Shown: in pieces, positions 1-45,480 of the stretch
Layout of the letters: each line of letters opens with the position of its first letter
Position numbering within the stretch: the first letter of the stretch is position 1
From: Acidimicrobiia bacterium
GTDB taxonomy: Bacteria; Actinomycetota; Acidimicrobiia; IMCC26256; JAGPDB01
Direction: 5' to 3'
Length of the DNA stretch: 45,480 nt
Assembly: GCA_018057765.1 (NCBI GenBank)
Contig: JAGPDB010000014.1
Span: 1 to 45,480, forward strand
The notes under the pieces: model-generated
The model's input: the letters and a program-made list of their open reading frames with translations, nothing else
Told to the model about the DNA's origin: nothing
The model's database searches: none
Program-made: the position numbers and the translations under genes

Positions 1-1
1 G

Positions 2-925
2 TTAAGAAAGCATCCATTCAAGAATTGCCGCACGAATAAATAAACCATTTTCAACTTGTTCCCAAATTAAGCTTCGAGGATCGCTATCAGTTTCGATTGT
101 TAACTCTCCTGTTCGAGGTAGAGGATGCAAAATTAATGCATCTGATTTCATCATAGAAATAGTTTCGTTATTTACTGGTGGATATATATTATGTTCTGTA
201 GATCCCCATCGTTCTTTTTGTGGTCGCAGTACACTTAGTACATCAGCATCTTCAATTACATCGATTAAGGATTTTGATCTAACAACTTTTGCCCCACGAC
301 TTTTTAAATCTTGTTCTAACACAAAATCAATTTGCATATCATCATCTGCAACAAAAGTAAATGTAATTCCTTCTCTTGCCAGTAATCGAACTTGGGAATA
401 CATTACACGTGAATTAATTAAGTCACCATATGAAACAATATTTTTTATTGAACTCAAATCACGATGTTGACTTATTGTAAAAACATCTAATAAACCTTGA
501 GTAGGATGTTCGTATGCACCAACTCCAGCACTAACTATTGGTTTTGTTACATTATCTCGAATTATATCAATTGTTCCAAATTCTTTACGACGAATAACAA
601 TTGCATCACAATATTTTTCAATTACTCGAATTGTATCGACTAGCTGTTCACCCTTTGCGGAACTAGTTGAAGCGGGATCATCAAAGCCAATAGTTTTACA
701 CCCAATTCGTTGGGCTGCACTATCAAAAGATAACTTAGTGCGTGTCGAAGGTTCAAAAAATGCGAGACCGACTACAGGAGCATTTTCATAACCTAACTTA
801 TAAATATTAGAATTCGAAAAACCTTTAGATTTAAATTCCAATGCTCTTGAAAAAATATCTTTTATCGCACTAGAACTAATATCATCAACGCTCAACAACT
901 GATTCGAAGAATTATTATCACTCAC
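2..925 (-). CDS. pyrB: aspartate carbamoyltransferase catalytic subunit
   Basis: Catalyses carbamoyl phosphate + L-aspartate to N-carbamoyl-aspartate, the committed step of pyrimidine synthesis, in the cytoplasm. The 307-residue length is normal for the catalytic chain. The carbamoyl-phosphate loop FEPSTRTKLSF lies near residues 57-67, the aspartate-transcarbamoylase-type loop SSAKGEQLVDT (the K84 loop in E. coli) near 88-98, HPTQGLLD near 141-148, and LHPLPR near 267-272; the K-loop and HPLPR favour ATCase over ornithine carbamoyltransferase. The start is a GTG; an upstream ATG is out of frame and runs straight into a stop. No Shine-Dalgarno is seen, but TAATAT lies 7 nt upstream, so a leaderless start is likely. 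The stop codon is at the left window edge, so other pyr genes could follow downstream outside the window. It is divergent from the aldo/keto reductase. Confidence 0.95.
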   Translation of the reverse strand: MSDNNSSNQLLSVDDISSSAIKDIFSRALEFKSKGFSNSNIYKLGYENAPVVGLAFFEPSTRTKLSFDSAAQRIGCKTIGFDDPASTSSAKGEQLVDTIRVIEKYCDAIVIRRKEFGTIDIIRDNVTKPIVSAGVGAYEHPTQGLLDVFTISQHRDLSSIKNIVSYGDLINSRVMYSQVRLLAREGITFTFVADDDMQIDFVLEQDLKSRGAKVVRSKSLIDVIEDADVLSVLRPQKERWGSTEHNIYPPVNNETISMMKSDALILHPLPRTGELTIETDSDPRSLIWEQVENGLFIRAAILEWMLS

Positions 926-932
926 ACCATAT

Positions 933-938
933 ATATTA
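933..938 (-). promoter_or_regulatory. -10-like hexamer of pyrB, leaderless type
   Basis: TAATAT on the minus strand, 7 nt before the GTG start of pyrB. It matches the recurring TAnnnT-N6/7-start pattern of this window. No clear -35 box is seen. Confidence 0.45.
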
Positions 939-1001
939 CCTAAATTCTTATTAAATTTGTCTAGCCAACCTCAAATTTCTTTATTTATAATTCATCGGAC
1001 A

Positions 1002-1007
1002 TAGAAT
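1002..1007 (+). promoter_or_regulatory. -10-like hexamer of the aldo/keto reductase, leaderless type
   Basis: TAGAAT followed by exactly 6 nt and then the ATG at 1014. There is no Shine-Dalgarno, so transcription probably starts at or next to the A of the ATG. Confidence 0.5.
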
Positions 1008-1013
1008 ATAACC

Positions 1014-2024
1014 ATGAAATTACGAAAATTAGGAAATACAGATCTATTAGTATCCGAAATAGGTTTTGGAACTTGGACTATTGCAACGAACTGGTGGGGT
1101 CAAGCAGACGATCCATCCGACATGTTAAAAACTGCATTCGACTGTGGAATTAATTTTTATGATACCGCTCCTGCTTATGGTGACAATGGTCTCGGCGAAA
1201 CAATAATGGCAGATTTCATTAAAGAACATAAAGATGAAATAATTGTTACTACAAAATGTGGCTACGATATTCATGCAGAACGACCGAAAGAACACAGTGA
1301 ACGACCACACAATTGGTCGCGTAATTCAATAATTTCTCAAACAGAAGATTCTTTAGAACGATTAGGTCTTGAAACTATTGATCTAATGCAATTACATAAT
1401 ATCCGACTTGATGCAGTTGAGAATGATGAACTATTTGAAACACTTGACGACCTTGTTGAGCAGGGAAAAATTCGTTATTATGGAGTTTCACTTGGACCTG
1501 CAATTGGCTGGGAAAATGAAGGTATGATCTCCTTAGATAAAAGGAATATTGTTTCACTTCAAACTGTTTATAATGCTCTAGAGCAGGAACCTAGTAAAAC
1601 GTTTATGAAACATCAAAAGTGTATTGATGGTTCAGTCTCAATGATCTCTCGTGTACCTCACGCAAGTGATTCTCTTTCTGGAAAAGTAACTCGCGAAAAT
1701 CTAGATGATATGTTTAAAACTGGAGACCACCGTTCATTCAGAGTTAAAGATAACATGCTCGACAATTTAGATAAAGCCGACACACTTTCATATTTGTGGG
1801 CACCGGGAACTAATAGAACAATAGGACAAGCAGCTATTGCAGCAATTCTTGCCGAGAAGAAGTTTGCTTGTGTATTACCTACTTGTCTAAATGTCGAAGA
1901 GATTCGTGAATATGCAAGTGGTAATGATAATCCTTTAACATCAGATGAAGCTGAAAAATTATGGGCGCTTTTTGACTCTAACTTTGACCATGAAAATCGT
2001 TTCGATATGGAAATGCGAAGCTAA
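1014..2024 (+). CDS. aldo/keto reductase family protein
   Basis: Predicted cytoplasmic NAD(P)H-dependent oxidoreductase with a TIM-barrel fold, acting on an unknown aldehyde, ketone or sugar. The N-terminus MKLRKLGNTDLLVSEIGFG is the canonical AKR opening. The catalytic Asp and Tyr lie in FYDTAPAYGDNGLGE (about residues 49-63), the catalytic Lys in TTKCGYD (about 80-86), and the His in LMQLHN (about 124-129); IRYYGVSLG follows at about 153-161. The length of 336 residues fits the family (Tas/YghZ-like members). The gene stands alone between divergent pyrB and a downstream TetR gene in the same orientation (48-nt gap, own promoter). The TetR protein could regulate it, but nothing in the sequence proves this. 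The substrate cannot be deduced. Confidence 0.9.
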   Translation: MKLRKLGNTDLLVSEIGFGTWTIATNWWGQADDPSDMLKTAFDCGINFYDTAPAYGDNGLGETIMADFIKEHKDEIIVTTKCGYDIHAERPKEHSERPHNWSRNSIISQTEDSLERLGLETIDLMQLHNIRLDAVENDELFETLDDLVEQGKIRYYGVSLGPAIGWENEGMISLDKRNIVSLQTVYNALEQEPSKTFMKHQKCIDGSVSMISRVPHASDSLSGKVTRENLDDMFKTGDHRSFRVKDNMLDNLDKADTLSYLWAPGTNRTIGQAAIAAILAEKKFACVLPTCLNVEEIREYASGNDNPLTSDEAEKLWALFDSNFDHENRFDMEMRS

Positions 2025-2060
2025 AGCTACCAATAAGTAGACATCCATCTCCTAAGTTAC

Positions 2061-2066
2061 TAAGAT
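2061..2066 (+). promoter_or_regulatory. -10-like hexamer of the TetR gene, leaderless type
   Basis: TAAGAT followed by exactly 6 nt and the ATG at 2073. It matches the spacing seen before the aldo/keto reductase, DUF6879 and agmatinase genes. Confidence 0.5.
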
Positions 2067-2072
2067 CGTAAT

Positions 2073-2693
2073 ATGGTAAATAAGGATTTGTCAAAAGCAA
2101 CAACTCGAATGCGCGCACATGATCGTCGTAGACAGCTATTAGATGTTGCAACTAACGTTTTTGCTGAACGCGGTTTTTCGGCGACTATTATGGATGATAT
2201 AGCTTTTGCTGGTGGTATTACTAAACCAGTTTTATACCAACATTTTGATTCGAAACGTGCTCTTTATATTGCAGTATTAGAAGATGGTGGATCAAGATTA
2301 ATAGATTCTATATCTATTGCAACAAGAAAAAGTTCAACACTTCGTGAACAAGTCACCTTAGGTTTTGATGCATATTTTAATTTCGTCCGAGACGATGAAG
2401 CTGCTTTTAGATTACTATTCACATCAAGTTCAAAAAGTGATACTGATTTTGTTGTTGTAAAAAATAAGGTACTTGAACAATTTTGTGATCATGTTACATC
2501 GCTAGTTATTGATCAAATAGAAGATGAAGAGCGTAGACTAATCGCTCACGCAATAATTGGTATGGCAGAATCAGCTGCAAAATATTTCTATCTTAAAGAA
2601 ATTGATTCTGAAGTTGAAAATATAACAGAAGAACAATTTCGTAAATGGGTAAGCGACCTTGCATGGAAGGGTATGCGCGGTATTAACGAATAA
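2073..2693 (+). CDS. TetR/AcrR family transcriptional regulator
   Basis: One-component DNA-binding repressor. The N-terminal TetR helix-turn-helix is clear: RRRQLLDVATNVFAERGFS (about residues 18-36), then the recognition-helix stretch ITKPVLYQHFDSKRALY (about 49-65). The C-terminal ligand and dimerisation domain (about 70-206) is divergent as usual and gives no hint about the ligand. The 206-residue length is typical. It has its own leaderless-type promoter and converges with the acyl-CoA dehydrogenase gene, whose stop lies 11 nt beyond. Pairing TetR regulators with acyl-CoA dehydrogenases is common in fatty-acid catabolism, so that gene is the first candidate target; this is inference. Confidence 0.92.
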   Translation: MVNKDLSKATTRMRAHDRRRQLLDVATNVFAERGFSATIMDDIAFAGGITKPVLYQHFDSKRALYIAVLEDGGSRLIDSISIATRKSSTLREQVTLGFDAYFNFVRDDEAAFRLLFTSSSKSDTDFVVVKNKVLEQFCDHVTSLVIDQIEDEERRLIAHAIIGMAESAAKYFYLKEIDSEVENITEEQFRKWVSDLAWKGMRGINE

Positions 2694-2704
2694 TAGGAGT
2701 TAAA

Positions 2705-3919
2705 TTAAACTATGTGTTCACCAGAGATTGCACGAGCAACAACTAGTCTCTGAATTTCAGAAGTTCCTTCAAAAATCGTATATATCTTTGCATCACGATG
2801 CCATCTCTCAACTGGATAATCACGGGTATAACCATATCCACCTAAAATTTGAATCGCACGATCAGTAACACTCACAGCTACTTCACCAGCTTTTAGTTTT
2901 GACATTGAGCCTTGACCAGTATCGAAATGTTTCCCATTTCTAGCCATCCAACAAGCACGCCAAACTAGTAGTCGCGCAGCATCAATTTCAGTCACCATAT
3001 CAGCCAAAGAAAAAGCAATAGCCTGATTTTGAATTATAGGACGACCAAACTGTACCCTTCCCTTCGCATATTCAAGAGCATATTCATAGGCCGCGCGAGC
3101 AATCCCAATTGCTTGAGCACCAACTAACGGACGCGATGCTTCAAATGTACTCATTGCAGCTTGAGTTTTAGAAGATTTACCTTCTTTAGCTTTAGCAATA
3201 CGAGCATCTAGTTTCTCTTTTCCACCCAATAGCATCGACCCTGGGATACGAACATCATCTAAAACAACTTCTGCAGTGTGGCTAGCTCTAATACCATGTT
3301 TTTTGAACTTCTGGCCTTGAGATAAGCCCTTGGTTCCTGGTGGAACAATAAAGCTTGCATGACCGCGTGAGCGCAACTCTGGTTCTACACTGGCTACCAC
3401 AACATGTATGTCGGCTATTCCACCATTTGTAATCCATGTCTTTGTCCCATTTAATACCCATTCATCTTTTGCTTCGTCATAAACAGCTTTTGTACGAAGT
3501 GAACTAACATCAGAACCAGCATCTGGTTCGCTTACACAAAATGCTGCGAGACCTATTTTTTCTTTAGTACCAAAACACTGTGGAATCCATAAAGCAATTT
3601 GTTCAGGTGTACCATTTCCCATTATTCCACTAACGCCGAGTGCTGTCCCCATTATCGATAAGCCAATACCAGCATCGCCCCAGAATAATTCTTCCATTGC
3701 AATTGGCATGGTGATTCCAGTTTCATCAGTGAAAGCCTGCGCTAAAAATTCCCAAGAATACAATCCTATATTTGCAGCTTCTTGAATTATTTCCCAAGGG
3801 GTTTCTTCACGTTCGTCATAATCAGATGCAACTGGACGAATAGTATTCACAGCAAACTCGTGAATCCAATCTTTTATTTGTACTTGATCTTCCGTAAGCT
3901 CTACATTAAAACCTGACAT
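2705..3919 (-). CDS. acyl-CoA dehydrogenase
   Basis: FAD-dependent enzyme that oxidises an acyl-CoA to the trans-2-enoyl-CoA and passes electrons to electron-transfer flavoprotein. The family signatures are present: [15 protein letters not shown] (about residues 145-160), [14 protein letters not shown] (about 170-183), [20 protein letters not shown] (about 357-376), and FEGTSEIQ near the C-terminus, whose Glu (about residue 384) is at the position of the MCAD catalytic base. Length is about 404 residues. The start is set at the second possible codon (ATG at 3919) because AGGAG sits 5 nt upstream of it; the GTG at 3925 is too close to that Shine-Dalgarno. Chain-length specificity cannot be read from sequence. 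It is a single gene with no ETF genes next to it. Confidence 0.92.
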
Positions 3920-4027
3920 TGACACTCCTATTAATACTCATTAAGCGATATCGGTATATTCTAAACGGAAATTAAGTACTTTGTATGCAATTCTCAATCT
4001 AGGTTGAGTCTTGGCATAATTTGGCAT

Positions 4028-4056
4028 AAAAAAAGAGACTCGCAAGGAGCCTCTTT
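4028..4056 (-). terminator. intrinsic terminator of the HU gene
   Basis: Read on the minus strand, a 10-bp stem (AAAGAGGCTC pairing with GAGTCTCTTT, one G-T wobble) with a 5-nt loop runs directly into a run of seven T. It starts 25 nt after the HU stop codon. It is the strongest classical terminator in the window. Confidence 0.85.
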
Positions 4057-4081
4057 AGACATTATATTTTAGCGCTATAAA

Positions 4082-4543
4082 CTATCGTTTTTTAGCAGTA
4101 GTTTTCTTTGCAGCAGTTTTACGTGCTGGAGCTTTTTTAGCTGGAGCTTTTTTAGCAACTGCTTTTTTAGCTGGAGCTTTTTTAGCTGGAGCTTTCTTAG
4201 CTGGAGCTTTCTTAGCAACTGCTTTTTTAGCAGCTGGTTTCGCAGCAACTTTAGAAGCAGCCATTTTTCCAGTAAGCGCAGCATCTTTGAAAGCTTTCAA
4301 AGGTGTGATCTTTGCTTTACGTGAAGCTTTGATTTTTATAGTTTCGCCAGTTGCAGGGTTGCGACCCATACGAGCTTTGCGATCTACGCGAGCAAATTTT
4401 GCAAATCCTGGAATTGCAATAGTTTCACCTTTTGCAACGCTTTGCATAATTATTTCGACGATGTGTTGTAACACTTCATCACTTTTCTTTTTTTCTAGTT
4501 CAGCACGTTCTGCAATTTCTGCAACGAGTTCTTTTCTATTCAC
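4082..4543 (-). CDS. hup: HU-family nucleoid protein with histone-like Lys/Ala tail
   Basis: DNA-bending nucleoid protein. From the chosen start it has a normal HU body: NRKELVAEIAERAEL at the N-terminus, then the DNA-binding arm region with MGRNPATGETIKI (about residues 54-66), then SRKAKITPLKAFKDA. This is followed by about 60 residues of PAKKA/VAKKA repeats ending in KKTTAKKR, like the C-terminal tail of actinobacterial HupB. The start is GTG at 4543 because a perfect GGAGG lies 5 nt upstream (4549-4553) and HU proteins begin at exactly this point; longer reading frames beginning at 4606 or 4555 put the Shine-Dalgarno inside the gene. A strong terminator follows. The lysine tail is expected to bind DNA non-specifically and compact the nucleoid. 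Confidence 0.93.
   Translation of the reverse strand: MNRKELVAEIAERAELEKKKSDEVLQHIVEIIMQSVAKGETIAIPGFAKFARVDRKARMGRNPATGETIKIKASRKAKITPLKAFKDAALTGKMAASKVAAKPAAKKAVAKKAPAKKAPAKKAPAKKAVAKKAPAKKAPARKTAAKKTTAKKR
4108..4250 (-). repeat. in-gene tandem repeat coding for the PAKKA tail of HU
   Basis: About 9 degenerate 15-nt units on the minus strand encode PAKKA, VAKKA or PARKT. Some neighbouring units are almost identical at DNA level, so the tail is prone to expansion and contraction by slippage. Confidence 0.8.
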
Positions 4544-4627
4544 TTTATCCTCCATTTGGTTTAAGTTAGTAATAGCTTTGCACATTATTAACACTAAATG
4601 TTGCATTTAACTCTTATTTTATTGATT

Positions 4628-5935
4628 TTATTTAGATGTTGGTACTTTCAATAGCGTTAAATCTGGAGACAATATTTTCACTATTTGCTTAGGTAGTTGT
4701 TTTAGGTCACCTGGCATTTGGGGTTCTGTTATTTCTGACAAGTTAATAGATGAATAAACTGGTGGGGTCTTTGTTTTTGATTTAGGTCTAAAAGAGGCAG
4801 CAAATGGCCCAGGTGTAGCACCTTGGCAAGTTAGTACCGATTCTATTTTTTCTATATTTGAGGATCCAAAAGTATTATCTTTAAAACAATTCCCCAAGCT
4901 CATTACATTCGGTCGGCCTGAAATAAAATACTGTATATCAATAGCTCCATTGCCGACTAAGTTTTTCTTCTGTTTCCCTATAAAGTTCTCTGATATTTTA
5001 TTATTCATTGGCAAAAAATCTTTTTGTGAAGTCAAAATTATCCCACCAACTATATGATCAATAATAGAATTACCGACTATAGAATTAGATGTTCCACCAG
5101 CAATCACTACCCCATAACCAAAAATATCTGGATTTATATTTGGAGCATCTTCATTATTGTTATTAGAAACAAGATTTGCTGCAATGACAGTATTGCCCTG
5201 AAATACTTCTTTATTATTTGAATCATTTAATAGATATATACCTGATTGGTTATTTGTGAATTCATTTTGATAAACATAAAGTTCACTAGCTGAATTTTCT
5301 CCTTGAAAACCTAATCCGTTAAAAGTTGCATAGTTATTATCAACATCTATATTGCAAGGCTTACATTGACCAATATAGATACCTGCCTTAGCATTTGCGT
5401 AAGTAAATGTATTTTCAATCACACCATTTTTTGCCAATGATGAAGAAATGCCGGAGATACCGTTGCTATTTGCATTTATATATTGGACACTAAAACGTTC
5501 TATGGCTGAAGAAATATTGGAAGTCTTTTTTGGGTTTTTAGTGCTTATATTATTTGGATATTCGTAGCCTCCTTGTATTAAAACACCATTATCACGAAAT
5601 TTCTGTACTGTTAAGTTTTCTATACGTACACCATCGCTAGCGACAATGATTCCATTATCTTGTTCATAACTACCATCAATAATGACACTATTTCTATCAA
5701 GGCCTCGCAAAGTTATATCTTTGGTTTTGATGACAATCGATCCTGAATATTTCCCTGGTTCAATCAAGACAAGATCTCCAGGTTTAGATTTATCAATAGC
5801 GCTTTGAATCGATTGGCCATTAGTAATAGATAATATTTTTGGTTTTTGTAATACTTTCGAATCTGATGAACATGCATTCAAGCTCAAAAGTAATATCGAA
5901 ACTATTGCGATAACAAAAAACTTTATATATTTCAC
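4628..5935 (-). CDS. parallel beta-helix lipoprotein (NosD/CASH-like)
   Basis: Predicted cell-surface lipoprotein: lysine, hydrophobic stretch FFVIAIVSILLLSL and lipobox LNAC give a lipidated Cys at about residue 22. The mature part starts with ISNGQSIQSAI-type and GDLVLIEPGKYSGSIVI segments (about 48-70), which open right-handed parallel beta-helix domains of the NosD/pectate-lyase/CASH kind, followed by many Asn-rich rungs (NGVIENTF, NNYATFNGLGF, NNQSGIYLLNDSNN, GNSIIDHIVGGIILTS). Such proteins bind or cut polysaccharide or act as periplasmic accessory factors; no catalytic residues could be assigned, so the substrate is unknown. The start is GTG; TAAAAT lies 6 nt upstream, so it probably has its own leaderless promoter rather than depending on the operon upstream. 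Confidence 0.75.
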   Translation of the reverse strand: MKYIKFFVIAIVSILLLSLNACSSDSKVLQKPKILSITNGQSIQSAIDKSKPGDLVLIEPGKYSGSIVIKTKDITLRGLDRNSVIIDGSYEQDNGIIVASDGVRIENLTVQKFRDNGVLIQGGYEYPNNISTKNPKKTSNISSAIERFSVQYINANSNGISGISSSLAKNGVIENTFTYANAKAGIYIGQCKPCNIDVDNNYATFNGLGFQGENSASELYVYQNEFTNNQSGIYLLNDSNNKEVFQGNTVIAANLVSNNNNEDAPNINPDIFGYGVVIAGGTSNSIVGNSIIDHIVGGIILTSQKDFLPMNNKISENFIGKQKKNLVGNGAIDIQYFISGRPNVMSLGNCFKDNTFGSSNIEKIESVLTCQGATPGPFAASFRPKSKTKTPPVYSSINLSEITEPQMPGDLKQLPKQIVKILSPDLTLLKVPTSK

Positions 5936-5941
5936 ATCTGA

Positions 5942-5947
5942 ATTTTA
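5942..5947 (-). promoter_or_regulatory. -10-like hexamer of the beta-helix lipoprotein, leaderless type
   Basis: TAAAAT on the minus strand followed by exactly 6 nt and the GTG start at 5935. No Shine-Dalgarno is present. Confidence 0.45.
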
Positions 5948-5982
5948 AACCAGTCAGCAGTACTTTTAAGGCTTTAAAAAGT

Positions 5983-6726
5983 TTATTCTTCTCGTCGATT
6001 ATTTAGTGTACGAAAGAGTGCAACTTCCTCAAGGAAACGGCCAAAAATTATTGATGGATTCCCAAATAGTTCTGGATGCCACTGGACTCCAACAGCGAAC
6101 CAATCTGAAGTAGTTTCTATAGCTTCAATTGTCCCATCACTAGCGTAACCACCAATAAGTAGATCTTTACCTAGTTGGTCAATACATTGATGATGTACCG
6201 AATTGGAAGTTATTTCATTCGTTGGAAATATTTTATCAAACCAAGTTCCTGAAACAATATCTACTCTGTGCCTGACTGCAGATCTCTCTTCAAATGTCTC
6301 TCCTAATATAGGATGGTCAGATCTCTTACCAGCGATATCTTGATTTAAAGAACCGCCTTTAAAAACATTCAGTGCTTGCATACCACGACAAATTCCCAAT
6401 GTTGGAATTTGCATTTCTTGCGCAGTTTTCAATAGAGCAAAATCACTTTTATCTAAAGCTTCGTGAGGAATTTTTGTATTTTCTCCTAATTCCTGTCCAT
6501 AATATTTTGGGTCAATATCACGACCACCCGGGACTACAACTCCATCAATCGCTGATAATATAGTTGGCATATCCTCAAGCGAAGATATAGGCATCAATGT
6601 CACGATAGCTCCTTGGCTCCGCAATGCATCAATATCAGCTTGATAAACATATTCTCTAAAACGAGGTTCATGTTTAGGAGCAGCATCACTTGAAGGTCGA
6701 GTAGCTATTAATATTCTGGGTTTCAT
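5983..6726 (-). CDS. gamma-glutamyl-GABA hydrolase-like class I amidotransferase (peptidase C26)
   Basis: Glutaminase-fold hydrolase of the PuuD family, expected to hydrolyse a gamma-glutamyl amide such as gamma-glutamyl-GABA in the putrescine utilisation pathway. The nucleophile Cys is in LGICRGMQALNVFKGGSLNQD (about residues 111-131) and the catalytic His-Glu in VQWHPEL (about 214-220); GVVVPGGRDIDP (about 61-72) forms the oxyanion strand. The length of 247 residues fits. It lies 31 nt downstream of the PotC-like permease in the same orientation, so it is probably the last gene of the polyamine importer operon, which supports a polyamine-derived substrate. No gamma-glutamylputrescine synthetase or oxidase is visible here. 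Confidence 0.87.
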   Translation of the reverse strand: MKPRILIATRPSSDAAPKHEPRFREYVYQADIDALRSQGAIVTLMPISSLEDMPTILSAIDGVVVPGGRDIDPKYYGQELGENTKIPHEALDKSDFALLKTAQEMQIPTLGICRGMQALNVFKGGSLNQDIAGKRSDHPILGETFEERSAVRHRVDIVSGTWFDKIFPTNEITSNSVHHQCIDQLGKDLLIGGYASDGTIEAIETTSDWFAVGVQWHPELFGNPSIIFGRFLEEVALFRTLNNRREE

Positions 6727-6757
6727 GTAAGTCTCTTCGGGCTATTAAGGTAAACTC

Positions 6758-7654
6758 TCAAGGAGTATTTGCACGTATCTTAGCAATTTTTTTCTGTTTT
6801 CGAATAGATAAAACTGTCGGAATTATAAATATTGTTGTAGTTATTATCAATAAAATGCTCGATAGTACGTTTATCTGAGGAGGGATAGCAGTTCTAGATT
6901 GACCAAAAACTTGAATAGGGAATGTTTTAACGTCACCACTTACGAATAGAGTAATAATAAAATCATCAAAAGATAAAGCAAAAGATAATAAAAATGCTGC
7001 AAAAATACCAGGCAGTGCTAGTGGAAATATTACTTTAAAAAAAGTTTGTCTCCCGTTTGCACCTAAGTCCTTGGCGGCATCTTCTATGGCCCAATCGAAA
7101 CCTCGTAATCGCGCTTTTACTGTTAATGTTATATAGCTCATGCAAAACATTATGTGTGCAATAAATATTGTTGGCATACCAAAAGGAATTTTTAAAGTAT
7201 GTCCACCTATTTTATATGTGAAGTCTAAAAATAGTGTTAGGAGTGAAGCACCAAGAACTATTTCTGGTGTAGTAAGCGGCAAAACTAGAAAACCTGCGAT
7301 TGCACCAGAACCTTTTATTTTCCTTCGCGCTAGAGCAAAAGCTATAAGTGAACCAAGGATCACTGCGATTAGAGAAGAACCCAATGCAATATATATAGAT
7401 CTATATAGAGAATTATTTAATTCTGGATAATAAAATTTATTAGGCTCTCCGCCCATAATTGTTTTTACCCAATGTTTAGTCGTGAAGCCTTTCCAAACTA
7501 AATTAAATTTTGATGAAGGGTCATTAAAGCTAAAAATCAGAATGATTGAAATTGGTATAAATAGATAGATCATTACAAGGGTTCCAGAAATATTAACTCC
7601 CCAGCGGCCTAATTTTCCCCCTCTTGATTCAACGTAAGTTTCTTTATCACTCAT
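6758..7654 (-). CDS. potC: spermidine/putrescine-type ABC transporter permease (PotC-like)
   Basis: Inner-membrane permease subunit of a polyamine-type importer. About six hydrophobic segments are visible, the first at about residues 20-43. The EAA loop is AKDLGANGRQTFFKVIFPLALPGI (about 191-214; the core GANGRQTFFKVIFPLALP docks the ATPase). The 298-residue length is slightly longer than E. coli PotC because of an N-terminal cytoplasmic extension. It overlaps the PotB-like gene by 4 nt (ATGA type), so the two are translationally coupled. The substrate assignment rests on the homologous gene set; related importers take up other polyamines or amino-acid-derived amines. Confidence 0.9.
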   Translation of the reverse strand: MSDKETYVESRGGKLGRWGVNISGTLVMIYLFIPISIILIFSFNDPSSKFNLVWKGFTTKHWVKTIMGGEPNKFYYPELNNSLYRSIYIALGSSLIAVILGSLIAFALARRKIKGSGAIAGFLVLPLTTPEIVLGASLLTLFLDFTYKIGGHTLKIPFGMPTIFIAHIMFCMSYITLTVKARLRGFDWAIEDAAKDLGANGRQTFFKVIFPLALPGIFAAFLLSFALSFDDFIITLFVSGDVKTFPIQVFGQSRTAIPPQINVLSSILLIITTTIFIIPTVLSIRKQKKIAKIRANTP

Positions 7655-8544
7655 CCAGCTAAATCCTCTGCATCAAAAATTGAACTGTAAATTATGAATA
7701 GAATTACAACAATCAACATAAATATAAAAGAAAGTGCCGATGCTACAGGATAATTACTTTGACGCAAAAATTGGTCTTGTACAACTGTACCTATCATAGA
7801 TGTTTTTGCTGAACCTAAATAATATGTATTAACAAAATCGCCTGCAGCAGGAATAAAGACTAGAAGACTACCTGCAAAGATTCCTGGTGCAGCCATAGGT
7901 AGAATTATCTTTCGAAATGCTATAAATGTATTTGCATATAGATCGCGTGCAACATTCATTAATTTTGGATCGATTTTTTCTAATGCAACGTATAGAGGAA
8001 GAATCATGAATGGTAAGAAGTTATATACGAGTCCACCAATTACAGCATATGGTGTTCTTAAAACTTGAAAATCACTAGGCAAAATTGAGATAGTTGCATT
8101 AGGTCCAACAAAGTGAGAGAAAATAGGTCCATGTGAGCCAAGAATAGTTTTCCAAGCTAATGTTCTAATTAAGAAACTCGTAAAGAATGGCACCATTACT
8201 ATGCCCATCCAAAAGTTTTTCCATCGTCCAGCTCTGAAAGCTATTATATATGCGAGTGGGAATGCTAAAAATATTGCAATAATTGTTGCAATGATGGCAT
8301 AGGTGAAAGATCTTTGAAATTGTGCTCCGTAATCTGTGAATGCAGTCGAATAATTTGACCATTCCCAAGCAAACTTAACGTTTCCAAACCTGGTTGGCCT
8401 TACTGAAAGTGATTTAATAAATAAAGAAATTAGAGGTATCAGAAAGAATAAAATTAACCAGATTATTCCAGGAGAAAGCATTGCTACTGGAGCAAATCTT
8501 CTTTTTCTTTTTACGGTTTCTTCTACCTCTATATCTTCAGCCAT
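7651..8544 (-). CDS. potB: spermidine/putrescine-type ABC transporter permease (PotB-like)
   Basis: Second permease of the polyamine-type importer. It shows a hydrophobic first segment (about residues 20-45), the multi-pass core, and the EAA-type loop ARDLYANTFIAFRKIILP (about 199-216). The FxPxxGxFVN feature typical of PotB is seen as FIPAAGDFVNTYYLG (about 230-244). It overlaps PotC by 4 nt and lies 9 nt after the binding-protein gene, so all are one operon transcribed leftward. Confidence 0.9.
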   Translation of the reverse strand: MAEDIEVEETVKRKRRFAPVAMLSPGIIWLILFFLIPLISLFIKSLSVRPTRFGNVKFAWEWSNYSTAFTDYGAQFQRSFTYAIIATIIAIFLAFPLAYIIAFRAGRWKNFWMGIVMVPFFTSFLIRTLAWKTILGSHGPIFSHFVGPNATISILPSDFQVLRTPYAVIGGLVYNFLPFMILPLYVALEKIDPKLMNVARDLYANTFIAFRKIILPMAAPGIFAGSLLVFIPAAGDFVNTYYLGSAKTSMIGTVVQDQFLRQSNYPVASALSFIFMLIVVILFIIYSSIFDAEDLAG

Positions 8545-8553
8545 TAATTAGTC

Positions 8554-9702
8554 TCATCCGGCACCAGTTATTTCAGATGATCTAGCATCGAATTCTTCTT
8601 CATCTTTTTCACTAAGTGATGCAAAGATATTTAGACTTTCTAAAAATTCATCTGATGGATTTACTAATGGGTTATCTGCAAGTTTTGCAGCTTCTCCACC
8701 AAGTTTTCTTAATTCTTCACCTACACCTTTTACAGGTGAAATAAATTGAACTTCCTGAACCCATTTAGCACTAACTACTGGATCATAAAAATAGTTAATA
8801 AATTCTGTGGCCAAACCTGGTTTATCCGAAGAAATAGGGATCATGAAGTTATCCGATGCATTTGTTCCACCTGATTCTGGAACATAAAAACGAACGTCAG
8901 GGTTATCTATGGTAATTTGGGCAACGTCGCCGGCCCAAGCGAAACATGCAGCTAGGTTACCGCCACTTAAATCTGTAACATATTCATTTCCATTTATACC
9001 ACTAATTTTCCCTGAATCAATGTAATTCTTCAAATCATCAAAGACTGGGCCGAATTCTTTCATGCCTGAATTTTCAATATCAATTCCTTTTGCCAAACCA
9101 ATAATTCCAATTGTATCTCTCATCTCTGAAAGTACAGTTTTTGTACCCGAAACAGCTAAGAAATCATCAAAGGTCTTAAGTTCTTTTCCTGTCTGTGCAA
9201 TATTATAAGCAATACCGGCAGGTACTGACGCCCATGGTGCTGAATATTTACGAGTTTTATCAAAACTAGGCGAAGCCAAATTTGAAGTTAGATTTTTCTT
9301 ATTAGGAAATTTAGAATCATCTAGTGGTTGTGCCCATTTAACTTGATTTATAATGCGGTTAGCCATCCAGTCAGTTAACATAAATCCGTCGCGGTTAATA
9401 GATTCATTGCGATTTAGTACTGGTTGGATTTTTGCAAAATATTCACTGTTATCATTTATATCTTCAATGTATGTGAGTTTTATTCCGGTATCTTTTTCAA
9501 AATCTTTTTTTAATTGATCTGAAATATATGACGTCCAGTTCGAAATAGTTACCGATTTAGCTTTACTAGAAGAACCACTAGAGCATGCTGCGAGAATTGC
9601 AGGAGATATTGCTAGCGTACCACCAATAATTCCAATGGATTTTAAGAAATCTCTACGATTTACTTGTAATCCGCTTGATACTTCTTTTTTTTCGTTTGTC
9701 AT
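8554..9702 (-). CDS. potD: polyamine-type ABC transporter substrate-binding lipoprotein (PotD-like, Tat signal)
   Basis: Extracytoplasmic solute-binding protein (SBP_bac family, PotD/PotF group) that delivers substrate to PotBC. The leader has a twin-arginine motif NRRDFLKS (about residues 16-23), a hydrophobic stretch, then lipobox ILAAC with the Cys at about residue 40, so it should be exported folded by Tat and lipidated. The mature part begins KSVTISNWTSYISDQLKKDFE, matching the typical PotD first strand (NWxxYI). The length of 382 residues fits. A Tat lipoprotein signal is unlike E. coli PotD but frequent in Actinomycetota. The start has a GGGGGA Shine-Dalgarno. Whether it binds putrescine, spermidine or another amine cannot be decided. 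Confidence 0.9.
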   Translation of the reverse strand: MTNEKKEVSSGLQVNRRDFLKSIGIIGGTLAISPAILAACSSGSSSKAKSVTISNWTSYISDQLKKDFEKDTGIKLTYIEDINDNSEYFAKIQPVLNRNESINRDGFMLTDWMANRIINQVKWAQPLDDSKFPNKKNLTSNLASPSFDKTRKYSAPWASVPAGIAYNIAQTGKELKTFDDFLAVSGTKTVLSEMRDTIGIIGLAKGIDIENSGMKEFGPVFDDLKNYIDSGKISGINGNEYVTDLSGGNLAACFAWAGDVAQITIDNPDVRFYVPESGGTNASDNFMIPISSDKPGLATEFINYFYDPVVSAKWVQEVQFISPVKGVGEELRKLGGEAAKLADNPLVNPSDEFLESLNIFASLSEKDEEEFDARSSEITGAG

Positions 9703-9730
9703 TATTCCCCCATTATCATTTTGTTTATAT

Positions 9731-10843
9731 TTATTTCTTGAATGCTCTGACTACCTTTTGATCACATGTCAATCGCAATGGTGAACCTACTAGCTGTTCA
9801 TCCAAATTATCCACCCAATCAACATATGCAAATAATTCTTGACCATTTGGCCCAATGAGTGAATATCGCGACTGTGCACCTTCAAATGTATGTGAACTTA
9901 CTGTGCATTCTAAATAATTACTATCTGGTTTAGATGCTGAATTTTCAGGAAACAGAACAACTCTTTCCGGTCTTATCATTATTGTTACATCATCGCCAAC
10001 TTTTAAATCATCTGGAGTTGATTCTGACTGGATTTGATTATCTCCAACAGCGATGGTTAAAACACCGCCATTATCTTTTGTAACTTTTCCTTCTATTAAA
10101 TTTGCATCACCAATAAAACTTGCAACAAATTGAGTACTTGGATGATTATAGATCTCTTCAGGAGTACCTATTTGTTCGACGCGACCTTGGCTCATGACAG
10201 CAATACGATCACTCATTGTTAAGGCTTCATGTTGGTCATGGGTAACAAAAATGAACGTTATACCGACTTCACGTTGAATTCGTTTAAGTTCAAGTTGCAT
10301 ATTTTGACGTAATTTTAAGTCAAGAGCAGCTAATGGCTCATCTAACAATAGTGCTTTAGGCATATTTACCAGGGCTCTGGCCAATGCAACTCTTTGTTGT
10401 TGACCACCACTTAATTGCGCTGGTTTTCGATCTGCAAATTGTTCCAGTTTTACTATTTCTAGCATTTTCATTGCACGCTTTTTAGCTTCGCCTTTTTTTA
10501 CACCTTTTATTGTTGGTCCAAACATTACATTTTTGAGTACAGACATATGAGGGAATAATGCATATTGTTGAAATACTGTATTCACATCTCGTTTAAATGG
10601 AGGTGTTCTTGATACATCTTCGCCTTCTAAAAGCACCCGGCCTTTAGTCGGCAAGTCAAAACCTGCAATCATTCGAAGTGTTGTTGTTTTACCACAACCA
10701 GATGGTCCAAGCATCGAGAAAAATTCACCTTTTTTTATTTCAAAATTGGCATTTTCCACGGCAACATATTTTTCAAAAATCTTTGATACATTATCTAATT
10801 TGATAACAGAGTCAACTGACTCTTCTGGTGATTTGGAATCCAC
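9731..10843 (-). CDS. potA: spermidine/putrescine-type ABC transporter ATP-binding protein (PotA-like)
   Basis: ATPase of the polyamine-type importer. Walker A is [10 protein letters not shown] (about residues 46-55), Q-loop [11 protein letters not shown] (about 88-98), signature LSGGQQQR (about 144-151), Walker [13 protein letters not shown] (about 164-175), and H-loop FVTHDQHEA (about 199-207). The C-terminal about 120 residues form the TOBE domain typical of PotA and MalK. First gene of the operon potA-potD-potB-potC-puuD-like. The start is GTG with TATGAT 6 nt upstream and no Shine-Dalgarno, so the operon mRNA is probably leaderless. Confidence 0.93.
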
Positions 10844-10849
10844 GACTAA

Positions 10850-10855
10850 ATCATA
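10850..10855 (-). promoter_or_regulatory. -10-like hexamer of the pot operon, leaderless type
   Basis: TATGAT on the minus strand, exactly 6 nt before the GTG start of potA. TTGGAC occurs a little upstream but at a spacing (11 nt) too short for a standard -35. Confidence 0.5.
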
Positions 10856-10936
10856 TACCTAATGTTGTCCAATATGGTGGAATTAGAGGATTGTATCAAT
10901 ATTTATAAGGTATAAAAACATTTTTCATACGGCGAG

Positions 10937-10966
10937 TTGAATATATCTAAACTTCTAACCTAAATT
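10937..10966 (+). promoter_or_regulatory. promoter of the DUF6879 gene, leaderless type
   Basis: TTGAAT (10937-10942) and TAAATT (10961-10966) are separated by 18 nt, and the ATG follows 6 nt after the -10. This gives both boxes and the leaderless spacing. Confidence 0.55.
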
Positions 10967-10972
10967 AAACGT

Positions 10973-11542
10973 ATGGAAAATATTTCGCAAGATGCAAAAC
11001 CTCACGATCTTTCAGATCAAAGCCCATGGGAATCATTTAAAAAATCAGCATTTAGACTCGAATCATTACCAGAATACCGTGTTGATTATGAAGCTAAAGA
11101 TTACGCTGACTATCTAGCTGGCAAAGATGTAGATATTACAAATAATGATGGCATGATAAAATGGTGTGATTTAGTTAAATCTAAAATTGCTGTTGGAGCA
11201 AGAATGGACCGCGCCCGTATTGTTTGTAACCCTTCGACTGACTATCTACGATTTGAAATGACACATGCCTACGAGATGACTACGAAAGCTGGTGAAGTTA
11301 TTAGACTTATTAGTGAAGATGATTTTGATCTTACGTGTGACGATAATGAGCTAGATGTAATTTTTAACCGCTGGGGTGCCATTGATTTTTGGTTATTAGA
11401 TGAAAATCATCTATTAATTATGGACTATGACGACGATGGAACATATATTGGAATTAATGAATCAAAAGATGAAGAAGATTTGCGTGATGCAATTAAAATC
11501 CGTGACGCAGTAATGCGCATTAACCATTTTGTAGAGATTTGA
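10973..11542 (+). CDS. DUF6879 family protein
   Basis: Function unknown. The 189-residue sequence matches my memory of the DUF6879 family of Actinomycetota: FRLESLPEYRVDYEAKDY near residues 27-44, ARIVCNPSTDYLRFEMTHA near 80-98, then DFWLLDENHLLIMDYDDDG near 141-159 and a C-terminal RDAVM helix. No signal peptide, membrane segment or cysteine cluster. In Streptomyces these proteins often sit beside XRE regulators and DUF397 proteins; neither is here. Instead it is followed by a pterin dehydratase with a 1-nt gap, so the two are co-transcribed. It has its own leaderless-type promoter. The protein is very acidic. Confidence 0.7.
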   Translation: MENISQDAKPHDLSDQSPWESFKKSAFRLESLPEYRVDYEAKDYADYLAGKDVDITNNDGMIKWCDLVKSKIAVGARMDRARIVCNPSTDYLRFEMTHAYEMTTKAGEVIRLISEDDFDLTCDDNELDVIFNRWGAIDFWLLDENHLLIMDYDDDGTYIGINESKDEEDLRDAIKIRDAVMRINHFVEI

Positions 11543-11543
11543 T

Positions 11544-11867
11544 ATGGACAATATAGATAAACAAGATAAAATAGTCAAACTTTCACATAGTGAGATCGTT
11601 GAATTGTTGAAAAATTCTGAACTTGATGGTTTTCGTCATAATGATGCATCTATTTCTAAAATATATCGATTTGATACTTTTACAAAGGCAATAAATTTTA
11701 TGTTTAAAGTATCTGAATTTTGTGAAGAAATAGACCACCACCCTAATTGGACAAATATATATAATCGTGTTGAAGTTGATTTATCTACCCACGATATTTT
11801 AGGTGTGAGCGAAAAAGATTTAGAACTAGCTAAGGTAATGAATAAAGTCGCAAAATCTATTAACTAA
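11544..11867 (+). CDS. phhB: 4a-hydroxytetrahydrobiopterin dehydratase (pterin-4a-carbinolamine dehydratase)
   Basis: Dehydrates 4a-hydroxy-tetrahydropterin, recycling the cofactor of aromatic amino-acid hydroxylases; homologues also occur without a hydroxylase and may act in pterin or molybdopterin metabolism. The diagnostic motif is EEIDHHPNWTNIYNRVEVDL (about residues 60-79), carrying the HHP...W..Y.V signature, followed by STHDILGVSEKDLELA. Length 107 residues is typical. It starts 1 nt after the DUF6879 stop. No phenylalanine hydroxylase is seen in this window, so its partner is unknown. Confidence 0.88.
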   Translation: MDNIDKQDKIVKLSHSEIVELLKNSELDGFRHNDASISKIYRFDTFTKAINFMFKVSEFCEEIDHHPNWTNIYNRVEVDLSTHDILGVSEKDLELAKVMNKVAKSIN

Positions 11868-11895
11868 GCATATAATAATTGTCACACAGCCATGA

Positions 11896-11901
11896 TACGC
11901 T
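11896..11901 (+). promoter_or_regulatory. -10-like hexamer of the SbcD-like gene, leaderless type
   Basis: TACGCT, followed by 7 nt and the ATG at 11909. A TATAAT also occurs at 11871-11876 and could serve a 5-prime leader of about 26 nt instead. Confidence 0.35.
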
Positions 11902-11908
11902 TGTTTAT

Positions 11909-13189
11909 ATGAGCTTGAAGTTTCCGTCCCTCAAAATTCTGCATTGCGCAGATCTGCATTTAGATGCTGCATTAAGTGGTTCTTTAAGAACTAGTCAAAA
12001 TGCGTATATTGACGATCGCGATATTGCTATATTACGAGATGCCCCGCTTTTGGCTCTAAATAATATTTCTAAGACCGCGATTAGCGAAAAAGTAGATATT
12101 CTTATTATTGCCGGCGATTTATTTAACATGAAAGATGATGCGGCAATGAATCATCGTGTCCGATCTTATCTTTTCAATTTCTTTAAAATTTTAGAATCAG
12201 AAAATATACAAGTTGTTATCACTGTTGGTAACCATGATCCGCTTAAATTTATTTCTGAAATTTCAGCTTCATGGCCAAAAAATGTTTTTCTTTTTAGCAA
12301 TAAAGAAGTAGAGACAGTTTCTTTTATATTCAATGGTCATAGCGTTGATATACATGGTGTTAGCTATGCAACCCAAAACGAGGATCGTAATTTAGCAAAA
12401 CAATTTCCGACTAAAACAAATGCAGATTTTAATATTGCAGTCTTACATACAAATGTTGGAGGAGACTTAAATCATTCAAACTATGCGCCAAGTAGTTTGA
12501 AAACTTTGACATCATATGATTACGATTATTTTGCACTAGGCCATATTCATAAACGCGCAATTCTCTCAGATAACCCTTTGGTTGCTTATAGTGGAAATCA
12601 TCAAGCATTTAGCCCAAAACCTTCAGAATGTGAAGCCAAAGGCGTATCGATAATCGAATTCGAACATCCTGGATCGATAGCAATCTCTATATTTATCGAA
12701 ACGGATGTCGTCAGATACATAAAAGAAGATTTAACAATCGAGAATTCGAATAGTGTTGAAGAGATCGCCGAAAACATTAAGCTGCAATTAGAGAATAAAT
12801 ACGAAGACATATCACAACTTATATTATGTCGTTTAGTTTTAACATTGATTGAGTTTGAAGGTTCATATATAGATACTGACGACCTGACAGACATTATTAA
12901 TGAGAATATTACTGGAGTAATAATTACAGAGATCAAAACCAACAGTCAAACAGAAAGTTTCGAAGAGCTTGTGCAAAACAGCGAATATTTTCAAAGCATC
13001 GAACAAGAAATTGATTCTATAGGCAATATTGAAATAGATGAACTCTATGGCAAACAGGCTTTAAAAATATCTAATGCCTTATCAATAAGCGAGATTAACG
13101 TTTCAGACTATGTACCTATAGATACAGAAATAGAAGTTAAAGAATATATTTCACAAGTACATAATGAATTATTAGGAAAAACTAAATAA
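11909..13189 (+). CDS. SbcD/YhaO-like DNA repair metallophosphoesterase
   Basis: Predicted Mn-dependent nuclease subunit that works with the ATPase encoded next door in DNA double-strand-break or end processing. All calcineurin-like motifs are present: HCADLHLD (about residues 12-19), AGDLFN (about 77-82), VGNHDP (about 115-120), HTNVGG (about 187-192), GHIHK (about 220-224). The C-terminal about 180 residues are variable and acidic, ending in coil-forming sequence as in YhaO-type proteins. I chose the ATG at 11909; an upstream in-frame TTG at 11879 has no Shine-Dalgarno. Its stop overlaps the start of the next gene by 1 nt, so the pair is translationally coupled. Confidence 0.85.
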   Translation: MSLKFPSLKILHCADLHLDAALSGSLRTSQNAYIDDRDIAILRDAPLLALNNISKTAISEKVDILIIAGDLFNMKDDAAMNHRVRSYLFNFFKILESENIQVVITVGNHDPLKFISEISASWPKNVFLFSNKEVETVSFIFNGHSVDIHGVSYATQNEDRNLAKQFPTKTNADFNIAVLHTNVGGDLNHSNYAPSSLKTLTSYDYDYFALGHIHKRAILSDNPLVAYSGNHQAFSPKPSECEAKGVSIIEFEHPGSIAISIFIETDVVRYIKEDLTIENSNSVEEIAENIKLQLENKYEDISQLILCRLVLTLIEFEGSYIDTDDLTDIINENITGVIITEIKTNSQTESFEELVQNSEYFQSIEQEIDSIGNIEIDELYGKQALKISNALSISEINVSDYVPIDTEIEVKEYISQVHNELLGKTK

Positions 13190-15789
13190 TGACTAATCCA
13201 TACATTTCATCAATCCATATTGAGTACTCCAATTTAAACCCAGTAAATATTGAAGATTTATCTCCAGAATTGAATATAATTTTTGGTGATAACGAAACTG
13301 GAAAATCTCGGATACGTGATTTTATCACTTGGATGCTTTTTGCAAATGGTGAAAAATTTCATTCAGATAGAACAAAAAATATAAGTAGTAGCTATAAAGA
13401 TACATTTAAGAATATTGATATTTCTACAAATGGTGAGATATCAATCGTCAGTGGCTCTGAAAATAATACTATTAGACAAATATTGAATGGTTCAAAATTA
13501 GAGAATCGATTTTTACCAGCAAACCTTGACCTTAGAAGAACCTTAACAGATGGCATTTCTTATAACAATTATTCTTCAATATACTCATTATCTTTAGATG
13601 AGATAAACAAAGACACATCTGAGTCAATGTTAAAAGATCAAACGCAAGTTGAATATATCTTTGGCGCATTACAAGCTAAGACATCAGTTTCACCCGCACT
13701 ATTGATCAAGACAATTAAAGAAAAATGTGAATCTTTGTTCCTAGAAAATGCTACAGCTAAAAAAGAAATCAATATCGTATTGAAAAAGATTGATGAAAAT
13801 AAAAAAGAACTTAAAGCACTAAAAACCGATTCAAAACTATCAAATGATCTTGAAGGTGCTATTGCACAATTAAATATAGAACGTATTGAAACTAGATCTG
13901 AAGCAGACTCCATAGAACTAGAGATTAAAAATCTTAAATCTATGATTGATAATATTGAAATATACACGAAATTTAATGAATTAAAAGCAATTTCTCCACA
14001 GCCATATAACGAAAAATTGGTTGATGAGGTAAACGACATCGATGTATTATTAAAACAATCAAAACATTTAATTACTGATGAAAAAGATTTAGATACTTTA
14101 GAAAATGAGAAACAGAGCCAGCTAAAAGATCTTGAGCAAATATCATTACGTTTAAAAGAAACACTCGATCCAGATGATACAACTACATATCTTGTTTCTC
14201 AAGAATTTGAAGCTGTAATAGAAGATCAAATTTTATCACGATCATCAAATAAGTCGATTTTAGAAAATTTAAAAAATGAAATAAGTAATTTGTCGAGCAA
14301 AATAGAACTCTCTAATAAACAATTAGAAAAATATGCTGCAGAGTCGAAAATTCAAATTAAAGAAAATACCAATGATACAAGTACTTTTGAGAAGAAATCA
14401 TACAAGAATACGAACACTATAATTGCATCCATATTATTCACATCTTTAATAGGTGCTGGATTTATGTTTAAAAATATTACAATAAGTGCCGTTGGAGCGA
14501 CAGCATTATTTGCAACCATAATTGGATATCTACTTTCATCTAAAAATGCGATTAAGTCAAATTCACCAATAGAAGTTATAACAACATCTATAAATCCAAC
14601 TTTAAGCCAGGTTGACCATCTTCAAATAGAAATTGAACATAACAAACAATTACTTTCATTAAAAAAACTTGAACAGGTGAAATTACTCGAAGATATCAAA
14701 ATTGGAAGTAGTACATATGGTAATAGCTGCTTAAAAGCAGGTTTTAAAGAGAAAATTGAACCAAATCATGTTCAAAAATATATTAAAGATTTCAATTCAT
14801 TAACAACTATAAATATTCAAATAGATAAAACTATAAATTCAATCAAAAGACTGACTTCGAAATTCGATAGCTTTTATTCCACAATAAACGATTTAGCTGA
14901 ACGATCAGATTACAGAAAAGAAAATGATATTTCTTTTCTATCTATTACTCATGCGCAAAATTGGCTAGATACATTAAATGGCATTGCAAAGCAACAAAAA
15001 GAATTGAAATCACAAGCAGATGTTCATAATACTAAAATGGAAAAACTCGAAAATCAATTATTGGAGAATTTCACTACATTAGAAAATGCTAAACGTGTTT
15101 TTATAGGACAATCATCTGAAAGTTTACTTTCTAATCTCTCGGATGCAAATTTTGAAAATGCACAAATAAAAGAAAAAGTAGATGAAATATCTCAATCAAT
15201 TGGAACATTGAGTGAAAAACAAGAAGTTTTAAATAAATCGACACTTATTCAAGATCTCTATTTAATTCAAGAAGAATTAGTAAGCGAATTACGCCACTTG
15301 CATAATAAATATAAGCTTGCTTATATTAGTTCCAAAGTATGTGAGTCTGCTTTTAATAAATGGCAAGAAAACTTTCAACCAGAGGTTACTAAAAAAGCAT
15401 CAGAACTATTTTCAAAAATGACAAATTCCAAATGGGAATCTATACAAACAGATATTGAAAATATTAGCCAATCAAAGTCACAACAAAGTTTATTTAATGC
15501 CAGAAACGCCAAATCAATACTAGATAGCAACAAGCTTTCAAGGGGAGCTAGTGAACAACTTTATTTAGCTTTTCGCTTAGCCGTTATGCAAACCAATAAA
15601 CGTGCTCCTTTTATACCCGCGATGTTTGATGATATTGCCGTAAATTTCGATAAAACACGATTTAAATCTATTGTGCCAATTATTAACGAGATCGCAGAAA
15701 AACGTCAAATATTTTACTTTACGTGCCATGAATGGGTTCGTGACTCACTATTAACAAATACAGACGCAAAACTCTTCACCTTAACCTAA
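13189..15789 (+). CDS. SbcC/YhaN-like SMC-type ATPase with central transmembrane hairpin
   Basis: Large ATPase of the Rad50/SbcC class, partner of the preceding phosphoesterase. Walker A is GDNETGKS (residues 33-40) in the usual N-terminal lobe; the C-terminal lobe has the signature LSRGASEQLYLAFRLAV (about 781-797) and Walker B IPAMFDDIAVNFD (about 808-820), where D-D replaces the usual D-E. Between them are long coiled coils (about 185-400 and 480-760). In the middle (about 408-448) are two hydrophobic segments rich in I, A, G and F, which form a probable membrane hairpin where SbcC would have a zinc hook; no CxxC hook is seen. This layout is that of YhaN. The length of 866 residues fits. 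Confidence 0.87.
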   Translation: MTNPYISSIHIEYSNLNPVNIEDLSPELNIIFGDNETGKSRIRDFITWMLFANGEKFHSDRTKNISSSYKDTFKNIDISTNGEISIVSGSENNTIRQILNGSKLENRFLPANLDLRRTLTDGISYNNYSSIYSLSLDEINKDTSESMLKDQTQVEYIFGALQAKTSVSPALLIKTIKEKCESLFLENATAKKEINIVLKKIDENKKELKALKTDSKLSNDLEGAIAQLNIERIETRSEADSIELEIKNLKSMIDNIEIYTKFNELKAISPQPYNEKLVDEVNDIDVLLKQSKHLITDEKDLDTLENEKQSQLKDLEQISLRLKETLDPDDTTTYLVSQEFEAVIEDQILSRSSNKSILENLKNEISNLSSKIELSNKQLEKYAAESKIQIKENTNDTSTFEKKSYKNTNTIIASILFTSLIGAGFMFKNITISAVGATALFATIIGYLLSSKNAIKSNSPIEVITTSINPTLSQVDHLQIEIEHNKQLLSLKKLEQVKLLEDIKIGSSTYGNSCLKAGFKEKIEPNHVQKYIKDFNSLTTINIQIDKTINSIKRLTSKFDSFYSTINDLAERSDYRKENDISFLSITHAQNWLDTLNGIAKQQKELKSQADVHNTKMEKLENQLLENFTTLENAKRVFIGQSSESLLSNLSDANFENAQIKEKVDEISQSIGTLSEKQEVLNKSTLIQDLYLIQEELVSELRHLHNKYKLAYISSKVCESAFNKWQENFQPEVTKKASELFSKMTNSKWESIQTDIENISQSKSQQSLFNARNAKSILDSNKLSRGASEQLYLAFRLAVMQTNKRAPFIPAMFDDIAVNFDKTRFKSIVPIINEIAEKRQIFYFTCHEWVRDSLLTNTDAKLFTLT

Positions 15790-15841
15790 GCTATATCAAG
15801 ACAAACATAGGTGAGTACAGTCGCAGCAATCTAAGTTCGTA

Positions 15842-15847
15842 TAACAT
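15842..15847 (+). promoter_or_regulatory. -10-like hexamer of the agmatinase operon, leaderless type
   Basis: TAACAT followed by exactly 6 nt and the ATG at 15854; no Shine-Dalgarno. Confidence 0.5.
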
Positions 15848-15853
15848 AGACAT

Positions 15854-16891
15854 ATGGAAAATAGTAAAACTGAAAACGGCCAACAGAATATAAATCCTGA
15901 ATTCGAGGCACTAATACCACCAGGATTACAAGAACAATTAGATGCTCCAAGCTATCAAGGTATGTTGAGTTTCGGAAAATTTCCTTACCTTACAGAGCCT
16001 GAACAACTTGATGCATTCAAACCAGATGTTGCAATAGTTGGAGCGCCTTATGATGACAATACATCAAATCGGCCAGGTGCAAGATTCGGTCCACAAGCAA
16101 TTAGAGCAAGAGCATATCATCCTGGTACTTTTAACATAGACCTAGAGATTGAGCTATTTGAGAAACTCAAATGTGTAGATTACGCAGATGCAATATGCCA
16201 AGCTGGAATGTGGGAATATTCACGCAAAGCAATATTTGATCGTGTATTAGAAGTAGCAAATAGAAATATCTTCCCAATAACAATTGGTGGTGACCACTCA
16301 ATAGTAAACCCAGCATTTAGTGCAATAGCTGAAAAATATGGTAAAGGAAAAGTCGGTATAATTCATTTTGATGCACACGCAGATACAGGCAATATAGTCG
16401 ATGGAAATCTTTGTAGTCATGGAACGCCCATGAGGCGACTCATTGAATCTGGTGCTGTAAAAGGAGAGAACTTTATACAGGTAGGACTGCGTGGTTATTG
16501 GCCAGGTACTGAAGAATTTCAATGGATGAAGGACCAAGGTATGAGATGGCATACTATGGAAGAAGTGTTCAAAGATGGCATACAAAAGGTAATTAGTCAA
16601 GCATTAGAAGAAGCAAAACAAGGTACAGAATTCTTATATATGTCAGTAGACATAGATGTATTAGACCCAGGATTTGCACCAGCAACAGGAACCCCAGCTC
16701 CCGGTGGAATGACTCCGCTTGAACTATTAAAAACTGTTAGACGAATTGCTCTGGAAACAAACTTAGTAGGCATGGACTTAGTAGAGGTATCGCCACCCTA
16801 TGACTGGGCTGATGTAACTATTAATAATGCTCATGGAGTTATATGGGAAGTACTCTCAGGTCTCGCCTATAAAAAAATAAATTCGAAATAA
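15854..16891 (+). CDS. speB: agmatinase-family ureohydrolase
   Basis: Hydrolyses a guanidino compound to urea plus an amine; agmatine to putrescine is the usual annotation. The binuclear manganese ligands are visible: GGDHSI (about residues 144-149), HFDAHADTGN (about 171-180), and SVDIDVLDPGFAPATGTPAPGG (about 262-283; D-x-D plus the substrate-loop). SHGTPMRRLIESGA and QVGLRGYWPG (about 190-215) resemble guanidinobutyrase and guanidinopropionase relatives as well, so the true substrate may be another guanidino acid. Length 345 is slightly long owing to an N-terminal extension. It is the first gene of a two-gene operon with a PLP decarboxylase 4 nt downstream, and polyamine import genes lie 5 kb away. 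Confidence 0.88.
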   Translation: MENSKTENGQQNINPEFEALIPPGLQEQLDAPSYQGMLSFGKFPYLTEPEQLDAFKPDVAIVGAPYDDNTSNRPGARFGPQAIRARAYHPGTFNIDLEIELFEKLKCVDYADAICQAGMWEYSRKAIFDRVLEVANRNIFPITIGGDHSIVNPAFSAIAEKYGKGKVGIIHFDAHADTGNIVDGNLCSHGTPMRRLIESGAVKGENFIQVGLRGYWPGTEEFQWMKDQGMRWHTMEEVFKDGIQKVISQALEEAKQGTEFLYMSVDIDVLDPGFAPATGTPAPGGMTPLELLKTVRRIALETNLVGMDLVEVSPPYDWADVTINNAHGVIWEVLSGLAYKKINSK

Positions 16892-16895
16892 TCAA

Positions 16896-18263
16896 ATGGG
16901 ATTACACGACTTTAATGAAGATACAGCAGAGCTTGCAGAACGAATATTAAAATTTACTTTAGAGAGACTAAAGCAAGACCCGCCGTCTCTCGGCGGGCCA
17001 GTTCCACCAGAAATACTTTTACCAAAATTTAATGGAGTAATTACAAATAAAGGACTTGGTGGAAATAAAGCATTTAACTTTTTTGAAAATATAGTTCAAC
17101 CTGCAACAATATCTACTGATCACCCTAGATATTTAGCTTTCGTAACCAATGCACCGTCAAACACAGCATCACTTTTTGATTTAGTCGTATCAGCATGCTC
17201 CATGTACGGTGGCACTTGGCTTGAGGGATCGGGAGTAGTAGCTGCTGAGAATCAAGCATTGCGTTTTATCATGGACATGGTGGGTTATCCAGAAAGCGCT
17301 GCTGGTGTTTTTGTTTCTGGAGGAACCGCCGCAAATCTATCTGCACTTATTGCTGCAAGACATTGGTTTCGAAGAGTGCATCCAGAAATGGAAAAGGTTA
17401 GATTAGCATTAGCGTGTGCACCAAGTGCACACACCTCAATCAAACATGCAGCCCAAGCTATGGATGTAGATTTACTTGAGATTCCTGGTGATGAATATAA
17501 TAGACTTACTCCTGAAAATCTTCAAGCAGCACTAAATTCATATTCAAAAGAAGATAGGGATCGACTCTTTTGCGTTGTTGCAACTGCCGGTGCAACAAAT
17601 ACTGGTTATGTAGACGAACTAAATCAAACAGGAAAAATAGCATATGATATCGACGTTTGGTTTCATGTTGATGGCGCATACGGTGGTGCTGGTATGTTAT
17701 GTGAATCCACAGCACCGTTATTTGAAGGTGTGACACAAGCCGATAGTTTTGTTGTAGATCCACATAAGTGGTTGTTCTCACCATATGATTGTGCAGCACT
17801 TATATATAAAGACCCACTAGATGCACGTCTTGCACACGCTCAACACGCAGAATATTTAGATGTTGTAAATGATACAGTTGAATTTAATCCTTCCGACTAT
17901 GCACATCATTTGACAAGACGTGCGCGTGGATTGCCGCTTTGGTTCGCACTTGCAGTTCACGGTACCGATGCATTTTCAACAGCTGTAACGACATGTGTTG
18001 ATGTAAGCAATGAAGGCGGGGAACTAATAAGGAAATCTGACCATCTCGAGTTAGTGATTGAGCCACAATTGAGCGTGATCTTATTTAGAAGAAAAGGTTG
18101 GACTGGGCAAGATTACACTTCTTGGTGTAATACTTTGTTAGAAAATGAATTTGCATTCATAGTACCGACATCATTTAACGGCGAGACTGTTATACGTCTA
18201 TGTATAACAAATCCGAATACAACAGTTAAAGATTTAGAGTTGATAATTGATTCATTAGCTTAA
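16896..18263 (+). CDS. group II pyridoxal-phosphate-dependent amino-acid decarboxylase
   Basis: PLP enzyme of the aromatic-L-amino-acid/glutamate/diaminobutyrate decarboxylase family. The cofactor lysine is K291 in [14 protein letters not shown]; the Asp that pairs with the pyridine nitrogen is in [11 protein letters not shown] (about residues 258-268); [12 protein letters not shown] (about 144-155) binds the phosphate; [12 protein letters not shown] lies at about 229-240. Length 455 fits the family. It is in one operon with the ureohydrolase (4-nt gap), which hints that its product or substrate belongs to amine/guanidine metabolism, but aromatic or acidic amino acids remain possible. Its 3-prime end overlaps the convergent ABC ATPase gene by 4 nt. 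Confidence 0.87.
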
Positions 18264-19009
18264 AGCCTGTCAAGTACACGAGACAGAAATAATTTTGTTC
18301 TCTCATTTTTTGGATTAGTGAATATATCCTCTGGGTCACCTTGTTCAACCACTACTCCATCATCCATAAATACTACCCGGTCTGCAACGCCTCGAGCGAA
18401 GTCCATTTCATGAGTTACCACAACCATAGTCATACCTTCATTAGCGAGTTTTCGCATAACTTGTAAAACGTCACCAACTAATTCTGGATCAAGCGCAGAT
18501 GTCACTTCATCAAATAACATTATGTCAGGCTTCATTGCCAATGATCGTGCAATGGCGACACGTTGTTGCTGTCCACCAGAAAGCGATGCTGGAAACATGT
18601 CGATCTTATCACTCAGTCCAACATCTTTTAATACACTCAAAGCGATCTTTCGAGCCTGAACTTTGCTCATATCTTTTACTTTTACTAGCGCTAAGGTAAC
18701 ATTTTTGATGACTGTCATATGAGGAAATAAATTGAAATGTTGAAACACCATACCCACGTTAGTACGAAGTTTATTTATCTCTTTTTTATTTATTTTTGAA
18801 ACCGCTTTACCTAAGACGGTGATTTCACCTGTTGATATTTCTTCTAGCTGTGTAATACATCTCAATAAGGTTGATTTACCAGAACCAGAAGGTCCTATTA
18901 TACAAACAACTTCTCCTCGAGTAACATTAAAATTAATATCTTTTAATACGACCTTGTCACCAAAAGATTTAGCAACATTTTCAAACTTTATTACAACTTC
19001 ATCACTCAT
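18260..19009 (-). CDS. glnQ: polar amino-acid ABC transporter ATP-binding protein (GlnQ-like)
   Basis: ATPase of a small PAAT-family importer. Walker [10 protein letters not shown] (about residues 39-47), Q-loop [13 protein letters not shown] (about 89-101), signature LSGGQQQR (about 144-151), Walker [14 protein letters not shown] (about 163-175), H-loop [10 protein letters not shown] (about 196-205). The phrase FNLFPHMT and the 249-residue length are typical of GlnQ/HisP. It is the last gene of the operon and overlaps the permease by 4 nt. The substrate is not readable from the ATPase. Confidence 0.92.
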
Positions 19010-19806
19010 CGTGTACCTGCTTTCGCACGACGCTCAAAAAATGCCACAAGTTGAAGTAGAGGGATAGTAATTAAAAGATAACAAATACCCGCTGCAATTA
19101 GTGGCGTTGTATTTGCGAGTTGATTAGTAGCATCACGTGCAAACTTTGTTAATTCTCTACCACCAACTTCTACTCCTAAAACAGAAACTAAAGAAGTATC
19201 TTTAAATAGTAATGCAAGTTCATTTGTCAGTGGACCAACAATTGTCCGAAAAGCTTGTGGCAAAACAACTTTTTTCATCGTCTGAGTATTCGACATACCC
19301 AGTGAACGGGCAGCCTCAGCTTGGCCACGTGGGACTGATTCAATACCCGCACGAATTGTTTCTGCCATATACGCGCCAGCTACCAATGATAGCGCCAATG
19401 CACCAGGTATGTACTTCGTACCATCTCGACCAAATGGCCAAAGATTATTAAAAAAACTTAAAGGACCAGGAAAATTTAAGTTATATTCTTTAAATAGGAT
19501 AGGGAAACCTAAACCGATCACAATCATTATTAGCAACAAAGGTAGGCCGCGAATAAAATCGATAAAAGTTGCAGAAGGCCATCTCAAATATTTCTTTTTG
19601 GAAGTACGCATTAAGGCTAAGAACAGACCAAATGAAAGCCCCCCAATAAAAGCTATAGTCGTAAAAACAATAGTATTTCTTGCAGCTTCTAAGAATATTT
19701 CGGGGAAAACCTTTTTGAATATACGTAGAGAAAAAAATTCATCAAGTATCCCCTCAACTCCGCCAGCGGCAAGTCTTGGATACAAAATAAGCTGGTGTGC
19801 AATCAT
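19006..19806 (-). CDS. glnP: polar amino-acid ABC transporter permease (GlnP-like)
   Basis: Inner-membrane permease of the PAAT importer. An N-terminal amphipathic part is followed by about five hydrophobic segments; the EAA loop is [23 protein letters not shown] (about residues 178-200; core [17 protein letters not shown]), and [21 protein letters not shown] precedes it, both standard for HisM/GlnP proteins. The ATG at 19806 is preferred; an in-frame GTG at 19815 is 3 codons upstream. The start codon lies in the loop of a perfect 14-bp hairpin (19786-19824), which may limit permease expression relative to the binding protein. It overlaps the ATPase gene by 4 nt. Confidence 0.9.
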
Positions 19807-19824
19807 ATTACACACCAGCTTATT
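19786..19824 (-). promoter_or_regulatory. perfect 14-bp hairpin over the start of the permease gene
   Basis: The arms AATAAGCTGGTGTG and CACACCAGCTTATT are perfect complements, with an 11-nt loop at 19800-19810. In the operon mRNA the permease ATG (19804-19806) is in the loop, the GGTG ribosome-binding candidate is in the 5-prime arm, and a U-rich stretch follows the 3-prime arm. It can act as a partial terminator or stabilising stem after the binding-protein gene and also restrict translation of the permease. Confidence 0.75.
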
Positions 19825-19849
19825 GTAATTTAACTAAAATTGATGGTTC

Positions 19850-20635
19850 TTAGTTAGTACCTAAGTATTTAGCAACGATTTTATCGTAAGTATCATTACT
19901 CTTTAACTTTTTCAAAGATACATTTATGGCTTTAGTAAGTTCAGGATTATCCTTAGAAATTACAAATCCATAACCCTCATCACCTTCGAACTTTTTAGTT
20001 ACAGTTGCAGAACCATTCGTAGTTGACTCATATGCGTTAATTGGATAATCTTGGATCACACCATCAATCGAACCTGCACGTAAAGCGCTTAAAAGCTCAT
20101 CCGCACCAGTAAATTCTTTGACTGTATAGCCATCTTTTTCTGATGATTCTTTTGCAAAATCGGCTCCTGTAGTTTCACTTTGAACGCCAATTACTTTTCC
20201 AGATAATTTATCAAGATCTGTCAAGGTTTCTGTATCTTTATTATTAACTAGTAAAGACTGTGTGATTGTGAAATAAGAATCAGAAAAATCATTTGACATT
20301 TTCCTCTCATCTGTTATAGAAACAGAAGATGCAACTACGTCGCACTTACCAGCTTTTAATTGAGCAAATATTGAATCGAAATCAGTATCGACGAATTTTG
20401 CTTCAAGAGAATTGTCTTTAGCTATAGCTGAAATTAAATCAGCATCAATACCAACAACATCTTTACCATCTAAAAATTCAAATGGAGCATATGGAATGTC
20501 AGAACAGATTGTCAGTTTTCCAGCCTCTACTGTTGATAGACCTTCAGTAGTTTTTTTCTCTTCTTTCTTAGAACATGCTGTAAAAACTAATGTACAGACA
20601 ATAGTCAGCGAAATTATCGTTAATATTTTTTTCAT
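19850..20635 (-). CDS. polar amino-acid ABC transporter substrate-binding lipoprotein
   Basis: Extracytoplasmic binding protein of the PAAT family (SBP_bac_3). Signal peptide KKILTIISLTIVCTLVFTAC has a lipobox FTAC, giving a lipidated Cys at about residue 21. The mature part has LTICSDIPYAPFEFLDGKDV, then GIDADLISAI and DFDSIFAQLKAGKCDVV, the ligand-binding strands and loops of this family. The ATG at 20635 was chosen because GGGGG lies just upstream and the signal peptide begins there. First gene of the operon with permease and ATPase. Ligand unknown; cationic amino acids are plausible because lysine-catabolic genes adjoin it. Confidence 0.9.
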   Translation of the reverse strand: MKKILTIISLTIVCTLVFTACSKKEEKKTTEGLSTVEAGKLTICSDIPYAPFEFLDGKDVVGIDADLISAIAKDNSLEAKFVDTDFDSIFAQLKAGKCDVVASSVSITDERKMSNDFSDSYFTITQSLLVNNKDTETLTDLDKLSGKVIGVQSETTGADFAKESSEKDGYTVKEFTGADELLSALRAGSIDGVIQDYPINAYESTTNGSATVTKKFEGDEGYGFVISKDNPELTKAINVSLKKLKSNDTYDKIVAKYLGTN

Positions 20636-20667
20636 TGTACCCCCTAGGTTTAATACAATGACTCTAG

Positions 20668-20680
20668 TGCTTTTAAAGCA
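20668..20680. promoter_or_regulatory. 13-bp palindrome upstream of the amino-acid importer operon
   Basis: TGCTTTTAAAGCA, arms TGCTTT/AAAGCA around a single T, about 33 nt before the binding-protein start and within its likely promoter zone. A regulator operator is possible; no regulator gene is adjacent. Confidence 0.3.
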
Positions 20681-20759
20681 TGGATGCACGAAGTTCTATT
20701 TTGTTTAGGGTACACAACAAAACTGTGGATAACTCTGCTAAAAAGGATAAAGCTACGTT

Positions 20760-22337
20760 TTAAATGAATTCGACGCCTTGAGCCAATGGTAATGAATCTG
20801 AATAATTAATTGTATTGGTGGTTCTTCTCATATAAGCCTTCCATGCATCTGAACCAGATTCACGCCCACCGCCAGTCTGTTTTTCGCCGCCAAAAGCACC
20901 ACCGATTTCAGCACCACTTGGACCAATGTTCACATTTACAATCCCACAATCAGAACCAACTGGTGACATGAACAATTCCGCTTCTTTAATATTTGTTGTA
21001 AATATGGATGACGATAGACCTTGCGGAACTTTATTATTTAACTCAATAGCTTCTTCAATATCACAATATGTGATAGTACTTAAAAGTGGAGCAAATGTTT
21101 CATGATCTAAATCTATAATGTGAGATTCCATTTTTATAATGGCTGGCATTCGATAATATGCATCTGGATAAACAGCATCGAACATACGCTCACCCCCAAC
21201 AACTACTTGTCCGTTATTGCTTAAATTATCTATTGCTAATTCCATAGCTTGAGAAGAATTGCTTTCTATTAAAGGACCAATCAAAGTATCTGAATTAAGA
21301 GGATTACCAATTTTTAAACTTGCATATGCTTTTTTTACTTTTTCCATCAATTTCTCAAAAATTGATTCATGAACAATTAGTCTACGCAATGTTGTACAAC
21401 GCTGGCCTGCAGTACCTGCTGCCGAAAACACAATTGCTCGCGTTGCTAATTCAATATCTGCACTTGGAGTAACAATCATCGCATTATTACCACCGAGCTC
21501 TAAAAGAATTTTTCCAAAACGTTCATTAACAATTTTACTAAGAGCAGCACCGGCAAGAGTTGAACCAGTCACACTTAAGAGTGCTATATCTACATGACTC
21601 GCAATAGTATTGGCTGCATCAATTCCACCTAGAACCAGTTGACAAACATTCTCATCAATTCCTACTTCTTTTGCGGCTCGCTTTGCTAATTCATAAATCG
21701 CAATGGCACTAACAACGCATTTATCAGAAGGTTTAAATACGACCGGGTCACCACAAATAAATGCTAGTGCAGCATTCCACGCAAATACAGCGACAGGAAA
21801 ATTAAAAGCTGTAACAATACCAACAACACCAAGTGGCAAATACGTTTCACGCATTGAATGCATAGGTCGCTCACTTGCAATTACCTTTCCGAAGAGTTGT
21901 CTTGATTGACCTAGTGCTAAATCACATATATCAATCATTTCCTGCACTTCGCCTAAACCTTCACTTAAAATTTTTCCAGCATCAACACTAACTAGAAAAC
22001 CTAATTCGTTTTTATATTCTCTAAGTAGATTTCCGTAGATTCTTACAAACTCACCGCGTTTTGGTGCCGGGATCATTGCATATTCTTTATAGTAACTTTT
22101 TGCATCAGAAATTTTTTCTTTAATTTCGTCTATCGTTGTAGCAGATATAGAACCATAAACCTCACCGGTAATTGGAGTTCTTAAATTTATTCGAGAATCA
22201 TCTATTTTCTCTGAGCTACTAAAACCATAGCTATTGATCTTTATTGACAATATATCTAATACTCGAAAGACTTCGTCTGAAATATCTCCTGTATTCGGAA
22301 TATCAGTACCTATAATTTTGTCACTTAACTTAAACAT
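20760..22337 (-). CDS. amaB: ALDH7-type aldehyde dehydrogenase, probable aminoadipate-semialdehyde dehydrogenase
   Basis: NAD(P)+-dependent oxidation of an aldehyde; in this family typically 2-aminoadipate 6-semialdehyde (from piperideine-6-carboxylate) to 2-aminoadipate in lysine breakdown. Catalytic Cys314 is in TAGQRCTTLRRL, the pattern characteristic of ALDH7/antiquitin; the general base Glu280 is in LLELGGNNAMIV; the oxyanion Asn is in AFNFPVAV (about 178-185); CGDPVVFKPSDK (about 195-206) binds NAD. Length 525 is typical of ALDH7. It lies 10 nt downstream of the FAD dehydrogenase gene on the same strand, so the two form an operon divergent from the lysine-dehydrogenase-like gene. That context strengthens the lysine-pathway assignment. 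Confidence 0.88.
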   Translation of the reverse strand: MFKLSDKIIGTDIPNTGDISDEVFRVLDILSIKINSYGFSSSEKIDDSRINLRTPITGEVYGSISATTIDEIKEKISDAKSYYKEYAMIPAPKRGEFVRIYGNLLREYKNELGFLVSVDAGKILSEGLGEVQEMIDICDLALGQSRQLFGKVIASERPMHSMRETYLPLGVVGIVTAFNFPVAVFAWNAALAFICGDPVVFKPSDKCVVSAIAIYELAKRAAKEVGIDENVCQLVLGGIDAANTIASHVDIALLSVTGSTLAGAALSKIVNERFGKILLELGGNNAMIVTPSADIELATRAIVFSAAGTAGQRCTTLRRLIVHESIFEKLMEKVKKAYASLKIGNPLNSDTLIGPLIESNSSQAMELAIDNLSNNGQVVVGGERMFDAVYPDAYYRMPAIIKMESHIIDLDHETFAPLLSTITYCDIEEAIELNNKVPQGLSSSIFTTNIKEAELFMSPVGSDCGIVNVNIGPSGAEIGGAFGGEKQTGGGRESGSDAWKAYMRRTTNTINYSDSLPLAQGVEFI

Positions 22338-22346
22338 AAATTTCCA

Positions 22347-23792
22347 CTACTCTCCTGTTATAAAATCTATTGACGAATGACCGAGAATATTTTCTGGGTC
22401 ACAGAATATTTTTAAACTTCTCGTTAACAACTTATCAACTTTGGGGATATATTCGTGATAATAATCAGAATTTAGTGCACCTAATCCATGTTCTGCCGAA
22501 AAACTCCCGCCATAAAAATTGGTTAAATCATTAACTACTCTTCTTATCTTCTTTACATCTTCGTCAGAAAAATCGACATCACTTAAAGACTTTGGAATAG
22601 CAATATTCATATGTATTCCACCATCTCCAACGTGACCGAAATCACATATGACAAGGTCTGGATATATTTTAGAAATTTCTTTATGAATACTTGTTCTAAG
22701 TTTAAAAAATTTATCTTTGGTTGTTGATATATCACATGTAATGAGTTTCCTAGAAAAATTTCTCACAGATTCAGAAAAACTATGTCTAATTTCCCACGTT
22801 TTTGATGAATCTAAGTTCAAAGCATCATCTACTAAACCTAATTCTACAAGTTTAGCTAAAATTTCTTCACCCTTATTTTTGATATCATCATTTTCTAATG
22901 TAGTAGCGAACTCTACAAATAAAACATCAACTTGATCTTTTACATAAGGTATAACAATTTTAGAATTTAATTCTGAATAATTTTCATTTGTTGCCTTTAA
23001 AACATTTGAGCTAACCATCTCACAAGCGACTAATAAATCACCACTTATACTTTCAAGTTTATTAACTAATAAAGCAGTATTTTCATCATTTGATAGTGGA
23101 ATCCAATAAGTAGTTGATGCTTTTTCTATTGGAAAGACTTTCAAGGCAACTGAAGTTATAAAACCTAGTTGACCAAATGACCCACAGAATGATTGTGTAA
23201 AGTTCAACGAAGAATTATCTTTTATAGGTCTTTGTAATGAATCATAAACACTTAGATCGACATCCGCTAATACTACTTGGATACCTTTCATTAAAGATCG
23301 AAAATCACCATGACGCAATACAGATGAACCTCCAATATTTGTTGATGCCATAGCCCCAACCATAGGGTCAGAACTTACATTAACAGGTAAAAAATAGCCG
23401 AATGTTTTTAAATATTCATTAACTTCACTTAACAAGAACCCAGCATCAACAATCAACCTTTGATCCTGAACGTTAATTTTCATGTTCGAACGGTATTTTT
23501 CAAATGATACTATTACAGAGTTTTCACTATTTTCTTTACTTGGTACTGATGCATCAACAAGTCCAGTACGCGCACCTTGAGGTAGCAATCTATAACACTC
23601 GTTTTTAGCCCAAGTAATAGTTTTTTGAATATGCTCAATAGATTCAGGAAATACAATTGCTATTGCTGATCCAATTTTGCCTCTCCAGGGTTCAAAATAG
23701 CGCTCTGGAATATCTTCACCAATAATGCACTGCTGGCCCGTTATGGCACAAAGTTCATTAAACGCGTTTTGGTCAGTCATATTTACTATCAT
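22347..23792 (-). CDS. FAD-linked oxidase, probable D-2-hydroxyglutarate dehydrogenase
   Basis: FAD-binding type 4 (VAO/GlcD) dehydrogenase of D-2-hydroxy acids. The FAD-binding half has LLPQGARTGLVDAS (about residues 63-76), DPMVGAMASTNIGG (about 142-155), and GSFGQLGFITSVALKVFP (about 208-225). The C-terminal oxidase half has FGHVGDGGIHMNI (about 390-402) with the metal/substrate histidines and SAEHGLGALN (about 436-445). Length 481 fits D-lactate/D-2-hydroxyglutarate dehydrogenases. The neighbouring DUF1338 protein should produce D-2-hydroxyglutarate, so oxidation to 2-oxoglutarate is the likely job; D-lactate or glycolate cannot be excluded from motifs alone. The start is ATG at 23792; ATG at 23780 is an alternative. 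Confidence 0.85.
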   Translation of the reverse strand: MIVNMTDQNAFNELCAITGQQCIIGEDIPERYFEPWRGKIGSAIAIVFPESIEHIQKTITWAKNECYRLLPQGARTGLVDASVPSKENSENSVIVSFEKYRSNMKINVQDQRLIVDAGFLLSEVNEYLKTFGYFLPVNVSSDPMVGAMASTNIGGSSVLRHGDFRSLMKGIQVVLADVDLSVYDSLQRPIKDNSSLNFTQSFCGSFGQLGFITSVALKVFPIEKASTTYWIPLSNDENTALLVNKLESISGDLLVACEMVSSNVLKATNENYSELNSKIVIPYVKDQVDVLFVEFATTLENDDIKNKGEEILAKLVELGLVDDALNLDSSKTWEIRHSFSESVRNFSRKLITCDISTTKDKFFKLRTSIHKEISKIYPDLVICDFGHVGDGGIHMNIAIPKSLSDVDFSDEDVKKIRRVVNDLTNFYGGSFSAEHGLGALNSDYYHEYIPKVDKLLTRSLKIFCDPENILGHSSIDFITGE

Positions 23793-23894
23793 CGTCTCTA
23801 TAGATTAAGAAATAAAGCCCTTAAAGCTTTTGTTCTAACTAGTCGAAATCATACTCATAATTCTAGGATAAAACACTGATAGTAAGGGGAGAAA

Positions 23895-24989
23895 ATGCAA
23901 GGCAGTATTAAGAAAATAGCTGTAGTCGGTCTCGGCAAGGTTGGTAGTTTAGTTGCTAGTTTGCTCCATTACGATGGAGTGGAAGTTACTGGTTTCGACC
24001 AAGTTATTCGTTCAGATTTCCCATTTTCTACACAAAGCATTGATGTAACTGACGAAAAAGTTCTAGAAGATTCAATAAAAGGTTATGATGCAATTGTTAG
24101 TTGTTTACCTTATTTTTTAAACACACTTATTGTAAAAGTAGCTATTAAAACACAAGTTCACTATTTCGACTTAACAGAAGATGTTCCACATACACATTTT
24201 GTTAAAGAAAATAGTGCAAATTCAAAAACTGCTTTAGTTCCACAATGTGGACTTGCTCCTGGGCTGATAGGAATTATTGGTTCTTCTTTAATGAGGAAAT
24301 TCGATAAAGTTCGTTCATTAGAACTTAGAGTTGGTGCACTTCCTAGAACTCCACATGGACTACTTGGATACTCTGTTAATTGGTCAGCTGAAGGAATAAT
24401 TAACGAATATTTAAATGATGCAGAAGTAATCCGTAAAGGCGAAAAACAAATTGTGCCGTCGCTTAGCGAATTAGAAACCGTGATTATCAACGGAATAAAA
24501 CTAGAAGCATTTATTACAAGTGGTGGTTGCGGGACTATGACTGAGACATATCAAGGAAAACTAGAGAGTTTGGATTACAAAACTTTGCGCTATCCTGGAC
24601 ATTGTAAATTAATGAATTTTATGGCAAATGAAATGCGTATGGGACAAGATAGAAACTCATTAGCAAAAGTTCTAACAGAAGCTAAACCTCAATCTACTGA
24701 TGATGTTGTCTATATTTATAGTGCTGTTGAAGGTGAGCAAGAAGGAAAATTTATACGAGATACTTATGTTAGAGCTTTTCATGCGAGAGAGATTAATGGG
24801 TCAAATTGGAGGGCAATATCATGGACTACAGCATCTAGCTGCTGTGCAGTAATAGAGTTAGTGTCTAAAGCAATATTGCCACAACAAGGTTTCATACGCC
24901 AAGAAGATATATTGTATAAAGACCTTGTAGAGACAAGTTTTGGTAAACTTTTTACAGATGGTATTGCGGTATCGCATACATCGGACTGA
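23895..24989 (+). CDS. saccharopine dehydrogenase family protein, probable L-lysine 6-dehydrogenase
   Basis: Rossmann-fold oxidoreductase with AVVGLGKVGSLVASLL at residues about 9-24 (GxGxxG), the YFDLTEDV segment (about 91-98) and a C-terminal TLRYPGHCKLMNFM (about 230-243) typical of the lysine 6-dehydrogenase / saccharopine dehydrogenase branch. Lysine 6-dehydrogenase oxidatively deaminates the epsilon-amino group to allysine/piperideine-6-carboxylate in one step. The 364-residue size fits it, and no lysine-ketoglutarate reductase is visible, which makes a two-step saccharopine route less economical. The start has a strong GGGGAG Shine-Dalgarno. It is co-transcribed with the DUF1338 gene (17-nt gap) and divergent from the ALDH7 operon. 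Confidence 0.82.
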   Translation: MQGSIKKIAVVGLGKVGSLVASLLHYDGVEVTGFDQVIRSDFPFSTQSIDVTDEKVLEDSIKGYDAIVSCLPYFLNTLIVKVAIKTQVHYFDLTEDVPHTHFVKENSANSKTALVPQCGLAPGLIGIIGSSLMRKFDKVRSLELRVGALPRTPHGLLGYSVNWSAEGIINEYLNDAEVIRKGEKQIVPSLSELETVIINGIKLEAFITSGGCGTMTETYQGKLESLDYKTLRYPGHCKLMNFMANEMRMGQDRNSLAKVLTEAKPQSTDDVVYIYSAVEGEQEGKFIRDTYVRAFHAREINGSNWRAISWTTASSCCAVIELVSKAILPQQGFIRQEDILYKDLVETSFGKLFTDGIAVSHTSD

Positions 24990-25006
24990 TTTGAAGATAG
25001 GTATAT

Positions 25007-26086
25007 ATGGATAAATCAATGTCATTGTGCTCAACGGACATAACTATATATAATATTATTCGTGAGATAGTTGGTCAAAAAAATATCGAAGAGTTTTCCC
25101 ATGTAATATTAATACCTAATGTTGTATCTTCATTTGGTGATGAAAATGTTCCAAGGGCACATTTGTCATTTAGTTTATTTCTCACACTATATGCTGACCT
25201 GCTCCAAAGAGTTCCACATGCCAGAATTTATTTTGATCGACATTTAACAGAGGAAAGAACCATCATGTTTGATCACGGTGCCGTTAGGACTGTGTTATAC
25301 GATAGGAATGGCAATTTGCCATCTGGCGAAGAATCCTTAGTAAGAATATTGCGTGCTCTAGGTTATTTTCATAACAATACTTATCCATTAGAAAAGTTAA
25401 AAATGACTGGAAGAAGCTATACTCACACTGATTTTCCAGAAGTAATTCCACAATATTTCGTAAGCGAATTCCATCCTGAACAAGTTGATGATGATAATTT
25501 TGTAAAAGCAGTTATCAATGTGATCGAAGACTCCATTGATCCACTAAGTGAACAAACAAAATCTGATCTTGAATTTTTGTCTAATAATAACTTTTTGCCA
25601 AGAGAAAAATGTGGTGAATTTTTGGCTAATATAACCTCTGCTTTTGCTCGTCAACACCCAATACCAAAATTAAGTGACTATAAAAATATTTTTAAACATT
25701 CTGCAGAAATGGCCTGGATATCAACCGAAGGTAATGCATTTAATCATGCTACAGATAGAGTAAAAATATTAAGCGATTTAGTCAATGAAGAAAACGAATT
25801 TGGGTCACCAATGAAAGAGTCTATAGAGGTCTCAAAAACTGGAAGGGTCCTCCAAACAGCATATAGAGCAGATCCAATCAATCGTTGTTTCATTGACGAT
25901 TCTGGTGAAACTATCCAATTAGACGTACCTGGTTCATTTTTTGAATTTATTGAACGCCACATCGACCCTGAGACCAAAAAATTAGATTTAGCCTTTGACG
26001 CTAGTAATGCTACCGGAATTTTTAAAATGACAGAAGGTAACCATTCTTTGATTGATCCTGTTGATGAATTAGATCAGATCGAATAA
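25007..26086 (+). CDS. hglS: DUF1338 (HglS-type) 2-oxoadipate dioxygenase/decarboxylase
   Basis: Fe(II) enzyme family that converts 2-oxoadipate with O2 to D-2-hydroxyglutarate, characterised as HglS (YdcJ family) in Pseudomonas lysine catabolism. Visible here: FDHGAVRT with His90 and Arg94, FNHATDRV with His247, and GSFFEF with Glu313. These match in order and nearly in spacing the His70-Arg74, His226 and Glu294 metal/substrate residues I recall for HglS (156 and 68 residues apart there, 157 and 66 here). Length 359 is shorter than proteobacterial HglS (about 460), so it belongs to a compact subgroup. The operon partner upstream is lysine-dehydrogenase-like, and the divergent operon supplies a D-2-hydroxyglutarate-type dehydrogenase. 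No Shine-Dalgarno stronger than AGG is seen. Confidence 0.83.
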   Translation: MDKSMSLCSTDITIYNIIREIVGQKNIEEFSHVILIPNVVSSFGDENVPRAHLSFSLFLTLYADLLQRVPHARIYFDRHLTEERTIMFDHGAVRTVLYDRNGNLPSGEESLVRILRALGYFHNNTYPLEKLKMTGRSYTHTDFPEVIPQYFVSEFHPEQVDDDNFVKAVINVIEDSIDPLSEQTKSDLEFLSNNNFLPREKCGEFLANITSAFARQHPIPKLSDYKNIFKHSAEMAWISTEGNAFNHATDRVKILSDLVNEENEFGSPMKESIEVSKTGRVLQTAYRADPINRCFIDDSGETIQLDVPGSFFEFIERHIDPETKKLDLAFDASNATGIFKMTEGNHSLIDPVDELDQIE

Positions 26087-26169
26087 CAATAATATGTATC
26101 ATCAGGAATATTTTTTGTTTTAACGAGTTTCTATAATTAGTTCAGTTTTGAACTATATTGGAGATTATG

Positions 26170-27078
26170 ATGCATACAAGGATAATAAAAGTTCATACGA
26201 CATTAGAGGGTGAAGGCTTTGAGGTGCAGCGTCCATTCCCAGTTGAAGGCTTAAGTCAGATTGATCCATTTTTACTTATAGATCAAATTGGCCCAAAAAC
26301 GATGTTGGCAAACAATAGAATAGGAACAGACTGGCACCCCCACCGCGGGTTTGAAACAGTTTCTTATAACATACGCGGAACTAGCGACCATCTAGACACT
26401 CTTGGAAATGAAGGACATATGGAACCTGGAGATGTTCAGTGGATGACTGCTGGATCAGGTGTAATACATAAAGAAGGACCTAAAAAAGTTAATTTCAACG
26501 AGGAAAATCAAGACAAGGAAGTATTTAGCATTCAACTCTGGGTTAACTTGCCAAAAGCAAATAAGATGGATCCGCCAAAATACCAAGACATGAGAACAGA
26601 TGAAATTCCATCAGTAAACATTGGCGATGTAGTAATTAAAATTATTGCGGGTAATGCGTTTGGTATTGAATCTCACACAAACACATTTACGCCTATAGTT
26701 TATGCGCATATCTCAAAAGACAAATCTTCAAAGAAGTATAATAAAGAATCATTTTTTTCAGTTATCGACCCTGACCACAATGTGATTATTCTTCCTTTGG
26801 TTGGAACAATTTCTGGAAAGCTTTATGATTCAGCAATAGGTGAGATAAAAAACTTTACGATAGCAAAAGGCCATACATTCGTCGCTAGTGGTATAGACAA
26901 AATAGAATTTGAAGAACCAGATATTACAGAAGATGGAACAGATGTATTATTGTTAACCGGAAAACCAATTGGAGAGCCAGTTGTTAGATATGGACCGTTT
27001 GTAATGAACAGTGCTGAAGAAGTTCAACAAGCATTTGAAGATTTTCGTGCTGGAAAAATGGGAGAAATCCCCGCTTAA
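26170..27078 (+). CDS. pirin family protein
   Basis: Bicupin of the pirin family; members bind iron and some have quercetin 2,3-dioxygenase activity, others regulatory roles, and the role here is unknown. The N-terminal cupin has the metal-binding set DWHPHRGFETVSY (about residues 56-68), then HMEPGDVQWMTAGSGVIHKE (about 83-102). The C-terminal cupin is degenerate (FVASGIDKIEF). The ATG at 26170 is chosen since GGAG lies 6 nt before it; reading from the TTG at 26158 would place the Shine-Dalgarno in the gene. The MFS exporter follows with a 25-nt gap and may be co-transcribed. Confidence 0.9.
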   Translation: MHTRIIKVHTTLEGEGFEVQRPFPVEGLSQIDPFLLIDQIGPKTMLANNRIGTDWHPHRGFETVSYNIRGTSDHLDTLGNEGHMEPGDVQWMTAGSGVIHKEGPKKVNFNEENQDKEVFSIQLWVNLPKANKMDPPKYQDMRTDEIPSVNIGDVVIKIIAGNAFGIESHTNTFTPIVYAHISKDKSSKKYNKESFFSVIDPDHNVIILPLVGTISGKLYDSAIGEIKNFTIAKGHTFVASGIDKIEFEEPDITEDGTDVLLLTGKPIGEPVVRYGPFVMNSAEEVQQAFEDFRAGKMGEIPA

Positions 27079-27103
27079 ATAAGTCACACAAGAATCAGGC
27101 AAG

Positions 27104-28378
27104 ATGAAAAATAAAATAAGCAATGTATTTCGACAAATATTTTCATCACTACATAATCGCAACTTCCGACTCTTTTTCATAGGACAACTGATTTCAAATA
27201 CAGGAAACTGGATTACCAATATTGCTTTAACTTTATTAGTACTACATTTAACTCATAGCGGTCTTGCTATTGGAATATTAGTAGCTTGTCAATACGGGCC
27301 TATTTTGTTGTTTTCCGTTTGGGCTGGAACAATCGCAGATAGGTCTAACAAAAGAACACTATTGATAATCACTCAATTTTTAGAGATGTTGCAGTCATTT
27401 GTACTTGGAATGATTGCGTTTATTCCTAACCCCAAATTAAGTCTTATATATGCTGTTTCAATAGCTGGAGGATTATTTTTAGCTTTTGATATGCCTGTGC
27501 GTAGAAGTTTTGTTACTGAAATGGTCTCAGTGAAAGACCGCCCAAATGCTGTCATATTAAACAGTGCTATGGTCAATGCATCCAGGATATTTGGTCCTGC
27601 CCTGGCTGGAATACTTGTTGTAACAGTTGGATATGGTTGGGCATTTATTATTGATGGTATTTCATATCTAGTTGTTTTGGCTGCACTATTTATGATGCGT
27701 GAATCAGATATCATGAGGACCCCTAAGGTTGAAAAAGCAAAAGGTCAAATACGTGAAGGACTTAGATACATCTTAGGTATTCCTGATTTATGGATACCTT
27801 TTCTTATGCTGTTATTCGTAGGAATATTGAGCTACAACTTCAGCGTACTATTTCCACTTTTTGTTGAACATGCGCTTAAAGGAAGCGACAGTGAATTTAC
27901 TATTGTATATGTAGCATTTAGCGTCGGCGCACTTCTCTCTGCATTATATGCCGCGTATAGGCGCACCGTAAATGTGCGACAAATAATTTTTGGTGCTTCT
28001 AGTCTTGGTATAACAATGATGATGTTAACTTTTGTTCCTAATATTTGGGTTGCTTTACCTATAGTTTTTTTAGTAGGTGTTAGCAGTATTACTTATATGA
28101 CTGCAACAACTTCAATTATTCAAGTTCGTGCAGATTCACGTATGCACGGAAGAATTCTTGCACTTCAAGCTGTTTTGCTAATTGGAACCACACCAATTGG
28201 TGGTCCAATAGTCGGTGCTGTTGCAGACCGTTGGGGAGCGCGTACCCCATTAGCTGTCGGTGGGATTGTCGCTATCCTTGCAGCGATTGGTGGACAATTA
28301 CTATTGCGCAGAGAAAAAAATAAAGCTGTAAAGCATGATATTTGTGAATCAAATCTCGATTTAACAATCCCAGATTAG
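27104..28378 (+). CDS. MFS transporter, EntS/MefA-like exporter
   Basis: Proton-driven exporter of the major facilitator superfamily, 424 residues with about 12 hydrophobic segments. The N-terminus NRNFRLFFIGQLISNTGNW (about residues 15-33) is the hallmark of the enterobactin-exporter/macrolide-efflux (MFS_3) group. The motif-A loop WAGTIADRSNKRTLL follows helix 2 (about 70-84), and the repeat-related GAVADRWGARTPLAVGG lies in the second half (about 373-389). The cargo is unknown. It has an AGG-type Shine-Dalgarno and no leaderless hexamer, so it is probably the second gene of a pirin operon. It converges with the CopD-like gene with a 1-nt gap and no terminator between. Confidence 0.88.
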   Translation: MKNKISNVFRQIFSSLHNRNFRLFFIGQLISNTGNWITNIALTLLVLHLTHSGLAIGILVACQYGPILLFSVWAGTIADRSNKRTLLIITQFLEMLQSFVLGMIAFIPNPKLSLIYAVSIAGGLFLAFDMPVRRSFVTEMVSVKDRPNAVILNSAMVNASRIFGPALAGILVVTVGYGWAFIIDGISYLVVLAALFMMRESDIMRTPKVEKAKGQIREGLRYILGIPDLWIPFLMLLFVGILSYNFSVLFPLFVEHALKGSDSEFTIVYVAFSVGALLSALYAAYRRTVNVRQIIFGASSLGITMMMLTFVPNIWVALPIVFLVGVSSITYMTATTSIIQVRADSRMHGRILALQAVLLIGTTPIGGPIVGAVADRWGARTPLAVGGIVAILAAIGGQLLLRREKNKAVKHDICESNLDLTIPD

Positions 28379-28379
28379 A

Positions 28380-28838
28380 TTAATTTTTAAATACTGGATA
28401 ACCACCAAATCGTATTGTTATGCCAGCGAGAACAAAAAGTACTGCTGAAAAAGTTACTATTCGTACATGCCATGCAAGTGTGTTCATATCAGTATCAGTG
28501 AGTTTTGGAATAACACGGAATCGTGCATTAATAGCAAGACCTGCAGTAAGAACTAGGAGGCCAAGTTTGATCTGAATTGCATGGGCAATCGAATTATTCG
28601 CAAACCAGTTTTCTAGAGGACCAAGTATGCGCCATGCCAACCAAAACCCAGATAGTATTTGTGTCCCAAGTGCAGGCAAACCTATTTTTTCAAATCGTTT
28701 CTCATAATCAAGAATTATCGAAGCATCCTTTTTTTTAAGAGCATCAGGAAGAATACTAAGCGCTAAAACCAGATGACCTCCAGCCCAAATAGTTGCTCCT
28801 ATTATGTGGATACTAAGAATAATATAATAAGTTGCCAT
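28380..28838 (-). CDS. CopD-like four-helix membrane protein
   Basis: Small integral membrane protein (152 residues, four hydrophobic segments at about 3-30, 52-72, 86-106 and 120-145). IHIIGATIWAGGHLVLAL near the N-terminus carries two histidines about 11 residues apart in the first helix, as in the copper-resistance D (CopD/YcnJ-like) domain and related haem- or copper-binding membrane proteins; HAIQIKLGLLVLTAG in helix 3 has another His. These could ligate haem or copper, which is inference. It is the last gene of a minus-strand group of three membrane proteins, 47 nt after the YwiC-like gene. Confidence 0.65.
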   Translation of the reverse strand: MATYYIILSIHIIGATIWAGGHLVLALSILPDALKKKDASIILDYEKRFEKIGLPALGTQILSGFWLAWRILGPLENWFANNSIAHAIQIKLGLLVLTAGLAINARFRVIPKLTDTDMNTLAWHVRIVTFSAVLFVLAGITIRFGGYPVFKN

Positions 28839-28885
28839 TATTTAAGCCTTTAGATTTTTCATATTCATTAGAGTATTAATTCTGT

Positions 28886-29710
28886 TCATACTAACACCGC
28901 AATAGCTGTTATGACTACGAGCGTAATACCAAAGAACATTTGTTGTAGTCCTATTATCTTTGCAGGTAAAGGGGTGTTGCGAATCGCAATAATATTAAAG
29001 ATGGCAATAATAACAATTGCTATTGTAGGAGCAAGAGGCACAATATGAAATAGGTAAGCAATTATTACACTCACTCCAGCAAATAGTTGGGCAAGGTCGC
29101 TATGCCAAACTTTAACTGGACGTCCACGCTTCCTGAAAACTTGTGTCCTAGCATAAGGAATTGCTGCAACACCTCTTGTTGCGACTACTATCCAAAGTGC
29201 ATAGGCAGTAGTGTTAGCAACTCCATTTGCAAGTACGATTGCTGATGCTACTGAGCCAATTCCTACAGTACCGCAAAGTTCAGGTAAAAGTCTGCGGCTT
29301 TTACTTCTTATATCAAAGTATAATTGGATTGCAACGAGCGGTAAAGCAATAAGTAAAGGTATCAAAAAGTTATTCTCGGCTTCGAAAATTGCATAAACAA
29401 TTAATGCTATAAATAAGAATACTTCTATTGATGCAACACGAGCCGCAACACCAGAACGCTCTAACCATCTATTGCGCCAAAGATCCCCTAATACAATTTT
29501 TAGCGGTGTACGTGCAATGAATGCCAACATAGCTGCAAAGCCAAGTGCTAACCCTGACCATGACCAAGAAACAACCAAAGCAAGCACAACAGGCTCTAAA
29601 GTAAGACTCCATCCGCCGTGTTCCGTGGGCATAGCAACTGCTTTTAGGATCGACCGATCGCCTGCTATGTTTGGGGCATCAGCTAAGTACGCATCCTCTT
29701 GGTTACCCAT
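28886..29710 (-). CDS. YwiC-like family membrane protein
   Basis: Polytopic membrane protein of unknown function with about eight hydrophobic segments. The N-terminal PTEHGGWSLTLEPVVLAL (about residues 27-44) matches the HG-W signature of YwiC-like proteins, whose genes lie near nitrate/nitrite and anaerobic-respiration genes in Bacillus and Actinomycetota. The start is the ATG at 29710 with AGGAG 5 nt upstream; the TTG one codon earlier is rejected. It overlaps the stop of the upstream membrane-protein gene by 1 nt (TGATG), so the two are translationally coupled. Confidence 0.78.
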   Translation of the reverse strand: MGNQEDAYLADAPNIAGDRSILKAVAMPTEHGGWSLTLEPVVLALVVSWSWSGLALGFAAMLAFIARTPLKIVLGDLWRNRWLERSGVAARVASIEVFLFIALIVYAIFEAENNFLIPLLIALPLVAIQLYFDIRSKSRRLLPELCGTVGIGSVASAIVLANGVANTTAYALWIVVATRGVAAIPYARTQVFRKRGRPVKVWHSDLAQLFAGVSVIIAYLFHIVPLAPTIAIVIIAIFNIIAIRNTPLPAKIIGLQQMFFGITLVVITAIAVLV

Positions 29711-30957
29711 CAATTCTCCTTTAATTTAATAGTTCGTTTTTTAACTTTAAGTAATATTGCACGAACAACAATATCGACTATCCAGAACATAAGCACTAAA
29801 GCTAGAAAATTATCTTTATCAAATAGCGACAACAATGCTGCGATATTGCCTAATACTAGTGAGACCCACGAGCGTGTAATTGCAAAGCCGGCAGTAAGCA
29901 GTTGATGTCCACCACCACGTATTACTGGGCCGAGATATGCCAGAGACGATATAAGTATTTGTGCAAAACCACCAATCACTAATGCCTGTAATACTTTACG
30001 GTTTACTCCCAATTCAACTGTTGAAATTCCTAAAGTAATAGTCATAGCAATCCACCAAATAATTCCGGTCATCAATTGTAAGATACGTGGCTCCATCCAT
30101 CGTGAATTATTCTTTAAATTTATTGGTAACATTATCAAAACCAATAATATACCCAATGCATAAGTACAAAATCCTATTGTTACAAGCTTAGCTTGTTTAA
30201 GTATTTCACCATTTACTGCAATAACAACAGCAGATGAAAGTATAAATAGTGTTATGCGTTTTAGCGATGTTGTCGCTCGTGGCGACATTTTACTACGCAC
30301 CTGGGTAGCAATAAAATATGGAAGTGTTCCAGCGATGACAATTCCGACGAGTCCGAATAAGTTTAAGATCAAATGAGCACCGCGAAGTTCTATAGAGAGT
30401 TCACCACCACGGTTAAGACCGAGTATTAAACCTATTGTCATACCTATTGCTCCAGCGACTATAGCTACAATATATGCTTCAATAGCTTGAGCAAATCTTT
30501 TAGTGACAGCGTGTTTAAGTATCCACAGCAAAATAGATGCCAACAATAACACCGCAAATATAACAATTAACCCACCAAAAATTATCATCCATGACTGCTT
30601 TATTTCTCGACCTAATACAAGAAAAACTGCACCAAATGCAATTCCCCATCGTTGTAAAATAACAATAATTGATGAAGGTGGAGGTGAAGTGGACCAACTT
30701 ACAGCTAACATTTGTGTCGTTGTTGATATTGCACTTAACAGTGAGCCTATTAGAAATAAGTGTAGAGGGACCCACCAACTAGTACCAATTCCTAAAATAC
30801 CAATAAATAATGAAATTATTAAAAAACAAAGTGCTACAAATAGACCTTTGCGTGTTTCGGAGTGGATCTTGGTGATTCGCCCAGGTGAACCTTTGCTAGT
30901 TGGCTCACTGATTGAAGATTTCTCGTTTTCGGGACTAGAATTTACAGGTTGAGTCAT
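29710..30957 (-). CDS. polytopic membrane protein, NnrS-like / nitrite-reductase-fusion-like
   Basis: A 415-residue protein with a charged N-terminal tail (about 35 residues) and about 11-12 hydrophobic segments. The stretch PLHLFLIGSLLSAISTTTQML (about residues 64-84; His at 66) resembles the membrane domain found fused to multicopper nitrite reductases in Actinomycetota and, more distantly, NnrS haem-copper proteins. A second LRGAHLILNLFGLVGIV segment carries another His. No cupredoxin domain is present. With the coupled YwiC-like gene and the downstream CopD-like gene it forms a three-gene membrane operon. A role in nitrogen-oxide or copper/haem handling is inferred only from family resemblance. 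It is divergent from sufB across 84 nt. Confidence 0.6.
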   Translation of the reverse strand: MTQPVNSSPENEKSSISEPTSKGSPGRITKIHSETRKGLFVALCFLIISLFIGILGIGTSWWVPLHLFLIGSLLSAISTTTQMLAVSWSTSPPPSSIIVILQRWGIAFGAVFLVLGREIKQSWMIIFGGLIVIFAVLLLASILLWILKHAVTKRFAQAIEAYIVAIVAGAIGMTIGLILGLNRGGELSIELRGAHLILNLFGLVGIVIAGTLPYFIATQVRSKMSPRATTSLKRITLFILSSAVVIAVNGEILKQAKLVTIGFCTYALGILLVLIMLPINLKNNSRWMEPRILQLMTGIIWWIAMTITLGISTVELGVNRKVLQALVIGGFAQILISSLAYLGPVIRGGGHQLLTAGFAITRSWVSLVLGNIAALLSLFDKDNFLALVLMFWIVDIVVRAILLKVKKRTIKLKEN

Positions 30958-30986
30958 AACTTCCTACCCCTCAGATCATCGCCCAC

Positions 30987-31001
30987 TATTATTTCTAGTA
31001 T
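30987..31001. promoter_or_regulatory. 15-nt motif upstream of sufB shared with the ric promoter
   Basis: TATTATTTCTAGTAT occurs here, 41 nt before the sufB start, and identically at 36193-36207 upstream of the ric gene. It contains the TCTAGTAT half-site of the ric palindrome. It is a candidate binding site of the regulator encoded at 36234-36887. Confidence 0.5.
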
Positions 31002-31041
31002 ACACTGTGATAAAGTTATAGGGTAAATAGAAGGAGATTAA

Positions 31042-32478
31042 ATGTCTGATGTTGTAAACGAGATCGTTAATAGAGAGTACGCATATGGTTTTCATAGCAA
31101 CCTCGAAACCGACTTGGCCCCGAAGGGTTTAAACGAAGATGTTGTTAGGCTAATCTCAGCTAAAAAAAATGAACCAGAGTGGCTTTTAGAATGGCGACTA
31201 GGCGCATTGGCGCACTTTATGACATTAGAAGAACCCAATTGGCCAAACCTGTCTTTTCCTCCTATTGATTATCAAGATATGCATTATTGGGCTGCTCCAA
31301 AGACCAAAGCAAAGTTAAATAGCCTTGATGAGGTTGACCCAGAAATTCGAGCAACTTTTGATAAATTGGGAATTTCAGTTACTGAGCAAAAGCGTCTTTC
31401 AAATGTAGCAGTAGATACAATTTTAGATTCAGTATCAGTCGCAACTACTTTTAAATCTACATTAGCTAAAGTAGGCGTTATATTCTGCTCATTTTCCGAA
31501 GCAGTAAAAGAACATCCTGAACTCGTAAAAAAATATTTAGGGACAGTAGTTGGCTATCGTGACAATTTTTTTGCAACATTAAATTCCGCGGTATTTTCTG
31601 ATGGATCATTTTGCTTTATCCCAGCGGGGGTTAAATGTCCGATGGAATTATCAACATATTTCCGCATTAATGCTGCAGAGACTGGCCAGTTCGAACGTAC
31701 ATTAATAATCGCCGAAGAAGGTGCCAGTGTTAGCTATCTTGAAGGGTGCACTGCACCTATGCGTGACGAAAACCAATTACACGCTGCTGTTGTTGAGTTA
31801 ATTGCACTTGATGATGCAAATATTAAATACTCAACTGTCCAGAACTGGTATCCAGGCGATGAAAACGGCAAAGGTGGTATCTATAATTTCGTTACTAAAC
31901 GTGGAAGTTGTACTGGAGCGCGCTCAAAAATTTCTTGGACACAAGTCGAGACTGGGTCAGCAATTACATGGAAATATCCGAGCGTAATTTTAAAAGGCGA
32001 CGATTCAGTAGGCGAGTTTTATTCAGTTGCAGTTACAACTAATTACCAGCAAGCAGATACTGGAACAAAAATGATCCACATAGGTAAAAATACTAAAAGT
32101 ACAATTTTATCTAAAGGAATTTCTGCTGGACATGCCCAAAATACTTATCGAGGTTTGGTAAAAATTCTTCGTAGTGCAACAGGTGCACGAAATCATACTC
32201 AATGCGATTCTCTACTCTTAGGTCCTGATTGTGGTGCACACACATTTCCTTATGTAGAAGTAAAAAATGACACTGCTCAGGTCGAGCACGAAGCAACAAC
32301 ATCAAAGATCAGCGACGACCAGCTTTTCTATTGCCGCCAACGCGGACTAACCGAGGAGGACGCATCAACAATGATTGTAAATGGATTCTGTAGAGAAGTA
32401 TTCGACGAACTGCCAATGGAATATGCAGTGGAAGCACAGGCACTAATGCAAGTTAGCCTAGAAGGGTCAGTAGGATAA
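31042..32478 (+). CDS. sufB: Fe-S cluster assembly scaffold SufB
   Basis: Scaffold subunit of the SUF system on which [Fe-S] clusters are built with SufC and SufD. Length 478 is standard. The conserved Cys in [18 protein letters not shown] (about residues 229-246) and the functional Cys in [19 protein letters not shown] (about 384-402) are present, followed by [20 protein letters not shown] (about 415-434), a SufB signature. A strong AAGGAG Shine-Dalgarno sits 5-7 nt before ATG. First gene of sufBCDT, with 1-4 nt overlaps between most genes. A 15-nt motif shared with the ric promoter lies upstream, so Fe-S or NO-responsive control is likely. Confidence 0.96.
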
Positions 32479-33227
32479 TGTTACATATAGAAAATCTACA
32501 CGTAGGTGTTGGAGATAAAGTAATTCTTGATGGATTCAGCCTTGATATTCCAGATGGTGAAGTTCATGTAATCATGGGACCTAATGGGTCTGGAAAAACA
32601 ACACTATCTAATGTACTTACAGGACGCGAAGGTTACGAAGTATCAGGTACAGCCACTTTTGATGGCATAGATCTTTTGCCACTTGCACCTGAAGAAAGAG
32701 CGGCTGCTGGTATATTTTTGGCTTTTCAACATCCAGTAGAAATTCCTGGTGTTGGAAACATGTATTTTCTCCGAACTGCAGTTAACACTGTAAGAAAAAA
32801 CCGCGGGCTTGAAGAGATTAGCGCTATGGAATTTTTAAATTTTGCAAAAGAACATATGGCAAAACTTGAAATGGATCCAGCTTTTCTTAGTCGTTCAGTT
32901 AATACTGGATTTTCTGGCGGTGAGAAAAAGCGTAACGAGATTTTACAAATGTCGATGCTTGAACCACGTTTAGCAATCCTCGATGAAACCGATTCTGGTC
33001 TTGACATCGATGCACTTCGAATAGTTGCATTAGGAATTGAACGTCTGCGCAACCCTGAACGATCGATGTTGATCATTACTCATCATCGAAAACTTCTAGA
33101 TACTGTACGTCCTGATTATATTCATGTTTTAAGTGGCGGAAAAATTGTCCGCTCCGGCGGAATTGAACTGGCAGATGAGCTAGAGATCCAAGGCTACAGT
33201 TCAATTGCAGATAAGGTGACGCAATGA
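32478..33227 (+). CDS. sufC: Fe-S cluster assembly ATPase SufC
   Basis: ABC-type ATPase that binds SufB and SufD and drives the conformational change for cluster assembly. Walker A GPNGSGKTTLSN (about residues 34-45), signature FSGGEKKRNEI (about 144-154), Walker B LAILDETDSGLD (about 167-178; the DETDSGLD form is diagnostic for SufC), H-loop ITHHRK (about 200-205). Length 249 is typical. Its start overlaps the sufB stop by 1 nt, and its end overlaps sufD by 4 nt. Confidence 0.96.
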   Translation: MLHIENLHVGVGDKVILDGFSLDIPDGEVHVIMGPNGSGKTTLSNVLTGREGYEVSGTATFDGIDLLPLAPEERAAAGIFLAFQHPVEIPGVGNMYFLRTAVNTVRKNRGLEEISAMEFLNFAKEHMAKLEMDPAFLSRSVNTGFSGGEKKRNEILQMSMLEPRLAILDETDSGLDIDALRIVALGIERLRNPERSMLIITHHRKLLDTVRPDYIHVLSGGKIVRSGGIELADELEIQGYSSIADKVTQ

Positions 33228-34468
33228 CCAATACAGCTACACTAATTGGCGCGCCTAGTTCCAAGGAAGAAGCTTGGCGATATACTCCGGTTAAAGATAT
33301 TGCTACTCGCGTTCAAAATGCAACAAGCGCTCGACGTTCAAGTATTAGCTCAATCACAAAACCAGAATTCGATTCACTCATAGGCAACTTAAGTGGTACC
33401 CAATTGGTATTCGTAAATGGTTTTTATAACGAAGAACTTTCAAACACCGAAAACTTACCTGATGGCCTCTACTGCGGTTTAGCTAGTGAAAATAGTTCAG
33501 TATCTAAAGAGCTTGTTTTGTTGAACGAGAATGTTCGAACTGTTGAAGGTATTTGCAAGCAGAATGACGAGTACGATATTGCTGTAGTAAAGACTGATAA
33601 CGACATAATCTTAGATGACCCGATTCATATTGTTCATATTGCTACTAATGACATAGACGAAAATAATTCACAAATAATTTCACACCCACGTACTATTATC
33701 GAATTGGGTGATAATTCTCACATCACCATCGTAGAAACTTATTGTGGTAATGAAAATAACACAATGACTGATGCTTGTACAACTATTCGTATTGGCGATA
33801 ATACAAAGCTCGACCAAATTCGGATACAAAATGAATCGTCTAGTGCTACCCACATTGGTAATACAAGAATTGAACAAGGTAAAGATTCCCATGTAAAGAT
33901 GGCTTCGATCACGAAGGGTGCAGATATTGCACGTAATGCAATTGACGCGCATCTCGATTCAGAAAATTCTGTTATTGAACTAACTGGTGTAAATATAACC
34001 TCGATCAAGCAAGTTCATGATACTGAAGTTACTGTAGATCACGCTTCTTCAAATTGTGCGAGCAATCAACACTTTGTGGGTGTTGTTGATGACCATGGCC
34101 ATAGTTCTTTTAGTGGTGAAATTATTGTAGAACATGGAACTGTTGGTACCGATGCCCATCAAACAAATAAGAATCTTGTACTTGATGAACATGCGCAGGC
34201 TGACACTCGGCCATGGTTAAGAATTTATGCTGATGATGTGCAATGTACTCACGGCTCAACTGTGGGCCGCCTTGACGAGGAGTCACTTTTTTATCTTCGA
34301 AGTAGAGGAATTGAAAACGATAAAGCACGAACGATGCTAATAGAAGCTTTCATTGCGCAAATAACTGATGAAATTGAAAACGACAAAGTTCGAAGTCATG
34401 TAGCAACATTGACACAGCATCTACACCCATTTGTTCAACAAGAGATAAAAAGGAAAATAAATGAGTAA
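33224..34468 (+). CDS. sufD: Fe-S cluster assembly protein SufD
   Basis: SufB paralogue that forms the SufBC2D complex. The N-terminus has EEAWRYTPVKDI (about residues 15-26), typical of SufD; the C-terminal core has DDVQCTHGSTVGRLDEESLF (about 339-358) with the catalytic-interface His, followed by YLRSRGI and ARTMLIEAF. Length 414 fits. The central beta-helix (about 110-330) is divergent, as usual. It overlaps sufC by 4 nt and sufT by 8 nt. Confidence 0.95.
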   Translation: MTNTATLIGAPSSKEEAWRYTPVKDIATRVQNATSARRSSISSITKPEFDSLIGNLSGTQLVFVNGFYNEELSNTENLPDGLYCGLASENSSVSKELVLLNENVRTVEGICKQNDEYDIAVVKTDNDIILDDPIHIVHIATNDIDENNSQIISHPRTIIELGDNSHITIVETYCGNENNTMTDACTTIRIGDNTKLDQIRIQNESSSATHIGNTRIEQGKDSHVKMASITKGADIARNAIDAHLDSENSVIELTGVNITSIKQVHDTEVTVDHASSNCASNQHFVGVVDDHGHSSFSGEIIVEHGTVGTDAHQTNKNLVLDEHAQADTRPWLRIYADDVQCTHGSTVGRLDEESLFYLRSRGIENDKARTMLIEAFIAQITDEIENDKVRSHVATLTQHLHPFVQQEIKRKINE

Positions 34469-35003
34469 CACAGAACCTATTAAACTAAGTAGAGATTGTA
34501 TTGCCACAACCATTCCTTATGGTGAAAAAATTACACTTGATGCTGGTGCAATAGTAAAAATTGTTCAACAGCTTGGCGGTAGTTTTACTATCAGCACTGA
34601 GTATGGAAATTTGTTACGCATAGATGGTCATGATGCCGACGCACTTGGTCTCGAAGTAGCTAAATCAAGCGATGTTGATGATAGCGGGACTTTTGAAATG
34701 AGCAAAGTAACAGATGTTCTCGGTACCATTTATGACCCTGAGATTCCTGTCAGCATTGTTGAACTTGGTTTGATATATCGTTGTGACGAAATAATGGACG
34801 ATGACGGAAAAAGAAAAATTGAAATAGATATGACTATGACTGCTGCAGGTTGCGGTATGGGTGATGTTTTGAGTGACGATGCAATTCGTTTAGTTGGTGC
34901 AATTCCAGGAGTTGACGAGGTTGAAGTCAATGTAGTCTGGGACCCACCTTGGGGTATGGACAAAATGTCTGATGCCGCAAAACTCCAACTCGGAATGCTT
35001 TAA
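34461..35003 (+). CDS. sufT: long-form SufT, MIP18-family Fe-S maturation factor
   Basis: Accessory factor for Fe-S protein maturation. The C-terminal MIP18/DUF59 domain has TIYDPEIPVSIVELGLIY (about residues 90-107), the reactive-Cys segment TAAGCGMGDVLSDD (about 127-140; Cys about 131), and VWDPPWGMDKMSD (about 159-171). The N-terminal about 80 residues (ATTIPYGEKITLDAG, then VQQLGGSFTISTEYGNLLRI) are the extension that defines the long SufT family. Length 180 matches. Last gene of the suf operon; no sufS, sufU or sufE follows, as the operon ends in a terminator before the convergent ric gene. Confidence 0.93.
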   Translation: MSNTEPIKLSRDCIATTIPYGEKITLDAGAIVKIVQQLGGSFTISTEYGNLLRIDGHDADALGLEVAKSSDVDDSGTFEMSKVTDVLGTIYDPEIPVSIVELGLIYRCDEIMDDDGKRKIEIDMTMTAAGCGMGDVLSDDAIRLVGAIPGVDEVEVNVVWDPPWGMDKMSDAAKLQLGML

Positions 35004-35028
35004 AATACATTATCCTACTTATAAAGAC

Positions 35029-35072
35029 TTGAGGCTATTACATAAACAATAAGTATTATGTAATAGCCTCAA
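35029..35072. terminator. bidirectional hairpin between sufT and ric
   Basis: Perfect 17-bp inverted repeat (35029-35045 pairs with 35056-35072, starting TTGAGGCTATTACATAA) with a 10-nt loop, located between two convergent genes. T-rich flanks exist on the plus side (TATTTATGCTACTTTTT). It most likely terminates both transcripts. Confidence 0.85.
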
Positions 35073-35098
35073 TATTTATGCTACTTTTTAACTGTCAA

Positions 35099-36133
35099 CT
35101 ACGATACAGCGCTTTTACTCCACATATTTACTGGCTCAGTTCCTAGCGCAGGAAACAATACATTGCTCTCTTTGTGTATATGTAAATGTATATCAGACTC
35201 AAGATCTGCCAATGCTTGGTAGCATGCAGCATAGGTTGCACATCCATCAGCAGGTGTTGAATAACCATTAGTTATTAAATTTAATTTTGCAAGCATATCG
35301 CCAACATTCTTATGTTCATCAGCAATTTCTTTAACTCGTGCAACGAATTCTTCAGTAGCGGCTTCTGTACTTTCTGAATTAGCTATTTCACGGACCTTTG
35401 GAAATAGCATTTCTTCCTCTGCTTTAAGGTGTGGTTCTAGGTCAGCTCGGATTGCTTCGTATAGACTTTCTACTTCAAGTAACTCTGGGTGTCGCTCACC
35501 GTGAACATCTGCAATTTTTTGTACTAATGCGCCTGTACGATCAAAATTATCCCATAAATATTTGTGATGAACTGACTCAATATTGTCCATTAATTCAACT
35601 GGGCTAAGCGATGCCCAATCTGCTGGCTCTTCATCGATCATTGCATCGGTTAATTCATCTGCAAGTTTTTGCGCATCGAGACCTTTAGAAGTGGCTGCGT
35701 CTTGTAATGTTCTTGCACCTTGACAACAATAATCGAGACCACGCTTTTCGAATTCTATAGCTAATGATGGGTTCTGAGTAACAATTTCTCCGAGTATCAT
35801 CGATGGAACTATTGTGTTCGTGTTCGAGTTTGTGCTTGTAGTTGAATTCATTTTTATTTCACTTTCTTTATTATGTGTACACGATGTTGATAATGTGACT
35901 GGTTCAAGATTTATCATCTGGGTTTCACCAGAGTAAATTTCTGTACCATGTAAGCCGGCACTAATAGTTGCAGTGATAGATTCGAGTGCTCCATCGTCAT
36001 AGTCAATCTCGATGCATGGTCCAGAAAATGATCCGTGTACAGATTGCACGCCTTCTAGCTGTGAGAGGTTTTCGAGCGTCTCGTTAAAACAACTTGGACA
36101 GTTAGCACCTTTGACACTAATTGATGATTGCAT
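35099..36133 (-). CDS. ric: RIC/ScdA-type di-iron Fe-S repair protein with N-terminal HMA domain
   Basis: Di-iron protein thought to repair Fe-S centres damaged by nitric oxide or peroxide (ScdA/YtfE/RIC). Three parts: an N-terminal heavy-metal-associated (HMA)-like domain with GANCPSC (about residues 9-15), then a Ser/Thr/Asn linker with a Cys, then a DUF542 domain with AIEFEKRGLDYCCQG (about 120-134), then a hemerythrin-like domain with histidines and glutamates in SVHHKYLWDNF, HGERHPEL, LEPHLKAEEEMLFP, EHKNVG and LHIHKESNVLFPAL. RIC proteins are usually about 220-250 residues; the HMA fusion lengthens this one to 344. The ATG at 36133 is chosen because AGGAG precedes it; an upstream TTG at 36169 is rejected. 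It lies downstream of the regulator on the same strand. Confidence 0.88.
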   Translation of the reverse strand: MQSSISVKGANCPSCFNETLENLSQLEGVQSVHGSFSGPCIEIDYDDGALESITATISAGLHGTEIYSGETQMINLEPVTLSTSCTHNKESEIKMNSTTSTNSNTNTIVPSMILGEIVTQNPSLAIEFEKRGLDYCCQGARTLQDAATSKGLDAQKLADELTDAMIDEEPADWASLSPVELMDNIESVHHKYLWDNFDRTGALVQKIADVHGERHPELLEVESLYEAIRADLEPHLKAEEEMLFPKVREIANSESTEAATEEFVARVKEIADEHKNVGDMLAKLNLITNGYSTPADGCATYAACYQALADLESDIHLHIHKESNVLFPALGTEPVNMWSKSAVS

Positions 36134-36184
36134 ATCTCCTACTTTCTGACTTCTTAGATTCAGATTCAATATTCATGCTAGTCG

Positions 36185-36211
36185 ATTATATATATTATTT
36201 CTAGTATTCAA
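36185..36211 (-). promoter_or_regulatory. probable ric promoter
   Basis: On the minus strand, TTGAAT (36206-36211) and a perfect TATAAT (36185-36190) are separated by 15 nt. The -35 lies inside the palindrome 36200-36227, so a protein bound there would block the promoter. Confidence 0.55.
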
Positions 36212-36227
36212 TAGAATTAATACTAGA
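36200..36227. promoter_or_regulatory. palindromic operator candidate in front of ric
   Basis: TCTAGTATT (36200-36208) and AATACTAGA (36219-36227) are perfect 9-bp arms around a 10-nt spacer. It lies between the regulator stop codon and the ric start, overlapping the ric -35. The left arm is part of the 15-nt word also found before sufB. Confidence 0.6.
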
Positions 36228-36233
36228 CGTGCT

Positions 36234-36887
36234 TTAAGCTTGAGTTTCGACGTGACAGCTCAACCTACAGGTTCCACGACGTGGATCATGCTCTGCTAAC
36301 TCATCTACCACTAAACCATCAAGTGATTCAACAGCACCTTTTGCGAGCCCTAGGTGAAGTCCACATACGGTTTCTGGATCGACCAATGCTGTTGTTTCAA
36401 ATGGACAAGTTCCAAATAGTATGTCAACCTTCTTGCCTCTACGTTTTGCAATTGGTTCGAAACCATGTCGAGTCATTGCTTTAACCAAACTCTCAACTGG
36501 GTCAGCATCTTTATCGACTTCACAAAGCATTTGCTTTGCAGAACGTCGTCCGACTTCAACTGGTGTATCACCACTTTTTATTATTTCAGAAAAAAGTAAA
36601 GTAAGTCTCTCGTATGGTCCAGTAACTCCCCATTTACTTTCGGCAGATGGATCAATTATGTAACATAAACGTGGTCTGCCGCGACCGGTTGATGGAACAG
36701 ACGCTTCAGATACAAGATTTGCATCTACAAGTTTTGCTAAATGCTGACGTATTGCGTTGTGATGCAGACCTAAATGTTTTGTTAATTCAGCTACTTCGAC
36801 AGGTCGTTTCGCATCGCTTATGTATCGAAATAGTTCGTGTCTAGTTCGATCTCCAAGTGCACGTGATTGGGTCAACAAATCATTCAC
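36234..36887 (-). CDS. SufR-like winged-helix regulator with C-terminal cysteine cluster
   Basis: Transcription regulator with a DeoR/ArsR-like winged helix in the first about 75 residues (RALGDRTRHELFRYI, then VEVAELTKHLGLHHNAIRQH at about 30-49 and the wing STGRGRPRLCY). The C-terminal domain ends in a cysteine set suited to an iron-sulfur cluster: Cys161 and Cys175 (TCPFETTALVDPETVCGLHL) and Cys207 and Cys211 (GTCRLSC). This layout is SufR-like: apo and cluster forms would bind different sites. It is upstream of ric and 1.2 kb from sufBCDT, and palindromes lie before ric, itself and sufB. The start is GTG with a weak GGATGG site. Sensing of Fe-S status or NO is inference. Confidence 0.8.
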   Translation of the reverse strand: MNDLLTQSRALGDRTRHELFRYISDAKRPVEVAELTKHLGLHHNAIRQHLAKLVDANLVSEASVPSTGRGRPRLCYIIDPSAESKWGVTGPYERLTLLFSEIIKSGDTPVEVGRRSAKQMLCEVDKDADPVESLVKAMTRHGFEPIAKRRGKKVDILFGTCPFETTALVDPETVCGLHLGLAKGAVESLDGLVVDELAEHDPRRGTCRLSCHVETQA

Positions 36888-36943
36888 GTTAAACCATCCA
36901 ATCTCAGTATTTAAATTTTAGATATACTTCTATACGATACATC

Positions 36944-36959
36944 TAATACTTCAGTATTA
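36944..36959. promoter_or_regulatory. palindrome upstream of the regulator gene
   Basis: TAATACTTCAGTATTA: perfect 7-bp arms with a 2-nt centre, 57 nt before the regulator start. The AATACT/AGTATT core recurs in the ric palindrome, so autoregulation is plausible. Confidence 0.45.
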
Positions 36960-36960
36960 A

Positions 36961-36991
36961 TTCTAGCGTATAGTGTAATTATATGCTAGAA
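36961..36991. promoter_or_regulatory. second inverted repeat upstream of the regulator gene
   Basis: TTCTAGC (36961-36967) and GCTAGAA (36985-36991), 7-bp arms with a 17-nt spacer, directly next to the palindrome at 36944-36959. It shares the TCTAG half-site with the sufB and ric upstream motifs. Confidence 0.35.
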
Positions 36992-37218
36992 CTGGTTAAT
37001 TCGATATTGTTAATTATAATATCAAACTCAAAATCTACATCCGAAAATGATTTTCTTAGCATTCATTGAAAAGTGCCTCTTTATTGAGTTTAAATTTAAA
37101 CCATGAAGACTTCGTCAATAAAAGAGTATTTTAGAAATTCTTTATAATGGTTCGTTTAACGCCGATCTTTTTATTATTAAGATTTAATAGATAAAATTTT
37201 ATTGTGCCTATTTGATTT

Positions 37219-38796
37219 TTATAAACCAAGATCTGGATCATGAGGAGTTGAAAGAATGCCTGCTATTCCTGCATCAAAAGCACCTTGATCAAGTGTAATT
37301 TCAGTTGGATTACCTAAATCTAAACTTTCAACATCAACATTAATATAGCCTATTGCGCGAGCAGCTGCTATAAAGTCTTCGCGGGTAATATCGTTAACTA
37401 AAGCGGTACCAGTCGTAAGAAAGTCTCCCGCTGCTGAATCTCTCAATGCGCTCTCAAAATTTCTAGCAGTTGCCCAGTAACCAAATTCCACACCAGCAGT
37501 TTCTATCATCTGATCAAAAAGCCAAGCCGTATGATCAGCAAAATTTGGCGGTAAGCCAATTCCATCTTTAGCAAGCGAATACGTCACAGAACTAGCTAGT
37601 TGCACTTTGCTAGGTAGATCAAGGTCTATTAACAATAACCTTCTGTCCCAACCTGCATCTTGTGAGAGCACTTGCTTAAATTCATTTCTATAACCTGCAA
37701 ATATAACTATGACGCCACTATTCAACAAATCATCAACTTGTTCAAAAACTACGTCAAGTGTACGTTTTCTAAAATTTGCAGAGCCATTAGAGCCTTTACC
37801 TTCATTGAATTTATGCGCTTCATCAACTAATAAAACACCGCCATTTTCCTTTAATTTTACTAAAGTGTCCTTTATTTCCTTTGCCATATGGTCAACAAAT
37901 TGTTCAGTATCTTTTCCTGGTGAAAATACCACAAATTCATTTCCGCATATTCCCATAGCTGCAAACAGATGTTGAAGAATTTTTGCTGATTCAGTTTTAC
38001 CAACACCTGGAGGTCCCAATAGTGCTATATGACGAGTCAGCTTGCCCTGCCTGGCAATCTGGCCTGATAGCATTTTTGCGAGCGCCCAAGCTGTTGGTAA
38101 AGCAGGATTTTGAAGGTTCTGATTTAAAACTCCACTTAATAAAGGAAATCTTTTTGCAGCATCAGGATGGATAAAGTACCTCTCATCTGAGACTGGATGA
38201 TTAGGTGGTCTTGTTTCGTGATGAGATGGAACAGAATCAGGTTGCTCTGGTATGACAACATCAAGTTCATTATCGTCTATATTTGGCCATAACTTACTCG
38301 GATTCCATGAAGCAGTGATTACATTATCTTGATCGTCTAATTCTAACACTTCTTTACCGACTAGATAGTTAAGATATTGCCAAAGATATCTGTCTTCTCT
38401 CATAAATTTTAACATGCTAATTAATGATTGGGCAGAATCAGGAGTCGAAATATTTTCGAATAATCTATCCTCGATACCATTGCTTCTCCACATTCTATAT
38501 GTTTTAACTAATGTACTACCGACTATCTGTTTATGCGCGTCATTAGGCTCTTCTGTGTCTTGATCGAAACAAAACTCCTTAACGTCGTCTAAAATTTCTT
38601 TGTACCCCTGATAAAAAAATGTGTGTTTAACTTCAGCATCTAGATCAACTAAAAATGACCCCAAAGTAAATAAATCGAAATTTGGTAAATCTTCACAGAC
38701 GAACCTTACCCAGTGCTTTTCAAATTCAGCATCGGTTCTAGGTTGAGAAGCCAATCTTTGAAGTGCTTCGTCATACTCAATATCTGTATATTCCAT
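37219..38796 (-). CDS. CbxX/EccA-like AAA+ ATPase with unrecognised N-terminal domain
   Basis: One AAA+ module sits in the second half: Walker A GPPGVGKT (residues 261-268), pore-loop region FSPGKDTEQFVDHM (about 291-304), Walker B VLLVDEAHKF (321-330), sensor 1 VIFAGYRNEF (about 364-373), arginine finger WDRR (383-386), sensor 2 ATARNFES (442-449). This set is closest to CbbX, SpoVK and EccA-type remodelling ATPases. The first about 200 residues are an acidic, helical domain I do not recognise, followed by a Pro-rich linker (about 183-203). Length is 525. No membrane segment. It has a good AAGGA Shine-Dalgarno. A small ORF precedes it and an unknown gene is divergent from it; none of the usual EccA or Rubisco partners is present. 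Confidence 0.8.
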   Translation of the reverse strand: MEYTDIEYDEALQRLASQPRTDAEFEKHWVRFVCEDLPNFDLFTLGSFLVDLDAEVKHTFFYQGYKEILDDVKEFCFDQDTEEPNDAHKQIVGSTLVKTYRMWRSNGIEDRLFENISTPDSAQSLISMLKFMREDRYLWQYLNYLVGKEVLELDDQDNVITASWNPSKLWPNIDDNELDVVIPEQPDSVPSHHETRPPNHPVSDERYFIHPDAAKRFPLLSGVLNQNLQNPALPTAWALAKMLSGQIARQGKLTRHIALLGPPGVGKTESAKILQHLFAAMGICGNEFVVFSPGKDTEQFVDHMAKEIKDTLVKLKENGGVLLVDEAHKFNEGKGSNGSANFRKRTLDVVFEQVDDLLNSGVIVIFAGYRNEFKQVLSQDAGWDRRLLLIDLDLPSKVQLASSVTYSLAKDGIGLPPNFADHTAWLFDQMIETAGVEFGYWATARNFESALRDSAAGDFLTTGTALVNDITREDFIAAARAIGYINVDVESLDLGNPTEITLDQGAFDAGIAGILSTPHDPDLGL

Positions 38797-38883
38797 TTCC
38801 TCGTTCCTTCGAGCTAGACCAGTAAAATTTATGATTTATGCTTGTATTTTATATCTTTGTCTTATTAAACGTCAATTCGAGAA

Positions 38884-39081
38884 TTAGTTTAGACAGACAC
38901 CAACTATTTTGAATGGACCTTCTGGTGACGATATATCTACTACAAGTTCTTTCATTAGTGCAATGACTTGATTTCGAACAAAGTCCATTCCCATGTCTTC
39001 TACAAGTTCAGATTGTTTTGCTGGTTGTAATGACATATATAGGGAATAGCTAGCCAGTATATATTGCGCAAGTATAGACAT
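38884..39081 (-). CDS. possible small protein, 65 residues
   Basis: Short ORF in the gap between the AAA gene and the divergent unknown gene, same strand as the AAA gene and 87 nt before it. The sequence looks protein-like (SELVEDMGMDFVRNQVIAL, ending in DISSPEGPFKIVGVCLN), but there is no Shine-Dalgarno or leaderless hexamer at ATG 39081; an internal ATG at 39036 would give 50 residues. No family recognised. It may instead be only a leader or chance ORF. Confidence 0.4.
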   Translation of the reverse strand: MSILAQYILASYSLYMSLQPAKQSELVEDMGMDFVRNQVIALMKELVVDISSPEGPFKIVGVCLN

Positions 39082-39101
39082 ATTGCTAGCACATACGAAA
39101 G

Positions 39102-39131
39102 TTGACAGATGTAAAAGTTTTATACTACTAT
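39102..39131 (+). promoter_or_regulatory. near-consensus promoter of the unknown gene, leaderless type
   Basis: A perfect -35 TTGACA (39102-39107), an 18-nt spacer and -10 TACTAT (39126-39131), followed by 7 nt and the ATG at 39139. This is the best sigma-70-type promoter in the window and supports a start at 39139 rather than 39130. Confidence 0.65.
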
Positions 39132-39138
39132 GGGCGTT

Positions 39139-40134
39139 ATGACCAATACTTCCGGCCCTAATGCGCCTAACCCGCGTGGAAATACTCAAAATCAAGAACC
39201 AGGCCAACAACCTGGGATCGACACTTTAGAATTCTATGCCCTAACTCCATATGTAGACCAGATAAGAGCAATAATCCATGCTCTGAATCCAAAACAACCT
39301 GACACTGTAACCATTGATACTGCACACCGCACTTTAATATATTGCCAATCCATGGTGCTACGTGCATTTCCATTTGACCTCGAAACTCCTTACCAAAAAA
39401 ATACTATGGGTTTCGAATCGTATAATAATGGTTTTAATTTATATTATGAACAAAGCAAAAGAGGTGGAACCTATGGAGAACGTTTGTCTAGCCAACGATT
39501 AATGGAAGCAGGATTTTGGCTTGAACATAGACAGGTACATGAAATTGCCGGTACAAAACTTTTGGATTTTAAAAGACATGACCCAAATATACAAAAAGGT
39601 TTTGATCGGGAATCAAATAGTCTAACCAACAATCCAGAAAATCCAATTGATGGTATGTGTCAACGTCATGGTAGATCAATGCAAGCTACTTTTGTTATGG
39701 ACCGATTCGAAGCGCTTGCCCTTTATGTTTTACATAGTGCCCGCGAACGTGGAATCCCCGTGGAATTTAAAGGCACAAGTTATGACACTCAAATCTACAA
39801 CGGATTTGCGCGCTATAAAGTAAATGGTGTACCCATGATGCTTGCCTCTCTTGGTAGTCGATTAGAAGATAGAATGACTTGTGTAGCTGCTATTAACAGC
39901 GAGTTGAGCAAAATTGATAGTTTTGATAAAAAAATGGGAATAATAAAACCTGATGACCGTGTTAGTGCTACACCTGGCCGTAACGGATATTCCCAGTTCG
40001 CCGAATTTAGTGATGGTTCACGGTCTAAAAATGTAGCAGCGGGAGTCGAAGCTATGCTTGATGCTATGTCGAAAGTTGTCCAACTCACACAAGTCGAACT
40101 CACTAAGCCAATAACAGATTCATTCTATCCTTAA
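39139..40134 (+). CDS. protein of unknown function, divergent partner of the AAA+ ATPase
   Basis: A 331-residue protein that I do not recognise. It starts with a Pro/Asn/Gln-rich disordered tail (about 25 residues), then TLEFYALTPYVDQIRAII (about 30-47), a Tyr-rich central part (FESYNNGFNLYYEQSKRGG, about 93-111), a segment with FVMDRFEALALYVLHSARER (about 187-206; core RFEALALYVLHSARE), and a C-terminal helix near 300-320. No signal peptide, membrane segment, cysteine cluster or nucleotide-binding motif. The start is set at 39139 because its promoter spacing predicts a leaderless mRNA there; 39130 is the alternative. It is divergent from a AAA+ gene and may be its substrate or adaptor (inference). 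It converges with the NuoF-like gene at 15 nt. Confidence 0.6.
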   Translation: MTNTSGPNAPNPRGNTQNQEPGQQPGIDTLEFYALTPYVDQIRAIIHALNPKQPDTVTIDTAHRTLIYCQSMVLRAFPFDLETPYQKNTMGFESYNNGFNLYYEQSKRGGTYGERLSSQRLMEAGFWLEHRQVHEIAGTKLLDFKRHDPNIQKGFDRESNSLTNNPENPIDGMCQRHGRSMQATFVMDRFEALALYVLHSARERGIPVEFKGTSYDTQIYNGFARYKVNGVPMMLASLGSRLEDRMTCVAAINSELSKIDSFDKKMGIIKPDDRVSATPGRNGYSQFAEFSDGSRSKNVAAGVEAMLDAMSKVVQLTQVELTKPITDSFYP

Positions 40135-40149
40135 ACTGGCCACCAAAAA

Positions 40150-41547
40150 CTAATCGGCATAAGTCCAGTCAGGCTGTTTGCGAGAATATGACCCATCATA
40201 AACTGCAACTCCATCTTCAAGATTAATCAATTTAGGGATCAACAATTCTCTCGGGTTTGGACATTTGCCTAGTTGTATATGCTCTGCAAATTCTTGTGGA
40301 AAGGCACGCATAATACTTCGCACCATTACTTGTTCTTCGACAGCTAAATAACAACGGTTTCCATCGGCAACATGATTCAACCAACCTTTGATTGCTTTAA
40401 TGTCTTGCTCATCACCATTGCCCGTCTCAATCTTGTTTAGATGTTCGGTAATTGCACCTGAACCAATTTTGCACGGCGGACATTGGCCACATGATTCAAT
40501 AGATAGAAATCTCGAAAAAATATTTGCGACATTTACCATACAAGTAGTGTCGTCATAAACAATAAATCCTGCAGACCCAAGGCCACTGCCGATTGCTTGA
40601 AAACTTTCATAGCTAATTGGGACATCAAGATCAGCAAATGTCACCACGGTATTAGCAACACCAGAAAATACTGCCTTTATGCTACGACCCTTTGCTAGTC
40701 CGCTACCAACAGCATTGATGACAGTGTTTAATGGTGCACCCATTTCCACTTCACCAACATCGGGTGCAAGAACATCTCCAATCACAGTTACAATAATTGT
40801 CCCAGGTGATTCTTTTGTACCCATCGAGCGAAACCAGTCGACACCATTAGTCAAAATGTGAGGGATGTTCGATAAGGTTTCAACATTATTTACCAAGGTA
40901 GGATTAGAACCGCCAGTCACAGAGTTATCAGAGCCATCGCCTGCCTCACTGTTTTGTGATTGCCAACCAGTTTGTGGTCCATCAGAAAATAACCCTTGTA
41001 CATATGGCGGCAACCAACGTGGCAGTGGATCATTGCCTTCAATAACTTCAAGCATTGCTTTTTCTTCGCCATATAAATATTCGTCGGGACCAGCAACAAT
41101 AGTTATTGAACAACTTCGACAAAGCTCTGCTGTCTGAAATTCTTTTACTGCGCGTGTGAGTATTTCAATCTCACGCTCAAAACTTTGCTTTAAACAAATG
41201 AATGCCTCAACAGCTCCTATCGCAAAAGCGGCTATGGCGACTCCTTCGACGAGTTGATAAGGGTTTGCACGAATTAGTGCTCGATCCTTAAATGTTCCCG
41301 GTTCTCCTTCTGCACCATTACAAACTAAATAACGTTGGCCACTATTCTGCTCGGCTATTCCAGCCCATTTTTTCCCAGTAGGAAAACCTCCACCACCGCG
41401 ACCTCTTAATCCTGACTTCGCCACTTCCAGTATTGTAGCTTCACGACCAAGTTCGTGTGCACGAGCAATACCTTTGCCCCCTGTCAGAGATTTAAGATAA
41501 GCATCAATTGTTGTAATAGGTTCTGGTGGCAATAAGAAAGTAGTCAT
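40150..41547 (-). CDS. NuoF-like NADH dehydrogenase flavoprotein, stand-alone
   Basis: Complex I 51-kDa subunit-like protein that would bind NADH, FMN and one [4Fe-4S] cluster. The glycine-rich loop [15 protein letters not shown] (about residues 47-61) binds [19 protein letters not shown] (about 78-92) FMN, and the cluster cysteines are in [12 protein letters not shown] plus a fourth in [12 protein letters not shown]. An SLBB region lies between. The length of about 465 is normal. No NuoE or NuoG is adjacent, so it is not part of a complex I operon here; it may form a small NADH-dependent electron carrier complex with a ferredoxin elsewhere. GAGAAT lies 6 nt before the ATG at 41547, the preferred start over ATG 41565. 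A broken paralogue lies at 44955-45480. Confidence 0.85.
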
Positions 41548-41553
41548 AGCTAT

Positions 41554-41559
41554 ATTCTC
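41554..41559 (-). promoter_or_regulatory. -10-like hexamer of the NuoF-like gene
   Basis: GAGAAT on the minus strand, exactly 6 nt before the ATG at 41547. It is a weaker match than the other leaderless-type hexamers but has the same spacing. Confidence 0.35.
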
Positions 41560-41691
41560 GCACATTGATTAGACCCGCATTGGATTTAATAATATTTATT
41601 AGAAACACAACTGGCAAACTTCTATATCATCATATTTAGAATTGTGCACTCAATGTTTTGCGTAATGTAGCTTGTTAAGAAATAAGTGTTG

Positions 41692-42381
41692 CTAACGCAC
41701 TAAACAACTGTGTACAAAATTGTTCATGGTTTCTTGAAAGCCTTGCATCTCTGCATCAGAATAACTCTCATTATCCATAAACCCTGGATCTAAAGTTTTA
41801 CAAGGAGAAAACTTTTGAAGAAAATGTTTATCCGCTCCTTTAATCAAACTACCAATCTCAACAAAATCATTAATGTCGAGTTGGCCTTTCATCACAGTAG
41901 TGCGAAATTCATAATCAATACCCGAACCCATTATTATATCAACGCTTCTTTCTATGGCTGAGGTATCAATTGGACGACCAGTAACTTCACTGTATCTATC
42001 TAATGGTGCTTTAATATCCATCGCAAAATAATCAACAAGATTATTTTCAATAACGTCCATCAACAATTGGGGATTAGTACCATTGCTATCTAGCTTTACG
42101 GCAAAACCCCTATGTTTAATCTCTCCTAAAAATTCTGACATATCTTTATGGATGCTAGGCTCGCCTCCACTGAGCACAATGCCATCAAGTTTACCAATAC
42201 GATTATCTAAAAAATTGTATATCTCATCCATGTTTATAGCTGGTTCAAATAAATTCGGCAATACAAGTTCAGGATTATGACAATACCCACAGCGCATATT
42301 ACATCCCGATGAAAAAAAGACGGCAGAAGTTTTCCCTGGAAAATCGACCAAAGAAAACTTCTGCATACCGCCTATAATCAT
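41692..42381 (-). CDS. nrdG: anaerobic ribonucleoside-triphosphate reductase activating protein
   Basis: Radical SAM enzyme that generates the glycyl radical on NrdD. The cluster motif SSGCNMRCGYCHNPEL (CX3CX2C, about residues 24-39) and LSGGEPSIHKD (about 74-84; the GGE SAM-binding motif) are present. The N-terminal FSLVDFPGKTSAVFF is typical of the NrdG2-type group. Length 229. It lies 3 nt after nrdD on the same strand, so they form an operon. The presence of nrdDG implies that the organism can make deoxyribonucleotides without oxygen. Confidence 0.93.
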   Translation of the reverse strand: MIIGGMQKFSLVDFPGKTSAVFFSSGCNMRCGYCHNPELVLPNLFEPAINMDEIYNFLDNRIGKLDGIVLSGGEPSIHKDMSEFLGEIKHRGFAVKLDSNGTNPQLLMDVIENNLVDYFAMDIKAPLDRYSEVTGRPIDTSAIERSVDIIMGSGIDYEFRTTVMKGQLDINDFVEIGSLIKGADKHFLQKFSPCKTLDPGFMDNESYSDAEMQGFQETMNNFVHSCLVR

Positions 42382-42384
42382 GAC

Positions 42385-44553
42385 TTAACTCTTTAATACT
42401 TCTTTGACAGAGTTAGCAGCACGAGAAGAACTTTGTTCGCAAGCTTTTAACGCGTTAGGTAATTTAGTATCAACACTGTAATGCTCTCTCATATCAAACT
42501 CTGCACGCTTGCCTTCATTCCATTGTGAGACGCTACGCAAATACCCAACGATTCGAGAATAAACTTCAGTTGGCTCTTTACAATCAGGGCAAATATGGAC
42601 TTCACCTCTTAAATATCCATGGTTATGACAAATACTAAAACTAGGTGTCATTGTGAAGTATGGTAAACGATAATTTTCACAAATTGTTTTTACCATCGAC
42701 TTTAAAGCCTGAGCATCACTAGCGCGCTCGCCCATAAAGAAATGAATTACGGTTCCGCCTGTATATTTAGTTTGTAACTCATCTTGAAGATCGAGCAGTT
42801 CAAATAAATCATCAGTATAGTTAACTGGTAGATGTGATGAATTTGTGTAAAACGGAGTCACTACAGCCTTGCCTTTACCATTAGCAAAAATTGCATCTTC
42901 AAATAATTTCTGATCTAATAGTGCTAATCTGTAACAAGTACCTTCAGCAGGTGTAGCTTCGAGGTTATAGTTATTTCCAGTTTCTTTACGATAATCACTT
43001 AGACGATCACGCATATATTGCAATACGCGTTCAGAAAAAACTTTGCCGTTCTCTGACGCAATATTTTCGCCTAAGAAATTCTCTACAGCTTCATTCATTC
43101 CTAATAAGCCAATTGTTGAAAAATGGTTTATCCAATATTTATCGTGTGCAGCTTTGACATCTCGCAAATAAAATTTAGTATATGGATAAAGATTGCTATC
43201 TGTTAAACGTTCTAAATATTTACGTTTAATTTCTAGCGAATCTTTCGAAATATCCATAAGCTCGCCAACGCGATCAAAAAATTCTTCTTCAGTGGTACAA
43301 GTCAAACCTATTCGTGGCATATTTAAGGTAACAACACCTATTGAACCAGTAAGAGGGTTTGCTCCGAACAATCCTCCCCCACGATATTCTAATTCGCGGT
43401 TATCTATACGCAAACGACAACACATCGAACGAGAATCTTCTGGTTTCATGTCAGAATTAATAAAGTTAGAGAAGTAAGGAATACCATATTTTGCTGAAGC
43501 TTCCCAAAGATTCTCTACTACAGGGTTATCCCAATCAAATTCACTAGTGATGTTATATGTAGGAATCGGGAATGTGAATACACGACCGTGAGCATCACCT
43601 TCGGTCATCACCTCTAAGAATGCGCGGTTTAGCAAATCCATCTCAGCTTGATAATCACCATAGGTTCCTTCCTCGCTAGGTACACCACCAATGATTACAG
43701 GCATCTCACCATAGTGTGATGGTGCTACCAAATCTAAAGTTATGTTTGTAAATGGTGTTTGAAAACCTACACGGGTAGGAACGTTAATGTTAAACACGAA
43801 CTCTTGTAATGCTTGTTTTACTTCTTCATAATCGAGATTGTCGTGTCGGATAAATGGGGCAAGCAAAGTATCAAAACTAGAAAATGCTTGAGCTCCAGCA
43901 GCTTCACCTTGCAATGTGTAAAAGAAATTTACTATCTGACCTAGTGCAGAACGAAAATGTTTTGCGGGTTTGGAAGCAGTTTTTCCAGGAACACCTGTAA
44001 AACCTTGGGAGAGTAAATCGAAAAGATCCCAACCAACACAATAAACACTTAGGAGATTAAGATCATGAATATGCAGATCACCATGTAGGTGTGCGTTACC
44101 AATTTCACTTGGATATACTTTTTCTAACCAATAAGTCTTTGTTACTTCACTTGCAACATAATTATTTAGACCTTGCAAGGAGTATGACATATTAGAATTT
44201 TCTTTAACTTGCCAATCTAATTTGTCGAGATATTTATCAACCAAATCGATGTGTGCAGACTCAGCAATTTTGCGCATCGAAGAGTGTTGTGCACGATACA
44301 ATACGTATGCTTTTGCAGACTTTTTATATCGCGATGCTAAAAGTGTATCTTCAACTATATCTTGAATTGTTTCAACACTAATTACAGTTATGTTGCGTAT
44401 ATCTATTTCCATAGAAACTTGATTAGCAAGTTTGACTGCGTCCGTTTTATCAAATTCTTTTGTTGCTTTGCCAGCTTTTGCAATCGCAATCACGATTTTA
44501 TTTTCATCGTAATCTACTGGTTCTCCATTGCGTTTTGTTACTAATAACTCCAT
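42385..44553 (-). CDS. nrdD: anaerobic (class III) ribonucleoside-triphosphate reductase
   Basis: Reduces ribonucleoside triphosphates to deoxy forms with a glycyl radical. The N-terminal about 90 residues are an ATP-cone (VTKRNGEPVDYDENKIV), an allosteric domain. The catalytic barrel includes SMCCRLRID (about residues 372-380) with the active-site Cys. The zinc site FSICHNHGYLRGEVHICPDC (about 630-649) and the glycyl-radical loop RIVGYLRSVSQWNEGKR (about 657-673) lie near the C-terminus. Length 722 is normal. AGAGGA 6-7 nt before the ATG is a good Shine-Dalgarno. First gene of nrdD-nrdG. About 400 bp of intergenic DNA lie upstream; a convincing NrdR box was not found. Confidence 0.95.
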   Translation of the reverse strand: MELLVTKRNGEPVDYDENKIVIAIAKAGKATKEFDKTDAVKLANQVSMEIDIRNITVISVETIQDIVEDTLLASRYKKSAKAYVLYRAQHSSMRKIAESAHIDLVDKYLDKLDWQVKENSNMSYSLQGLNNYVASEVTKTYWLEKVYPSEIGNAHLHGDLHIHDLNLLSVYCVGWDLFDLLSQGFTGVPGKTASKPAKHFRSALGQIVNFFYTLQGEAAGAQAFSSFDTLLAPFIRHDNLDYEEVKQALQEFVFNINVPTRVGFQTPFTNITLDLVAPSHYGEMPVIIGGVPSEEGTYGDYQAEMDLLNRAFLEVMTEGDAHGRVFTFPIPTYNITSEFDWDNPVVENLWEASAKYGIPYFSNFINSDMKPEDSRSMCCRLRIDNRELEYRGGGLFGANPLTGSIGVVTLNMPRIGLTCTTEEEFFDRVGELMDISKDSLEIKRKYLERLTDSNLYPYTKFYLRDVKAAHDKYWINHFSTIGLLGMNEAVENFLGENIASENGKVFSERVLQYMRDRLSDYRKETGNNYNLEATPAEGTCYRLALLDQKLFEDAIFANGKGKAVVTPFYTNSSHLPVNYTDDLFELLDLQDELQTKYTGGTVIHFFMGERASDAQALKSMVKTICENYRLPYFTMTPSFSICHNHGYLRGEVHICPDCKEPTEVYSRIVGYLRSVSQWNEGKRAEFDMREHYSVDTKLPNALKACEQSSSRAANSVKEVLKS

Positions 44554-44954
44554 CTTTGATCCTCTCTGAATATCAAATAGCTAATCTCAAAAGTGTAAAT
44601 TTACGTTTTCGAATTAGTAGTCCTACAGTACTATTGAATATCAAAAATTATGTGGACTCTTTGCCAATATTCCAATAGGTCAACCTAAGAAAAAGTCACT
44701 AAAATAACGACTTTATGACAAGCTCTTGTGAAACCTTGTTAGGCAATGTGCAAACTAGTATCCAAAATTTTTAGTGATAAAAATAAAAAAATTTAGAACA
44801 GTAAAACTGTATAATAAAAGCGTTTTAAGATGTTTGAATATTATTTAATTACCGACACTTTCATCTAGTCTGTCGTCTATCTAAAAACGAATATTTCTAG
44901 TGTTGACTGTATATATACTAGTTCAAGTATTTATAGCTGACAAAATTTATGCCT
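44554..44954. other. 401-bp AT-rich intergenic region upstream of nrdD
   Basis: No credible ORF or RNA gene. It should hold the nrdD promoter and the end of the broken NuoF-like gene. Weak features only: a 6-bp stem (AAAGTC/GACTTT, near 44690-44715) running into T on the minus strand, a TATAAT near 44810 on the plus strand, and ATTTCTAGTGT at 44893-44903 facing ACTAG at 44917-44921, resembling the sufB/ric motif. None is strong. Confidence 0.5.
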
Positions 44955-45480
44955 CTAACGTCGAGGCTCTTCGGCTGAATATGTCCAGTCGGGTTGTTTG
45001 CGCCAAAATGATTGATCGTAAGTAGCTACACCTTCACTGAGGTCAAGCAGTTTGGGAAATTCTATTTTATGTGTACTTGGACATTTACCAGTTTCAATAT
45101 GCGCAATGAACTCATCGGTGAATGCAATAATTATGCTCGAAACAACTTTTTGTTCCTCAACAGCTAAGTAACATCTATTGCCATCTGTGACGTTTTTTAA
45201 CCAACCTAAAATTGCATCAAGATCATGTTCGTCGCCTAAACCTGTTTTCAATTTTTTCTAAATGTTTTGTTATCGCACTTGAACCAAGTTTGCACGGCGG
45301 ACATTGTCCACAAGATTCTATCGATAGGAATCTTGAAAAAAGATAAGCAATTTTCACCATACAAGTTCTATCATCATAAACAATGAAACCAGCCGAACCT
45401 AAACCACTACCTATGTCAGCAAAACTCTCATAACTTATTGGCACATCAAGATCGCTTGCTTTTATAACCTCATTGGCCAC
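44955..45480 (-). pseudogene. second NuoF-like gene, 3-prime part, frameshifted and cut by the window edge
   Basis: C-terminal part of a paralogue of the NuoF-like gene at 40150-41547. The upstream reading frame (45223 to the right edge) covers [11 protein letters not shown] through the cluster cysteines [12 protein letters not shown] and HLEKIE; the downstream frame (44955-45251) continues TGLGDEHDLDAI and [11 protein letters not shown] to the end. The paralogue reads [11 protein letters not shown] at the junction. The frames join if one A is removed from the run of four (T-run at 45245-45248 on the plus strand), so this is a single gene with one inserted base. It could be a decayed copy, a sequencing or assembly error, or less likely a programmed frameshift. 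The fourth cluster Cys lies after the shift, so the product would be non-functional as read. Confidence 0.85.

Follow-up and report, generated by a model that had tools for sequence, protein, structure and literature searches.

The region analysed here (positions 37219-40134) belongs to a window of 45,480 nucleotides on contig 14 of a 1.76-Mb genome that is 97% complete. It holds the gene of a 525-residue AAA+ ATPase on the reverse strand (37219-38796), with a divergent SpoVK/CbbX/EccA-like core that matches PF00004 (2e-13). Facing it on the forward strand is a gene for a 331-residue protein (39139-40134; 334 residues if counted from the ATG at 39130), and a 65-residue ORF lies between the two on the reverse strand (38884-39081). 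In agreement with the initial annotation, the ATPase gene and the facing frame both proved to be real. They are longer than any stop-free run obtained when the 2916 bp were shuffled 1000 times (median of the longest run 91 codons, maximum 243) and are therefore beyond chance. Codon use also supported them, with scores of 0.222 bits per codon for the ATPase and a slightly low 0.121 for the facing gene (ordinary genes of the window: mean 0.216, minimum 0.145), and the alternative frames of both genes were not coding. The small ORF that had been noted between them exists, but its status as a gene is unproven; its coding score is modest (0.149), and neither of the congeneric genomes, G024 and G025, yielded a relative.

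The ribosome-binding stretch AGGAACGAGG stands immediately 5' of the ATPase ATG, and a candidate promoter defined solely by consensus match, TTGACG-18-TAAAAT, is found on the same strand at 38846-38875. For the 331-residue protein, a candidate promoter of the same kind, TTGACA-18-TACTAT, is located at 39102-39131 on the forward strand. This site had been described as the best promoter in the window, a claim that we could not uphold: it scores 10/12 and is one of 28 consensus matches in the window with at least 10/12, one of which reaches 11, and the number of promoter-like sites in the region is that of shuffled sequence. Its -10 box overlaps the ATG at 39130, so that, if the promoter were used, the transcript would start at about the second ATG (39139) and the 331-residue product would be leaderless.

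The surrounding genes include suf genes, an iron-sulfur repair protein, nrdD, nrdG and a NuoF-like gene, and we saw no tRNA or composition jump near the locus. The repair protein (35099-36169, reverse strand) is of the RIC/ScdA type (TIGR03652, above cut-off) and is extended at its N terminus by a region that includes an HMA/CopZ-like stretch with CPSC (E 8e-5 to the CopZ model), which could make it a copper-chaperone/Fe-S-repair fusion. The NuoF-like gene (40150-41565, reverse strand), which adjoins nrdG and nrdD, is convergent with the 331-residue gene and lies 15 bp from its 3' end. Its product scores 309 bits against a NuoF equivalog cut-off of 559 and is possibly a component of another NAD-linked complex.

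Conservation of the gene pair

The genus sample comprised three species: that of the window (G000), G024 and G025, the last being the MAG 'Actinomycetota bacterium isolate KLAP143' (94% complete). A full-length relative of the ATPase was found only in KLAP143 (L014/L008; contig CAUJDU010000098.1), with 43% identity overall, and a class sample of 395 genomes yielded none outside the genus. Phage, plasmid and viral collections returned AAA-core-type matches only, with no full-length relative of the ATPase and no match to the 331-residue protein, and we rejected an origin from such elements. In KLAP143, the ATPase gene has other neighbours: an acyl-ACP thioesterase gene on its 5' side, whose stop ends at 901 directly before the ATPase ATG at 902, and a gene for a hexapeptide-repeat protein on its 3' side. 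The 331-residue gene is absent both from the vicinity of the ATPase and from the whole KLAP143 genome. The ATPase occurs in G000 and G025, the 331-residue gene in G000 only, and neither is present in G024.

The 331-residue protein has no significant family match, in line with its original description, and no membrane segment is indicated (maximum 19-residue hydropathy 1.0), so that it is probably soluble. Searches of the genus, the order, a phylum sample of 396 genomes, phages, plasmids and IMG/VR, where the scan reaches close relatives only, detected no relatives. Weak matches in five genomes of the phylum sample (E 0.003-0.008) were put down to chance in view of the 396 genomes searched; on reading the sequences, three proved to lie in FtsY-like GTPases and a fourth in an aspartate kinase, and the fifth is a low-scoring match in a frame with an internal stop. 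As the facing gene is not kept beside the ATPase in its relative, and no homologue of it was found in any genome searched, there is no evidence of a system made of the two. The proposal of an undescribed system in the shape of a two-gene chaperone/partner module does not hold up in that form. The lack of conservation across three species is strong but not final evidence against it.

The AAA core and the N-terminal domain

The AAA+ core spans residues 246-395 (37612-38061) as delimited by alignment, and is followed by a C-terminal lid (residues 396-500; 37297-37611). Alignments that took in CbbX, EccA1, a phage SpoVK-like protein and a Calothrix AAA protein placed Walker A (GPPGVGKT) at 261-268, the pore-loop aromatic at Phe300, Walker B (LLVDEA) at 322-327, sensor-1 (AGY) at 367-369 and the arginine finger at 385-386, as a double arginine before strand 5. 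All five elements are present in both the window and the KLAP143 proteins. No membrane segment is indicated. With Walker A, the DE of Walker B and the arginine finger in place, the gene product is apparently an active AAA+ ATPase. A 40-bp DNA match elsewhere in the same genome (contig C16) reflects a generic AAA motif within a clpC-like gene (L010 11718-14375), near which lies a gene for a 345-residue protein without Pfam match (L010 10448-11485).

The initial assignment of the ATPase as CbxX/EccA-like was borne out for its core. Curated models ranked SpoVK first (TIGR02881, 61 bits), followed by EccA (TIGR03922, 44.5), CbbX (TIGR02880, 37.7) and FtsH (22.5), and the top PDB profile matches were EccA1 and CbbX, with EccA1 also first in a second PDB search. 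However, the scores for SpoVK, EccA and CbbX are far below the NCBIfam equivalog cut-offs of 423, 467 and 459 bits, respectively. Members of this clade share a sensor-1 tyrosine (GY), an asparagine before the arginine finger and a sensor-2 arginine that acts as a second arginine finger, and have a bihelical hairpin directly before Walker A (PMC10659427). For the region before Walker A, an AlphaFold2 (AF2) model places helices at 211-226 and 233-249, but at a pLDDT of about 50. The tyrosine is present in the window protein and in KLAP143 (AGY in each). In contrast, the asparagine is replaced by aspartate in both proteins (Asp380 in the window protein), within a segment reading DAGWDRR in the window protein and DAGFGRR in KLAP143 as against NPGLRSR or NEGLSSR in clade members. 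The sensor-2 arginine is likewise replaced by alanine in both (Ala442), where the lid reads GYWATARN at 439-446 (GYWATANN in KLAP143) and clade members carry GNAR or GNGR; the aligned Calothrix protein (GNAG) also lacks this arginine. As two of the three clade signatures are missing from both proteins, the ATPase could represent a separate sister branch or have an altered ATPase behaviour. Judged from its sequence, the protein would work like the SpoVK/CbbX/EccA remodellers, whose cores are nearest to its own, and is not to be filed as SpoVK, EccA or CbbX.

The N-terminal part had been described as unlike anything known over 200-250 residues, and about 240 residues indeed lack a match to any Pfam, NCBIfam or PADLOC family; a PHROG search of this part gave no match except one driven by the AAA core. 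With low to moderate confidence, two AF2 models (pLDDT 52 and 57) both predict eight helices and then a beta hairpin within residues 1-175 (38272-38796), which we take as the N-terminal domain. Foldseek with a model of this domain, built from two sequences (pLDDT 57, pTM 0.46), returned nothing under E 0.98, and the best hit of a PDB profile search, DEK (E 0.03), was not significant. Outside its own genome and KLAP143, the domain had no relatives in the 396-genome phylum sample and no match in IMG/VR. Identity between the window and KLAP143 proteins falls from 64% in the AAA core to 46% in the lid and 27% in the N-terminal domain, the pattern that would be expected if the core were generic and the N-terminal domain tracked a changing client. 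By these comparisons, the N-terminal domain is new, fast-changing and restricted, among the genomes searched, to two species of one genus.

Stand-alone N-terminal domains and competing readings

Profile and phmmer searches recovered two tandem genes that encode the N-terminal domain on its own, each with a variable tail, in the same genome as the ATPase (L009, G000:C34, 4972-5688 and 5805-6485; phmmer E 1e-19 to 1e-21). The initial annotation could not have noticed them, since they lie outside the window. They occur only in the genome that carries the window ATPase, and a profile search did not find a copy in KLAP143, although the ATPase is present there. Nineteen positions are invariant in all four N-terminal domains, including W29, C34, L37-P38, C76, W164 and W170. 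The tail of one copy resembles the C-terminal tail of the KLAP143 ATPase (score reached by 11 of 5000 shuffles), while its likeness to the window ATPase is not significant (3986 of 5000). The copies adjoin other unknown genes upstream of a 23S rRNA gene. The products of these genes, which sit just before the rRNA gene at the contig end, are of 523 residues (1274-2845), 314 residues with HEAT-like repeats (2956-3900) and 589 residues (6561-8330). We regard the stand-alone copies as the most interesting lead from this locus, and a better one than the proposed two-gene system.

The ATPase may be a genus-restricted remodeller in which the N-terminal domain serves as a shared interaction module; the two stand-alone proteins would then act as adaptors or decoys tuning client recruitment, or as clients, through mixed rings or competition for the client. 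The 19 invariant positions, the restriction of the tandem copies to the genome with the window ATPase and the tail likeness of one copy to the KLAP143 protein are consistent with this idea. We nevertheless hold it to be tentative and rather unlikely, given that the copies are on a different contig from the ATPase, that KLAP143 has the ATPase and no copy, and that the tail likeness does not extend to the window protein. To our knowledge, regulation by detached N-terminal domains acting as adaptors or decoys has not been described for SpoVK/CbbX/EccA-like ATPases.

A second reading, which goes back to the initial annotation, makes the 331-residue protein the lineage-specific client or partner of the ATPase, co-expressed from the divergent promoter region. 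Here the two genes are adjacent and divergent with promoter-like sites on both sides, and the N-terminal domains of the clade vary between families, so that a species-specific client would fit. KLAP143, however, has the ATPase without this gene, the promoter is unexceptional, and the convergent NuoF-like gene only 15 bp away suggests that adjacency may be incidental; altogether, we find such a partnership improbable. Still less probable, to the point of being a marginal candidate, is that the ATPase and the orphan belong to an anti-phage or conflict island. Orphan genes, patchy occurrence and a rapidly evolving domain that has tandem duplicates would fit this idea, but PADLOC gave generic AAA matches only (DolB 1e-4, IetA 3e-4), housekeeping genes (suf, nrdDG and the NuoF-like gene) stand on both sides, and neither a tRNA nor a composition jump was seen nearby.

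A probable, divergent AAA+ remodeller compared with known ATPases

Our preferred reading, to which we assign a probability of about 0.6, is that the locus encodes a divergent AAA+ remodeller of narrow purpose, equipped with a new recruitment domain and lying beside an unrelated lineage-specific orphan. In the clade of SpoVK, CbbX and EccA, the N-terminal domains are variable and have been proposed to recruit substrates, no association with peptidases has been found, and the characterised members are narrow chaperones (PMC10659427). By analogy, the ATPase would be a ring-forming remodeller of this type in the broad sense, probably a hexamer, in which ATP hydrolysis would drive the Phe300 pore loop to tug on the client. 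The client, probably drawn from a narrow range and recruited by the new helical N-terminal domain, would be activated, disassembled or remodelled rather than degraded. Most likely, the 331-residue gene and the 65-residue ORF are orphans specific to the lineage and became neighbours by chance, presumably without any partnership with the ATPase. The characterised members of the clade act as dedicated activators, and few of their narrow targets are known, namely Rubisco, MurG and type VII substrates; a new N-terminal domain with detached paralogs could serve as a handle for finding another.

Among the known members, EccA is the AAA ATPase of type VII secretion, and CbbX is the activase of red-type Rubisco. 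EccA1 (PDB 9lur) gave the best PDB sequence match (6e-11) and likewise has a large helical N-terminal region followed by an AAA core, but no TPR match was found in the N-terminal domain of the window protein. A search for EccB was uninformative: it gave no match in the three genus genomes, and none in the control genomes either. CbbX (PDB 3zuh/3syk) aligns with the core over residues 253-388, its pore-loop QYI being represented by QFV, and ranked second in Foldseek with the weak full-length model; however, its model covers 284 positions and lacks an N-terminal domain of this kind. SpoVK, which activates MurG in sporulation (PMC10659427), supplies the curated model with which the AAA core scores highest (residues 249-395), and has the same order of motifs and no peptidase. 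It differs in having an N-terminal domain of about 41 residues, to which the much larger one of the 525-residue window protein is unrelated, and the window ATPase lacks the sensor-2 arginine and the asparagine before the arginine finger and comes from a host that is not a sporulating Firmicute. FtsH shares the general classical AAA core and usually also lacks the sensor-2 arginine (PMC10659427). The window ATPase, in contrast, reaches only 22.5 bits with the FtsH model, has neither membrane segment nor zinc peptidase domain, and carries the GY sensor-1 signature that sets the SpoVK/CbbX/EccA clade apart from FtsH.
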